A stretch of DNA of 64,000 nucleotides, taken from positions 248,001 to 312,000 of the forward strand of contig MU270065.1 of the NCBI GenBank assembly GCA_021432635.1, given 5' to 3'. Within the stretch, counting starts at the first letter, position 1. The number at the start of each line of letters is the position of its first letter. Shown here one piece after another: positions 1-64,000 of this stretch. The notes beneath the pieces were generated by a model, which ran no database searches, had not been told where the DNA came from, and was given only the letters and a program-made list of their open reading frames with translations. Source of the stretch: Thozetella sp. PMI_491. Taxonomy: Eukaryota > Ascomycota > Sordariomycetes > Chaetosphaeriales > Chaetosphaeriaceae. The translations under genes and the position numbers were made by a program.

Positions 1-752
1 CCTTCAAAAAGTGCAAGGTAGCTGGCTGGAGGGGGGGTGTCCGTGGATGAAAAAAAAAAAAGAGGGTAGCTTCTCGAGGGGGCTAAGGATGGACATGACA
101 TCAGAAGGCTATTTCATGATTGGGCCGCAGCTTCTTGGAGCCCCATCGTGAGCTAGGGGGAACTGTGCCACAGGCTGTAAATCTCTCTCTGACACGCCCG
201 CAGCTACGAGCAGAGAGGAACAGGCAAACATAGGAAGGCGATAGCAAGACGAGGCAGAGTGCGCCGACATCGATTTCGGCGTCACTGATCCTCAGTGAGG
301 TCTAGAGCGGGTTTTGTCAGAGTGGGGGGTGCCATGCGTTTGGCCAAGTACCGTAAACTGCAACGTGTTGCATTTCCGTTTAGGTTAAGGGAGCTGACGC
401 AGGTGTGGCGCGAGCCAATCGAAGGAGCCACATCTTGAAGCGCAGCTCAGCTCCTGAGTGGGCTGCCTGGGAGCGGCCGTGCTCTTTCGCCCCGGGCCTG
501 AGACATTGAACCTTTTGGAGAGTACGCAACACACCCAATCGTCCATCCCCATCAAACTCCCGCTGTCCATCTAGACTTTTGGCTTGGAATACCGGCCTTG
601 GGCATCGCCGCACCGAGCATCTCCAAGACACAAACACCAGTGGACTCTTTAGCTCCCACCACTTTCCCATCCTTCTTGCCTCTGCCCGCGTGTCTGCGCC
701 GTCTGGGAGCCGCAGCTCGGGTCTTCTTGATGACCAATTCTAGGACCCCGAG
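1..752. other. 5' flank of VPS10
   Basis: No convincing gene is seen here. The stretch contains an A-run at about 50-61 and ordinary mixed sequence, and it ends directly before the VPS10 start codon. It presumably holds the VPS10 promoter and leader. The short minus-strand ORFs overlapping it show no recognisable family. Confidence 0.5.
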
Positions 753-3700
753 ATGCGAACCATGAGGGCCAGGGGAGCCTTCCGGGCCGCCGCCCTGCTC
801 ACGGCGGCCCTCTGGGCGACGCCGCTCGCCGCGAAGAACGAAAACCCGACCTTATCCGTCAACACGTTTGACCACGCGCCGAGGAATCTGAACTACTTCG
901 ACGACTCCGACATCGTCCTCTTCCAAGACTACGTCAACAACAACGTCTACCGGTCCGCCGACGGCGGCGCAAAATGGGACAAGGTTGATGCTGTTCCGAA
1001 TGGCGAGGCCTTCGCCCTGTTCATGCACGAATATGACTCGAAGCGCGCATACATCCTCACGTCCGGCATCCAGCACTACCGCACCGCGGACCAGGGCAAG
1101 ACGTGGGAGATGTTCCAGACGGACGCTGAGATGAGCATGTTCCGCGGGGATATCCTCCAGTTCCACGCCTCCGACCCGGACCGCATCATATTCAACGGCA
1201 TGGAGTGTCAGGGCATCTTCTGCGAGGAGGTGGCCATGTACACGACCGACGGCTTCAAGTCGGCCGCCAAGTACCTCCGCGGGAACACGGCCGGCTGTTG
1301 GTGGGTTAAGTCATCCCCCACATTCAGCACCGGCCAGGAGAGCCTCGACAAGACCCGGATTCTCTGCATTGTTCGCGACTCCTTCTCCCCTTTCAAGCAG
1401 GACCAGCGCTTGATGATGTCAGACAACTTCTTCCAGGCCACTTCGTCTGACGGGGTGATCAAGGAGCTCGAGCCGGACCTGGACATGAACAAGCCGGTGC
1501 AGGGCATCGTCAACGTGGCCGCGGTCAAGAAGTACCTCATGGTGGCAACTACTTCAATGAACACGGACGAGATGGCCCTCTACGTGACGGATGACACGGA
1601 AAAGTGGCACCGAGCCATCTTCCCCGAGGACCACCGCGTCCTGCAGGAAGCCTACACCGTCCTCGAGAGCACCGAATATAGCATCCAGATCGACGTCATG
1701 ACCACGCGGCCGTCGAACCCGATGGGCGTCATGTTCACTAGCAACTCCAACGGCACCTACTTCACCCGCAACATTGAGCACACGAACCGCAGCCCCCGCG
1801 GCCACGTCGACTTTGAGAAGATCTCGGGGATTCAGGGCATCTTCATGGTGAACAAGGTGGACAACTGGAAAGAAGTGGAGAAAGAAGCCAACGTCCCCAA
1901 GGAAATCCTCTCCGGAATCACTTTTGACGACGGCCGCACCTTCCAGGATGTGAAGGTGGGTGACGACCGGTTGCACCTGCACTCGGTTACCGACCTCAAC
2001 AACGTCGGCCGCGTCTTCTCCAGTCCCGCCCCGGGCCTTGTCCTTGGCAATGGCAATACCGGCAAGTTTCTCAAGGGCTACTGGGACTCCAGTCTTTTTG
2101 TCTCGGACAATGCCGGTATGACTTGGAGCAAGGCCCTCGACGGGCCTCACAAGTACGAGTTTGGTGACCAGGGGTCCATCCTCGTGGCTGTGAAGGACTC
2201 GGAGAAGTATGATGTGAGTGAGATCAGGTACTCGCTCAACCACGGCAAGGACTGGCAGACCGAAGCCCTCCCGGATGTTAAGATGCGGCCGGCCTACCTC
2301 ACCACTGTGCAAGATTCCACCAGCCTTAAGTTCGTCCTCGTCGGCGAGAAGGATAGGGATGGGCCGTACTATGTCATCTCGATCGACTTCGATGGTCTCC
2401 ACGAGGCGACTTGCAAGGACAGTGATCTGGAGGACTGGTCCGCCCGCGTGGACGACCAAGGCAAGCCGACTTGCCTGATGGGACACACCCAGAGCTACCG
2501 TCGCCGCAAGAAGGATGCCGAGTGCTTCATGAAGCAAGAGTTCCGTGACCCCGTGGCGGAAACTACCGACTGCGACTGCGAGGACCATGACTTTGAGTGC
2601 GATTTCAACTTCAAATGGGACTCGGAGAAAAAGGAATGCATTCCTGCCGGCCCGATCCCCGCGCCGGAGGGTGCTTGTAGCCGGACGGATGACAAGACCT
2701 TCAAGGGTTCCTCTGGGTGGCGCCTGATTCCCGGGAACACCTGTAAGAGGAAGGGAGGCCACCAGAAAGACGACCCTATTGACAGAGAATGCTCCGACGC
2801 CAAGGCCCCCCCGTCAGTTCCTGCTAGTGGAGATATTTCCCAGAAGAAGATCACCTTCGACGGCTCGTGGATGTTCCCCGAAATCCACTACCTGGAGCGC
2901 GGGGATTCCAGCTCCATCAAGGATGAGACCATCATCGTGCGGCCGGTCAAGATCGATAGCGAAAAGCACGTGAAGAACGGCCCGATCTACATCAGTCATA
3001 ACCACGGCAAAGATTGGAAGGTGCCCAAGGAGCTCGAGGACGTCCAGATCTGGGCTATCATTCCTCACCGCCACTTCAAGGACATGGTCTTCTTTTTGAC
3101 GTATGACGAGAAGGTCATGTACACCATCGATAGTGGTGAGCATTTCCACAGCTTCAAAGCCCCTTACAAGGCCATGTGGGACGTCAAAGACGGCCCATTT
3201 CCCCTTGCCTTCCACCCGGATAAGAAAGACTGGCTTCTCTGGACGGGCCGCAAGTGCGATGGTGAAACCTGCTATGCTGCGACTTCCGTGACCACCGACC
3301 GTGGAGACAACTGGGAAACTGTCTCTCGCTATGCGGAGCGTTGCGAATTCACTGGTGGTACCGCGTTCGAGAAGTACGGCCACCGCGACAAGCAGCAGGT
3401 CGTCTGCCTGCAGCACGCTCGCGAAGACTCGGACGGCGAGAACCCCTTGGAGCTCGTCAGCTCAGATGATTGGTTCAAGAACACGAAAACCCAGGCAACC
3501 AATGTCAAAGACTTTGCGACTATGGCCGAATTCATCGTGGTCGCCACCGAGGACAAAGAGAAGGGTACCCTGCAAGCCCATGCCAGTGTCGACGGCAAGC
3601 GGTTCGCCGACGCACACTTCCCTCCCTTCCTTGACGTTCCCCACCAGCACGGCTACACCGTCCTAGAGAGCTCTACTCATGCTGTCAACCTTTTCCTCGT

Positions 3701-5424
3701 CACCCAGACCAAGTCTGACCGCCAGCATGGCACCTTGCTCAAGAGCAACTCGAACGGGACGTCATACGTGCTCAGTATCGACGGCGTCAACTGCGACTGG
3801 GAGTACTACGTCGACTTTGAGAAGATGCTCGGCGTGGAAGGCGTCGCTGTGGTGAACGTAGTGGCGAATCCCGATGAAGATGCCCCCAAGAAGCTCCAGA
3901 CTAAGATCACGCACAACGATGGCGCAACCTGGCGGTATCTCCCGCCGCCCAAGACCGATGCGGAGGGCAAAAAGTTTTCTTGCAGCAGCGCCTCTGGCGA
4001 CGAAAAATGTGCCCTCCACATTCACGGCTACACCGAACGCAGGGACCGCCGCAAGACATACTCATCAGCTAGCGCCGTCGGCCTTATGTTCGCCGTAGGG
4101 AACGTCGGCTCGGAGCTTGGATCGGTCAAGGACGTCGACACCTACATGACGACCGATGCCGGCATCACCTGGAAGCAGGCAAAGAAGGGCCGCTGGACCT
4201 GGGCTTTCGGTGACCAAGGCTCCGTCATTGTTCTGGTGCAGACTGCGCAGGAGGGCAAGACAGACACGCTCTACTACTCGACGGACGAAGGCGCCTCCTG
4301 GAAGGAATACAAGTTCTCGGAAGAAAAGGTTCCTGTAACCGACATCTCGACACTGCGATCGGGTGGCTCGAGGAACTTCTTGCTGTGGACCGAAGTGGGA
4401 GAGACGCTCTCCAGCATCAACGTCGACTTCTCCGGTTTGACCGACAAGATGTGCGAGAACGACGAGTATGATGCTGGCAAGTCAGACTACTACATCTGGT
4501 CGCCCGAGCATCCAGAGACAAAGGACGGTTGTCTCTTCGGCCACCAGACCCAATATCTGCGCAAGAAGCCCGAGAGAAACTGCTACAACGACTTCAAGAT
4601 GCAGCATTTCTACGGCGAAAAGAACTGCACCTGCAGCCGGCAGGACTACGAATGGTACGTCTACTTAGTTTCGCGATCACCCCGTTCCCCTTACTCTCGA
4701 TTAGCCTCGTTTATCTTCCGTGTCTGGCAAATGCTAACTTAGCCCTACCAGCGACTACAACTACGAGGTGAACAGCTTCGGCCTCTGCGAGCTAGTCAAA
4801 GGCTTGCAGGCCTTGGATAAGGAGACCTGGTGCAAGGAGCATCCGGGCGAGTTCGAGTTCTACGAGCCCACCGGCTACCGTCGCCTCCCGCTCACAACCT
4901 GCAAAGACGGTAAAGAGTTTGATAAGGCGTCAACCCCGAGCGCCTGCCCGGGCCACGAAGACGAGTTCGACAAGGCTCACGCCGGTCCCTCCGGAGTGGT
5001 GCTATTCTTCGCCATCACGATCCCCTTCGCCCTCGCCGGCGCTATCGGCTGGTACGTGTGGCGCAACTGGAGCGGCAAGTTCGGGCAGATTCGGCTTGGC
5101 GAGCCCGGCGGCGGTGGCTTCGGCGGCGCCGCCCTCGACACCGACCAGCCTTGGGTCAAGTACCCCATCGTCGCGGTATCGGCTGTGGTCGCTGCCGTTG
5201 CCGCCCTGCCGCTTGTGGTTGGCGCGGTGTGGAGGATGGGCAAGGGTGCTGCCGAACGCTGGGGTCTGCTGGATGGCAGCCGTGGCAGCTGGAGCCGATT
5301 GGGTGGTGACGGCACACGGAGGTTTACCACGCGGGACAGCTTCGCGAGGGGCCGGGGCGACTATGCGATTGTGGACGACGACGAAGGGGAGCTGCTCGGC
5401 GACGACAGCGATGAGGATGTATGA
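753..5424 (+). CDS. VPS10: Vacuolar protein sorting/targeting receptor Vps10 (sortilin family)
   Basis: Type I sorting receptor that carries vacuolar hydrolases such as carboxypeptidase Y from the late Golgi to the prevacuolar compartment and is recycled by retromer (family knowledge). There are two exons, 753-4654 and 4752-5424. The 97-nt GT-AG intron restores a Cys codon in a DYECDYNYE-type motif, giving 1524 aa, the usual fungal length. Visible parts are a signal peptide (residues 1-27, ending ATPLAA), two luminal Vps10 beta-propeller modules (about 50-680 and 720-1330) each with Asp-box-like strands (SADGGAKW, TTDAGITW) and a Cys-rich 10CC-type segment, a TM helix at about 1382-1404, a second hydrophobic stretch at about 1438-1461, and an acidic cytosolic tail ending DDSDEDV. 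The start was chosen as the first ATG, which places the signal peptide at the N-terminus. The large antisense ORFs within it are shadows of GC-rich codons. Confidence 0.96.
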
Positions 5425-8400
5425 GAAAAAAAGGAAATGGTCCAAAAAAAATCGGAATAGGGCTGCATGGGAGAAGAGTGAGTGCGTGTTTCGACATGTT
5501 CGCACGGCCTTGAACCGAGCGAATCAAGATATACCACAACACGATACATGACGACGGGAAGCAGGATGGGAAAGAGATGATGGCTACGCCCACAACGCTG
5601 CTTTAGCAACCGGCCTGACACACAACCTACTACTGCTGGGTTTTAAGTTTTTTTTTTTTTTTTTTTATATTTTGACCACATTCTTCGTGCCTGTGGCTTG
5701 AATAACCTACTTGTACTACCAAACACTACTTCTCGCTCCAGCGGTCGATCTGTCTTTCTTTTATGTATGGTATCATAGAGCCCCTGAGGGGGGAGAGATT
5801 AGCATGGACGGGACTGGTTAGACAAGCTTATCTGAACTCTTATGGAAACTCGGCCCTGGGGTCCGTGTGCTCTTATGTGCCAACCTATCGACTCGCTCCC
5901 AGACTAGAACAGAAGCTGGTGAGGCGTACCAGAAGCTGCTCAGCACCCGCAGTAGAGTTCAAGGGTGCTCTGCCAAAGCAGATTTTTAACAGGAGAGCCT
6001 CAAGAAGAGATCTTGCAGCCCACACCAGGCCGAACGGCCGAGAGGAAGGGCGGCCTTCCCCTGTCCTGTAACCTTTTTTTTTCTTTTCTCTCGCGCCCCC
6101 GAGACAACTGCCGGCTCACCGACCTGCAGGAGCTAGGGCGACAGTCGAAGCTCGAGGCAACGGCAGAGCAAAGGCGGGGATTCGCATCGATAGATCGGTT
6201 TCAAACTACGTCCTCAGCATGGCCGGGCCTGCATCGTCTACGAAGAGGTGTGAGATCTCGGCTCGGGGTGCAACGGATCATGTCCTCCAACGGCGGTGGG
6301 TAGGACAGTAGTGAACTCGGCGCGTGCCTACGCATTTCTTGCCTACTCGAGAGACACCGCTACCCACGGGTATCCTAGGGCATAGCTAGGGTCCCGCTCC
6401 AGCCTGCGTCCCGCGATCGGTGGCAACAAGAGGAAGCCGGCGAGTTAGATCCGAGGAAAAACCTCATTTTCCCTCTGTCTCTCTCTCCGACCCCCGTAAG
6501 AGCCAAGGACCCAACCGAGAGACATGGTCTAGGCTGCGCGGTCCGATAGCAAGCCAATGCCGGTCAGGGAAGCCAGGCGCGGCAGCAGCGACGCCCGCAC
6601 CTGTCTCAGAAAACACATGGCCGTGTTTTTTTTTTTCCTTCCCTGGCGGCCGTCCGGATTTGGTGGCGCAAACCCTTCGGGCCGCACCTGTTCAGACTTG
6701 TTCGAGGGACTGCCCGCCGTGAGACAGAATGAAACGGCGGGCTCCGATCTGCGCTGATCTGCCTGTCAAGACCCTGACGGGAGCCACATGTCAAGCTGGC
6801 TTCGCGAGCAAGCGAGTGAGCAAGCCACTCAAAGCCCACTCTGTAGGCAGGGGCGAGCCGGTACTTGCCGGCCATCGTAGATAGTCACGAAGACATTGCC
6901 TCCCTTCCAGGAGAGACTGCGTGTTGTCTCCAGCGCCCCGCTCGTGGGACTCGTGGACCTCCAGCCTCTTGGCTGGGGCCTCATAACAGTCAAGTCCTTC
7001 TTTTGTTTGTCCCCCTGCTTCCCGGCCCTTCCCCCCCCCCCCCCTTTTTTTTTGTCCCTAAGCCCTCTTACGGCCCTTCTTCTGCCGGGGCGGTGAGGCT
7101 TAGTGGGAGGAAGACAGATACGGTTGTCGATCGCGCCTCCACGGGGAAGGTCGACGTGATCGATCCGCAAAGCCCCAAAGAGCAAGACATCCACCAAACT
7201 AAGAAGGCTGGCTGGCCTCGACGCAACTGCATGCCGATCTCAAGGCCAGCCGTGGCGGGGGATGGGAGGCAGAAGAAACAAAAGGTTGTCGTCATCCCCT
7301 GCAGGCGCATCCAGGGCCTCCACGGCCGGGGCGGGCAGAAGAGAGAGAGAGAGACGGGCATGGCGAGACCTGGCCATCCGGCAGCAGAAGGGCAGCGCAC
7401 CACGGGCCTTCGGTGTGGGCTGTCTCAGGCCCCGAGGCCGGTCCTGCTCACAAAACGACTGCTCAGAGTGACATTCTACTCCGGAGTGCCTCGCGAGCCT
7501 CACCCGGCGGGGCCGCGCTGGTGCCCCCCCCCCCCTTTTTGTTCAACGCTGCCCAAAAGCATAACACACTATTACCCAGTGTGGACCGGCCGAGGCTTGG
7601 GAGGGCTTGCGTGAACCCGGACGACATCACGATCATCCCGCATCCTTGCCACCCGCTCGAGCCTCCTGCCGAGCGGGCCCCCCTCCCCTCCTCTCATCCC
7701 CCCCCCCCCGGGTTGGGTGAACTGGATGCGCCAATCTTTTGCCCCGTTCCGCCCCGGGCACAGGATGGCATGTGCGCGTGCGAGTCCGGGCGCCGGCCTT
7801 GGCGCGGAGCACCCTGGGTGGTTTTGTTTGTCAAACGTCGAGGAAGGCGTAAGGCCCAAGATAGAAACCCCCTGTTAAGGCCAGGCAGGGGCGCTGTGTG
7901 CGCAGTCCGGCCCTCGCCTTCGCCCCCCGCTTGCTGGCCTCCCCTGTGCTACAGTATCCTCGTTGAGCCAAATATTGCTTCTGTCACACGCAATACGAAG
8001 AAAGGGGGGGTGTGTGGACATACATACTACAATGACGAAAGTCCCGACCCCCCCGGGGTGTCTTGGGTGAAAAGGCAAGCTCGAAAATCGAGACGAGCTG
8101 GTTGCCGTATAGTTGAGGGCTCTCTTCTGCTGTTTCGGCCAATCCCCACCAAATAATAGAGCCTATCATGGGGGATCATCAGCATCGATAGGGACTGTAC
8201 TGTACTGTACGTCTTTGCGGTCTTGTGTGGGCACTGGCAGGCTGGGAAGTCCTTGGGCCATAGGGTAGGATTCGGCAGATGCTTTGCATAAGGGGGGAGG
8301 TCCTAATTTGTGACTGATATGTCCAGGGGGGCGAGGAGGCCGCGGGGCTTGGCCACCGTCTGTCCGCCGTCTGTCGCTCAGCGGCTTCACTTTTGTCCAT

Positions 8401-11106
8401 TGCGACTTGCGGCGCCAACTCCCCCGCAAGCTGCTGCTCGAGCATTGGGTAGGCACCCTAGCCAAGCTTACTTACCGTCCGGCCAAAAAAGGGGGCCTCC
8501 TTTCGACAGTACAAAAGTACGAAATGTCACAGACCAGAGCTCCCTGCCCTCTCGTCGTCGGTTCTCTGCCAAGTGGACTCGCTGCCCGGCCTGTCCCTGC
8601 ATGTCCTCTGACATCGCCTAGCTTTAATTTTGGGTATGTGGATTGGCGGAGTCGATTATAATCATAACTGCCATGCGGTCTATCGCGTTCCTCCGCCCGC
8701 AATCTAGCAGCGATGCCGAGAATCCACTCCTGGGCTTGCGGAGCCTCTCTGCGCCCACGTCCTGTCCTCTAGTAATTAATTAGTCTGTACGAATACCGGG
8801 CGTGTTCCATAGTAATTAGCCCAGCCTCGAGGCAGTCGGGGCAGTCGGGGGGGGAGTCGGGGCAGTCAGGGCAGTCTAGGACGGTCAGCAGTACCGGGGA
8901 GGTGGATATCGCACGGTTTCGCACCCTAGTTGGTTTCCCTAGCTCCAGCCGAGCGAAACCACTACTATGGTACAGCACTAGGCCTAGCTGCTACGGAGTG
9001 TTTGCCGAGCCCCATCAAAGTCTCGCAGGCGCCAGTCTCGGAACCAAGTTTTCCTGGTTCGATCGCGCGTGCGCGCGTCGTCATGCCAAAGGACCACCCA
9101 TTGCCATCTCGATAATTGCGTGGATCCCCCACCGGTTGCCTGCCTGCCTGCGCATCGTTGCAGACTTGGTCCAAGTTTGCTTCCCGTCCCGGGTCCGTGG
9201 TCGGGAGCGCGGGGGGGAAGGCAGCACCCAAGTTGTCAGGCAAGCAGGCAACTAGGGCACACAGCCCGTGCGTGGGGGGAGGAAAGGGGGAAGGGGGGGG
9301 GGGAAGGCACAGAAGGCACAGAATCTCGTGGCAGACGGGAGCAATACGCACTCACACCCTATCTTCGCTTCTATAATACTACGCTGGAACAAACAAATAA
9401 ACCCCAAATAAAATAAAATAAAATCAACGGCCCAGGCGCCGGACGGCAAATTCCATCCAGTAGCCTCAAGCGGCTCCCGGCGGGGGCGAAATCCAGGGCA
9501 CGTCCGTCGAAACTCAGACCAGGTACAGGCTTGGGAGGCACATCCTCTACACAGACTACCTATAGTCTGTGTGGCTTTGTCCATCGAAGAACCCTGCCCA
9601 GCCAGGCGCTCAGGCCTCGCGTTTTCTTCCTTCGTCCACGGCTTGTCATAAACCCGCGCCGCTCAGCTCACCCATTTTCCCTTTGCGTGTCTAGTAGTAC
9701 ATAATAGCACCGCTTCATGGCGGGGGTTAAGAGGTCGGCGACGCTATACAAGCGCTATTATAGACTCCCCGAGGCACCTCCAGACTCCTGGGCCCTCGCG
9801 CCGGCGCTGCCCTTCCCCCCCGCTGCTCCACGGTGCTGCATCGACCTGCTGCGTTACCGAGCTAGAGTAGGTAGTCGGGGCTAGCTACAACTGCTGGGGG
9901 CCGCACGGGTGCCATGTAGGATAATAGGAGAGAGGAGTGGCGCGAGGGCCACGGCGAGGAGCAAATTTGCGCTTGCACGCTGCAGCTTAACGACGTCCCA
10001 CCACGCCTCTTTGCCCCCTCCTCCGACCCACTCGCCCGTTGATGCTGCATGCTCTGATGTTTCGTGGTGTATCACGGCCTTAGAACGCCACCCTAACTCT
10101 GTCGATAATGATACCTTTGGGGGGGTTCCTGGTCAGCCCGGGCGGGGGGCCGGGCCATCTACAATGTAGGTGCGCGACATCTCGCCGCTCCTCGCAGGAA
10201 TATTGATACGCCTAGACCAAGAAGAGCCATCGTAGCGGAGCCAGCCCCCAGGGCATTGCACCAGAAACAGGACGTGGTATGCACTACGTACATACATAGC
10301 ACATCTCGTCTGTGGCCCACCTAGCCAAGCACAGCTCAGACCAAAACACCGCCAGGGGAGACCCTAGTTTAGTTTATGGGACGACAGGCACCCTGGCGCG
10401 GCCCAACTCGCCCCCCCCCCCGACTCTTCTGCCATCCCAACTCTTACCGTGGAGCCAATGCTAACGTCAAGGGCCCAATTATGCTAGGTTCATTCACCAA
10501 GTAAGGCTTCATGAGGTCTGGTCTGTGTCTCTGTAAGGTATGATGATTTTGTTTTGTTGTTCTGGCTAGGTTACCTCCGGGATTGTAGACAGACTCGAGA
10601 ATCGGTACCTGCCCCTCCTCACTTTGTTGTTCCTGCTGCCGCCGACTCTTCTAGAGCGCTGTGGTCGACCGCGCCATGAAACACCTGCCCAATGAGTAAT
10701 GCAATGATATGTTCTAAATACATAGTAACGCCACGGCGATGCTGGAGGGTGACCTCCTAAAATTGGCCACAACCTCACCCAAGTTCGTAACAGACATGAA
10801 AGAAAGGAGACGGATGTGGGGGGGAGATATAGAGAGAGAGAGATAGCGTGGTCAGTGGCCTCTATTGTGGCACAAGAAGCAGGTTGGGTATATCGTATTT
10901 TGACGAAACAACCCAAAACAAGATCGCGCCCGAAAAAGGGGAAAGTCGGGGCCGTCGTTTGTTGTTCGTATCGAGGATTAAAAGGTTACTGTCAACGTGA
11001 TCGGTAGAAGTTGAGGTGTGCTGCAGGCACATGGGCAGGCCAGGTCCCGCAACCCTAGCACAGTCTCGTCGGTCAGGAGTGTTGTGTCGGTGGGGGTAGG
11101 ACTCGC
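5425..11106. other. 5.7-kb gene-free intergenic region
   Basis: I find no supportable gene. The sequence is rich in homopolymers: a T-run near 5648-5667, C-runs near 7030-7045, 7525-7537 and 7698-7710, and G-runs near 9290-9302. There is also an AAATA run near 9405-9424, a decamer repeat at 8823-8880 and GTACTGTAC copies at 8197-8210. The ORFs of 247-249 aa between 6865 and 8156 run through poly-C tracts, have no domain and are compositional. The region lies between the 3' ends of two convergent genes, so it need not be a promoter. A non-coding RNA or a decayed element cannot be excluded. Confidence 0.6.
8823..8880. repeat. Short tandem repeat of GGGGCAGTC units
   Basis: Five or so imperfect copies of a 9-10 bp unit (GGCAGTCGGG), with one G-run expansion. 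It lies in intergenic DNA and has no coding capacity that I recognise. It could be a simple minisatellite. The G-tracts could in principle fold into a quadruplex on the plus strand. Confidence 0.7.
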
Positions 11107-14100
11107 TCAGGAGCGTCGAACGCGGTTCCAGATGCGCTTCATGACGCTGCCGTCCGGGGGCTGGTTTGCATTCCAGTGGTCAATCCCGGCAAACACCTTC
11201 TCGATGCTCTCCTTGTGCTGGCTGTCGCCGATGTAAGTGACGGCGTGGGCATCCAGGCCAGCAGATACGTTCAACGACTTCCTCCTTGGCTGACCGCCTT
11301 TAGCCTGCCATCCGTAGATCTGATCCTCGTTGGCCCGCAGGTCTGGCCTCGTGAGGGTCATTCGCAGCGTCATCTCGCGCGAAGAGGCAGGGACCTGAGC
11401 ATATCCACCATCTGACGGCTTCGAGGCGTGGTTCTCAGACGAAACCCGCATCGGCCGTGCCGAAGGCTTGTTCTCAAAATACTGTGGCGTCTTTGGAGAC
11501 TCTGGATCCGCCAGAGAAGGCTGGTCGCTGTTCAACGAAGCCTTGTCGTCGTCATCGTCGTCATCTGCCAAGAAAGTGCGCATACTAGGGTCGTCCGACA
11601 GCTTCTGGCGGGACTGGCGCTTGTGCAGAGCTGCTCGGCTATCTTTTGTGATGACTGGGGACGCCGACAGGGCATCCATAGACGGGAAGCCGAACTCGAT
11701 GGCCTCGTCGAACTTCTGCGGAGACGCTAGATACACCCGAAGCTTGAGGCGCGCCTCGGGATCCTGGTAGTGGGCGGCTGCTGGGTCGAAAGCGGAGAGG
11801 GAGTCGTGTGCGCCATGTTTGGGGGTGATGAGCGAGAGTGCCCTGGATTTTCTCCTCCCGTGGTTGAAAGAGCCCGACGAGTTGACAACGGGGCTCTGGC
11901 TCGGCGATACGGGACTGGGGCTCGCCGCATCCTTGGTGGCCGGCCTGCTCGATGAGACCGAAGACCGTCCGAATGGAATCTTGGAAATGGACAAGTGGCG
12001 GCGGAAAGAAGGACGCCGCTCCTTGGTTGGAGACGGCACCTCCTCCCGCAGGTTTGCGTGGTAGTCGTCTAGGAATAGACGTAGATCCAAGTCCTCCTCG
12101 TCGTCCAGCCACCGGAAGCTGTCGTAAAACGAGTCCGGCCCCGGCTCGGGCGCAGCTCTCTTCTCCGACTCCATGCTGTTCCGGCGGGACGAGACGATAG
12201 GCGAGAGGAGCTCGACGTCGGGAGCTAGATGTTTGCTGGCCCGCCTCCCGATCTTATAGATAGCCTCGTCGGCCGCGTCCAGGATGACGCTGGCACGGAG
12301 CTGCCTCGCCAGAAAAACCTGGTCCTCCCGGGAGAAATGGCTGCGCTTGATCTTCTCGGGAAGCTCGGTTACGGGGTACCGATCCGGCGAGGGCAAGTGT
12401 GCGTCGCGCAAGGACCGGCGGCGCAGCCGCCCGCCAAGGTTCTCGGAAGAGCTCCGGTGCTGACGAGCCTTCCGGCGTTTTGCGTTCTGTGCCGAGATGT
12501 CGTTGTAGTGCTGCGAGATACCGTCGACGCCGTTGGACTCTTGAGCAAAGCGCAGGCGCTCGAGAGTAGAAAAATACTGCGGAAGGGGGAAAGAACTTGT
12601 CTTAGTACAGAAATTCCAGAGAGGGAGGACGCGAGACAAGGAGTGCAAGCGAGAGAACAGGTCACAAATTCTGGCGCCGACCCTTGGCCGGACCTAAGGT
12701 ATAAACGGGTGAATTTGTGACAGGCATAGACAGCAACTAGGAACATGGCCGGAGCTGCGGGTGGGGGGGGAGGGGAGGGCTAGACGGTAAAAATGGCTGC
12801 AAGCGGTTGAGACCTGCAGGCGCCAGGGGCCCGACCGCATGCAGTCGACCTGTATAGTGCAGGCCTAAATTGCTGGTGCGCCTGCACCTGCCTTGCACCC
12901 CTCCGCAGACCAGCGCCTGATCCGTACAGGCACGAAACCGCTAGCCACGCATGGTCAGGCAGTCGGACGCACCGCTTATCACCGCTGCTGCGACTGTGCT
13001 GTCACCGGACCGTATGGCCGTACCGGATTTCTGTGTGCAGGATCACCGCTTGGGATCCATTCGCCTTGCCTCAACGGCGGACCGTAGCATCAGGCTGGGT
13101 GTCCGCAGAGCAGACGCGCAACTCAGACACGCGCGACCGTTTGGGCCCATGATAACACGCAGTCTCAGGCTAGCGAAGCCGGACCGTGCAGTAGAGCGGT
13201 GCGCTTGCGAGGTAGCCGAGTGACCAGAGCTCCCGGGGGACCGGCACTCTCCGGCCTCTGCTTCTCAAAAAGAAGCTATCTTGAGTCGGCTCACGCCCTA
13301 GCTCCCGTTAGAGGGACCGATAGTTTCGGCCCCTAAAGCTGCTGCGGCTGGTAATCCAGGGGACAACTAGGATGGGCCGCGCGGGAACAAGAGGAGGCGT
13401 GTGTCGATGCATGACCCCATCCCGCTTTTTTCGCCTTCCTAGGGTCCCAGGCGCCTCGGCATGTCCCCCAAGCTTCCAATGACGGCGAGGGGGGCGATTC
13501 ACTCGGCGGCGAGTGGGTGTCAATCTGGGCATGACAATAAAGGGTACATGATCCAATTGGATGCAATGGGTCGTAAGGCGTGTGAACGATGTGCAGGAAC
13601 TAGCTCGCAGTTCGCTGGTGCAGCCAATGGCGACCACGACGCCTTGACAAAATTGGGGTAGTTTGGGGGTTGGTGTGAGCTGAGGGTAAGTGCTGGTACG
13701 ACGATGCAGAGACTGGAGGCCAATTTGGGGCAGGGGCATTGGCGCCTGCAACGAGGTACCCTACCAAAAAATGCAAAAAAAGGACGAAGTGACGTTCATG
13801 CGTAGCCGAGAGAACCAAGGAAGGAAGAAAGAAAAAAAACCAACCAAGTAGGCAGACAAGAAAAAAAAAAAATCGAAAGGACATACCTTGCGTTGAATTG
13901 CGAGCGGCAACGCCTCGAATTCCTCTCTTGTGAGCTGAGGTGCTCCAAACGGTCGCTTGTTGATGCTAGTCGTCCTCGTGAGCTCCCCATCCTTGGCATG
14001 CTTCTTCCCGACTCTGTAGTTGTTGTTGTTGCCGCTTGCGTTCGCATGGGCCACATCGCGGGCATCCACGGGCATCGGCGGATGATGCCGCCTCCATCTC

Positions 14101-14312
14101 GCAAACAAAGGGCTTTGCGATCGTGCGCTCCTCGCACTCTTTGCGGACTGGGGCCGCCGGTAGCTCGTCGTGCTGCTAGCGGCCGAGTCGAAGCTCGGGC
14201 TTGCGAAGTAGGCACTCGAGCTAGGAGGGATGGCGCTCGCGTCCAAGGGGACCGCCTGGAGCATCGGGCCCGGCATTGTCGCGTCGCTGTCGCTGTCGGT
14301 GTTGCTGTGGCG

Positions 14313-14362
<50 letters not shown>

Positions 14363-14966
14363 CGCGTCGGCTGTCTAGACTGTCCAGGTCCCAATCGTCG
14401 GGGTCGGGCGGGTCGGGCTCGCTCCCGGCTTCTAGCTCGTAACCGTCTGTCGTCGAGTCAAACGAGGACCCTAAGCTTGATGCCGATGAGGAACGGAAGA
14501 ATGTGTAGAAGAGAGGGGCGTCCTCGACCGCAGCCGCATCCGTCGTATTAGTATTAGGAGTTGAAAGGGTATTATTGTCATGCGTGGAATGTCGGCTCGA
14601 GCCAATGCGAGGAATAGAATCGCCGTATTGGTTGGTGAAGAATGGGAGGTCCAAAGAAGATATGGAACTCAATGCTGCTCGGCTAGGGGGGGACAGGGGA
14701 GGAACCACCCAGTAGGGTCCTTCTGACGTTGACAGTGGCTCTGCTGCGAGGGCAGAGAGTGACACCGGCCTTGCCCTTGTCGGCCTCCCTTGCTGTGTGA
14801 GGAACCAGTAATAAACCAACGTCTCCAGAGGATAGTCATCAACGGCTGTGGCGCCAGGTCTGCCAACGCGATTCGCGTTGCTGGATACCCTGCAGCTAGC
14901 GTCTTCGTTCCTGGAGCCAGAAGCTGCGGAAGGCTGCCCCCCAGCTCCAACTGCCAGGCTGCCCAT
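11107..14966 (-). CDS. Conserved fungal protein of unknown function, two exons with a 1.3-kb intron
   Basis: Exon 1 is 14966-13887 and exon 2 is 12576-11107. A GTATGT donor and a CCGCAG acceptor join them in phase 0 to give 849 aa. The junction produces the continuous block EFEALPLAIQRK|YFSTLERLRF, which I know as a typical conserved stretch of an otherwise low-complexity Pezizomycotina protein family with no established function. The N-terminal third is Ser/Pro/Asn-rich and carries an Asn-Ser dipeptide run (about residues 203-219). The C-terminal half has many basic and serine-rich segments, an RRNSME-like phospho-site, an Asp run, and ends MKRIWNRVRRS. No TM segment or catalytic motif is visible, so it is likely a disordered regulatory protein. 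The start is the first long-frame ATG; an upstream exon is possible. The intron is about fifteen times the usual length in this window. Confidence 0.8.
14312..14361. repeat. Coding hexanucleotide microsatellite (GTTGCT)n
   Basis: About eight copies of a six-base unit on the plus strand. Read on the minus strand this is AACAGC, encoding the Asn-Ser run of the 849-aa protein. The unit length is a multiple of three, so copy-number change would keep the frame. Confidence 0.9.
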
Positions 14967-17900
14967 CTCGCTACGGAGTGTGGATCCTGAAAGGGTGCCC
15001 CTGCCGTGATGCTGGACGCTTTCCTTCCCTGTCGTGTGCCGGGGGCTTTGGGGGGAGGGTTCTAAATCACAGTGGGGTCTAGCAGCCCCAGACAGGTCCA
15101 GCGTCGAGCAAGGGCGGGCCCGACACTTTAGACGGCGAAAAAAGGCGTCGTCCCAGGACGAGATGGGCTATCAGAGTGCCGAATTGAAGAATGGAGAACG
15201 CCGGAGAATGCCGTGGGCCGATGGGGTTTCGCTCGTAAAACGTCTAGTGCGGAGGGGCCAACAGAAGAGAAGCAAATAAATTTTTGGAAAAGCGCCGAGG
15301 TACCGGGGGGGAGGGTGACGAGAAGGCAGTCTTGGCCGTAAGACCCTCCAGCCGAATAAAACAAAAGGGCGATACTATCCCCGAATCCACAGCCAATGAC
15401 GACAATCGTATTCCCGGTGGCGCTAGCAAGGGGGGAAGGACGAGGGGATATCGAGGCCGAAGCAACGAGCCAGCAGGAGACTGGGCGACGACGGCGACGC
15501 AAGGGGCGGCGGGGGAGAGAATGAGGGTTCTTCAACGTTTGCGGGCTTGGTGGTATTAATGACTCTCCGTCTTGCAGCATGTCGCAGGTCTGAACGGCTT
15601 CCAGAAACAAGCCCGCGCGCAGATCCCCTTCCGTCAGCCTCTGTTAGGAGTGGGAGGTCTGCATCTCACATTATGCCAGCCGCCGCGACGGCCGTGCCCA
15701 CGCGCCTCCCGTTCCTGCACAGCTCCGACAAAAGCTCAAGTCGCGGCAGCCAGCCGCCTCGACCAATCTATCGCTGCCCGTCCCCGCCCGTCCTGCTCTG
15801 CCGCGAGGCCCAAGGCATTGCGCGGGCGATTAGGGATGGTATTACGGAATACTGCACTGTGGGACGGGTGTCGGCCCAGGATTCATCTGTACGCGTCAAG
15901 CTCCACCCCCTCTCGAGCGGCTGGAGATAAGGCGCGCACGAGACGGTGTGCCCCCTGTGTGATGGGCACGTCGGCTAGTTCACCTTGCTGAGGTGCCGCT
16001 TCTGAAGTGCTGTACCGCCCACGTTGGCGCCACCCTGCAGCCTTCGAAACAACACACTCAGGGTGGCAGGTGCCTGCATCCGCACGTGTTTAAAGCTTTG
16101 TGTCTGGTCTTTTTGGGCGGGCTCGCTCCTGCCGACTCCTCCTCGCACAGCACTCGGACCGCTGCGCACTTCGCTCCAGCTCCGGCTTCTCCTTCCCAGT
16201 ACAGACAGTCCCTTTCGCCTGACTGCGAGGGCCGCAAAGCAGTAGCAGCAGCAGCATCAGCACCAAGGTAAGCACCTGGTAGGTACCTTAGGTATCGGTC
16301 GAAGGCTTTTTTGCGTAGCCATGTGCAGCATGAAGGCCTTCGCTGGACTTGCTTTGTGGTACAGTACCCGACTCCCTCGGCAGCATTTTTGTCGGCATTT
16401 CTTTTTTTTCTTTCCGCTTGTGAACCCTCTACCTAGTATGCGTATAATATAGGTACCATAGCAAATTATTATGGCTTGGCTGTCGAGGTACAGTCCCCCC
16501 CCCTCCCCCTTTTTGTCCCACGGCGCACATACTCGGAACCATTACCCAAGCTAGGTACTTCCCGACAAATTCATCTACATCCAACTGCCTACCATCAAGT
16601 GGCGCGGCCTCCGGCGTACCCTGAAGAGTAGTTTATGCAATGCCAAGCTGGTTGGGCAGTCTCGCCCGAGCCGCAATGCTGCAGTCCCTCGGTCTCTACA
16701 ATGGCCGACTAAGTAGGAGCCAACGAGGAGGAACAGCACCAGATGGGAAGGCGAAGTCGTGGCCAGTTTTGGCTCTAGGCCTAACCACTACTCTTGGCGT
16801 CTGTACGGACCCCGTAACAGAGGCTGACAAGCGTCCTGTCAAGCTGGACTTTATCGGCCTTCCATTGGCCTCCCGCCCCTGGCTCGCAAGCTTTCCGGTC
16901 GGCAGATGGCATGCACTCCGTGTTCAGCGGCCTGGGATGCTGCGATTGGGCGCATAGTTAGTTATCCCCTATGTCCCCTGATGCTTACCCTGCCCCGCCG
17001 AATGCGACTCCGTATCCGCCAGGCCTCGATCACATCCCAGCTCATCTCGCTGCCACATCGAAGGGGGTCCACACTCCTGGGGAGGTGAGAGGGGGGGGAT
17101 GCCTGTAACCAGATTGGGCCAACGTCTGGGACGCCACTGCGGCCACGTCGCTCAGGCAATCCTTCAACCCAGGACCAACACCTTGGGTTTTCCGAACACA
17201 AGTACCCAACGAAAAACCTAGTCGGCATCTGTTCTGCTACGTTGTGCTTCTCGTGGTTTCCAGCGGGCCGCAAAGAGGGATAAAGCAGCAGTTTCTGCGC
17301 CATGCCATTGAAGAAGAAGAAACGCCGATAACGAGATTGCGAGAGGCCGGGCGAGCGCCGAGAAGGCGGCAATCCCGATGGGATGTGCAGCCCGCCCTCG
17401 GTCCCTGATGATACCGTCTGCTGTGACGACTGCCAAAGCCGTGCTCACACGTGGTGCTTGCAGGATGTTTCGCCCTTGTTCCTGCATCGCTGCACCACGA
17501 CGCTACTGCGTGGAATGGCGCACCTCCGGGGGACTGATTGGGAATGTCAAGAAGAAAAAGTGCTCACGGCACTCCCAGACAGAGCAAGAGATCGTCCTAT
17601 TGATGCATCGAAACTGTCACTCATCGCCCGCCCCTGCAGCATACTTGACTCCGTCGGACAGCAGATGACGCCCAAGAAAGAGGCTAGTCCAGGCTGATCG
17701 AGGTCAGATCGCTGGCCTCGACGGGGGTTGTCACCGCTTCTCTTCTCTCCCAAGACCAGAAAATATCCTCCATTTTTAGTTCCGCAGATGGGGCGTTTCA
17801 TGGTTCCATCATGGGTTCTAATTACTGCTACTGAACCCTTCTTTTCTTCCCTTCTCCAGTTTCCTGTCGAGCTGCCCCGTACTTGGCTCATTAAAAAAAA

Positions 17901-20900
17901 TCATCTTCCCCAACAGTCCGTGTGAAACGATGTGCAACTAGCCAGGCCCTCTACCAAATACCAGATCCTGCGGTAGATTATTGCCTAGTTCGGAGCGTTA
18001 TTTAACGCTTGGGTCTCTTGGTGGTCAAAGTTGGGCGACCGACCAGGCGACCGCTTCATTGCCAGGGAGTGCTAAGCAGGGGGTATGGAAGCCAGTATCA
18101 AGGGCTTTTTTTTTTTTTAATCTCGGGTTCCCTCGCCATCAAGCACCTGCGTCACTTTAGAATTCAAGGAAGGACGGCTGTCAAGCGCGGCTCATCAGTC
18201 TCATCTATGGCATAACGGCATATCGCGCGGAATCGCGAGAGACACCAGGCTGGAATGCTGGAGAGGCTGGGGCGGGACAGACCACCCTGTCTATACACGA
18301 CCGGTTTCCCTTTCCCGCCTTCTCCCGGGTGGTTTAGGCGACCAGGAAACCAGAGCCTTTATCCTCGCTTATGTCCAAAATCTGGTCGATCTGTGCCTCT
18401 CCCGTTTCGACATGAATTTCCTCTTTAGCCTATCCTCTATGAGCCTCATGCTCTAGGGACCTCTAGTCGCACCATTGTAAACGAGGACGATGCCCTGCAA
18501 AGGATAGGCCGCCGCCTTCCTACAAATCCAACCCCGGAGTGCTTGCTACATGATTTAGACTTTGCATAGCAGGAATCAAGGCGGCCTTGAGGTAACCGAG
18601 GTGTGCAATCCGGTCATTCAGGCATTTCTCCTCTCCTCACCTGGCTCGAAGGCAAAGTAGGGTCGGGAGTGTTTTTTCCGGCAATGTCCACCAACTCCCC
18701 GCAGACGTTGGAAACATTGCTGGGCCTTCTCCATCTGGGAGGTAACCATCGAAGATGCGGTGCTGAGGGGAATCTTCTACCCCGAAGCCGAAGGACCTCG
18801 CCCGCCACCCGGAAGAATGGACCTCTGCCGTGTGTCGCGCATCGGAACCGAAGTTGGAGAGGGCCGAGCGCCGGGGGCCTGAGCGGACGGGAGCGTACGG
18901 CACCGCACTATGAGCGAGTATACCACCAGACCCCCGCGGCTGCTCGGTGGATGTTGGGGGGCAGCGATCGATGTTCCCACAAGGGTCTGGATCAACGTCG
19001 TCGGCGATCCTCGGTCGTTGAGGAGCCGCAGGATGCCGTGTTCCAATACGCCGGCTATCTCCCGCCTGCAGCACGGCCGTTCCCACGGACCTTGGACCTG
19101 CCCCCTCTCGAGGTGCTTCCTCCGCACGGATTGCATCATCTCCACTGACTCCGCATCTCTGCGCAACACTCCCTTTACATGCCATTTACTGCCTCGCTCT
19201 CGGCTAACTGAAGCTGTGATGTGGTTTAGGATTAGGGTGTCAGCAGAGCGGCACTCGGCGGAGAGTCTTGGGCGGAAGGCATGTGATTATCGACCTGTGC
19301 CTGAGTGTGGCGAGAGCGGTGCGCCCTTGATAGCTACCGAGCTGCCTTCGCCTCCCTGTAGCGAGGACCCTGTCGTTTAGGCTCCGAGACCTTTTCCTAG
19401 CGAGGCTTGTGCCTGGTGTGACTAGACACAGCGCAAAGTCTCGTATCAGAGCCATCCTAGGAAACAACGCTCGCGAGCCGGCCACTCCGAGTGTTCCCTC
19501 ACGGCCGCTGACCGCGCCGGGAGAACGGGTCTCGTTGATACCAACACCAGGAGGGGCAGTATGACTGAGATATGTTGGCCTTAGTGGTATTATGTAGTCT
19601 ATCCTAGGCTTGCGTGTCATGCTTGTAGCTCAACCTCGCACAGACGGGAATTTTGGGCCGAAGTCTTTCCAGTTCAGCTAGCTTTGCCAGAAGCACCAAA
19701 ATGATCGGGAGCTTTCGAACTTCAATGCTTTCTTAGGATCTCGCATGCCATGTCCGTACATGTATCGCAGGCTTCCAGGTTCCTGATCAGACATGACTCT
19801 TGCTAGCATGCCTTCGACTACAGATATCCGGAATCGGCTATTCCAAGGGTCAATATTCCAGAAGGCAATTGGATATGCGACTCTCCTGTGGCGTTTCAAA
19901 GACACAGTGTCGTCCAGACAAGACTAGCATTCCATTGTAGGGTCGATGTCAGACATCAACCCCCTACCAGGCAGGAGGCTTTAAATCGCCTCTCTTGTTT
20001 TCATTAGAGACCAATTGCTCTGAATAAACATGTGTGGGTATTGACCCTCATAAATCTTGCTCCGGGCCCTCGTATCAGACTACTCTACACTACTTCGGTT
20101 GGGGTGTCTTGGTGAGACGTCTCGGGGCATCTCATATAGCTCAGCATTGCAAGTTCTCAGATGCTCGCGGATACAGATTCGTAGATTGCTCCCTCATGCG
20201 ACGATGCCACTCCTTCCCGGTGACTCTATATGCAACCTCATCGGGGTCTCTTTGGACTCAACAAATCTCTCTTCTTGAGATTGCATCTAGCTATACCGAA
20301 TCACTGCACATATTCCCGGCGTACAGGCAGTCTCCTTGCAGGAAGTCGCGTATGATCATGTGCTACCGAATCTATCTCTCGGTCGTCCTTTTTCGACAGG
20401 CACTCCCCGAGCTTCCCACCCACTATCGTCTACGTCAAGGTTCTCCTAGGCATTTCTTTTCGTGTAGATGATCGTTTCGACTCACTAGGCTGAGATTCTC
20501 TTGGACCCGCCTGCCCCGCTACCTTTTAACAGCGAGAGATCCCTTGTGTAGAGAGGCGAGTGTCTCGTTCGCTACTGAGATGGTTAAGACGACATACAAG
20601 GTTTCGGGGCCAGTCTCAGAGTGTATAGTACACGCGAGGTGTCAAACCTGCTGATAGCCAATAACATGCGCCCACACTTCCCGATCCGGTACCTCAAGCT
20701 TCCGCGTCTCCACCCGTCGCCATCAGAACCTGGACGGCCGCAGTGACAGTGCGGATCTGTCCCTCTTTGACAAATAGTGTCAAGGGTCTGATGGCGAATG
20801 CTTTATTTCGCTGTGCAGAATCACGAACTGCTCTGGTTGCGGGTACTTCGAGGATAGATCGTTCCTTATACACAAAAGTCACGAGTCGAACAGTTGGATA

Positions 20901-20938
20901 ACCTGCTCAAGAGAGGAGGGACTGAACACGGCTTGCGG
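14967..20938. other. 6-kb gene-poor region with degraded-looking ORFs
   Basis: No gene can be modelled with confidence. ORFs of 130-180 aa overlap on both strands between 18600 and 19400, but none shows a domain. Between about 20060 and 20470 the plus strand reads like scattered pieces of a HET-type domain (see findings). Homopolymers occur near 16405 (T), 16494 (C) and 18108 (T), and a GTACAGTAC motif lies at 16359. The part nearest 14967 must contain the promoter of the minus-strand 849-aa gene. Confidence 0.5.
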
Positions 20939-22122
20939 CTACTGCCGAGAAGCATAATCTGGACTACTGAAGGTCTGCATGTGATGAGTCTCCGCCCCGA
21001 GGACCGATCTGTATCCTTCCGGCGGGCGCGGCGAACCCAGCCCCGGGAAAAGGTACGGGCCGTATTCCGAGTCCACGCCCTCAAGGCCGCTGGAGTAACG
21101 ACTTTTGACAGCTGCTGGCGATATCGCCCAGGTCTTCTGTCCCACGATATATAGCAGCACGCCGGCCCATTGACATAACAGGGAGCCGATCAACAGACCC
21201 CAGAACACCTTACTCGCTCCCCTGACAGTGACCTCCTCCCCTGGGTTGCCGACGAAGGGCACACCGCTTTCCAACGCCTTGGACGCCAACCCAAGTATAG
21301 CCAACGCCGCGATGTGCATAAAGGCAGCTATGCCAAACACGAGGAGAACAATCAGATCTATGCCCCAAGCAGAGGGCAGCCATGTGCGTTTCGGCAGGAG
21401 CCCGGTGCAGATGTGCGCAAGCCAACCGCACACTGTCACCGCAGCGGCCGCAATCAAGACGACAACACCGGGGAGAAGGTGCCGGGGGGCCGTCCCATAG
21501 TCAATGGCACGTCTCTGAGCCGAGAGTGCTTCGCTTCTCTTGAAATGCGTGTGGAAGCCTTCAACCTCCTGGCCCGGCAGAGGGTAGTAGAAGACGAAGC
21601 TGCCATCCCATTTCTCCTGGAACCCGGTAAGGAAGTACGCCTGGCTGAGGCTTCGGACCTGGCTGTAGTCGACTTCGTGGCCGAGCGCGTTGTAGAGACA
21701 GATGTAGTCCGTGCTGGCTCCATACGACGTGCTCGTACTATTGGTGATGCATACCGCGTTGAGGTAGACGTAAACAGTGAGAGGCACTTGGGCGTATGCG
21801 TCGGTGACGGGGTTGGAGGAAGCGGAGGGGAAGACTGTGTAAACATATTGCCACTGTTCGCAGTCCGTCAGCTTCGACTCTTGGTTCAGAACAGGCGCTA
21901 GCCAGACCGTACCGACACGAGATAAGTATCCGCTAAGACAGGCACACCGCTCGTCCGGGAGAAGACCGGCGTGCCGCCATTTTTCTGGTATCCTCCCAGG
22001 TTCAGCAGGACAACACAGACCAAGAGGACTACGTGGAAAGTGGCCGCTGCAACCTCCAGCAGAGTCCTCCTCATTGCTGCGTAACGCACGAGATCGTGGA
22101 CTGGCTTGTAGCCGGTATTCAT
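20939..22122 (-). CDS. Four-transmembrane membrane protein, SUR7/PalI-like (tentative)
   Basis: Exon 1 is 22122-21913 and exon 2 is 21853-20939. A 59-nt GT-AG intron with a GCTGAC branch site joins in phase 0, giving 374 aa. Hydrophobic segments lie at about residues 20-42, 196-220, 232-260 and 285-308. A large, presumably extracellular loop between the first two carries paired cysteines (LNAVCITN, DYICLYN) and N-glycosylation sequons. The C-terminus is short and cytosolic. One TM, a big loop, then three TMs is the SUR7/PalI/claudin-like layout of fungal plasma-membrane (eisosome, pH-sensing) proteins. The family call is by architecture only, and I do not see a diagnostic motif. Without the intron, exon 1 would stop after four further codons. 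It stands alone in a gene-poor region. Confidence 0.7.
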
Positions 22123-23995
22123 TGGTATAGATCGCCCACTTTATCGCGTATGGCGGCTTTCATGGTCCGGCTGGGGGCTAAGAGGCTCCATATACATATA
22201 TCGCAGCGAAGTCTAAACGGCCAATATTGACCTTTGCTACAGCAGGTCTGCCTTACGAGTCCACATTTGGGTCGGCTTATAACGCCAGCGGCTAGGGCCT
22301 CCCTGGCGCTTCTATTGCAGGAGCCGCCAGCCGCTAATGATGGCTTGCACAGCCCACGGCCCCCGACTGGACAGGTATTCTGCATCGGTTACATGGCATA
22401 TCGCGAATGCTGCACGGGTCTTATTTGTAGAAAGAAAGAGCAAGTATCTCTCTCTGTGTGCGAGAGGGGAAAAGGTGAAATTAGTATCAAAGTTGTTGCG
22501 AGGAGAACTCGACTATGCGGTGTAAACAAAAAGTGTTGCAGCGAATCCAGGACAAGCTCCCGGTCTACACCCAGGGCCTCGCTCCAGATCCCCGGCGGTG
22601 TGTGGTCTTAATAGAGTAGGGCAAGGGTCTGCCGCCTCTCAGCTGTCAACCCGGAGGTTCAATTGTACCGGTCCATCGTCTTGGTTATTTGAACCGTCGC
22701 TGATGATGGGGCTCAGAGTGCTGGCCCTTGTCCCTTTTCGGACGCTTGGGGCTGAATTCACGTCCCAACCTAGCACGGCCCAGTCCTTCGCTCCTCCGTG
22801 GGGGCTTGAGCCAACTCATGAGACGAAATCAGTTATTTGCCCAGCTAACATCTGGAAGCATACCTTCTAGTCCCCAAAACGGCAGCTGAGGGGTGTGATC
22901 CTCGCCGACAAAGCATCGACTCGCCAAGCTAAGATTTGGTTGCTCGTCGAGCTGATTGCTTTAGCTTGGCGGAGACGGGATCCTGACCCGGTGAGCATCT
23001 GAGGTAGAGGGTCAAGGGTGGCGACAGTTCTTGGTGGCTGGAGAAGTCTGGTCGGAAGCACAACTGCTATGCCACCTATTCGTGCGCTGGACCCTGGTAG
23101 ACAAAGGTTCCCGAAGTTAGGCTATGTAACGCTGCCACGATGCACACACCCTGTACGTTGGTAGCCCCCCCCTATAACCACAACCCTATTCTCGTATTGT
23201 CCGAAGAATCGGCACAAATTGACTGCCTGGACGGGCGGCTGGGGCGGTTGCGGGCGGCTTGTGGTCCTCGGGCCTCTAAGCCGGTGGCAGGGGCAGATAT
23301 TAGGGCCACGAGGGATCGCATACTCCGTACTGCCATGTTTGTTACGGCCCTATTCTCTCCGTCATGGTCTACCTTCACCCCAAAGAATGCCCCATGAGAA
23401 GAGTACCTTTCATTTGATGGAAGGGCTTGCTTCACATGAGCGGTTTCCAGTGGCCCGATCTTGTCTGACCTAAGGGCACAGCTCTCAAGGCAGACGATAT
23501 CAGCCTCTTCAACGGAATCCCGAGACGAGTTGGAGCAGCATCGGCAAGAGAAGCACCGCCTAACAGAGGGTATATTGGGTGACCAATAGCTAAGACCATG
23601 TCCACATTTGCTGGACGAATCTGGATGATATCGCCACCATGGGCAACGCATTTTTTTTTTCTGAGACTGGAGGGATCGATGCCAGAGTGACCAGATCCTT
23701 TCTTCCCCCAGCCTCGCTCATCCCCTCCGACTAGCCCTCCCGAGTGACCTACTCTGCATGCCGGGGATCGTCTTCGAGCGGATCAGTGCTCGCACCGGCA
23801 GGCCGTGAGATAGGCTGCACAAGGCTTAGGCCTCGTTACACGGCGTGCTTCTTCTAGGGTATCAAAGCGTCCAAACTCAAAGCAGGGCTTTATGCCAGTA
23901 CTACTAGACGGCCATGCAGGATAGCCCACGCTATGCCACACCTACTCACGGAGGCAGGAAGTGCAGGTATGGCGTCGCGTGTTGACGTCCGCGCC
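22123..23995. other. Intergenic region with one degraded coding-like stretch
   Basis: No intact gene is visible. On the minus strand about 23650-23490 reads as a plausible peptide fragment (for example GHPIYPLLGG) that then breaks into stops, which suggests a decayed gene I cannot identify. A pyrimidine/poly-T tract lies at 23650-23660. The 5' flank of the four-TM gene starts at 22123. Confidence 0.4.
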
Positions 23996-24708
23996 TTAAG
24001 CGCCCTGTAGACATCTGTTGATCAATTAGCACATGTGGATCAAGGAGGACAAGCCAAGGTTGTAACCAGGGCAGGCACAGCCGAGTTCGTACCCGAGGAA
24101 GTCACCGTTGATGCTCCCGATAGCCCAGATCTCTCCGATTTCAGTCCGGGTTCCCATAATCTTGACACGGACGTGCGTGCCGGGCTCGATGGTGATATCG
24201 GTATTATTCGTAAACTGAGGAGGACTCGCGTTCGCGTCATATTTGATCTCGTCCGGCATCAACTGTCCCAGCGTTAGGTCATTTCAAGGCCCAGAGAGGA
24301 CGCGTGATGTAGGGAGCGCCATACGTGGGTAGAGACGAAGAGCTTCAGCGGTCCCGCCTGCGCGAAGAAGCCGTGGGGGTTCACTGAATAGACAATGGCA
24401 TCCACCTGAGCCCTGCGCGTCAGCATACGGCAGCACTAGGCCACGTCGACTCAACTAACCACCTCGCCCTTGAACGGGCGCCAGACAACAGCGCGGTACT
24501 CGACGATGAACTCGGCCAGGCCTGACCCCGGCAGGATGCGGCCCTCTGAAACCTTGAAGGCATCCATGATGGAGATGATGTAGTAGTTGCCGGCGCAGGT
24601 GCCTTCGACATCCTTTAGCAGCTTCGACGTGACCAGGTCGTGCATGTTGCGGCCGAAGTAGGACGGATGCAGCGTGACCCGCCGCTCGAGGTTGTGGAGG
24701 AAGAACAT
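23996..24708 (-). CDS. RPB7: RNA polymerase II subunit Rpb7
   Basis: Rpb7 pairs with Rpb4 to form the Pol II stalk, which binds emerging RNA and supports initiation. There are four exons: 24708-24460, 24405-24325, 24262-24093 and 24014-23996. All introns are GT-AG (54, 62 and 78 nt) and the protein is 172 aa, matching yeast (171) and human (172). The N-terminal tip domain starts [16 protein letters not shown] and contains the family block GRILPGSG...[12 protein letters not shown](R)PFKGEVV. The C-terminal OB/S1 fold includes the [10 protein letters not shown] block and ends [10 protein letters not shown]. The last exon is only 19 nt and adds CLQGA. Reading through that intron would instead give a longer, unrelated tail. 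The ATG at 24708 aligns with the family start; the upstream in-frame Met at 24864 is unlikely. It is divergent from MPO1. Confidence 0.97.
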
Positions 24709-25673
24709 GTTTGCTGTCGGGTTGGTATGGTGGCGATGGGCGCGAGCGCCGAAGATCTGGAAGGACTCAAGAGGGAGAGGCGGGGGAAGCTCGCGCAGTA
24801 GACGGCGCCGACAAGGGGCCTTCTTCCAAGACTTGCGCCGGCGAAAGAGCAACGGAAGCGCCAAAGATTAAGCAGTTGGCGGGAGAGCCCAGGCTCGCGC
24901 TTGATAAAAGGATCAAGGACGGTGAAAGAATGCTATCGAAGCGCGGTGCCAAGGACGAGGTCGCAGGTCGTGCGCGATGCAGAGAAGCGGAATGGGGGTC
25001 GGAATGGGCGCCAGCGAGGGTCAAGGAGCTTCCGCTTCTGCTCAGAGACTCGAGCGCCTATGGTTTGGGCGTCGCGAGCGATGGGCCGTGTCGAGGTACA
25101 CAAGGCTGAAGAAAGAAGACAAAATCGAAAATCACGGGCCGGAGACCAGATGGCAAGGGAGAAGGCTGCAGTTGGCCCGTGCTCAGCCTCATGGATGGGA
25201 AGGGGGGAAGGGGGGGGGCGCGCCGGCGGGCGGCAAGAGAGCGTCTTCCTTTCTTGGGCTAGCCGGTCCTAGGGGTCCTGGAAGCAAAGACAGGCCCCCC
25301 GGGTTTTGTTGTACAGTACGGAGTACGGAGTAAAAGCACTGCACCAGCAGCCTCTATGGTACTCGGAGTCGGTACTACATATGTAAGAGTGGTGTGATCC
25401 ACACCCGAGGCACAATTCTCTTTCTCAGGGGACTCAGAATGCGACGGAACGGATCCGCCAGACTGCACCTGTTTCTTTCATTTTGGTGAGCGTCGCCAGC
25501 ATCGGGACTACTTTCCCCTTCTCTGTACATGTCTTACTTGATGGCGGCATTTTGAGTTTTCGGGTTTTTGCCTCTTGTTATCTCGCCCACAACCCGTCCA
25601 CTCCGTCCGGTCTCTTCCTGCGGCTTCATCTCGGGGGCCACCCGGCCGTAGAGCTCCCTCTGCTCGCAGCACC
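24709..25673. promoter_or_regulatory. Divergent intergenic region RPB7 / MPO1
   Basis: A 965-bp region between two diverging start codons, so it should hold both promoters. It contains purine-rich and G-run sequence near 25200-25220 and, at 25311-25332, GTACAGTAC followed by two copies of TACGGAG. I see no gene in it. Confidence 0.5.
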
Positions 25674-26536
25674 ATGTCGTCCCTTGATCTGGAGAAGCAA
25701 CTGACCTTCGTATGCTCGCCTCCACTCCAGCCCACCCTGGCTCGAGAGCTCGAGGGTTCCTGCGCTAACGAGGCCGCCCTGTATAGTATGGCGCCTATCA
25801 CCGTGACAGGGTCAACATTATCATTCACATGTGCTGTGTCCCCCTCCTTCTATTCTCGTTCTTCGAGCTAGTAAGCACATCCCAGCGCTGTCTCCACGGG
25901 AGGAGCCCACGCTCACGCTAGCAGCTATCCAACATCGGGCCTTTCTTCCAGGTGCCCTCATGGCTCGCGATCCCTTACCTTAGCCCCAACTTGGGCACAT
26001 TTGCCGCGCTTGTCTGGGTAGGTTCGCATCCGTGACGACTCTCGTCTTTGCGCCGCACAAACTCTCCGGCTCATATGTGATTGTGTGACATGCTAATCCA
26101 CCCATTCAGGGCGTCCTGTATGTTCTCCTAGAGCCCGTTGCCGGTACTGCCCTATGCATCATCTGCTTCCTGGCGGCGGCTGGCACCAACTATCTCCGCA
26201 CCCAAGATCCGGTCTTGACGAACCAGGCCGCGATTGCCATCCATGTGACCAGCTGGCTTCTGCAGTTCCTTGGCCATGGCGTATTTGAGGGTCGCGCCCC
26301 TGCGTTGCTCGACAACGTCTTCCAGGCCGTCTTCTTGGCCCCGCTGTTTGTCTGGCTGGAGCTCCTCTTCTTCCGTACGCGCCTTGTCCTCGGTTTATTT
26401 CTTTCGTATGTCTGGCCATCACTGACTTGACGCAGTTGGGTATCGTACAGAGTTGAAGGCGCGTGTCAAGAAGGCTGTAGAGGCCGAGATTGCCAAGAGG
26501 ACCAAGCAAGCGGCAAAGGATGCTAAATCCGAATAG
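25674..26536 (+). CDS. MPO1: Mpo1-like 2-hydroxy fatty acid dioxygenase (DUF962 family)
   Basis: ER membrane Fe(II)-dependent dioxygenase. In yeast, Mpo1 (YGL010w) shortens 2-hydroxypalmitate by one carbon in phytosphingosine breakdown. There are five exons: 25674-25709, 25787-25870, 25925-26017, 26110-26374 and 26436-26536, giving 192 aa. The family landmarks are in order: FYGAYHRD and the following IIIH (candidate metal-binding His17 and His26), then four hydrophobic segments, and the SWLLQFLGHGVFEGRAPAL block. A basic helical C-terminal tail ends AAKDAKSE. The third acceptor is a NAGNAG tandem (tagcag); using the first AG adds one Gln. The very short first exon (12 codons) matches the conserved LEKQLTF start. 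Length is close to that of fungal homologues. Confidence 0.93.
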
Positions 26537-27550
26537 AGACGTCGAACTTGCCCGCCGATTAGGTATTTCGAGTGCTCCTTTGCTCCTGTTATACCTAGAT
26601 TGGCCATGAATGATTCGGACAAGTGGTTCCAAGCTATGCTATGGAGTTGTCTCATGTAAGCTCCTGAGAATGTTTGTCCTCTCACAAGTTGTTGAGAGAG
26701 AGTTGACTAGAAATGCTTGTTGATCGGCGGAATAGTTTGAAAGGTTGACTCCGCCTGTAGTGAAGGCCTGTACGAAATACGTTGTTCTCTGCTGAAGAGA
26801 GATAGATGGGTGGACTGCGCGGCATTTTAGCTGCGACACGATGATCGTTGTTGAAGACACCCCCAAGTTGGACTTCACCTCACAACTGGCGAATTAGACT
26901 AACTAACGGTAACTGGTACTTACCTAAAATGCTATGAAGACTCCATTTACCATGACTACATTGCTGTTGCATCTTGTCTCGTGAATAGGTTCCTAGACCA
27001 CCTTCTTTGCCAGCTGACGTTCGACCCTCCCGTAGCGACTGTTTTGCGAGGTCTATTGAGAACGCGCATGGCCATCCACGCGTGGCTCAAAGGCACTGGT
27101 CTCAGAAGCAGAGGTCGCCAGGCAAATATAAGAGCCCAATATTGTATTGGAGTTACCAGTTGGGGGTCAGCTATGAGCCGCCTGAAGTGTCCAAAACGGC
27201 TGCGAAAACGGACCCACAATAAAACAGTGCTCCTAACGGCACAGATTCTATACATATCCGCAAGCAAAGCAAACATACCTTCTATAGCTATCCTATAATA
27301 ACTGCAACCTCGCCTGTCTTAACCGGACCGCTCTGTTTACCATTCCCAGGTTTTATGAAAGTACTGAGCCGCAAGGCAAACTCAAACGATATTGGCGTCC
27401 ATCTCACTACGTCCAGGGACATTCTAGCGCACCAGCGCAGACGAGGGCTACCTCACCGAAGCGGCTGTGACGTCGCTGAGCACGCTCGCTCAAACTTTCC
27501 CTCGCTCAACCTAGGAGAAAAGCCATTTTTCCAATAGCTCGGGAACCACC
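26537..27550. other. Intergenic region MPO1 to G-patch gene
   Basis: About 1 kb, comparatively AT-rich (for example 26870-26950 and 27240-27300), with no supportable gene. It should include the MPO1 3' end and the promoter of the downstream gene. Confidence 0.5.
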
Positions 27551-28582
27551 ATGGCCCCTCCCGGCCTGAACCCGCCAACCACGGTGGATGACGATGAAGA
27601 GGATGACTACATGTCCATGGCCTTCATCGAAGCCCCAGCGCAACCAGAAACCTCTCTCCAGAGGCGCAAGCGCCTCGAGCGAGAGGGAGAGCAGCGCTCC
27701 AGACAGAAATCCAAAGCCGAGCTGGCCGCCCAAGAGGAATCTCTGCGCGAGGCTGCGCTCTCGCGCTCCCTGTTCGACGCGCCAGCGCCGGGGAAGCCAA
27801 AGAGCAAGGGCCTGGCGATGATGGCGAAGATGGGATTCACGGGCGGCGCGCTCGGCGCGGCCGACAACGAGTCCGCACGGGCAGAGCCCCTCCGCGTCAC
27901 CCAGCGGGACGGCCGCGAGGGCATCGGCGTCGAGAGTGAGCGCAAGCGCAAGCTCCGCGAGGCGGTCGAGGCAACCGCGGCTGCCGCCAAGAAGGCCAAG
28001 GTGGACGAGGGAGACTACCGCGAGCGTGTCCGGCGGGAGCGCGAGGAGGCGCGGCACGAACGCCAGGTGCACGCGGCGCAGAAGGTGGCGGAGAGAATGG
28101 ACGAGGAGAAGGCCGAAGGAGCGGCGGGGAGCAAGGGGGAGCAGGACGACGAAGGGGCAGACGGGGCGGCGGAGGGCGGCAAGGCCAAAATGCCGAGGGG
28201 GATCTCGTCGCGTCCGCTAAAGTCGATCCCTGTGGTGTATCGCGGCCTAGTGCGTGGGAGGGAGGAGGCCGAGAGAGATCGACGAATGCGCCACGACCTG
28301 GAGCAGAGTCTCTCGCGGCTCCCGACCTATGTTGACGAGGATGAGGACGCGGATGATAGAAAGGCACTAGGCAAGTCGACGACGGTCTATGTTACGTCCG
28401 AGGACCTCGACGAAGAAGATGAGGAGCTGGATGGGTTCAATGCTCTGGACGCAGAAGAGAAGCTACGACGGCTGGTGGAGTATCTCAGGAAAGAGCACAG
28501 GTACTGCTTCTGGTGCAAGTTTGCATACTCGGACGAAGCCCTGGAGGGGTGCCCTGGCCCAACGGAAGAGGATCATGACTAG
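27551..28582 (+). CDS. G-patch/DUF4187 protein (GPATCH11 family)
   Basis: Nuclear protein of the GPATCH11 (CCDC75) family; G-patch proteins activate DEAH helicases or bind RNP complexes. It is a single exon of 343 aa. Residues 1-60 are acidic then charged. A G-patch lies at about 86-125 (KGLAMMAKMGFTGGALG, followed by EPLRVTQRDGREGIG). A long charged coiled coil with ERVRREREEARHE-type sequence spans about 140-200. The DUF4187 domain is at the C-terminus with its hallmark RYCFWCKFAY...GCPGPTEEDHD. The start ATG is in a good context (CACCATGG). Compared with the usual G-patch the glycines are partly degenerate, as is common for this family. It is convergent with the PPR-like gene, with 240 bp between stop codons. 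Confidence 0.92.
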   Translation: MAPPGLNPPTTVDDDEEDDYMSMAFIEAPAQPETSLQRRKRLEREGEQRSRQKSKAELAAQEESLREAALSRSLFDAPAPGKPKSKGLAMMAKMGFTGGALGAADNESARAEPLRVTQRDGREGIGVESERKRKLREAVEATAAAAKKAKVDEGDYRERVRREREEARHERQVHAAQKVAERMDEEKAEGAAGSKGEQDDEGADGAAEGGKAKMPRGISSRPLKSIPVVYRGLVRGREEAERDRRMRHDLEQSLSRLPTYVDEDEDADDRKALGKSTTVYVTSEDLDEEDEELDGFNALDAEEKLRRLVEYLRKEHRYCFWCKFAYSDEALEGCPGPTEEDHD

Positions 28583-28822
28583 GACACCGGAATCAGGCTT
28601 GATACTGCACTGTAGAGACAGCAACAAAGGTGTTTGGCTGCAGCCTACGTTTTATAATCTAAATGGTACGAACCATCCTCATATCTTCCTCTGTAGTTTC
28701 TACGCTGCTCGTCGCAATGAATAAGCCACATGACGGGAGCACCAATCGCAATGCAACATTTTACAGTTATATTTTACATCAGAGGGGGTATGTCTATATT
28801 CACATTATACAGTCGCCAACTC

Positions 28823-31285
28823 TCAGCGGTCTATGTCTATACTCTTCCGAGCCTGGGCGATCATCTCCAGGTCACGGGCGACCACGATATCGTATGCCCC
28901 CATCTTCTCCGCCGCCACAGCGATGACCTCTTCCACCTCCTCGCCTGCCGCATCTGCCTCGGCCTTCCGGAGGATCAACATTTCGAGCACCGAGTTGAGC
29001 TGAGCCACCTTCTGTTGCGGAGTCAAGGTCTGCGGAGATTGACCTTCGGGTAGATGCTGCTCGAGCAGTGAGCCCACATATTTGCCTACCTGGATCAGCT
29101 GTGCCACGGCCTTCTGGCCCGGCCGCCGTCCTTTCCGTAGCGAGGTGGTGCCCGCTGCCAGGTCGATCAGCAAGGTCTCGGATGGGGCAAAGTCGAACAG
29201 CTCCTTCATGGCCCGCACAGCCACGATCATGCCCGCGTAGTCCCTCAGGGAGTATAGAGAGAACAGGATCAGCCGCGGGAGCTGTTCGTACGTCTGTGCT
29301 GAAGAGAAGCCCCATGGCAAGCTAATCATATCCTGAAATATCTTCCTGGCCTGAAGGACATCCTGCTGGCTGCCGGCCTTGTCCCTCCTCTGCAGGCGGT
29401 TGACATTGAGGGATCGGAAGAGGGTAAGGAAGGTGGCGGCATCGGGTAGAATGTTGTGATCTCTCGTCATGGTATGGTAAAAGTCAAACACCTTGGCGGA
29501 CTCACCGTCCTGGCAGAACGACTCGAGCATTTGATTCATCATGAAGCTATCGCTCCCGATCTCGGATTGTTTGAAGGCCACCCACAGCTCCTCCATGCGG
29601 TTCGTGAGCCGGCGTTTTTGATAGTTGTCGGCCATGAGGGAGAAGGTCTCGAGCGTCGCTGGCGGGACGTACGAGAGCCCAGGTTCTTCGCCGTCCGCCG
29701 TCTCACATCCGGGCAGCTTGCCGACGGGTACGAGCTGGATTGGCCATTGGGATAAGGCCTGCTGTCGTTTTCTCAAATCAACAAACAGCAAGCGCGAGCG
29801 GACCATGGCCCATCCTAGCTTCTCAGCCTTCTCAGCGTTGTCGGCGGTCCTAGACCTCATCCAGGCACCAAGAAGGCCGTTTAGTTGAATAGGGGCGGCA
29901 AGTACACCTCGTTCCGCCATGAAGCAGACGACCTTGTAGGCGCCGTCCAAGTCCCCGGCTCCGATTAGCCGCTTGAGCCACTTTCCAAGGAAGAACCGGT
30001 TGGCAACTTGGGCGGGCAGCTTGGTCTTCCCGTGAAGGTCGATGGCCCCCGAGAACATCATGTCGACGAAGGCTTGCAGCGCGAGTTCCACGCAGTTTGT
30101 GGAAAGAAAACATGCGATGACCTCGTCGTAGTCCTCGATTGCCATCGAGTCCCCTAGGAGCTCCCGCAGTCGTCGGTACGACTCCCAAGCCTGTTCGCGC
30201 GTTGGCTCCCCTTGGGCAAGTGCTCGGATGAGAGGAACTAGGATCCGTGGGTCTGACTCGTGGGCGGACTCCAGGAGAGTATTGGCGGCTCGGAAGGCGC
30301 GCTCGATATCACCTTGCAGCGAGCACATCCGGATCCCCAGCTCCCAGTATTCCTTAAAGGTGCCTGGATTCGCCCCTAACGTGCCGGCTGCCTTCTTCCA
30401 AAGTTCAATGGCCCCCCGTTCCAAACCCTCGATGAACGTGGCCTCGATGGCGAGCAGCTGCTGGCTGTCGCTCAAAGCTACTCCAGCGGCCTGCATATCC
30501 TGGGTGAGGGTATATATGTGGTGCATCCGATTCGGGTTGTCGCCCTTGTCCCAACTGCCGACTGCCCAGAAAATTGTCCATGCCTCGGGCGGTACCCTGG
30601 ACCACGACAGGGCCAGTGTCTGCCGGGTCGGAACGTACAGCTTCCAGAAGTAGCTGACCAACTTTGGAGAGATTTCGCCGCCGTTCGCCTGGTGGAATCG
30701 CAGGAAGCGGTTTAGACCGTTGACTCGCTCCTTTTGCGTTTTGGTGTTGAGGTCAAGGTACGGGAGCTGAGGGAGGGGGGTTTCATCGTCGACTGCTGGT
30801 TCGGCCGCGGTCTCGCTTCCCTGGTCCTGAAGCTTAGAGCCATACTGTTTCCTCAGCTTGTCGGCCTTCTCCTTCATCCCTTTCTGCTCCATGAGGTCGA
30901 GAATCCTTAAAGTATTCTCCATCTGCAGCTCCAGCTCCTCGATGCTGTACTGGATCTCGTCATCCAGACCTCCCGAAAGACGGTTGAACTCTTCATTGTC
31001 CTTGAGCGGCTTGAGGTCGCCGGGTTGCTCTTCGTCGAAGTAACGAACAGACAAAGGCTGGTCGGGCTGGTCGGTATCGATCTGGGGGCGCGGAACCAGA
31101 GACTCCCGGTCGCTAGGTACGTGGCGGGAGCCTGGCCTCCGGCGCGCGACCGAGGAGTACCGGAGTGGTGGCCATGGCTGTCGCAGTCGCGGCAGGTGCG
31201 CCCGAGCCGGCTGGAGGCTCGCAAGGCAGGATTGGCAAATGTAACTCGTGCGGTTGAGGTCTAGGAAAGCAGGTCTTGGAGGCAT
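28823..31285 (-). CDS. Mitochondrial PPR-like helical-repeat protein
   Basis: Single exon of 820 aa. The N-terminus is basic and hydroxylated, with an ICQSCLASL motif common at the start of fungal mitochondrial proteins, so import into mitochondria is likely. From about residue 200 the protein is helical with degenerate pentatricopeptide-type pairs (for example FDFYHTMTRDHNILPDA, GDLDGAYKVVCFMAERGV). A short coiled coil (IEELELQMENTLRILDLMEQ) lies near residue 115. PPR proteins bind organellar RNA or act as assembly factors. In Neurospora one such protein, CIA84, assists complex I assembly, and this gene could be its orthologue, but I cannot verify that. It shares a 283-bp divergent promoter with RCL1. 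Confidence 0.88.
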   Translation of the reverse strand: MPPRPAFLDLNRTSYICQSCLASLQPARAHLPRLRQPWPPLRYSSVARRRPGSRHVPSDRESLVPRPQIDTDQPDQPLSVRYFDEEQPGDLKPLKDNEEFNRLSGGLDDEIQYSIEELELQMENTLRILDLMEQKGMKEKADKLRKQYGSKLQDQGSETAAEPAVDDETPLPQLPYLDLNTKTQKERVNGLNRFLRFHQANGGEISPKLVSYFWKLYVPTRQTLALSWSRVPPEAWTIFWAVGSWDKGDNPNRMHHIYTLTQDMQAAGVALSDSQQLLAIEATFIEGLERGAIELWKKAAGTLGANPGTFKEYWELGIRMCSLQGDIERAFRAANTLLESAHESDPRILVPLIRALAQGEPTREQAWESYRRLRELLGDSMAIEDYDEVIACFLSTNCVELALQAFVDMMFSGAIDLHGKTKLPAQVANRFFLGKWLKRLIGAGDLDGAYKVVCFMAERGVLAAPIQLNGLLGAWMRSRTADNAEKAEKLGWAMVRSRLLFVDLRKRQQALSQWPIQLVPVGKLPGCETADGEEPGLSYVPPATLETFSLMADNYQKRRLTNRMEELWVAFKQSEIGSDSFMMNQMLESFCQDGESAKVFDFYHTMTRDHNILPDAATFLTLFRSLNVNRLQRRDKAGSQQDVLQARKIFQDMISLPWGFSSAQTYEQLPRLILFSLYSLRDYAGMIVAVRAMKELFDFAPSETLLIDLAAGTTSLRKGRRPGQKAVAQLIQVGKYVGSLLEQHLPEGQSPQTLTPQQKVAQLNSVLEMLILRKAEADAAGEEVEEVIAVAAEKMGAYDIVVARDLEMIAQARKSIDIDR

Positions 31286-31568
31286 ATGGGATATATGTTG
31301 AATGGGCTTGAAGACCGGCCCTCTCTGCTTCGATTACGGTGAACGTGAACTGCCCGAGAACAAAAAGTGGCCAGGCCATCAGCGATGGAGCAACAGCACC
31401 CGAACTTTTTTCAGGGGCGCCTGGGTCTTATCGGCGCGACGAGACCCCCCTGTCCACACGCGATAAGCGTCCTGAGCTTCTCACCGCCCGGCAGAACTTT
31501 TGAAATTTCTCGACGGCTTGGGGATGCGGGCCTTGCGAACTGGCTGTAAGAACAGTAGGCAATCCAAC
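31286..31568. promoter_or_regulatory. Compact divergent promoter of the PPR-like gene and RCL1
   Basis: Only 283 bp separate the two start codons, so the promoters must overlap or be shared. No consensus element could be picked out with confidence. An RNA-processing factor and a mitochondrial protein on one promoter would be co-regulated if it is bidirectional. Confidence 0.5.
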
Positions 31569-32786
31569 ATGTCGGGGTCAAAACCCGAATTCCTGCGCTT
31601 CACGGGACACCGCGGCTTCACGAAGCGTCTCGTGCTCTCGACCCTCACGGGAAAGCCTGTCCACATATCTAAGATCCGCAGCGCGTCACCCACACACCCA
31701 GGTCTTGCCCCGCACGAGATCTCCTTCCTCCGCCTCCTCGAAGCCGTCACAAACGGCAGTGTAATCGATGTCTCGTACAGCGGTACGACAATCACCTACC
31801 AGCCGGGTCTCATAACGGGTACCGTAGCCGGTGCGGGCTCAGATGGCGACGCTATCGAACACAATCTGCCCTCTACGAACACGAGGGGCATCACCTACTT
31901 CCTCCTCCCCATTGCCATGCTGGCACCCTTCTCCAAGGCCCACATGAATGTTCGGTTTTCAGGCCCTGGGGTCATCACAGCCGCCACACAATCGGGCGAT
32001 ATATCCATCGACTCCTTCCGCACTGCTGTGCTCCCCCTCTATGGTCTCTTCGGCATACCCCCGGTGCGGATCGAGCTCCGCGTTCTGGCGAGATCTTGCG
32101 CGGGCCCCGGCGGCCGTGGGGGCGGTGGCGTAGTGGAGCTCCGATTTGCAAGCCAGGTTCGCCTGCCCAAGACATTGCATTTGAACCAGCGAGGCGGCCG
32201 GATTCGGCGGATACGCGGCGTGGCCTACTGCACCGGCGTTGCGGCGAGCAACAACGGGCGCATGATCCATGCGGCGCGAGAGGTGCTGAATCCGTTAGTT
32301 CCCGACATCCATGTGGCAGCGCAGTACGACACGGCGCCGCTGGTGGCTGTTGGAAACGACAAGACAGTTAAGAAGAGGGTTGGGCTTGGGTTTGGGTTGA
32401 GCCTCGTGGCAGAATCAAGCTCCACAGGAGTGCTGTACTCAGCAGATGAGGTGGCCCCCCCCGTGGGAGGAGTTGTTCCCGAGGACATTGGACGGAGGTG
32501 TGCGTATCAGCTACTCGAGATGATCGCCCAGGGCGGCAGCGTAAGCGCCGTGTCTGCTCCTACTGTCTTGACCCTGATGGCGATGGGCTCAGAAGACATG
32601 GGCCGCTTGAGGATAGGGAGGGAGGTCGTGGCGAGAGAAGAGATTGTAGAACTGGCCAGGGATTTAAAACAGTTTGGTGCCAGCACCTGGGGGATCAGGG
32701 ACGCGGATGAGGATGATACCAACACAGACCTGATAATATCCGTCAAGGGGACCGGAGTCGGAAACGTTGGGCGAAAGATAGCATAG
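31569..32786 (+). CDS. RCL1: RNA 3'-terminal phosphate cyclase-like protein Rcl1
   Basis: Nucleolar SSU-processome component that works with the GTPase Bms1 in early cleavages of pre-rRNA leading to 18S. Although it has the cyclase fold, it lacks cyclase activity. The gene is intronless and encodes 405 aa. Landmarks are FLRFTGHRGFTKRLVLSTLTGKP at the N-terminus, the PGL...HEISFLRLLEAVTNGS block, GRGITYFLLP-type strand (NTRGITYFLLPIAMLAPF), the RTAVLPLYGLFGI helix, a Gly-rich basic insert near residue 185, and the C-terminal QLLEMIAQGGSVS helix. The start at 31569 gives MSGSKPEFLRF, which fits the family; two upstream in-frame Met codons are possible but would add a non-conserved leader. It is convergent with the DUF1746 gene. 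Confidence 0.95.
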   Translation: MSGSKPEFLRFTGHRGFTKRLVLSTLTGKPVHISKIRSASPTHPGLAPHEISFLRLLEAVTNGSVIDVSYSGTTITYQPGLITGTVAGAGSDGDAIEHNLPSTNTRGITYFLLPIAMLAPFSKAHMNVRFSGPGVITAATQSGDISIDSFRTAVLPLYGLFGIPPVRIELRVLARSCAGPGGRGGGGVVELRFASQVRLPKTLHLNQRGGRIRRIRGVAYCTGVAASNNGRMIHAAREVLNPLVPDIHVAAQYDTAPLVAVGNDKTVKKRVGLGFGLSLVAESSSTGVLYSADEVAPPVGGVVPEDIGRRCAYQLLEMIAQGGSVSAVSAPTVLTLMAMGSEDMGRLRIGREVVAREEIVELARDLKQFGASTWGIRDADEDDTNTDLIISVKGTGVGNVGRKIA

Positions 32787-32920
32787 ACTGGCTGTTTCAA
32801 TGATACTCGGCTTGTCGACGACATATGCAGCATGTCTGTGTTCCTACAGCGCAGAAGAGGTAGAGGCACAAGCATAAAACCAAGTGAAATACGGATCCCA
32901 ATGTTCGCTCTATTCATTAA

Positions 32921-34019
32921 TCATCTTCGCTGGGCCCCCATTCGGGCTCTCCTCTCAGCAGCTAGGGCAGCAAGTGTGGCCGTATAGCCAATGCTCTGGA
33001 GGGAATATGACGCCGCGCTCTGGTAGTCGTTTCCGGCGGTGCGGATGGCATTAGCCACGTGATAATCGGCGAGCACCGCATTGCCAGACATGACGACCTC
33101 TACCAGGTCGGCCCCCGACGTCCTCGCCTGCGTGCTCCTGCGCTGCGAGTTCGCGCTTCCAGCAGCGCCCCGGCCCATGAGCGGGCGCATTTCTATCTCG
33201 TCGGTATCATCTGCCTCCCGCGATTGATCCCGTAAGACTCCGCGTTCTTCCGCATCCTGATCCTGCGCTGTCGGCGCGGTTGCACTTGTGGCACTTGTGG
33301 TAGATGAGTCGGCGCCCACCGAAGCCGCCACGCCTCCCCTCGGGCGCACGATCTTCCAGAGTTTCTCCGCTTCCTGGTGGACTGCAAGCATGAAGCACTG
33401 GACGCCGAGGACAACGAGATCTAGAAGCAGCAGGCTAAACTTGGACGTCGGTGCCTTCTGGCCGATGAAGTCCACGATGACCCCGCCATGGAGATAGCCG
33501 CGTGTCGCCTCGCTCGCTCGCGGTGGTGGCCATATTAGATGGGCTAGCATACATAAGATGTTGGGCGCGAAGATGGCAAAGACCTGCGGGCGCTGGGGGC
33601 CGAGGGTCTGGAGAAATGTGTCGGCCTTCGGGGTGAAGAAGAGATAGTGTGGGAGGACTCGGAGCAGCAGGCGAGGCAAAGAGCACCTGGGACATGCCGG
33701 TTAGGAAGATGCGTGCTGGAAAGGGCAAGTGTGGCAAAGCTCACTCCATGTAGTAGAGAACACAGATCTCGGCGAAGAACAGCATGTCCAGGTTTTTGAG
33801 TAGGTGGATCATGAACTGCAGTTTCTTAGCCTGGCCCGATTTCCTCCGCTGTTTCCTGGTAGCTTCTGCGGTCGTTGTCGATGGCGGCTGCCCCTGAGGC
33901 TGGCGCGCAGCGTCACGCGACGCCGGCGCTGGCGGAGTTGCTTCTCTCCCGTCGTCTTGCCCGTCATCCTCGCCAAGGGCCCTCGCGGGCTGCCGGGCTG
34001 CGGAGCCCTCATCGTTCAT
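32921..34019 (-). CDS. dsc4: DUF1746 membrane protein, Dsc4-like subunit of the Dsc E3 ligase
   Basis: Exon 1 is 34019-33745 and exon 2 is 33686-32921. The 58-nt intron (GTGAGC...CCTAAC...CCCAG) restores a Glu codon, giving 346 aa. The cytosolic N-terminus is polar and Pro/Ala/Gln-rich. It is followed by the DUF1746 block (LLKNLDMLFFAEICVLYYMECS, then LLRVLPHYLFFTPK) with hydrophobic segments at about 70-105, 125-150 and 175-200. The C-terminal half is low-complexity, with an MRPLMGRG patch. In fission yeast the DUF1746 protein Dsc4 belongs to the Golgi Dsc ubiquitin ligase that activates SREBP; I infer the same role here. Without the splice the frame stops immediately after YYME. Confidence 0.88.
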
Positions 34020-35041
34020 AGCTCCGCCGCGAAGTAAACAGGCATTTATCTATAGCGTGGTCGTGGCCCTCACATATTTTGTCCTTTGGCGGCAAATTGG
34101 GCCCGGTGGGTAGCCGACAAAGTGGCAGCAGTGTGATGCAGCTTGGGAACCTGGTGAGGCGAGCAGCGGGACTGACGTGCTGAACTCGATCCACTCTGTT
34201 GGCCGGCTCCTTACGTAAGGCAAGCCAGCCGCGCGGCTCAGTAGCGTATCAGTTAATTGGCAAGTCCTTATGGAGTTTTAGCTACTCTGTACCTATAACT
34301 CGGGCTGGCTGGTTGACAGAGCCCAGCCATTGAGGTATCTACAGCTGCCTAAAACGCTGGAGAGAACTCCCGCAGGTGCCTCAAATTTGGCTTTCGTAAG
34401 GAATTTCGATGGAACTGTCTAATAGGACAACTGGAAGAGTTGGAAATTATGGGCAAAGGCAAGGTTTGCGCTGGTGTCCTCTCCGCCTGGCATGGCCAAG
34501 TCGACATTGCTACAACATTTGGGTTGGGCTGTCACGCACAGGGAACAAGGCAAGGAACCACATGTTTGGTTAGGAAGAAGTAGCCAAACGACACGAAGGA
34601 GAGGCTTTCGTATCTTCCGCCTCTCAAGGGTTACACTCCGCACATCCTACGAAGCAAAGAAAAGGATTTGCTGCGTAGTTCGCGGAAGCAGAACATAAAA
34701 AGTGGCATTGCTGACGTCTCTGCTACTGGGAGGGCAGGCCGTGCATGATATGCGCGAAAGACCTACCTTGGAAGCCATACAGACAAGTTGCCTGCGGTCG
34801 GTGACTGGTCTACGGCCATCTCTGGTTACCACTGCCACCAATGTCGGCCCGACGCAAGCGTTATGTGTCCACCTCGGCGGGGGCAGGATGCTGGGCTTGC
34901 AGAATCCATTATTCTGTGAGCTCTCCAAGCGAGAGGTCTGATGGAGATGTGGGCCACGATGGGTCAGTCTTCTTGAACCCTGTAGCCCTTCTTCCGCGTG
35001 GCTTTAGTGCCATGACTGGGCGGTTGGACTTCGACGAGTTC
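34020..35041. other. Intergenic region upstream of the tRNA gene
   Basis: About 1 kb with no supportable protein gene. It includes the promoter of the minus-strand DUF1746 gene. Short ORFs on both strands lack domains. Confidence 0.5.
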
Positions 35042-35202
35042 GGGATCTTGGCGCAGTTGGCTGTAAGTCACCCTGGAGCTCGGTTTCTGCAACCTAAGCT
35101 AACTCCTCTTGCAGAGCGCGTAGGTCTCATACACTGTTGTGTGTGATCTGATCAAAGATCAGAGCTATCCTGAGGTCGTGAGTTCGAGCCTCACAGGTCC
35201 CA
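35042..35202 (+). tRNA. Elongator tRNA-Met (anticodon CAT) with a D-loop insert and an anticodon-loop intron
   Basis: The acceptor arms GGGATCT (35042-35048) and AGGTCCC (35195-35201) pair with one G-U, and the discriminator base is A35202. The D stem GCGC (35051-35054) pairs with GCGC (35117-35120). The anticodon is CAT at 35128-35130. The T arm GTGAG-TTCGAGC-CTCAC is perfect. The U-U at the base of the anticodon loop is also found in yeast elongator tRNA-Met. Two inserts must be removed to give a 74-nt tRNA. One is 35132-35166 (35 nt) at the normal 37/38 site, containing a 7-bp hairpin. The other is 35063-35114 (52 nt) in the D-loop, with GTAAGT at its start, CTAAC at 35099-35103 and TTGCAG at its end. 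Pol III boxes are present: A box TGGCGCAGTTGG (35049-35060) and B box GTTCGAGCC (35182-35190). Removing exactly GT...AG leaves the common D-loop AGTTGGCTA. Without removal the tRNA cannot fold normally. Confidence 0.85.
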
Positions 35203-35210
35203 TGCTTAGA

Positions 35211-35215
35211 TTTTT
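35211..35215 (+). terminator. Pol III terminator of the tRNA-Met gene
   Basis: A run of five T lies 8 nt after the discriminator base, the normal spacing for an RNA polymerase III stop. No T-run of four or more occurs inside the two inserts, so Pol III could read through both. Confidence 0.75.
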
Positions 35216-35522
35216 GCCACCGCCGGCAGACTCGATAGCTTGATGGTCTGGTATTTGGGGGTTTTTTTTTTTATAAATTGAAAATGAAATAAAAATAGGA
35301 ATGACCAGAGTATATTGACAGGGAAAGAGGCACAGTTCGGACAGGTTGGGAGAGTGGAAAACAAAGAGGTTTGGTGGTGCTCTAGTGCCCGAGGTAGTGT
35401 GTGGGCGGCTCTGCTAAATCCCTGGCTCAGGCTACGTTTGGGTGTGAGGGGGAGGGGCTCTAATTGTATTGGTGGGGTTGAACTTTTGGTAGATCTGGCG
35501 CAGGACGATTTTGGGATTTTGG

Positions 35523-35529
35523 TGACTCA
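35523..35529. promoter_or_regulatory. TGACTCA element, candidate CPC-1/Gcn4 site
   Basis: A perfect TGACTCA lies 109 bp before the PheRS alpha start codon. Gcn4 and its filamentous-fungal counterpart CPC-1 bind TGA(C/G)TCA and activate amino-acid biosynthesis and tRNA-synthetase genes. A 7-mer of this degeneracy is expected about eight times in 64 kb by chance, so position is the main support. Confidence 0.45.
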
Positions 35530-35637
35530 GTCCGATGAGCAAGCTCAACCCAACATCCTCCCCGCAACTCCTTCGACACAAACGCTCGCCAGCGTCGCAC
35601 ATCGCCGAACAGCAAAGCTCGCTAGAAACTCCCAGCC

Positions 35638-37242
35638 ATGGTGGCGGACACAGCCAGCTCCTCTGGGGCCGTGACGCTCCGAATTCTCCAAGCGCTGGAC
35701 AAGTCAGAGCCGGTGCTCTCGAGCGAAGCCTTCCCTGAGCTGCCCTTCACTGAGGTCAAGGCGGCCCTTGACAGCCTCGCTTCGCGCGAGATGGTCAAAT
35801 ATGAGACGATCGATCAAGAAGAAGCCGTCCTCGAGCCGGAAGCCGAACAGATTGCCGCCAATGGAAGCCACGAGGCCCGCGTGTTCGAGGCCCTCCGCCA
35901 GGCCGTCGAGGGCCTGTCGGTACAGGAGTTGGAGAAGGCAGTGGGAGACAAGAACGTCACCACGATCGGCCGGGGCAAGGCCTTCAAGGAGAAATGGATA
36001 CGCAAGACGGCGGACGGCAAGTTCCAGGCGGCGGTAGGTTGTCCCTCTCCTGCAGCCACCAGCGGCTCGCGTGCTGACGAGGACGTACAGGCCAGCTCGA
36101 TAAAAGATGTCACCCGAGAGCAGATTCAGATCGTGCAGAAGACGCGGTCACATCCCGACCCAAAAGTGCTTGCCGACCTCAAGAAGCGCAAGCTCGTCAA
36201 GATGCAGAAGGTCATCAGCTACAAGGCGTTCAAAGGACCCAAGTTTGCGCTTGAGATCACCAAGGAGGAGACGGACCTGACGGCAGACATGATTGCCTCA
36301 GGAGCGTGGAAGAGTGCTACCTTCAAGCCGTACAACTTCAAGGCCCTTGGTGCCGACCAGCACGCCGGCGCTCTGCACCCTCTGAACAAGGTGCGGCACG
36401 AGTTCCGGCAGATCTTCTTCGAGATGGGCTTCGAGGAGATGGCGACGGATCGCTTCGTCGAGTCTGGATTCTGGAACTTTGACGCCCTCTTCGTGCCTCA
36501 GCAGCATCCTGCCCGAGACCTCCAGGACACCTTCTACATCTCGGACCCCAAGGTGGCCGACAAGCCAAGACCCGAGAACGCCGATGACAAGCAAGACTAC
36601 GACGAGTATTGGAACAATACCCGGCAAGTGCATGAGACGGGAAAGTATGACTCAATAGGCTACCGATACCCCTGGTCGCCGGAAGAGTCCCTGCGGCTCG
36701 TTCTCCGTACCCACACCACGGCCATCTCGTCGGCCATGCTCTACAAGCTCGCGTCCCAGAAGGGGCCGGACGGCCGGCCCCCCCCGGCGCGGTACTTCTC
36801 CATCGACCGCGTCTTCCGGAATGAGTCGGTCGACGCCACCCATCTTGCCGAGTTCCACCAGGTAGAGGGCGTCATCGCCGACTACGGGCTTACGTTGGGT
36901 GGCCTCATGGAGTTCATGGAGATCTTCTTCGGAAAGATGGGCATCCAAGACCTGCAGTTCAAGCCGGCGTACAACCCCTACACCGAGCCGAGCATGGAGA
37001 TCTTTAGCTACCACAAGGGGCTTAACAAGCTCGTCGAGATCGGCAACAGCGGCATGTTCCGGCCTGAGATGCTGGAGACCATGGGCTTGCCCAAGGATAT
37101 GAGGGTGTACGGCTGGGGCTTAAGTCTGGAGCGGCCGACCATGATCAAGTACGGCATCTCCAACATCCGGGAGCTGCTCGGCCACAAGGTAGATTTGAAC
37201 TTCATCCAGAAGAACCCCGCCGTGCGGCTGGACAAGGATTAA
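35638..37242 (+). CDS. FRS2: Phenylalanine-tRNA ligase alpha subunit, cytosolic
   Basis: Catalytic alpha subunit of the (alpha-beta)2 synthetase that charges tRNA-Phe. The whole stretch is one open frame, but 36034-36090 has a GT donor (GTAGGT), a GCTGAC branch and a TACAG acceptor, and it encodes a non-conserved GCPSPAATSGSRA peptide. I read it as a 57-nt intron. Exons are then 35638-36033 and 36091-37242, giving 515 aa against 503 in yeast. The N-terminal winged-helix region (1-130) includes KNVTTIGRGKAFKEKW. Class II motif 1 is HPLNKVRHEFRQIFFEMGF (from about residue 228), motif 2 is RYFSIDRVFRNES (from 366) with the downstream HLAEFHQVEG, and motif 3 is GWGLSLERPTMIKYGI (from 473). It acts in the cytosol with the beta subunit, which is not in this window. 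Confidence 0.97.
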   Translation: MVADTASSSGAVTLRILQALDKSEPVLSSEAFPELPFTEVKAALDSLASREMVKYETIDQEEAVLEPEAEQIAANGSHEARVFEALRQAVEGLSVQELEKAVGDKNVTTIGRGKAFKEKWIRKTADGKFQAAVGCPSPAATSGSRADEDVQASSIKDVTREQIQIVQKTRSHPDPKVLADLKKRKLVKMQKVISYKAFKGPKFALEITKEETDLTADMIASGAWKSATFKPYNFKALGADQHAGALHPLNKVRHEFRQIFFEMGFEEMATDRFVESGFWNFDALFVPQQHPARDLQDTFYISDPKVADKPRPENADDKQDYDEYWNNTRQVHETGKYDSIGYRYPWSPEESLRLVLRTHTTAISSAMLYKLASQKGPDGRPPPARYFSIDRVFRNESVDATHLAEFHQVEGVIADYGLTLGGLMEFMEIFFGKMGIQDLQFKPAYNPYTEPSMEIFSYHKGLNKLVEIGNSGMFRPEMLETMGLPKDMRVYGWGLSLERPTMIKYGISNIRELLGHKVDLNFIQKNPAVRLDKD

Positions 37243-38796
37243 GAAGCGAGAGGAGGAAGAGGAGGAAAGCGGGCTGCCCTTGTCTAGACACTCGCTAGAC
37301 CATAGAGGATGCCATAACCTAGAAGTGGGTGCTAAATGCCCTCTGGCATGGTTATTGTATGTACCCCGGCCGGGAAAAGGCGGTGATAGATAAAGCCATC
37401 TTGTTTCTTCTCCTTAGCTTCTTGCGTGGGACCGTTGGTTGGGGCGGCGCCGCCTTCGAGTGGGCGGTGAGGAGTTCGCGCGAGCAAGGGGTTCCGAGGG
37501 GATCGGATGCCGCTCCCGCGGCGTGAGCGATTCTGCCCTGTCCCGCCTGTCCCGGGCCCATTACCTTGACTATTGGTGCCCAGGACTTGCAAAAAAAATT
37601 TGTCGAGACCTCCGGTCCGGATCTCGAGCCGCCCATTCGCCGCAGCTGCGGGATTGCCTACGGCATTGGAGAAGTCGCCATATGCATGTGAAGCAGGAGG
37701 ACGTGCAAAGATTGCATTGGCCAATCGCATCCCCGAGAGCAGCAGAGCTTTCAGGGTCAGCCTCAATATACATGTAGGAGGGTGTTATGCCAAGGCGGGG
37801 TAGATGGCGCATCGCGATGCAAAGGCCCCTTTGGCGAGCTGTAAGCGGCGGCAAATCCCAACGACGTCAGGGGCTCGTGGGGGAATGACAGCTGCTACGG
37901 AAAACAAAGGCGCCCGGGATCATTGGCTCCTCGACCGGCTACAGGGAACGCTAGGGTGACGCATCCGAGAGAATAGAGTGAAGTGTAGCCCGAAAAAACT
38001 TTTCCGGCTCCATGAGTCAGGAAAGGAGGGGAGCTCAAGTGACGGCGGCCGAAGGCAGCTCGGGTTTGCGAGCAACACCAGAGCTGGGCGCTGTAGACTC
38101 ACTATTTTGTACAGTACACTCTCTGTACAGCTATACATCAATATAGACCCAGCGCCAATAAGATCGCTTTGACAACTACAGAATCAGTCATGACACACAA
38201 GTGTACTGGGCCCTTGGAAGCCTATCGACCTGTACTATAAGGTCGAATTGTAGGTATTAATTCGCAATAATGACGGCCCAGTCGGCTCATAATGGCCCCA
38301 GTAGCTCAGCATGACCTGCCTGGCCCGTACCCAGATACTATCTAGAGGAAGTGGAGGAACGTGGATAGAGTCTATGCAGCTATCCGTTACAAAATGACAT
38401 GTCTTGTGACGGGTTGGTTCGAGCAACCTTTGGCTTGCATTACAGCAACTTGGAGGGGCTCCGAAGTAGGACCTCGCCCTGGGAGCTTGCAGGAAAAATT
38501 TCATGCCACAGGGCCGGCAGCTACTGATCTGTGCCACTGTCTAGCGCGTGTCTAGGTGTCGTCCCCGCCAAAAAAGTATAGTGGGGTTTCCGCTTCCACA
38601 TCTTTGGGATATCTCCCCCCAGCTCTTTCTTTCGCCAACAAAACTTTTTGCGTTCGCGATCCCGACGTCAAGACCCGTCAATTGGCCTTACACGGCGGAC
38701 AGGAGACCTCCTGGAGATTCGATCTTCGACTTGACGGAAACTTGGCCTACTTCCGCCCCCCTTTTCGCGACCGCCCTCCCTCTTTCGCGCAGCACG
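37243..38796. other. Intergenic region PheRS alpha to CPS large chain
   Basis: About 1.55 kb without a supportable gene. It contains TGAGTCA at 38013-38019, GTACAGTAC at 38109-38117 with a further TGTACAG near 38123, and a pyrimidine-rich leader shortly before the CPS start. A T-arm-like sequence near 38412-38428 is not a tRNA. Confidence 0.5.
38013..38019. promoter_or_regulatory. TGAGTCA element upstream of CPS, candidate CPC-1/Gcn4 site
   Basis: A perfect palindromic TGASTCA lies about 0.78 kb before the start codon of the arginine-specific CPS gene. Arginine genes are classical targets of cross-pathway control in filamentous ascomycetes. The distance is larger than usual for a core site, so support is positional only. 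Confidence 0.35.
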
Positions 38797-41700
38797 ATGC
38801 CCTCGACTATGTCTCTGGCGGGCCGAGCTCCTGCCCTCCTCCGACATGGCCGCCGGGTACCCGTGCCCCAGCCATTGGCAGCGAGACCCTTCACGTCGGC
38901 CGGTCTGAAGTCGTTCGCCCGGTCGCAGGAACCTGCTTCCAGGGGCCGCGTGATACAAAAGCGCTTCCTTTCTGCAACCGCCGCCGCGAGCTCTGCGGCC
39001 GCGCAGCCCGCGCCGAACCCGAAGGCGTACCTCGACAGCGGCGTGATCAAGCCCCGGGATCACGTAGACGTCAAGAAGGTGCTTGTCGTCGGATCCGGAG
39101 GCCTCGCCATCGGCCAAGCCGGCGAGTTCGACTATTCAGGTACGGGCCCTCCCCCAATCGCAGTGGTGTGGGCGGTGAAGCCATGAGTCACACGACAACC
39201 AGAGCACCTTAGACCAGGGGCTAATAAGGACCCAATTGAACAGGATCGCAAGCCTTGAAGGCTCTCAAGGAAGCTGGTGTCGCCTCGGTCCTCATTAACC
39301 CCAACATCGCCACTATCCAGACGAACCACGTCCTCGCCGACGAGGTCTACTACCTGGTGAGCCACATCGGCCGCCCGACAGCCTAGACCGAGATTGCTAA
39401 CGATATCCCCTCGCCAACAGCCTGTGACACACCAGTATATCGAATATGTCATCCAGAAGGAGAGACCTGATGGCATCTTCCTCAGCTTCGGTGGTCAGAC
39501 CGCCCTCAACCTCGGTGTCGAGCTCGAGAAGAAGGGCACTCTCAAAAAGTACGGCGTGAGGGTTCTAGGCACGAGCGTTCGGACGCTCGAGCTCAGCGAA
39601 GACCGTGACCTCTTCGCGAAGGCCCTGGAGGAGATTAACATTCCTATCGCCAAGTCGATCGCCGTTAACACCGTCGACGAAGCCCTCGATGCTGCTCAGA
39701 AGATCGGCTATCCCATCATCGTCCGTGCCGCTTATGCCCTCGGGGGTCTTGGCTCTGGCTTTGCGAACAACGAGGAGGAGCTCCGCAACATGGCCGCTCG
39801 TTCCCTCACGCTCTCGCCGCAGATTCTGGTCGAGAAGTCGCTCAAGGGCTGGAAGGAGCTCGAGTACGAGGTCGTCCGAGACGCCCAGGACAACTGCATT
39901 ACCGTGTGCAACATGGAGAACTTCGACCCTCTTGGAATCCACACCGGAGACTCCATTGTCGTTGCGCCGAGTCAGACCCTCAGCGATGAGGAGTACCACA
40001 TGCTCCGGTCCGCGGCCATCAAGATTGTCCGCCACCTTGGCGTGGTCGGCGAGTGCAACGTCCAGTATGCTCTTCAGCCCGACGGCTTGGACTATCGCGT
40101 GATCGAGGTGAATGCCCGTCTTAGTCGGTCGTCCGCCCTCGCCTCCAAGGCTACCGGCTACCCCCTGGCCTATACCGCCGCCAAGATCGGCCTCGGCCAC
40201 AGCCTTCCCGAGCTCCCGAACGCTGTGACGAAGACCACGACGGCAAACTTCGAGCCTTCTCTCGACTACATCGTCACTAAGATGCCCAGGTGGGATCTCT
40301 CCAAGTTCCAGCATGTCAAGCGCGATATCGGCAGTGCCATGAAGTCTGTCGGTGAGGTCATGGCCATCGGAAGGACCTTCGAGGAATCCTTCCAGAAGGC
40401 GATTCGCCAGGTCGACCCCAAATTCGTCGGCTTCCAGGGCGACAAGTTCGACGACCTCGACTTCGAGCTCCAGAACCCGACCGATCGCAGGTGGCTGGCC
40501 GTCGGCCAAGCCATGCTGCACGAGAATTACTCGGTCGACAAGGTCCACGAGCTGACGAAGATTGACAAGTGGTTCCTGCACAAGCTACAGAACATTGTGG
40601 ACTGCAACCGGGAGCTGCAGGTTCTCGGCAGCCTTGAGAGCCTCAGGAAAGACCACATCCTCAAGGCTAAGAAGCTCGGGTTCTCTGACAAGCAGATCGC
40701 GATGGCCGTGGGGAGCACAGAGGACAAGGTCCGTGCCCAGAGGTTGGAGTTTGGCGTCCGTCCTTGGGTGAAGAAGATCGACACCCTCGCCGCCGAGTTC
40801 CCGGCCGACACCAACTACCTGTACACCACCTACAACGCCTCTACTCACGATGTTACATTTGAGGACAAGCCGACCGTTATCCTCGGAAGTGGTGTCTACC
40901 GTATCGGCAGCTCCGTCGAGTTCGACTGGTGTGCCGTGAGCGCCACACAGGCTCTGCGCCAGATGGGAGAGAAGACGGTGGTGATCAATGTGAGTATTGC
41001 ACTTTCCTCAAACTCGCCTTCCTTCTCGACATCCCAAGAACCATGGCAGCAACGGACAGACAACGATGGAAGGCACGTCCTGCGTCGCGTGGTATAAATC
41101 CATTTGTCTACTTGATTCGAATTTCCTCTTCTGCCATCTCGCATCTCCTTTCGTCAGAGCTCTCCTTTCGTCTTCGTCGCGTGATCGAGATGAATGCCCT
41201 TCTTAGTCGGTCGTCCGCCCTACAACATAGGCAGGGACAGGAAGCATCAAGCTCGGCGAGTCAGAGAGGCTCTCGAGAAGAAGACATTCCATTGCGAGCT
41301 CTGCGATATCTCGCTCGGCACCAAGCAAAGCCTGCAAGACCATTTGAAGACTCCCAAGCATCTTCGGAAGTCCGATGAGGGCAAGAATCCCTTTGTCTGC
41401 AAGCCTTTTAACCTCGGGTACCACAACAAGAGCAACCTCACTCGTCATGAGAAATCTCTGCACCACCAGCGCAACCTCGAGGCCTACAAGAAGCGTACTC
41501 GTCGCACTCTGGATGGCTCCCTGGAGGATGAGATCAGTCATAACAGCTGGTCACTTTCTTGATGGCCCCCTAGAGGACGATACCAGTTAGTAACCTGGTC
41601 ACCTTCTTGATGGCTCCCTGGAGGATGATGAGAATAGTTACCTTATCACCCTTTTGATGGCTCCCCAGAGGACGATGAGAGTAGTTACCTGGTCATCCTT

Positions 41701-43557
41701 ATCTTGCCTCCCTGGAGGATGATGAGACCAGTCACCTGATCACACTCTTGATGGCTCCTTGGAGGATGAAATTAGTTGAGCTAGCGATGTTTCCTAAAAA
41801 AACAAGCCCACCCATCGCCTCCTTGATGTCTCCTACAGAGCAGTTAAGCTAACATCCCCCTGGTACAACCCGGAGACTTACAGCACTGATTTCGACACTG
41901 CTGATAAGCTCTACTTTGATGAGCTCAGCTACGAGCGTGTGATGGATATCTGTAAGTTACTGGGTCGAGATGTGTGCTCATGACATGGCTGCTAACACTA
42001 AATGTCAGACGAGCTTGAGAACGCGAGTGGTGTCATTGTTAGCGTCGGTGGCCAGTTACCGCAGAACATTGCGCTGAAGCTCGAGGAGAGTGGCGGAGCC
42101 CACGTCCTCGGAACTGACCCTAAGGACATCGACAAGGCCGAGGACCGGCAAAAGTTTTCCGAGATCCTCGACAGCATTGGCGTTGACCAGCCCGCGTGGA
42201 AGGAGCTTACATCTGTCAAGGATGCCGAGGCCTTCGCCGAGGAGGTCGGCTATCCCGTTCTTGTGCGCCCGAGCTACGTCCTTTCTGGTGCCGCCATGAC
42301 CGTCATCAACAGCAAATACGAGCTCAAGGACAAGCTGGAGGCTGCCAGCAATGTCTCGCCCGACCACCCTGTTGTTATCAGCAAGTTCATCGAAGGTGCT
42401 CAAGAAATCGACTGTGATGGTGTTGCTTCTGAGGGCAAGCTCCTCGTCCACGCCGTCAGCGAGCACATCGAGCAGGCTGGTGTCCACTCTGGCGATGCTA
42501 CGCTGGTTCTGCCTCCCGTAAATCTTGACGAGAAGACTATGGAACGTGTTAAGGAGATTGCCGAGAAGGTTGCTAAGGCCTGGAATATCTCGGGCCCCTT
42601 CAACATGCAGATCATCAAAGCCGATGATCCCGAGGGTGGTCTCCCGCAGCTGAAGGTCATCGAGTGCAATCTCCGCGCGTCCCGCTCCTTCCCCTTCGTT
42701 AGCAAGGTCCTCGGTACAAACTTCATCGACATTGCGGCCAAGGCTCTCGTCGGAAAGGCGGTCCCCGAGCCTGTTGACTTGATGAAGGTCGAGCGTGACT
42801 ACCTCGCCACAAAGGTGCCCCAGTAAGTTATCCTCCGTCCTCAACTTTCCATGTATATACTGGTCATTGATTGGTGCTTACCCTCTTATAGGTTCAGCTG
42901 GACCCGTCTCGCTGGCGCCGATCCCTTCCTTGGCGTGGAGATGTCCTCGACCGGCGAGATGGCGTGCTTCGGCCAGGCCACGGACGCCCGCGACAGGCTC
43001 ATCGATGCCTACTGGGCTAGCGCTCAGTCGGCTATGAACTTCCGCGTGCCCGAGCCGGGTGAGGGTCTCCTCTTTGGCGGCGAGCTGAGCAAGTCGTGGT
43101 TGACGACCGTGGTGGACTACCTCTCTCCTCTTGGGTACAAGCTGTATGCGACCGACAACGAGGTGAAGCAATTCCTCGAGTCCACCGCCAAGGAGAAGAT
43201 CAATGTCGAGGTGATTGAGTTCCCGAAGGAGGATAAGCGTGCGCTGCGTGAGGTGTTCAAGAAGTACGATATCAGGGGTGTCTTCAACCTGGCTAAGGCC
43301 CGTGGTAAGACCATCATGGATGTCGACTACGTCATGCGCCGGAACGCCGTCGATTTCGGAGTTCCTCTGTTCATGGAGCCTCAGGTGAGTTGTTACCTAA
43401 TAAACTCTTCCGCATCCTATCCCCGTGATTCCGTTCTAACTGCCCACAGACCGCCATGCTCATGGCTGAGTGCATGAGCAAGAAGCTCCCTCGGCCCGAG
43501 GGCGTCCCCACTGAGGTTCGCCGGTGGTCCGAGTTCATCGGCGGCAAGCCTCTTTAA
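38797..43557 (+). CDS. CPA2 (arg-3): Carbamoyl-phosphate synthase, arginine-specific, large chain (mitochondrial)
   Basis: Makes carbamoyl phosphate from glutamine-derived ammonia, bicarbonate and ATP for arginine synthesis, with a separate small glutaminase chain. Exons: 38797-39139, 39244-39356, 39421-40989, 41864-41951, 42009-42822, 42892-43384 and 43450-43557, about 1175 aa. Residues 1 to about 60 are a basic, Ser/Ala/Arg-rich mitochondrial presequence. The N-terminal half shows [31 protein letters not shown] and the ATP-grasp. The second half begins [18 protein letters not shown] and contains [16 protein letters not shown]. The C-terminus is the allosteric-type domain ([11 protein letters not shown]...[14 protein letters not shown]). 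The join between exons 3 and 4 is inferred from the invariant N|YNPET sequence: the donor at 40990 (GTGAGT) is normal, but the bases before 41864 are GG, not AG. The nearest in-frame AG (41847-41848) would insert LTSPW. The 874-nt gap holds inserted sequence. All other introns are standard. Confidence 0.93.
39184..39190. promoter_or_regulatory. TGAGTCA element in the first CPS intron
   Basis: A second perfect TGASTCA lies inside the first intron, about 390 bp after the start codon. An intronic CPC-1/Gcn4 site is possible, but chance occurrence is not excluded. Confidence 0.3.
41177..41221 (+). repeat. 45-bp duplicate of CPS exon 3 sequence inside the CPS intron
   Basis: This segment matches CPS coding sequence 40095-40139 in direct orientation at 43 of 45 positions; the differences are a G-to-A and a G-to-T. 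The source encodes the [14 protein letters not shown] block of the N-terminal ATP-grasp domain. The copy directly abuts the zinc-finger fragment at 41222, so it marks a rearrangement junction. Confidence 0.9.
41222..41562 (+). pseudogene. C2H2 zinc-finger gene fragment inserted in the CPS intron
   Basis: An open frame on the same strand as CPS reads into two C2H2 units. The first, [25 protein letters not shown], has intact Cys2His2 spacing. The second, [25 protein letters not shown], has Phe where the second cysteine should be. It then enters a basic stretch and the first unit of the minisatellite, ending SHNSWSLS. The only ATG that would start it (41194) lies inside the copied CPS segment, so the fragment lacks its own beginning. 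I infer a captured piece of a fungal zinc-finger gene, probably non-functional and removed with the intron. The source gene is not in this window. Confidence 0.65.
41512..41780. repeat. Minisatellite of ~48-bp units within the CPS intron
   Basis: Six imperfect copies begin at about 41512, 41561, 41609, 41656, 41703 and 41750, each starting like GATGGCTCCCTGGAGGATGA and continuing with a CAGTTACCTGGTCAC-type end. The period is 47-49 bp. The first copy is in frame with the zinc-finger fragment and encodes [17 protein letters not shown] 16-codon coding repeat is therefore the likely origin, now drifting with small indels. Confidence 0.85.
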
Positions 43558-44402
43558 ACTTGCCCTGGGCGTTACAGGGAGGTTAGGAATACAGAGTGGA
43601 AAAAATATTGCCTTGATGTCATTATTTTTTATTTTTTATTTTTTTCATTCATCTCTTTCTCGGCTTCTTCTTTTTTCTGGAGTAACTAACTGGAATGTGT
43701 TGATTGATGTGGATATCAATTACCGGCTAGAAGATGCTCCTTCTATGCTGGGGCGTTGAACTTGTTTACCCCTTTTCCGCCCCCTTTTTCTGCAAGGTGA
43801 ATGACGTATACCTAGGTAGATAGGAAGGAATGGAAACGTATACAATCTACCGCTTGTACGTTTGTTAGCTTGGTACAGGACAGAGGCCAGCCCGATCCGA
43901 GGGGTTGAACACTGGTAAACGGTCCTGGACTCTCGTCGGTAGCCCTCTCGTCTCACTACTGGCTCTTTTGGCTCTCTACTGGCTTTATAACCTTTCTGGA
44001 TCTCATTATATGGCTGATGAGAGTGAATTTGAGATATTGACCGTTTTATTCCCACGTTAACAACTAAGGAGCTGTATCGTATACTACTAGGGCATTTCGA
44101 GTCACTTGTTCTCAGTGCAAGCATTCAACAAGGCCTCTTGGGCGGGCTGTTTTATACGATTCCACTTTATTCTCCTTCGCCAGCTCTATGATGCCAAAGC
44201 TAAACCACCTGTCCTTAACGCCCCTGTTCGTGGTTTCGTGAGAATCGCATAGGTTGCCTCCCACCAACCTCCTGATGGCTAGCTACGGCGCCCGATGGCA
44301 CATTCGATGTCCGCCCTGTTGTTTCTCGAGCCAAGAAAACGCGCTTTGGCATCGTCTATTCGTAAAAAACTTTTTCGTTCGCGTGCCTTGACCGATGCTC
44401 TC
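43558..44402. other. Region between convergent CPS and NPL4
   Basis: About 0.85 kb between two 3' ends. It contains an AT-rich T/A tract near 43620-43650, likely part of the CPS 3' UTR and polyadenylation region. No gene is seen. Confidence 0.5.
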
Positions 44403-46609
44403 CTAGCTACCCCCGACTTCCTCATAATCACGACCTCCTTCCTTCGGACGCTTGGACGGCGGCGGGTGATCTTCGTTCAGCCTGACAGCAGCAATACGCT
44501 TAGCAAGATGTGCTGGGAATTCGGTAGCAGCAGAAGGAGTCAAGGACCGAGTGGACGAAGCAGCACTGGCCGGAGTGGTAGTGGGCAATGGGAGTTGCGC
44601 CTCCACCTTGTCCAAGTCTTCGATGTCGTCCGGACGGGGACGCTTGGGAAGTCTCTCACCAGAAGATTGCAAGATGGCGCGAAGGGTCTGCCACCCGGTA
44701 GTGGAGCGGAGCTGGAAGGCTTCCGCGAGATCGTGCTGGGCCGCCACTCGACAGAGCAGAGCTTCTTCCTCCTGCTGGTGTGTCAGTCGGGCCAGAGCCA
44801 CTGCGGTCGGTTCTACATACCTTGGATAGGACGCCCATCTGGTGGATGAAGCAGAGAAGGGAGAAGTTGGAGATGTTGAACTCGGCCTCCTTCTGGTTCA
44901 CACGCAGAGCCTTGGCCACGCTCGAGAGCTCCTGGGCCTCGCCTAGGAACTCGCGGTTCTCGGTCGGGAACGACTGGTCCGTAAACATGGGCTTTGGGCT
45001 CTCGGGGAAGCCGTGGGTTAGCGTGACAAAGAGGTATTCGACCGGGAATGCCGGCTTCGCGTTCTCCTGAACGTTTGCGCCGTATTCGTTGATCTTGCGG
45101 TAGAAGACCTCGGGGATGTAGCGCGTCCTGCTAGTCGAGCCGTCTTCCTCCTCCTCTTCCTGAACTAGCATGACTGTAGGATCAGCCGAGGGCTCTACGA
45201 TGTTCGCGCGTACCATCTCGACAGCGTCGTTGGACATCTGGTACGCCGAGATGGAGATCTCGCCTTTCTCGTTCCCGGATATGATGCAGGTGACGAAATT
45301 AGAGCCAAACTTGCCCGTGTCGCTCCATTTCGTTGGTTTTGGGTGTTGAGCTTGAAGCCGAGCTGAGAAGCAGACCTCAAGGGACGACAGGAAATATGAG
45401 TCGGCGTGACGCTTGCAAATAACTGAGCCGTCGCCCTGGCCAGCATCGATGAGGTCGGTCCAAATAACACCAACCTGCTCGAGCCCGCAGTATTTCGCCA
45501 CCTCGTTGACGTCTTTCTCGTTGTCCCAGGCGTTCAGGGACACTCCATCTATTTCGTCGACCTGAGGAACCTCAAAGATAGCTTCCACCACAGCTTTGAT
45601 TCCGAGCGGCACGACATCATACTCAGCCAGCCGGCCGTAAAGGAAACCTAGCCGCTGGCCGCCGCTTCTGCGCCATGCGTTTAAGAAGTTCTCAATGATG
45701 TCCGGGGATGCGAACTCGACGTGGTCGACCATCCGGAAGGACTGCGGCTGCAGGGTGATAGCGCTGGGCTGGCACTTGGTGCAGATGCCCTCCGGCCATT
45801 GGGGGTGACCCGAAGGACAGTCACGCTTGACGCGGTAATAAGGTTCGACCAGAGGCGGGATGAAAGAGCTCCCGAGCTCCGGCTTGTTTGTGGCCGAGTT
45901 GATCTTCTTGAGATACGAGTGCACCGAGAGATACTTGATCTTCTTCTCCTCGAGGTACTTGGCGTCGAAGGGGTCCAAAGGCATGCAGTAGTCACACATG
46001 CCCTTGGGACCGTGGCGGCACATGGTGCCCTTGGATCTTGGGATCTTTCCCTCTTTCCTGTCTAGCATATCGTCCAGCGGTGACTGCCTCACGGTCTCCC
46101 ACGGGTTCTTGATTCTCTCGGTCGGCGAAAGTGGCTGGTCGATCGGAAGGTCTTCGGTTGGAAGGATCGGTTTGCCGTTGAGGCGGTTGGTAGAGCCCAG
46201 ACTCTTGACTCCTTCGCCGTCATTGGTATGGCCGTTGGAGACGGCGTCCTGGTGCTTGTAGCTGATGAATATTAAATCGCCGTGGCTGCTCGCCCGTCAG
46301 TCTCGCCCTCTGCTACCAAACACACCATGCGCGCCCGACATACCCCAGACCAATCTGACCGATCTTGAATTTAGCGATCTCGCCGAGCCGCTTCGAGTCT
46401 CCACCAGATGGCTGGTTCGAGAGCGTGATCGTCTTCGGGTCGACGGTGGGTGGTAGCTTGGGGAGCAGCTAGGGCGCGGGAGTTAGCCTGCCACTCCGGG
46501 CGGAAGTTGTGGACATGGGACATACCTGGTGGCCGAGGTCGCTAAATGTATTGTCCTTTTCCACCGTCAGGCGGAACATGCCATCCGGGGTCCTCAATCG
46601 GAGAAGCAT
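44403..46609 (-). CDS. NPL4: Nuclear protein localization protein 4 (Npl4), Cdc48 cofactor
   Basis: Npl4 with Ufd1 recruits the Cdc48/p97 ATPase to polyubiquitinated clients in ER-associated and nuclear degradation. There are four exons: 46609-46526, 46468-46344, 46285-44821 and 44774-44403, 681 aa. The ubiquitin-like UBX-type domain (1-75) starts [19 protein letters not shown]. The zf-NPL4 module has Cys159/167/170 ([12 protein letters not shown]) and Cys226, His230, Cys238, Cys241 ([16 protein letters not shown]). From about 255 follows the MPN-like domain ([18 protein letters not shown]...[10 protein letters not shown]), as expected without the JAMM metal motif. The C-terminal helical part ends with a poorly conserved Thr/Pro/Ala tail. 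The last acceptor is a NAGNAG (caccagcag). All junctions keep family sequence. It is divergent from SEC66. Confidence 0.96.
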
Positions 46610-47333
46610 GGCGGGCGGCTGTGATGCGCGTGGCAAGGATGTGAAATGGCTCGAGATACGGCGAGTCGGAGCGGCGATCGCACGCGGGCACCTGAGCGTC
46701 CGAGGTTCCCCAAGAAGCCCTCAAAAAAATCACAGGGGGGGGGCGGTAGAAGGTAGTCTAGGTTTGAGAGCTGCCACGGTAGAAAGGCTCGAGTTGGTGG
46801 AGAGGAACCAAGAAAGAGCTTCGTCAAGGTCGCGGAGCGGCGGAAGATGATGGAATGTCTGGAGACTGGGAGGGAAGTCGGAGCTCTCAGGCAAACCCAT
46901 AGCTTACAGCACAAGCACGACAAGCACGCTGTTCGTCATCGAGAGTGCCTGGTAGGGATTGCCCCTCAACCCCACACAACCTCCGCGGCTCTTCTCCGGC
47001 AATGGGATGCCCTCCCGAGCCTCCGAGCGACACACCTCCAGAGCTTGAACCCCTGGTCAGTAAATTAGTAAATGGACGCCCCCCCCCGTTTTATTTGAGT
47101 GCACGCCCTTTTTTTTGTAAACGGTAAGTTGTTCTTTCGGGATGCCAGAGAAGACCACACCACCACTACAAGCACTTTGGCCCTTTCTCTTCCTCCATAA
47201 TTCTAATACCACGCGGCCTCGCCTCTGCCCCCCGCACGCCACATAGTCTGGTTCTTGTCTTTCGCTCTCTCCCGCTGGTCCGTATAGTAGCTTGTCGGAT
47301 TCCTTTTTACTTTCCCGCGCAAGCGCCGCGACA
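46610..47333. promoter_or_regulatory. Divergent intergenic region NPL4 / SEC66
   Basis: 724 bp between two start codons that point away from each other. It contains a G-run near 46736, a C-run near 47080 and a T-run near 47109. Two ER-protein-quality genes share this region. No element was identified with confidence. Confidence 0.45.
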
Positions 47334-48169
47334 ATGTGGGATATGTTCGATATCGACTGGTGGGGTCTGGCGCTGCCCTTCGCCTACCTCGTCGTCCTCA
47401 GCGGAGCTCTCATGACCTTTTCTACTATATACCGGAAGAGAAAGGCTGGTACGTTCTCATGTCTCCATCTCTGTCTTTGAAGCTTGCGCGCTGACTCGTC
47501 ATGCCCTGTACAGCCCAGAGCGCGAACCTCGCGCCGTGGTTCGGCCCGCATCTCCAACGCAACGTCTACCTCAGCCTCTTGCACATGGAACCCAAGGACG
47601 GCAAGATCCCCGATAGCGTCATTCGGGCCGCTCTGATGCGACGTGCCGTCGAGAACATCCACCGCATCATCCAGATCCGCAACGCCAAGGCCGCGTGCAG
47701 CTCTCTGCTTCAGCGCGGGAGCGTTGGCGATGATCTGTGGCAGCGCTTCCAGCGCGCCGAGAAGGAGATGGAGGAAGAGATCAGGGATACCATCATGGAG
47801 GTATGACCGTGGCCCCAGACTCTCAGCTCCCGGAATTCATGCTTACTCTCCTTTGCCTAGGCCAATGCGCTCGCCCCCAATTGGGGCAACTCCATCTTCC
47901 AGTCGGCAAACGAGATCGCAGCCAACACCATGTTCCGGAAGAGGGTTGACGAGATCCAGGACCAGGTAGTTGCCGAAAAGGAGTGGTGGCAGAAGCGCAA
48001 GGCGGGCATTCAGACCGACTTCATGAAGGAGCTGGACGAGGAAGAGACCAACAAGACCCAGGCAAAGGCGGTCCATAGCGAGGACGAACCCGTCCTGGTG
48101 GATGGCAACACACCGTCAGCAACACCGTCAGCAACACCGTCGAAGAAGAAGAACAAGGGTAAGAAATAA
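47334..48169 (+). CDS. SEC66: ER protein translocation subunit Sec66 (Sec71)
   Basis: Subunit of the Sec62/Sec63 complex, which drives post-translational import into the ER next to Sec61. There are three exons: 47334-47448, 47514-47800 and 47861-48169, giving 236 aa against 206 in yeast. A single TM helix lies at about residues 9-33 (WWGLALPFAYLVVLSG). The cytosolic TPR-like domain carries the family block NLAPWFGPHLQRNVYLSLLHM and an acidic helix. The end of the protein has a triple SATP repeat and a KKKNKGKK tail, which is low complexity and likely species-specific. The first intron splits an Ala codon, and the GTACGT/ACAG borders give the AQSANLAPW sequence. Confidence 0.94.
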
Positions 48170-48735
48170 CGGCTATAGGTCGCCCGGAGTTAGGTATAGG
48201 CGGGGTTTGCGCGAGACTATGTGTACAAAACATCTGTCGTTAGGTACGGCACTGCTGCATCGTTGCATGGCGTTGAGGTTTCTAGAACAGGCTCAAGAAA
48301 TGCTACCGGCACTCTTGCTCGACCCACTCCTACCACCGAGTACGTCTCTTTTAATGGTGATATAGGCCTTGACGGAGTGTCAGGACCGACCTTATTATGT
48401 TGGACAACAGATCTCCGCGCCTGAGGGGGAGTAAGCAGAATCATGGCAATGCGCTATGCGGTGTCACCAACAGTGCAGCTACCAAGGTTTCGAGAACAAA
48501 GGAAGGAGCGCAGTCCATAGGGCACCTATTCATAAACAAATGCATTCGAATCAACATGGAACCTACAAACTCCTCGCTGTGTATCGCACCCCAGGCGCTT
48601 TTCAATGATCCTCCGGAGCAAGAGAAATGCAGTGCCGAACGACAAAGACGCCGAGCTGGTAACCGTCACCCAATCCCTCCAAGATAGTGTACGTCATGAC
48701 TCTTCTCCGCCTTCATGGCCTCTTCTCCCCCTTCC
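48170..48735. other. Region between convergent SEC66 and a conserved fungal gene
   Basis: 0.57 kb between two 3' ends. No gene is seen; short ORFs here lack domains. Confidence 0.5.
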
Positions 48736-49470
48736 TTAATACCAGTTCACCTTTCTCTTGAATAACTCTTCCTGCTCGCGGGCTCTCCGTGCCGCTATCA
48801 CAATCTCCTCTTCCGTCCGCAGGCGCAGCATCTCGCTGCTCTTGCCGTGCTGGGCCTGCAGCCGCTTCCACTCCTCGATCGGGGTGTCGCATCCGCGCAG
48901 GCCGATGAACTTGCCCAACTTGCGGCGCTTCTCCTCCACCGTCATGCCGGGCCGCCACACGATGGGGCACGGATACTGCAGGGTCCAGTTGCTCGGGTCG
49001 CGCTGGTGGTAGAAGACGGCGAGCGAGTCGAGCTGCTCGTCCGTCAGGAGCCAGAAGGACAGCAAGTTGCGCGGGAACGCCTGGTGCACCTCGCCCGAGG
49101 TCACCTGCACAAGCGGCGCCAGTGGCAGGGCCATCTGTCGGAGTTTCTGATGCAGTGCTGGGTTGCGTGCCGCACGCCGCGCCCCGACCCGGCTGAGGCG
49201 GCAGCTATCGCTCGGCGAAGAGCCCGCCGGGGTCTGGTGGCTGTCCATGTCGCGCTTCTCTGCGAGGCTGCTAGCGGCACTACGGCACACAAGCTTGCAC
49301 GAGCGACGGAATTGTCCTGGGCGAAACTTTCTCTGGTGGTTTTGGGGCCCGAGGCCGTTGCTGGCGCCCTTGGATAGCGAGGACGTAGATTGCCGCCGGC
49401 TGCTGCTGGGATTCGCCCTTGCACTCTCCTGGCCGCTCGACTCGCTCGCGTGTGAATAGTTATCCGACAT
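48736..49470 (-). CDS. Conserved fungal protein of unknown function
   Basis: Single exon of 244 aa from the Met at 49470 (MSDNYSHASESSGQ). A Met 24 codons upstream is also in frame but gives a Pro/Arg-rich leader. The first 90 residues are Ser-rich and disordered. The C-terminal 120 residues look folded: QAFPRNLLSFWLLTDEQLDSLAVFYHQ, then a Trp/Pro-rich YPCPIVWRPGMTVEEKRRKLGKFIGLRGC, and a charged C-terminal helix ending KRKVNWY. I remember this block as conserved in uncharacterised sordariomycete proteins but know no function. No TM, signal peptide or catalytic motif is visible. Confidence 0.75.
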   Translation of the reverse strand: MSDNYSHASESSGQESARANPSSSRRQSTSSLSKGASNGLGPQNHQRKFRPGQFRRSCKLVCRSAASSLAEKRDMDSHQTPAGSSPSDSCRLSRVGARRAARNPALHQKLRQMALPLAPLVQVTSGEVHQAFPRNLLSFWLLTDEQLDSLAVFYHQRDPSNWTLQYPCPIVWRPGMTVEEKRRKLGKFIGLRGCDTPIEEWKRLQAQHGKSSEMLRLRTEEEIVIAARRAREQEELFKRKVNWY

Positions 49471-50485
49471 GAAGAAGGTTGGGGAACCTGGGCCTGGTCG
49501 CTGTGGCCAAAGATTATGTTCTCTTGGGACAGTAGTTCGCAAAGCTGGACCGACTCGGAGATTGGCGGTATCAGCGCTGAGTGTATATTGGGAATGTCAA
49601 AGAATTGAGTGCACCTGGGCGTGGGCGGTCGTGATGAGATGGGCCGGGGGCGTATAGACGAGCAAGAGTACGGAGAGAGAGAGAGAAAGAAAGGAAGCCG
49701 AAACGGCTCAGAGAGAGAGGAGGAGGCAGATAATTGCCAGCAGATATGCTCTTTAGAAAGAGAGTGAGTAGCTGGGTTGGGGTGAGGGAGAGCCAATGGT
49801 CGAGTCTGACTCGACGATCCAGAGCCGTGGGTCGCCGCCCTCTAGACTCGCTGCCAGCAGCAGTTTGGGAAGCCGAAAAAAAAAAAGGGGGGGGGGGGGG
49901 GGGGGAGGCGAGCGCCAGGGAGTGAGGTTGGTGATGCGACAAAAGCGACAGGACGCGATCCCCCAAACAATGTCTTTCGAGTCTCGAGAGAAACGGAACC
50001 AATGCCAGAATATGCATCGAGTCCCCTGCAACAGCGATCACGATGCGCGCGGCTGCTTCTTGTAACATTTGGCGAGTGCGAGCTATTTCTTTGAGGTTGA
50101 CTAGCTACCCTTAGCTTACACGCGGGCTGGGGTCGAGGCTTTGTAGGCCAGGTCCTATCTTGGGCAAGCGAGTCTAGCCCAGGTCACAAAAGGAAGTCAT
50201 TCCGCGGCCGTCTTTGAGGCTTCTTTAAGCCATTGTGAGACACCGCATGGGTCCGGCCTGGGATCGGGTTTCGGCGCGAGCAGGCCACTATGGGGAGTTA
50301 GAAGACGAGAGAAAAGAGACAGAAAGAAAATTCAGCGACACACATGGCTGGGCCGTCGAAGGCCCCGCCCTTCACGACGAAACTGCATGTCAACAACGTC
50401 GTCCTTCATTGAACAGTAAGCCTCCCCCTCCTCCAAGCCTCCCCACCCGCTTCTCCTCGACGGAAGCGAGGCCCCGGGTTCTCGA
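49471..50485. other. Intergenic region with A-run and G-run
   Basis: About 1 kb upstream of the 244-aa gene and downstream of ORC3. It contains a GA-rich tract (49675-49735) and an adjacent A-run and G-run at about 49876-49906, possibly hard to sequence accurately. No gene is supportable; the ORFs on both strands run through the G-tract. Confidence 0.5.
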
Positions 50486-53002
50486 CTACAGCCACTTCAG
50501 CTTCGCCACGTGGTCTGCCTTTTTCTTGCTTTGTTTAACGTATCCCATGATGCGAAGCTCCGAAAGGCCTCTGTAGAACTGCAACAGTGCGTGTCGCTCT
50601 CCCTCCTCCGACTCATCGCCCACCACGGCTAGGAACGCTGTCCACAGATCCGAGACATTGACCAACGCACCAGCCTCGCAATACAAATGATAAAGTATAG
50701 AAGTTGCGGGGAACGTTGGGGCGACCGCCCCGTCCGTTGTCTTGCAGCAAGCACAGTTGAGGTAGTCATGGGGGCGAGAGAGGGCACGCTCCAGGACCGC
50801 GCTGGGCCGCGGGATGAAGACATCCCGGTGGGGCATCTTCGAGTCGTACGAGAAGGCCTCGTGGAGAAACTCGCCCTCCAGTCTTGCGGAAGAGATGCAA
50901 GAGAGGAGCGTCTTGATGAGGCGATCGTCAATGATGGCTGTGAATTCCTCGTCCTCTTTGCTCAAGACGGCAGAGTCCTGGCTTAGCTGCACTCTTTGGT
51001 CAACGACGGTAGCCCGAACCACTTTGTTTTGCGCTTGGTATTTGTTCCTTAGCGTCTTTCCATTGACCTTGCATTTCGCCTGGAGCATCTCAATGGCCTG
51101 CGCAGTATCGAGGAGCTCTTTGCTGATGGGAGGGAGAAACGCCTGCTCATCCTCGGGCGTTGGACCCTCCTTAGAATCCTCGATCTCATTGGCTACCCCC
51201 TTGCATAAAGCGACAACCTCATCAGGCGTGCGTTTCCTAATAGACTCAATAGCAGTCATCGCATTGCTCTCGGGACCAAGGCCTTCTTCGAGAGCCGTCA
51301 TGTACATGTCCATGAAAGACCCTGTGCCGCTAACCGTCTTCAGCAGGCGCAGTGACCACAGAAGCCGGGCAGCGCTAGACTTGATCATACCGGTTCGGTC
51401 TAGCACATCAGTGATGAGATATTCGTCATCCTCGAGGAGTGATCGAGCCTGATCGAGCCGCCCGGCTTCCACCGCGGCCTCCACGCGGGCCTTGAAGGAA
51501 CCCAAGGTCCTGATGGCTTCGAGGTGTTCAGGCTGCAGGAGCTTGCGGGTGGCATCTCTGTCCTCTGAGAGTAGCACACTAAGAGGGTTGGCGTAGAAGT
51601 GGCACATGTAGGCATACTTGGAGGCGTTAACACGATGGCATCCACCGAGAACTTTCTTGGCCAAAGGGGGTTTACCTTGAGCGAACTAACGAAAGCATGG
51701 ATACCAGCGACCTGGTCCTGCTGCCGCTCGATAAGACTGAGGAGCAATGACGGTCCTATCCTCAATGCAGCATTAGGGCTGGCGATAGAATGCTTGAAGA
51801 CGCTCTCGAGGACAGAGTTGGCCTGCACCACATCAAACTGACCCCCGTACAAATGCTGAGCCGTGACCTTGGACAGCCTGGCCTGGAACAACTCGACAGA
51901 GGTCGCAATACCGAAGAGGACCGTGAACTGGATCCTGTCTCGCCACGAGCTATTGGGTGGTTAGGAAACATCATTTCTGAGAGCATAAGCCGGGAAAACG
52001 TACCGAAACAATGCAATTAGCTCGGAGAGCAGGCCGCCGTCAAATGCCTCGCTGTCCTGGAAAGCCACGATGACTCTTTTAGAGCTCTGTGACTTGATAG
52101 AGGCATACAGTGCCTCCAAGTCGTAGTCAAGATACTTCCGGCCCTAGCAATTCGTTCAGCTCTGCACCGAGCACCGAGCAAGGAAAATCGGGATAGCTTA
52201 CGTCTTGGCCAACGGCTACCTCCCCGTCATCGTCCGACGCCTGAGTGGTTGCATCCTTGATGATTTTCTTCAGGGTGCTCTTGAGATTAGGCGCCTCGGC
52301 GGAACGTATCCGAATAAAGGTCCCCTGAGTCGCCTCCCGGAGGGTCTCCCCAAGCTGTTCAAACAAGAGGTCTTGGGAAGCGATGTTCCGGCCAGTGATG
52401 ATGAACGCGGCAGGTATTTTATCCCTTCCCGACGAGTTAGCACTCACATATAGGATCTCGCACTCGAGAGGGGGGAACCAACGTCTCTTCAAGGGCATCT
52501 CGAACGAACGTTCCAACATCCTGGAGCGTGCTGCCATTTGCTTCCCTCAAGACATGCTATACACAGCATTAGTTTTCGCCCGTCTACGAGATGTTATACA
52601 ATAGCCAAGCTTGAAGGAGAAGGAGAAAAGAAGAAAAAGGGAATGACCCACTTGGATTCGAGAGTCGATGCTCGACCAAGTGTCGTTGAAGAGCTCCTCG
52701 CGGAGACGGACACAGTCCTGGCTCTCGGTCCCCTGAAATAGAGGGACGAAATGTGAGGCGGCCGGGTGGGAGTCAGTAGTAGGAGCTTTGCTCTTTTTCG
52801 CTGAGAGCTTTCTCTTTTTGGATGGCCGACGCTCAGCTTGTTCTGCGTACTCTAAAGGGTCGAAAACGTAGGCAGTCTAGCTCGCGTTAGCTTTCAGGGT
52901 CGTTTTTATATTTTGAGACCGAAACGGTTTTGTGGAGCATTTCACCTTGTGGTCGTCATCTTGGAATATTTCCGGGGTTTTCTCTGTTTCCTCATCCGAC
53001 AT
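50486..53002 (-). CDS. ORC3: Origin recognition complex subunit 3
   Basis: Part of the six-subunit ORC that marks replication origins and loads Mcm2-7. There are seven exons: 53002-52946, 52876-52652, 52556-52483, 52424-52202, 52143-52004, 51949-51676 and 51616-50486, giving 707 aa. The disordered basic N-terminus (ERRPSKKRKLSAKKSK) is followed by the AAA-like domain without Walker residues: IPAAFIITGRNIASQDLLFEQL, then GRKYLDYDLEALYAS and VIVAFQDSEAFD...LSELIALF. The central insert is helical, and the C-terminal winged helix ends LLQFYRGLSELRIMGYVKQS. The third intron uses a weaker donor (GTTGGT) with a GCTAAC branch and AAG acceptor. It is the only choice that keeps frame between EET and DKIPAAF. 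The other introns have ordinary signals. Confidence 0.94.
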
Positions 53003-54041
53003 GATGTCGATTCTAACTCATGGGGTTTGCGGCTTCTCTGTCCTCAGCGAGAGAGCTTGAATCTTTACGCGTTTCTGTAGCTTGAGCTAGACTGCCACAC
53101 CGCGCTCGCACGTGCCTGCCTGCAAGTACTCTCTGCTGCGCCACATATGTGTGGCTGGGCATGGTGCCTGGTCTTGACAAGTCAGGAGAAAAAAACAAGA
53201 CACGCCAGGTCATGCGGCAGCGATGAGGGGTCTCGATATGAGACGGCTCGGCAATCTTGGTTCGCCACCAGCCACCCGATTTTCTTTGCTGGGCAGCAGG
53301 ATCTAACAAGATGGCGGAGGGAAGGGAGAACAGGGAATGTCAAACTCAATAACAGGGGAAAAGCGCCATTTTAGATTCATACTACTGAGGATTGAAAATC
53401 ATGGAGGATACCTAGCAAGAGCACTTTTAGGGGAGGGAATACCTAGTCCGTACATGGCGCTCCTCCAGGTGTGCACCAAGTTTCCAGAGCCCGGTGCTCC
53501 GTTCCTCCTCCCCATTCATTGCCCCACCCTCCCACCCATCCCTCTCCCCTGGTCATCTTGTCGGGCCCTCATAAACAGCCGGTCGGTGCCGTGCCTGAGC
53601 ACGGGCTCATCGCTCAAAGATCCGATAAAAAAAGCCAGGGACCAGTTCGGTAGCAAATATCCTCCTTCTCGCGAAATAAGCCAACATGTCCACTGCCGTG
53701 GACTCTCCGTCGCTCTGTGCCGTCCTGTTGCCTTTGACCGCTCCCTAGGGCATCTTTGTACACTTGGGTCTCAAGGATCCTCAAGGAAAAGTGAGAAAAA
53801 AGAAAGTAGAATCAATGCCTGTGTCTGAGCCCGAACACCCCCTGCCAAATAGCCCTCGTAGAAGGAAACCGCGAAGACGTCTCGGAAAATTTGGATGAGG
53901 TAATTTTACACAGCCAGCGATCGTGTCAAGGCAGGTTGTGCCTGTGAATAAGCGGAGATCGGCGATTCGGCTGACGAGGAGACTGTTGCCGACCCGGGGC
54001 GAACTGGCGACCCGGCCGATCTAGGCTGATGAGATATGCTC
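53003..54041. other. Intergenic region ORC3 to PWWP gene
   Basis: About 1 kb, containing the ORC3 promoter and the 3' flank of the PWWP gene. No supportable gene is seen. Confidence 0.5.
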
Positions 54042-56101
54042 TCAGGCCGTAGCCTCGACAGCCTCTGGCTCCTTCTTCTAGAATGATTACGTTAGTACAC
54101 GGTGCAGCGGCTGTTGTGGGATTGTCTCCCTACCTCGTCAGTTGCAGACGTCTCGGCTGCTGGTTCCTCAGCCTTCGACTCCTGCTTGGCGGACTCCTTA
54201 GAAGCCTCGCTGTGGTCCTTCACGCCGTTGGTCTTGGCCCCCGCTTCCTTATCCTTCGTAGCAGCGCCGTTCACCCCGTTTGCGGCCTCGGGGGGGACAT
54301 CTGCAAGGAGCTTGTTCCATTTGTCGAGCAGCACCTGGGATCGGGGCTTGAACTTGAACTCCGACTCTTTGGGGATGTTCTCCAGCTTGAGAATGGCCTT
54401 CAGGACCTTGTTGATCTTGGTGGCGCGAATAATGCTGACCTCCAGGTCAGGGAATGACTCGAGTTTACCAATGTACTCCGACATCATTTCCATCTCTTCC
54501 TCCTTGGGCTCTTGTTCTCGGGTGAGAAGGCCTTTTTGGAGTTTGTGCCGCAAGAAAAGTACCTCCTTCTACAGCTTGAGTTAGAATTTCTAGCGTAACA
54601 GAGGATATGGGTTTGAGACTTGCCTCCTTGCGTTGGTGCTTCTCTTCGGGGGTCAGTTCTGGCTCCTTGGGCGTCGCGGAATCTTTCTCCTGCTTCTTCT
54701 CTTCCGGTTCCTTTGTCTTCTTGGACTTGGGCTTCGAGCTCTTAGACTCGGAACCTGCCTTGGAAGGCTTGGGTGTGCCGTTCGCTTTAGGCGTCGAGTT
54801 CGTGGTAAGCTTGATTTTGGGCTTCTTAACCGAATCAGAGCGCTGGGGGGTCTTCGAAGCCAAGTCAGTGCCGTGCCACGTGCTCTCGCAATGTCCATTA
54901 CTCACCTCAATGTTCTCTTCCGCCTTCCGCTTCTTGGATGCCTTCTTCTCCTTGGCTGCCTCGGCCCCATCCTCACCGGCATCCGCCATCTCGACGTCCT
55001 CATCTTCCTCAGCCTCCTCCTCCTCCTCCTTCTTCTTATTCTTCTTTCCAGAGGCAGACTTGGCCTCCTTGGCCTTTTGCTTGGCCAGGAGCTCCTCCTG
55101 GAAGTCCTGTAGGACACTCTTGTAGTGTGAGATTGGGTGGTTCTCGGACGCCAATCGGTAGGCGGCCTGGAGGTCCTTGCGCATCTTGTCCATCTTCACT
55201 TCGAGAACCGTCTCGGTGTCAAGTTCGATCAGGTCAGTGTTGGAGACCCAGCCGCTGTGAGGCATGGTAGATTAGCCTTTGCTTGGAACCGGAGCCAGTC
55301 GATCTCATCGAGGAATCGCGCTTCTGGCCCTTGTAGCAGGATGGCCGCCGAAGGATGCAAAACTTACAACTCATTGGTGTGGAGGTACATAACTGGGAAA
55401 GACCTGTCGCCTACGCGTTTGCCGCCGTCCGCGAAATCGTCGCGATAGGTGCCGTCAATGCGCTTGGCCGTGACTGGGCGCGAGTCCAACAGAGCTTTGG
55501 GGAGCATGTCTTCATCGCAAATGATGGCAGGCCACTGGGGAAAGCCCTTTAGCTTGACAAAGAAGTGGTCGCCGGGCTTCGCATCAGTGTGGGTGATGCG
55601 CGCCTTGGAGGCCTTCTTGTTGAGCTTCTTGGCGCTGGCGCCACCGCCGGTCGACTTCCGGCGCGCCTTGGTCTTATCAGGAGTGGCCACCTGGCTGGCC
55701 TCGGCCTCCTTGTGAGCAGGCGCAGATTCGCCCTTGGTGGCACCCTCGGCGGCAGGCGCGGACTCGGTCGCGTCCTTCATCTCGACATCGGTAGATGTTG
55801 CTGGGATATCTGTGGATTTCTCCTTGGAAGCTGCGCGATCAATGATTAGGCTTTTAGATGCGAATGCAAGACGCGGAGGCGAGCTCTGGGCGCCGAAGGG
55901 GGAGTTAGGGGGCAAGCTCGTACTCTGCGCCTTCCCGGCCTCCTCCTTGGTGGGTCCCTCTGTGGCAGGAGCAGCAGCCTCAGGCTTCTCAGCCGGCTTG
56001 CTTTCCTTACTCGTCTCGGCTGCGGTCGCGTTGTCGGCAGGCGCGGTTGTGGTAGGAGCAGCCTCAGTGGCCGGAGCGCTGGGCTTGGTCTCGTCAGACA
56101 T
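54042..56101 (-). CDS. PWWP-domain chromatin protein with LEDGF/TFIIS-N-like C-terminal bundle
   Basis: Exons: 56101-55368, 55254-54906, 54851-54624, 54568-54134 and 54077-54042, giving 593 aa. A further probable 93-nt in-frame intron at 55831-55923 (GTACGA...CCTAAT...GCAG) would reduce it to 562 aa. After an Ala/Pro/Glu-rich N-terminus the PWWP domain starts around residue 178 (DHFFVKLKGFPQWPAIICDE) and ends at FGWVSNTDLIEL across the first listed splice. PWWP domains read H3K36 methylation and bind DNA. A Lys/Glu-rich linker with acidic runs and basic patches follows, then a helical domain (YIGKLESFPDLEVSIIRATKINKVL) resembling the LEDGF/TFIIS N-terminal bundle, and an acidic tail. This layout fits fungal Pdp3/LEDGF-like proteins. 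Intron 54569-54623 starts GCAAGT, a GC-AG intron. Intron 54852-54905 is a stop-free multiple of three. Confidence 0.9.
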
Positions 56102-57022
56102 GGCGACGGCGATGCGGTGGCGACAACTTGGAGCGTGTCCGGGCCAAAGAGACGTGAAATTCTGAAGCGAAATCGAGAAAGACACGCGTTATTCGCGTAA
56201 AATACGGCTTTGTCTATCGTGCGCGCGATGCAGGCTGTGTTGCGATGATCTGCGATGTATTGCGCAGGAGAGGCAATTGCACAATGCGCTGGCGCTTGGA
56301 AAGAGAAGAGGTTGAACCGAAGTTTTTGGTCAAGCAACGAGTGAAATAATTTGAGTGCCCACGAGGCGGGGTGGTCCGTGCGTCTTGATGGAAGCTCCTT
56401 GGCTGGCGCGCAGCGAGAATGGGAGAAGGCGAGGCAACATGCGTCAGAAAGATCCTCCGCCGCCCATGTCCACTTGTCACAACGCGAGAGTCAGCAGCCC
56501 GCCTCCCTTGGTCCGCCTCACCGACTGGCTGCCACCTCCAATTGGGAGCTCGGCATGCCATTTTCTAGCATCCCCGCCATCTACCACGCGAAGCTCAGGC
56601 CAAGGTAAACAAAGTAAACAATCCCTTCCCCCACGCCCTTGTCGTCTCTGACGTCGGGGGCCGACGCGCTCCCTGGACCACAACGAGACAAATCCGCACC
56701 CACCGACCCTAACAGTCAGCCCCGCCGCCCCCTCTCCCTCCTGGTAGCATCCCGTGAGTTGTGGATTGTTCCACGGCGCTTACCAGCTCCAGCATGGCCA
56801 ATATTGTCAGCGTCTTGGAGTCCATCATCACTTATTTGACCGCAGTGTTATCCCTTGTCATCCGTACCACGTAGTCATCCAGCACACAACGACTCCCACT
56901 GTTCTGAGAGCTGTAAGCCGCGAAGAAGTAATCGTATTATCCCTACCAAACGCCGGTATCCGTACCTACACAACACAGAGCGCTCACAAGGAGCATGGGC
57001 TAGTAATGAACCTTCGTCTCTT
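56102..57022. other. Intergenic region PWWP gene to BRR2, with a possible 26-aa ORF
   Basis: 0.9 kb holding the PWWP gene promoter and the BRR2 3' flank. On the plus strand 56794-56874 encodes a hydrophobic 26-residue peptide (MANIVSVLESIITYLTAVLS, then LVIRTT) in a good start context, preceded by a possible GTGAGT...TTACCAG leader intron. It is too short to call a gene from sequence alone. Confidence 0.4.
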
Positions 57023-60000
57023 TTACTTGTCCTCGTCATCCTCGTCCTCCTCTTCCTCCTCATCCACATCCATCCCTTCGGCCACTGTGACGCTGAAAGC
57101 CGGTTCCTGGTCCACGCCGACGTAGCTGTCTGACATCAAGAAGAGCTTGAGATCATGCTTACCGGCGGTGGGTACAGTGAACTCCAGCTTCGTGTTAAGC
57201 TTGCGCCCAATGTTGATGCGCTTAATAGCAAGGAGGGTTTTGGTAGACTCTTCGCCTACCACCAGCCACCAGCCCTCAAGCTTCTTGACCGGGTAGAATG
57301 GCGCGTGCACGGTCGCGTCAAACTCTTCGTCCTCGTCGATCTCGCGTTCAATGGCAATCTTGAGGTAAGCCGGCTCGCCCGCCCGGATCTCTTCCTCATC
57401 CTCCACTTCAAACTCAAGCGAGATATCGGGGTACTTCGAATTGGTGAAGTTAGCCGCTTGTCCCAGTTGTGCCTGCGAAAGACCCAGGTCCTTGACCAGC
57501 TCTTTGTACTGGTCGTTTTCTTCAGGGTTCATCTTCTCCATGAAGTCGAAGATATCCTTGATGTCGTACTTGTTCGCTACCTTGACAACGTCATCGTCGA
57601 AGTGAGGTATCTGCTTCAGTGGGCTGTCACGATCCCACATGGCCTGAACCACCATTTGCGACAGCTCCATCGCATTCATAGCGTTGAGGTAGCCATCTGA
57701 GGAGAGAATGTCGACGGTAGCATTAAGAAGGCTCAGGACCTTAGACACTATCGCCTCTTGGTCCTTGGCGAGATCAACTGGCAGCTGCATCCGCGAGAAA
57801 TGGGCCTGGAGGAGGACAAACGCTTTGAAGTGCGGCGAGTCATACACAGGCTGCGACATCTTGACAGGCAGACGGTCGTAGATGCGACGAAGGATGCCAT
57901 CCTCGTGCCGCCGGATCTGGATGGACTCAAACTCGGTCGCCGACGTCACGATTTCCAAAATGCCCTTTAGCTTTGTGCGCTGCGTCAGCGAGAGAAGGAA
58001 TGTCTGCATAGTGATGTATGATATGTTGTAGTAGGCAGCAATCCTGGCGGCATTTGCCGGAGCAACGGTGCCCTCGTCTTCGTCGAAGTCGATAACCTTG
58101 GACTCCGAGAGCTCCTTTAGAGTTGTCTCGACCATGTCGGAGAGGTATGCGCTGAGACCCTCGTGCGTCGCATCTGTCAAGCTGTAGAAGCTTGGATTGG
58201 CAAGAAGGCGGCGGTAGAAGTAGGTAAAGGTGGTCCAGTTAATCGCTTCATCACCCGATTCGATCATCCCGGTGCTGATCTCGGGCACAAAGGCGTCGTG
58301 GAGATAGTTATGGAGATGCGACTCGACGGGGATAGCCTCGTTGAGGAACTTCTTGTAGTATTCCCGCTTCACAGCCGGGAGCATCAAGACGCCCCTGCCC
58401 CTCCCATCTTTGGATGGCTGGATGGCTTTGCCGAACATTTGAAGAACCTCGCTGATAGGGAAGTCGACATAGCGATGCTCCCTGCCCTCAAAGTATTGCG
58501 TACCCATGACGACAACAAGATGCGCGGTGCTGTCCAGCTCCCAGCACACGTCGCGCGATGCAATGAGGACTTGGAGGGCGCCATTGCTGTAGAGATGCTT
58601 GACGATCCGCTTGTCGTACTGGCTGAGGGCCTCGTGGTAGTACCCAACACCATGAGATAGAGACTCCGCGAGAGCCTCCTCTTGCACGCGGTCCAAGAGC
58701 GGCTTGATCTGCTCGACTTCAACGTGCAGGAAGCGATCCTCATTGTCGTCTGCAACGCAGGCGGTAAGGATATCGCGAGCAGTGGCGCGCACTTGCTTGC
58801 GGTTCGGTACAAAGACGAGGGCCGGTTTGTCCGGCGACATCTGCGTGATGGCTAGATACGTCGGCTTCGCCATAGCGAGCATGAGAGAGGGGAAGTGAGG
58901 GATGGTGTAGGACTGGATATGAAGCTCAAGGGGAACGGGTCGCACGTGTGGGCTGAAGTTATAGATGTCATGCTTCTTAGCCCCAATCCACTCGCCAATA
59001 TCCCGTGCGTTCGCGAGCGAGGCACTCAGGCCGACGATTCTCATCTCGAGATCTTCGAGCTCGGTCCGAATGTAGTGCATCCGCGATACGATGACTTCGT
59101 AGATATAGCCAGTGGCATCGTCCAGCAAATGCAGCTCATCGGCAATGAAAAGCTCGACCGTCTGGATATTCTTTCTCCTCTGCCATTGCCGGGAGAGCAC
59201 GTCCCACTGCCCGGGAGTTGCAAGAATCAAGTCGCCTTGCTCTAGAAGCTTGAGATCTGTCGTAGTATCTCCTGTGAGCTTGACGATATCCTTCCCGCCC
59301 CTGAGGCCGGCGAATCGCTTCTGCCAGTCCTGCAGTTTGTTGTCGACGAGCTCCTGGAAAGGCGCGATGTACACCGCACGGCCAGATTCTTGCTTCGACC
59401 AGTGACGCAGCAGGGCGAACTCGGCGCAGACTGTCTTGCCACTACCGGTTGGGGATGCAACGAGTACGTTGTTATCGGTGGTATACAACGAGTTGAAGGT
59501 CTGCGTTTGAACCTTGTTAAACTGCTTCCAGTCGGGATACAGTTCCACGTAGTCCTTGGCCTTGAGCGCAGCAACCGGCAGAGGCTGGAGGTCCAGGAGC
59601 TCCGTGTGGGGAGGGAACCTCTCCGGAAGAATGAGCTTCTGGAATGGAACCGCCATGCGCGTCTCCGAGTGCATCCACCTGTCGGAAATGACGGAGATGA
59701 AGTAATTCGGCGGCATTGGCTCCGTGATGGGGACGGTGAATTCGACAACGTGCTCGTTCGACTCGGACTGGGCATAGTCCTTGCGGAGTACAAATTGGTC
59801 GTGAAAGAGGATGTCCTCACCATCGCAATCCTCGACAATGATCCAGAAACTCTCGGCCAAGCCGTGTATCTCGTCGTCCCACTCGAAGTTCGGGGTGATG
59901 GTGAGCTCAACACGCAGCATGGACCTCGTTATAGGCTTGGCCTGAGCGTGAACCTCGACCCGCGGGAACTTGGCCACGAGATTGCACACCGTCTTTCCGG

Positions 60001-63000
60001 CCTTGGGCATGCCCAGAAGCTCGCCCATCCGTGGTGGGTCAAGGTCGAAGTAGCTGCTAAACGGCACTTCGATCCTCTCTGCCTTCCTCACGATCTCGAT
60101 GGGGCAACTAGAAAATTGCCTGAGCGGCGACATAGTGGGCCACATGCGCTTCTCGGCCATCTTGCAGAGGTTCAGGGCCAACTTGGCCACGGACGACCAA
60201 CCCTTCTTGAGCGTGATCTCGAAGATGGCCCTGAGAATACGTCCTGCAGACTGCGTGACGTATACCATGTCCGCCATGAGGGCCAGTCCGTCCAGCTTTA
60301 ATCGAGAGATGTACGCTTGGAGGAGGACGTTGATCTTTGCGTTGGGTTCCTCGATCGTCTCCTTGATCGGAATCGGCACCTTCTGGATCAACCTAGCAAG
60401 CTCCATCTTCTCCTCCTGACGCACGGGGATGTACTTGAACTCTGCGCTCTCCGCGAAGACCCGGAAGAGTTCGATGTCATTCATCGATGGCTGGATTAGC
60501 TTGTTGTACTTGTCCATGGAGCCATGTGTGATATAGTAGTGCGAGGCGATACGGCCGAGCTCTGTGGATTGTAACTTTCCGGTCTTTTCGTCGTACTTGA
60601 CCAGGTTGGCTCTCTTCAGCACTGTGGCGGCCGAGTGTATCAAGTCGACTCTCTTCTGCTCGAGAGCGTCATCGTCCTCATACTCTGCCCCAACTTGGTA
60701 GACCACAGGAGAGCGCAGCATTCGTACAAACAGATAGGTATAGCCGAGCCATTCGACGCCCTCATCCCGACTCCTAATGTTGCCAAGTACGATCTCGGCA
60801 TTCAGATTGTCAACCAGCTTGCTGGCAAGCTGGCTCTCGATTGGCAGCTGCTGGTTGAGAAGGGAAAGGTAGTAAGGAAGCTCGCCCTGGGTGGTAATGA
60901 TGATGCCCTCGCCGTACGTGTCGAATTGGGGGCGACCGGCACGACCAAGCATCTGCAGAACATCTTGTGGGCTGAGTTCTACCCAGCTGCCTTTCTCGGG
61001 TGAGTAGACCTGAGTCCCCTTGATGATGACAGTGTGGGCCGGTAGGTTGACACCCCAAGCCAGTGTTGCTGTGCAGACAAGGACTTGAATGTGGCCAGCC
61101 GCGAAGAGATCCTCTACATCGCTACGATCTGCACGGCTCATGCCGGCATGGTGGATACCAAAGCCGTAGGGCAAGATGTCCTTCAGGTCGGTGTTGTTGG
61201 CCGAGTTCGCCGCCTCGCTTAGAACTTCACGGGTTCCGGCGTCATGCTTCAGGATCTGGTTGATGGTGTCCAGCTCAAGCGCCTTGTCTCGGATGTACTT
61301 GGCCGTCTTTGCTGTCTCCTTTCGCGAGTGCACAAACACCAGCATCTGGTTGCGGTTGGTCCCGACATGCTCGATGACCTTGTGGTAAGTGATATCATTC
61401 ATCGTCTTAAGCTGCTTGATCGGCTTCTTGTCGGTAACGCCAATGAATTCCTGGCGAAGGGGACAGGGACGGAATGTACCGTCGAAATGGAAGAGGCCAG
61501 TCTTGGGGTCGACACGAAGGAAGCTAGCCACATCCCGATAATTGGGTAGCGTCGCAGACAGTCCGACGATCCGCACGGGCTCGCCGGTCGCCTCCGTCTT
61601 CCTGATCGTCCTGCTGACAATGCTCTCAAGGACAGGGCCACGATCGTCATGAAGCAGATGGATCTCGTCGATGATTATGAGACGGACCAAATTGGTGTAT
61701 GACAAGTCGGTAGCCTTGCGAGTGATCACGTCCCACTTCTCCGGGGTAGTAACAATGATCTGTGTCTCTGCGATCTGCTGCTTGGTGAGCTGTCGATCAC
61801 CCGTCAGCTCCGACACCCTGATGCCGAAAGGCTCTAGCCGCTTGCCAAAGTTTCCGACCTGCTCCTGGACAAGGGCCTTGAGCGGGGCAATGTAAACAAT
61901 CTTGAAGGCATCCAGGTCCACCTCGCCGGTCTTCGGGTCTCGGTTCTTGCCGATTTCTCGCAAGATGGTGAGCATTGCAACGTTTGTCTTGCCACTGCCT
62001 GTGGGAGCACAGATGAGCATGTTCCCATCGTCCCCAAACGCGCTGGGGTAGCATTTGGACTGAATCTTGTTCAGAGACTTCGCAGTGCTGAAGGGGATTT
62101 GCGCCCACTCAGGCATGTCGGTGATGGGCACATTCTGGTCGCTGGGATCATTGCGCTTCTGGGGCGGAGGTACATGGATCTCCTCGTACCCCTTGAAGGT
62201 CCGCTTTTTAGAGCCCTCTGGTAACCGGAACTTGGAATTGGTCATCAAGTGGTTTCCCTGGTCGAAGATGAGGTTCTCGAGATTGATCACCTTGCGGGGC
62301 TGCAGGCCGCCTCGCAGTTGGCCCTCGGCGCGCTCCTCCTTGACATCCGGATTGCCAAAGGCCTCCGAGTCGACATCCATCTTGATCTCCATCTTGCCCT
62401 TCTTACGGTCTGCCGCGCTTTTGCCATGAAGCTCGTCTAGGATCCAGCCCAGACCTTCTGAGGACATCTCCCTTTCAATGGTGGCGCGTTTTTCGTCATC
62501 TTCTGCTCTCGCCAGGTCGGTGAGCCAGACAATCTTTTCTCTGTTTTCGATGAGAAGTTGGACGACCTCGTGGTGCTCATAATCGAAGAGCTCCATCAGA
62601 TTGTTTTCGATATCGCGGAGGTCCTTCTCCTCTCCACCCTCGTCGGGTTCCGCTTTGAGGATCCGTAGCGCCTCGTTGGTCTTGTCTTGCTGAATGACGG
62701 CATCTGAATATAACTTGCCTATTCGGCGCTGCAACCAGTATGCGTCTATCTCTCTGGCCGGGATGTGATGATCATCGTCCTTCTTGCTCCGTTTGGTGGC
62801 CGGGCCAGAGTCAATTATCATGGCATCTCCGTCAGCGAGTCCGGCGCCTTCTTCGTCCCGGTCTTCGCCAGCGTCGCCTCCTCTTGCGACTTCCTCGAGA
62901 TCTGGCCGGTCTTCCTCGTCGGCCTCTTCGTCCTCTTCGTCCGAGGATGCCTCTCGCACTTCGTCGATCATGCCGTCTTCCTCGTCTTCGTCGCCGAAGT

Positions 63001-63664
63001 CGACAGCCACTCCCTGCCTATCGTCGATTCCCTCGTCTTGATCGGCGTCCTGCATGTCTTCGTCCTCATCCTGGGCGTCATAGTCGGTGATCTTCTTGCC
63101 CAGGTTGACCAGCTCGTTGAACTGCTTGGGCCCTAGAGATACGCCGAGGATGTCGTCGATCTCCTTCTTCTTATCGAAGTCCTTGAGGTCATCGTCCTTC
63201 AGGTACTCTAGGGTGGCGTCTGCCGCACTGCGGACGACATCATGTGGTACGTCGCCGAGGTTGTCTGCGACAATGCGGAGAATAACGTTGAAAGCATCGC
63301 GTGTAGGTTGCGTGCGGGGACGATATCGAATGCCGTCAATGAGGGCTTCGTTTCCGGAAAGAATGCCTCCTCCCCGGCCATAGTCTACCTTGGCTTTCCT
63401 TTTGTCGCGGGGGACGACCTCGTCGCTGTCGCGGAAGCTCACTCTCTCGACGTCTGGCATAGCGGCCGTCTTCTTCTTCGGCGCGGCATCGCGCGCTATC
63501 CGCGATCCCATATCCCTGATAGACAAGCGCCCAGCCAAGGACTCCGGGTCTCCGGTGGCCTCATCGGTCCGGCGCGTGACGAACCGACGGTCGACCTGGA
63601 GGACCAGGTTCGACATGGCCGAGTACTTGTACTGCGACACATCGCGCTGGTAGTCCGACGACAT
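57023..63664 (-). CDS. BRR2: Pre-mRNA-splicing helicase Brr2 (U5 snRNP)
   Basis: Ski2-like helicase of the U5 snRNP that unwinds U4/U6 during spliceosome activation. It is a single uninterrupted exon of 2213 aa, the full family length. The N-terminal ~480 residues include a PWI-like region (LGPKQFNELVNLGKKI) and long Asp/Glu tracts. The first cassette has Walker A APTGSGKT (553-560), DEIH (666-669) and LGRAGRP motif VI (from 906), followed by its winged-helix and Sec63 units. The second cassette keeps ASPTGSGKT (from 1403) and DELH (1509-1512), but motif VI reads FGKAIQP (from 1744) without the arginines. This agrees with the known pseudo-helicase role of the C-terminal cassette. The protein ends in an acidic tail (DVDEEEEEDEDDEDK). 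The lack of any intron is notable beside its many-intron neighbours. Confidence 0.97.
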   Translation of the reverse strand: MSSDYQRDVSQYKYSAMSNLVLQVDRRFVTRRTDEATGDPESLAGRLSIRDMGSRIARDAAPKKKTAAMPDVERVSFRDSDEVVPRDKRKAKVDYGRGGGILSGNEALIDGIRYRPRTQPTRDAFNVILRIVADNLGDVPHDVVRSAADATLEYLKDDDLKDFDKKKEIDDILGVSLGPKQFNELVNLGKKITDYDAQDEDEDMQDADQDEGIDDRQGVAVDFGDEDEEDGMIDEVREASSDEEDEEADEEDRPDLEEVARGGDAGEDRDEEGAGLADGDAMIIDSGPATKRSKKDDDHHIPAREIDAYWLQRRIGKLYSDAVIQQDKTNEALRILKAEPDEGGEEKDLRDIENNLMELFDYEHHEVVQLLIENREKIVWLTDLARAEDDEKRATIEREMSSEGLGWILDELHGKSAADRKKGKMEIKMDVDSEAFGNPDVKEERAEGQLRGGLQPRKVINLENLIFDQGNHLMTNSKFRLPEGSKKRTFKGYEEIHVPPPQKRNDPSDQNVPITDMPEWAQIPFSTAKSLNKIQSKCYPSAFGDDGNMLICAPTGSGKTNVAMLTILREIGKNRDPKTGEVDLDAFKIVYIAPLKALVQEQVGNFGKRLEPFGIRVSELTGDRQLTKQQIAETQIIVTTPEKWDVITRKATDLSYTNLVRLIIIDEIHLLHDDRGPVLESIVSRTIRKTEATGEPVRIVGLSATLPNYRDVASFLRVDPKTGLFHFDGTFRPCPLRQEFIGVTDKKPIKQLKTMNDITYHKVIEHVGTNRNQMLVFVHSRKETAKTAKYIRDKALELDTINQILKHDAGTREVLSEAANSANNTDLKDILPYGFGIHHAGMSRADRSDVEDLFAAGHIQVLVCTATLAWGVNLPAHTVIIKGTQVYSPEKGSWVELSPQDVLQMLGRAGRPQFDTYGEGIIITTQGELPYYLSLLNQQLPIESQLASKLVDNLNAEIVLGNIRSRDEGVEWLGYTYLFVRMLRSPVVYQVGAEYEDDDALEQKRVDLIHSAATVLKRANLVKYDEKTGKLQSTELGRIASHYYITHGSMDKYNKLIQPSMNDIELFRVFAESAEFKYIPVRQEEKMELARLIQKVPIPIKETIEEPNAKINVLLQAYISRLKLDGLALMADMVYVTQSAGRILRAIFEITLKKGWSSVAKLALNLCKMAEKRMWPTMSPLRQFSSCPIEIVRKAERIEVPFSSYFDLDPPRMGELLGMPKAGKTVCNLVAKFPRVEVHAQAKPITRSMLRVELTITPNFEWDDEIHGLAESFWIIVEDCDGEDILFHDQFVLRKDYAQSESNEHVVEFTVPITEPMPPNYFISVISDRWMHSETRMAVPFQKLILPERFPPHTELLDLQPLPVAALKAKDYVELYPDWKQFNKVQTQTFNSLYTTDNNVLVASPTGSGKTVCAEFALLRHWSKQESGRAVYIAPFQELVDNKLQDWQKRFAGLRGGKDIVKLTGDTTTDLKLLEQGDLILATPGQWDVLSRQWQRRKNIQTVELFIADELHLLDDATGYIYEVIVSRMHYIRTELEDLEMRIVGLSASLANARDIGEWIGAKKHDIYNFSPHVRPVPLELHIQSYTIPHFPSLMLAMAKPTYLAITQMSPDKPALVFVPNRKQVRATARDILTACVADDNEDRFLHVEVEQIKPLLDRVQEEALAESLSHGVGYYHEALSQYDKRIVKHLYSNGALQVLIASRDVCWELDSTAHLVVVMGTQYFEGREHRYVDFPISEVLQMFGKAIQPSKDGRGRGVLMLPAVKREYYKKFLNEAIPVESHLHNYLHDAFVPEISTGMIESGDEAINWTTFTYFYRRLLANPSFYSLTDATHEGLSAYLSDMVETTLKELSESKVIDFDEDEGTVAPANAARIAAYYNISYITMQTFLLSLTQRTKLKGILEIVTSATEFESIQIRRHEDGILRRIYDRLPVKMSQPVYDSPHFKAFVLLQAHFSRMQLPVDLAKDQEAIVSKVLSLLNATVDILSSDGYLNAMNAMELSQMVVQAMWDRDSPLKQIPHFDDDVVKVANKYDIKDIFDFMEKMNPEENDQYKELVKDLGLSQAQLGQAANFTNSKYPDISLEFEVEDEEEIRAGEPAYLKIAIEREIDEDEEFDATVHAPFYPVKKLEGWWLVVGEESTKTLLAIKRINIGRKLNTKLEFTVPTAGKHDLKLFLMSDSYVGVDQEPAFSVTVAEGMDVDEEEEEDEDDEDK

Positions 63665-64000
63665 CGTGCCGCGGGTGTCTTTGGAGCTGGATATGCGTCT
63701 TCCCCAGTGGCAGCCGTCGGTATGGTCGTCGGGAGCCTAAAATTGTGGTTTGGTGTTGTTGTGGATTGTCACCGCGGTTGAGCTATCAGTTCCAGAAATT
63801 TTATCAAAGTCGAAGGCGACGAGCTTCTCATTGGCGGGGAGATCAGGCAGCGCTAGTCCCACACCGACAGGGGTCCCCCACTATACTTCGACACAGAAAG
63901 TGCTTGGCTAACAAGCCTTCACTTAGGTGAAGCTACAACACCATACTCCCGGACGTAGAAATGTATCGTGGTGGCTTTGGCGCGGAAGCTTTTATAATTA
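63665..64000. other. 5' flank of BRR2
   Basis: 336 bp upstream of BRR2 at the window edge, holding its promoter or leader. No further gene is seen. Confidence 0.4.

Follow-up and report, generated by a model that had tools for sequence, protein, structure and literature searches.

Spliceosomal-type inserts in an elongator tRNA-Met gene and in ten further tRNA genes of the fungus Thozetella sp. PMI_491

The locus studied here lies in a 64,000-nucleotide stretch of Thozetella sp. PMI_491 DNA (contig MU270065.1, positions 248,001 to 312,000 of the forward strand; hereafter the window), in which an elongator tRNA-Met gene at 35042–35202 carries both a 35-nt intron at the standard 37/38 site and a 52-nt insert in the D-loop. 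What the second insert is, and how the transcript of such a gene might mature, is the question addressed here. Reviews locate the introns of eukaryotic nuclear tRNA genes at 37/38, a red alga and nucleomorphs being the exceptions (PMC3978253; PMC4090602), and according to a 2017 paper U3 and U6 are the only small structured RNAs for which frequent interruption by an intron is known (PMC5832005). An earlier note had proposed that a spliceosomal intron entered this gene, with a hairpin processed by an endonuclease or a dead gene as alternatives; its coordinates, letters and motifs for 35042–35202 were verified against the sequence.

Anatomy of the elongator tRNA-Met gene

The features of the gene, with the evidence that places them, are as follows.

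35042–35062, + strand: 5' exon, with the 5' strand of the acceptor stem, the A box (TGGCGCAGTTGG) and the D-loop to U20a (Rfam alignment; identical D-arm in the paralog on contig C85)
35063–35114, + strand: 52-nt D-loop insert, with GTAAGT, CTAAC 11 nt before its end, and CAG (splice signals, deletion scan)
35115–35131, + strand: second exon, with A21, the 3' strand of the D-stem, the 5' strand of the anticodon stem, the CAT anticodon and A37 (Rfam alignment)
35132–35166, + strand: 35-nt intron at the standard 37/38 site, with a predicted two-hairpin plan as in the C85 gene (folding)
35167–35202, + strand: third exon, with the 3' strand of the anticodon stem, the variable loop, the T-arm with the B box, the 3' strand of the acceptor stem and A73 (Rfam alignment)
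35211–35215, + strand: TTTTT run, a probable Pol III terminator (letters)

Searching positions 34990–35260 with the Rfam tRNA model under permissive filters gave a full-length match to 35042–35202 at 34.4 bits (gathering threshold 29), aligned with an insert each in the D-loop and the anticodon loop. The gene was detected neither by a default Rfam scan of the window nor by ARAGORN with or without introns allowed. Its CAT anticodon, the cloverleaf formed without the inserts and the TTC T-loop are those of an elongator tRNA-Met. The acceptor stem (7/7) and T-stem (5/5) were complete, 20/20 pairs were standard, the A box and B box were intact and a T5 run followed downstream, so the broken stems and lost boxes or terminator of a pseudogene were not found. 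No cloverleaf was predicted for the unmodified mature 74-mer of either Met gene, in the window or on C85. On the same strand an ORF, which we take to be PheRS-alpha-like, begins at 35638, 436 nt downstream of the tRNA gene.

The D-loop insert lies at position 20a/21, away from the canonical 37/38 site. In a scan of deletions upstream of the anticodon arm, 11 of 2,628 gave a standard D-arm and only one of these 11, 35063–35114, was a GT...AG interval; this stricter scan took the place of one based on ARAGORN, which with 151 calls for 2,145 deletions was not selective enough. Predicted pairing of the D-stem was 0.01 with the insert and 0.89 without it. In the reading of the earlier note, all four arms form only once the two inserts are taken out. 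The lenient motif GTRNGT...CTRAY...YAG was found in 6 of 3,000,000 random intervals of 40–80 nt drawn from both strands of the window.

DNA and pattern searches of the 72.3-Mb, 157-contig assembly revealed one other elongator tRNA-Met gene, on contig C85, with an Rfam score of 48.5 bits. Its D-arm was uninterrupted and identical to the joined exons of the window gene, and the boundaries of the window insert are exact because of this identity. The earlier note had held that an intact copy elsewhere, together with a lack of reads from the window gene, would speak against its proposal; the intact copy, a single one, was found, and because it exists the window gene could be expendable. The 37/38 intron of the C85 gene was 33 nt long and had a two-hairpin plan like that of the 35-nt intron in the window, with an unrelated sequence; shuffled sequences folded as well as the intron in 1 of 1000 cases for the window and in 29 of 1000 for C85. 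The two mature tRNAs differed at 8 of 74 positions, yet all 20 pairs were standard in both; three of the pairs had both bases replaced and two had a single base replaced. Therefore, during some, if not all, of the time that has passed since the two genes separated, the exons of both have been under selection as tRNAs. The C85 copy sits in an AT-richer stretch (47% G+C), its neighbours were read as dehydrogenase-like and ankyrin-like sequences, and a short telomere-like TTAGGG/CCCTAA stretch lies about 230 bases upstream (locus L079, about 5300). Two Met(CAT) genes on contig C116 were read as resembling initiators.

The introns of protein-coding genes in the window provided the standard against which the D-loop insert was compared. 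For two window genes, those for carbamoyl-phosphate synthase and NPL4, the closest named relatives were in Sordariomycetes (class read from the genera), with identities of up to 88%. Introns were placed in three window genes by spliced alignment to homologs, and the nine that were kept were each supported by at least two homologs; their GT-AG ends are so by construction, because the aligner required GT-AG. They were 49–69 nt long, with CTNAY 9–19 nt before the end in 8/9 and a GTAAGT start in 2/9. The D-loop insert (52 nt, GTAAGT, CTAAC-N11, CAG) fell within their range, in line with the likeness to protein-gene introns claimed earlier. Excluded were the intron at 39140–39243 (104 nt, placed with all three homologs, atypical signals), that at 40981/40990–41848 (859–868 nt), that at 44513–44566 (placed with a single homolog out of three) and, in ORC3, five calls not common to both homologs. 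The 859–868 nt of the carbamoyl-phosphate synthase gene ending at 41848 were skipped as one intron and may contain several introns or a small exon.

Ten further tRNA genes with inserts

Eleven tRNA genes with inserts, the window gene included, were found among at least 68 distinct tRNA genes: Met, two Asn, Lys, Leu(UAA), Leu(AAG), two Glu, Gly, Arg and Ala. Isoacceptor names were read from the joined exons, and several of these genes were misread by ARAGORN. The inserts were located in the D-loop, anticodon arm, variable loop or T-loop, none of the 11 at 37/38, and they occupied eight or nine different tRNA positions. All 11 began with GT and ended with AG, and all carried CTNAY 10–12 nt before the end; with lengths of 50–58 nt, against 49–69 nt for the host's introns, they have the sequence features of U2-type introns. 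The start was GTAAGT in five and another GT sequence in six, and the 3' end was CAG in nine, TAG in one and AAG in one (Gly). The 5' exons measured 17–66 nt. The distance from branch motif to 3' end was tighter in the tRNA inserts than in the protein-gene introns, where it ranged over 9–19 nt.

These genes came from several searches. With the Met D-arm as pattern, two tandem tRNA-Asn(GTT) genes were found on contig C6, each with its anticodon stem split by a GTAAGT...AG segment; the pattern also matched the C85 Met gene and a place on C47 where ARAGORN predicted no tRNA. The loci of the first Rfam census included a Lys(CTT) gene whose variable loop is split and a Leu(UAA) gene interrupted within the anticodon; the Leu(UAA) insert has a T5 run inside and CTCAC as branch motif, and Rfam aligned this gene with a single anticodon-loop insert where our own reading gives two. 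A search with tRNA exons revealed an Ala(AGC) gene split in the T-loop, with an insert that interrupts the B box, an acceptor stem of 6/7 and a junction found joined in an intact neighbouring gene. For Leu(AAG), the first 39 joined bases occurred twice in the locus on C31, both times in intact genes, and the last 45 were absent there. In the Arg gene (C103, L159) the insert splits the A box, but the G with which the insert begins re-forms the A-box GG at the DNA level. Under permissive filters at E 0.1, Rfam recognised 3 of 8 insert-bearing loci.

Selection blind to splice signals gave the same picture. A B-box pattern matched 52 places, against 60 in the reversed control, and is therefore not enriched by itself; 26 of the 52 passed tests of T-stem, acceptor stem and D-arm. 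Six of these 26 had a long 5' part (104–135 nt, against 48–81 nt in the rest), and all six could be read with a GT...AG insert: Leu(UAA), the tandem Glu(CTC) pair, Gly(UCC), Leu(AAG) and Arg(CCU). An A box followed by GTAAGT, with up to three mismatches, occurred at four places and at four in the reversed control, and because of this equality only the exact match in the window is meaningful. None of the 33 distinct introns called by ARAGORN in the tRNA loci submitted was GT...AG, and two of them were pieces of the inserts in Lys and Leu(UAA) that had been modelled wrongly. Judged by the same 33 calls, short anticodon-loop introns are common in the tRNA genes of this genome. A T-arm pattern matched 17 places in viral contigs, all of which were other tRNAs by eye. 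The four U6 genes and two U3 genes found in the genome had no insert.

The total of at least 68 tRNA genes comprises 45 Rfam matches (one mitochondrial-like), two elongator Met, two Asn, 16 from the B-box search and three from the exon search. The censuses scored 63 of 1,545, then 40 of 57 and 11 of 11 candidates, and the totals are lower bounds because part of the candidates was scored. Left out were a place on C40 cut by the contig end and a tRNA-like B-box place on C54 (C54:89181, L150), which has a full acceptor stem and T-stem with an odd anticodon arm and is perhaps a tRNA-derived element. A twelfth case is probably a second Lys(CTT)-like gene at C67:10776–10901, 710 bp from the first, with two exon matches about 52 bases apart at the same site as in the first Lys gene. 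Partial Lys- or Arg-like matches were seen at C36:491657, C36:494620, C16:950218, C58:165361 and C103:118330; those at C36:494620 and C58:165361 break off within the T-arm or close to it and may represent additional split genes.

Exons were conserved and inserts had diverged. In the tandem Asn pair 74/74 bases outside the inserts were identical, and the inserts agreed in 35 of 59 aligned columns; in the tandem Glu pair the figures were 80/82 (37/38 intron counted) and 35/57. Shuffled cores scored as well as the tandem insert pairs in 33 of 500 cases for Asn and 25 of 500 for Glu, and because of these frequencies a faint common origin of the paired inserts is possible. The T-stem was 5/5 in all 11 genes and the acceptor stem 7/7 in all except Ala. 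A T run of at least five began within 20 nt downstream in 10 of the 11; in the Lys gene no T run was found within 50 nt downstream. An origin of the inserts as repeats of the introner type was considered and rejected: at E 10 the window intron with short flanks matched nowhere else in the genome (very common words skipped), and the 11 tRNA inserts had no match to one another at E 0.01.

Origin and removal of the inserts

We consider it likely, with a probability of roughly 0.8, that the elongator tRNA-Met gene of the window is functional and carries a U2-type spliceosomal intron in the D-loop, as one among at least 11 tRNA genes here with such introns at non-canonical sites, and that its transcript is made (probably by Pol III), then processed by the spliceosome and afterwards by the tRNA endonuclease. 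From the anatomy of the gene, the boundary match to its paralog, the splice signals, their recurrence, and the conservation of exons relative to inserts, we infer the polymerase, spliceosomal excision, the order of steps and the function of the product. With its internal A and B boxes the gene would be transcribed by Pol III; GUAAGU, CUAAC and CAG would be recognised by the spliceosome, which would cut out the 52 nt and join U20a to A21. The D-arm would fold once the insert is gone, and the tRNA endonuclease, reading the mature body, would next take out the 37/38 intron. Several observations weigh against this reading: the intact Met paralog, the T5 run and CTCAC motif of the Leu(UAA) insert and the single insert given to that gene by Rfam, the AAG acceptor of Gly, the split B box and 6/7 acceptor stem of Ala, the missing T run downstream of Lys, the 3 of 8 loci recognised by Rfam, the failure of both unmodified Met 74-mers to be predicted as cloverleafs, and the insert-free U6 and U3 genes.

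The alternatives differ in what they do with these same observations. Splicing is normally coupled to Pol II, and the inserts might be real spliceosomal introns that are spliced only from Pol II read-through, for example, in the window, from a transcript of the downstream PheRS-alpha-like ORF with a long 5' leader that includes the tRNA gene, the Pol III transcript being left unspliced and degraded. This is improbable: the Met gene has kept its A box and B box, 10 of the 11 genes have kept a terminator, the exons of the tandem pairs are conserved as tRNAs, and U6, a Pol III RNA, has introns in some fungi. About equally improbable is that the split genes are pseudogenes, either tRNA copies broken by intron-like insertions or copies whose real introns are never usefully removed, with intact copies doing the work. 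In its favour, insertions in the D- and T-arms of eukaryotic tRNA genes are described in a review as mostly affecting one of many synonymous genes and as supposed pseudogenes (PMC4090602); intact relatives exist here for Met, Leu(AAG) and Ala, as do intact Glu(CTC)-type genes, and the Ala gene combines an imperfect acceptor stem with a split B box. Nearly all of the 11 have nevertheless retained stems and terminators, the pair changes in Met are compensatory, the Asn exons are identical despite diverged inserts, and a shared GT, CTNAY at 10–12 nt and AG are not expected of random insertions. The dead gene of the earlier note is weakened accordingly.

Least probable of the three is that the inserts are ectopic introns, excised out of a hairpin or bulge-helix-bulge by a nuclease such as the tRNA endonuclease. 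Junctions at 20/21 of the D-loop are reported for Cyanidioschyzon merolae and archaea (PMC3978253; PMC4090602), and the ends of the window insert, CTGTAAG and CTTGCAG, can indeed pair over 7 bp as was pointed out earlier. That helix has no bulges, however, and it is present in 4 of 154 GTRNGT...YAG candidates in the window, which takes weight from the hairpin. A bulge-helix-bulge scan of the insert reached at best 3/4 central pairs, as did both canonical-intron controls, and thus did not set the insert apart from them. The GT, CTNAY and AG signals have no role in such a mechanism, which is further weakened because these signals are common to eight or nine different tRNA positions.

The sequences are best explained by spliceosomal introns that repeatedly entered tRNA genes here and would be removed by the spliceosome. 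The entry of a spliceosomal intron into a tRNA gene, as proposed for the window, is strengthened by the ten further insert-bearing genes, although what had been taken as one event looks, with 11 genes, like a recurrent class. Somewhat less firmly, we favour a wider reading in which the tRNA introns of this genome include spliceosomal ones as an established class, present in about one sixth of the genes seen and nearly anywhere in the cloverleaf. The tRNAs for Met, Asn, Lys, Leu, Glu, Gly and Arg would then mature partly by way of the spliceosome acting on Pol III transcripts, some isoacceptors may be without an intron-free copy, and entry may be ongoing, perhaps with abundant Pol III RNAs as targets of reverse splicing; standard tRNA finders would miss or misread such genes.

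Known systems and significance

No precedent for a spliceosomal intron in a nuclear tRNA gene was found in the literature searched (open-licence papers). Canonical 37/38 introns, removed by the tRNA endonuclease, are likewise introns of nuclear tRNA genes, and the window gene has one too; they differ from the inserts in position, length class and signals. Ribosomal RNA is long and a Pol I product, in contrast to tRNA genes with 5' exons as short as those found here. An mRNA-type intron in fungal 18S rRNA is also a spliceosomal-type intron in a non-coding RNA gene, as far as the title of a cited reference indicates (PMC11782384). The mRNA-type introns of fungal U6 snRNA and U3 snoRNA are alike in being spliceosomal introns in genes for small structured non-coding RNAs, and U6 is a Pol III RNA (PMC5832005); the hosts here differ in being tRNAs, of many kinds within a single genome. 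The ectopic introns known from Cyanidioschyzon merolae, nucleomorphs and archaea share the use of sites other than 37/38, including the D-loop, and the occurrence of several per gene, but they are described as bulge-helix-bulge introns or as unexplained very short ones (PMC3978253; PMC4090602), whereas the inserts described here carry splice sites and a branch-point motif.

Spliceosomal introns are usually described as a matter of Pol II transcripts, U6 and U3 excepted. If our reading is true, a dozen spliceosomal introns in the tRNA genes of one genome would connect both splicing pathways, and the spliceosome would handle RNAs with first exons down to 17 nt. The genes would also offer clear cases of intron gain with intron-free paralogs available for comparison, and the tRNA gene sets of some fungi would be undercounted. 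Taken as they stand, the sequences suggest a part for the mRNA splicing machinery in the production of tRNAs in Thozetella sp. PMI_491.
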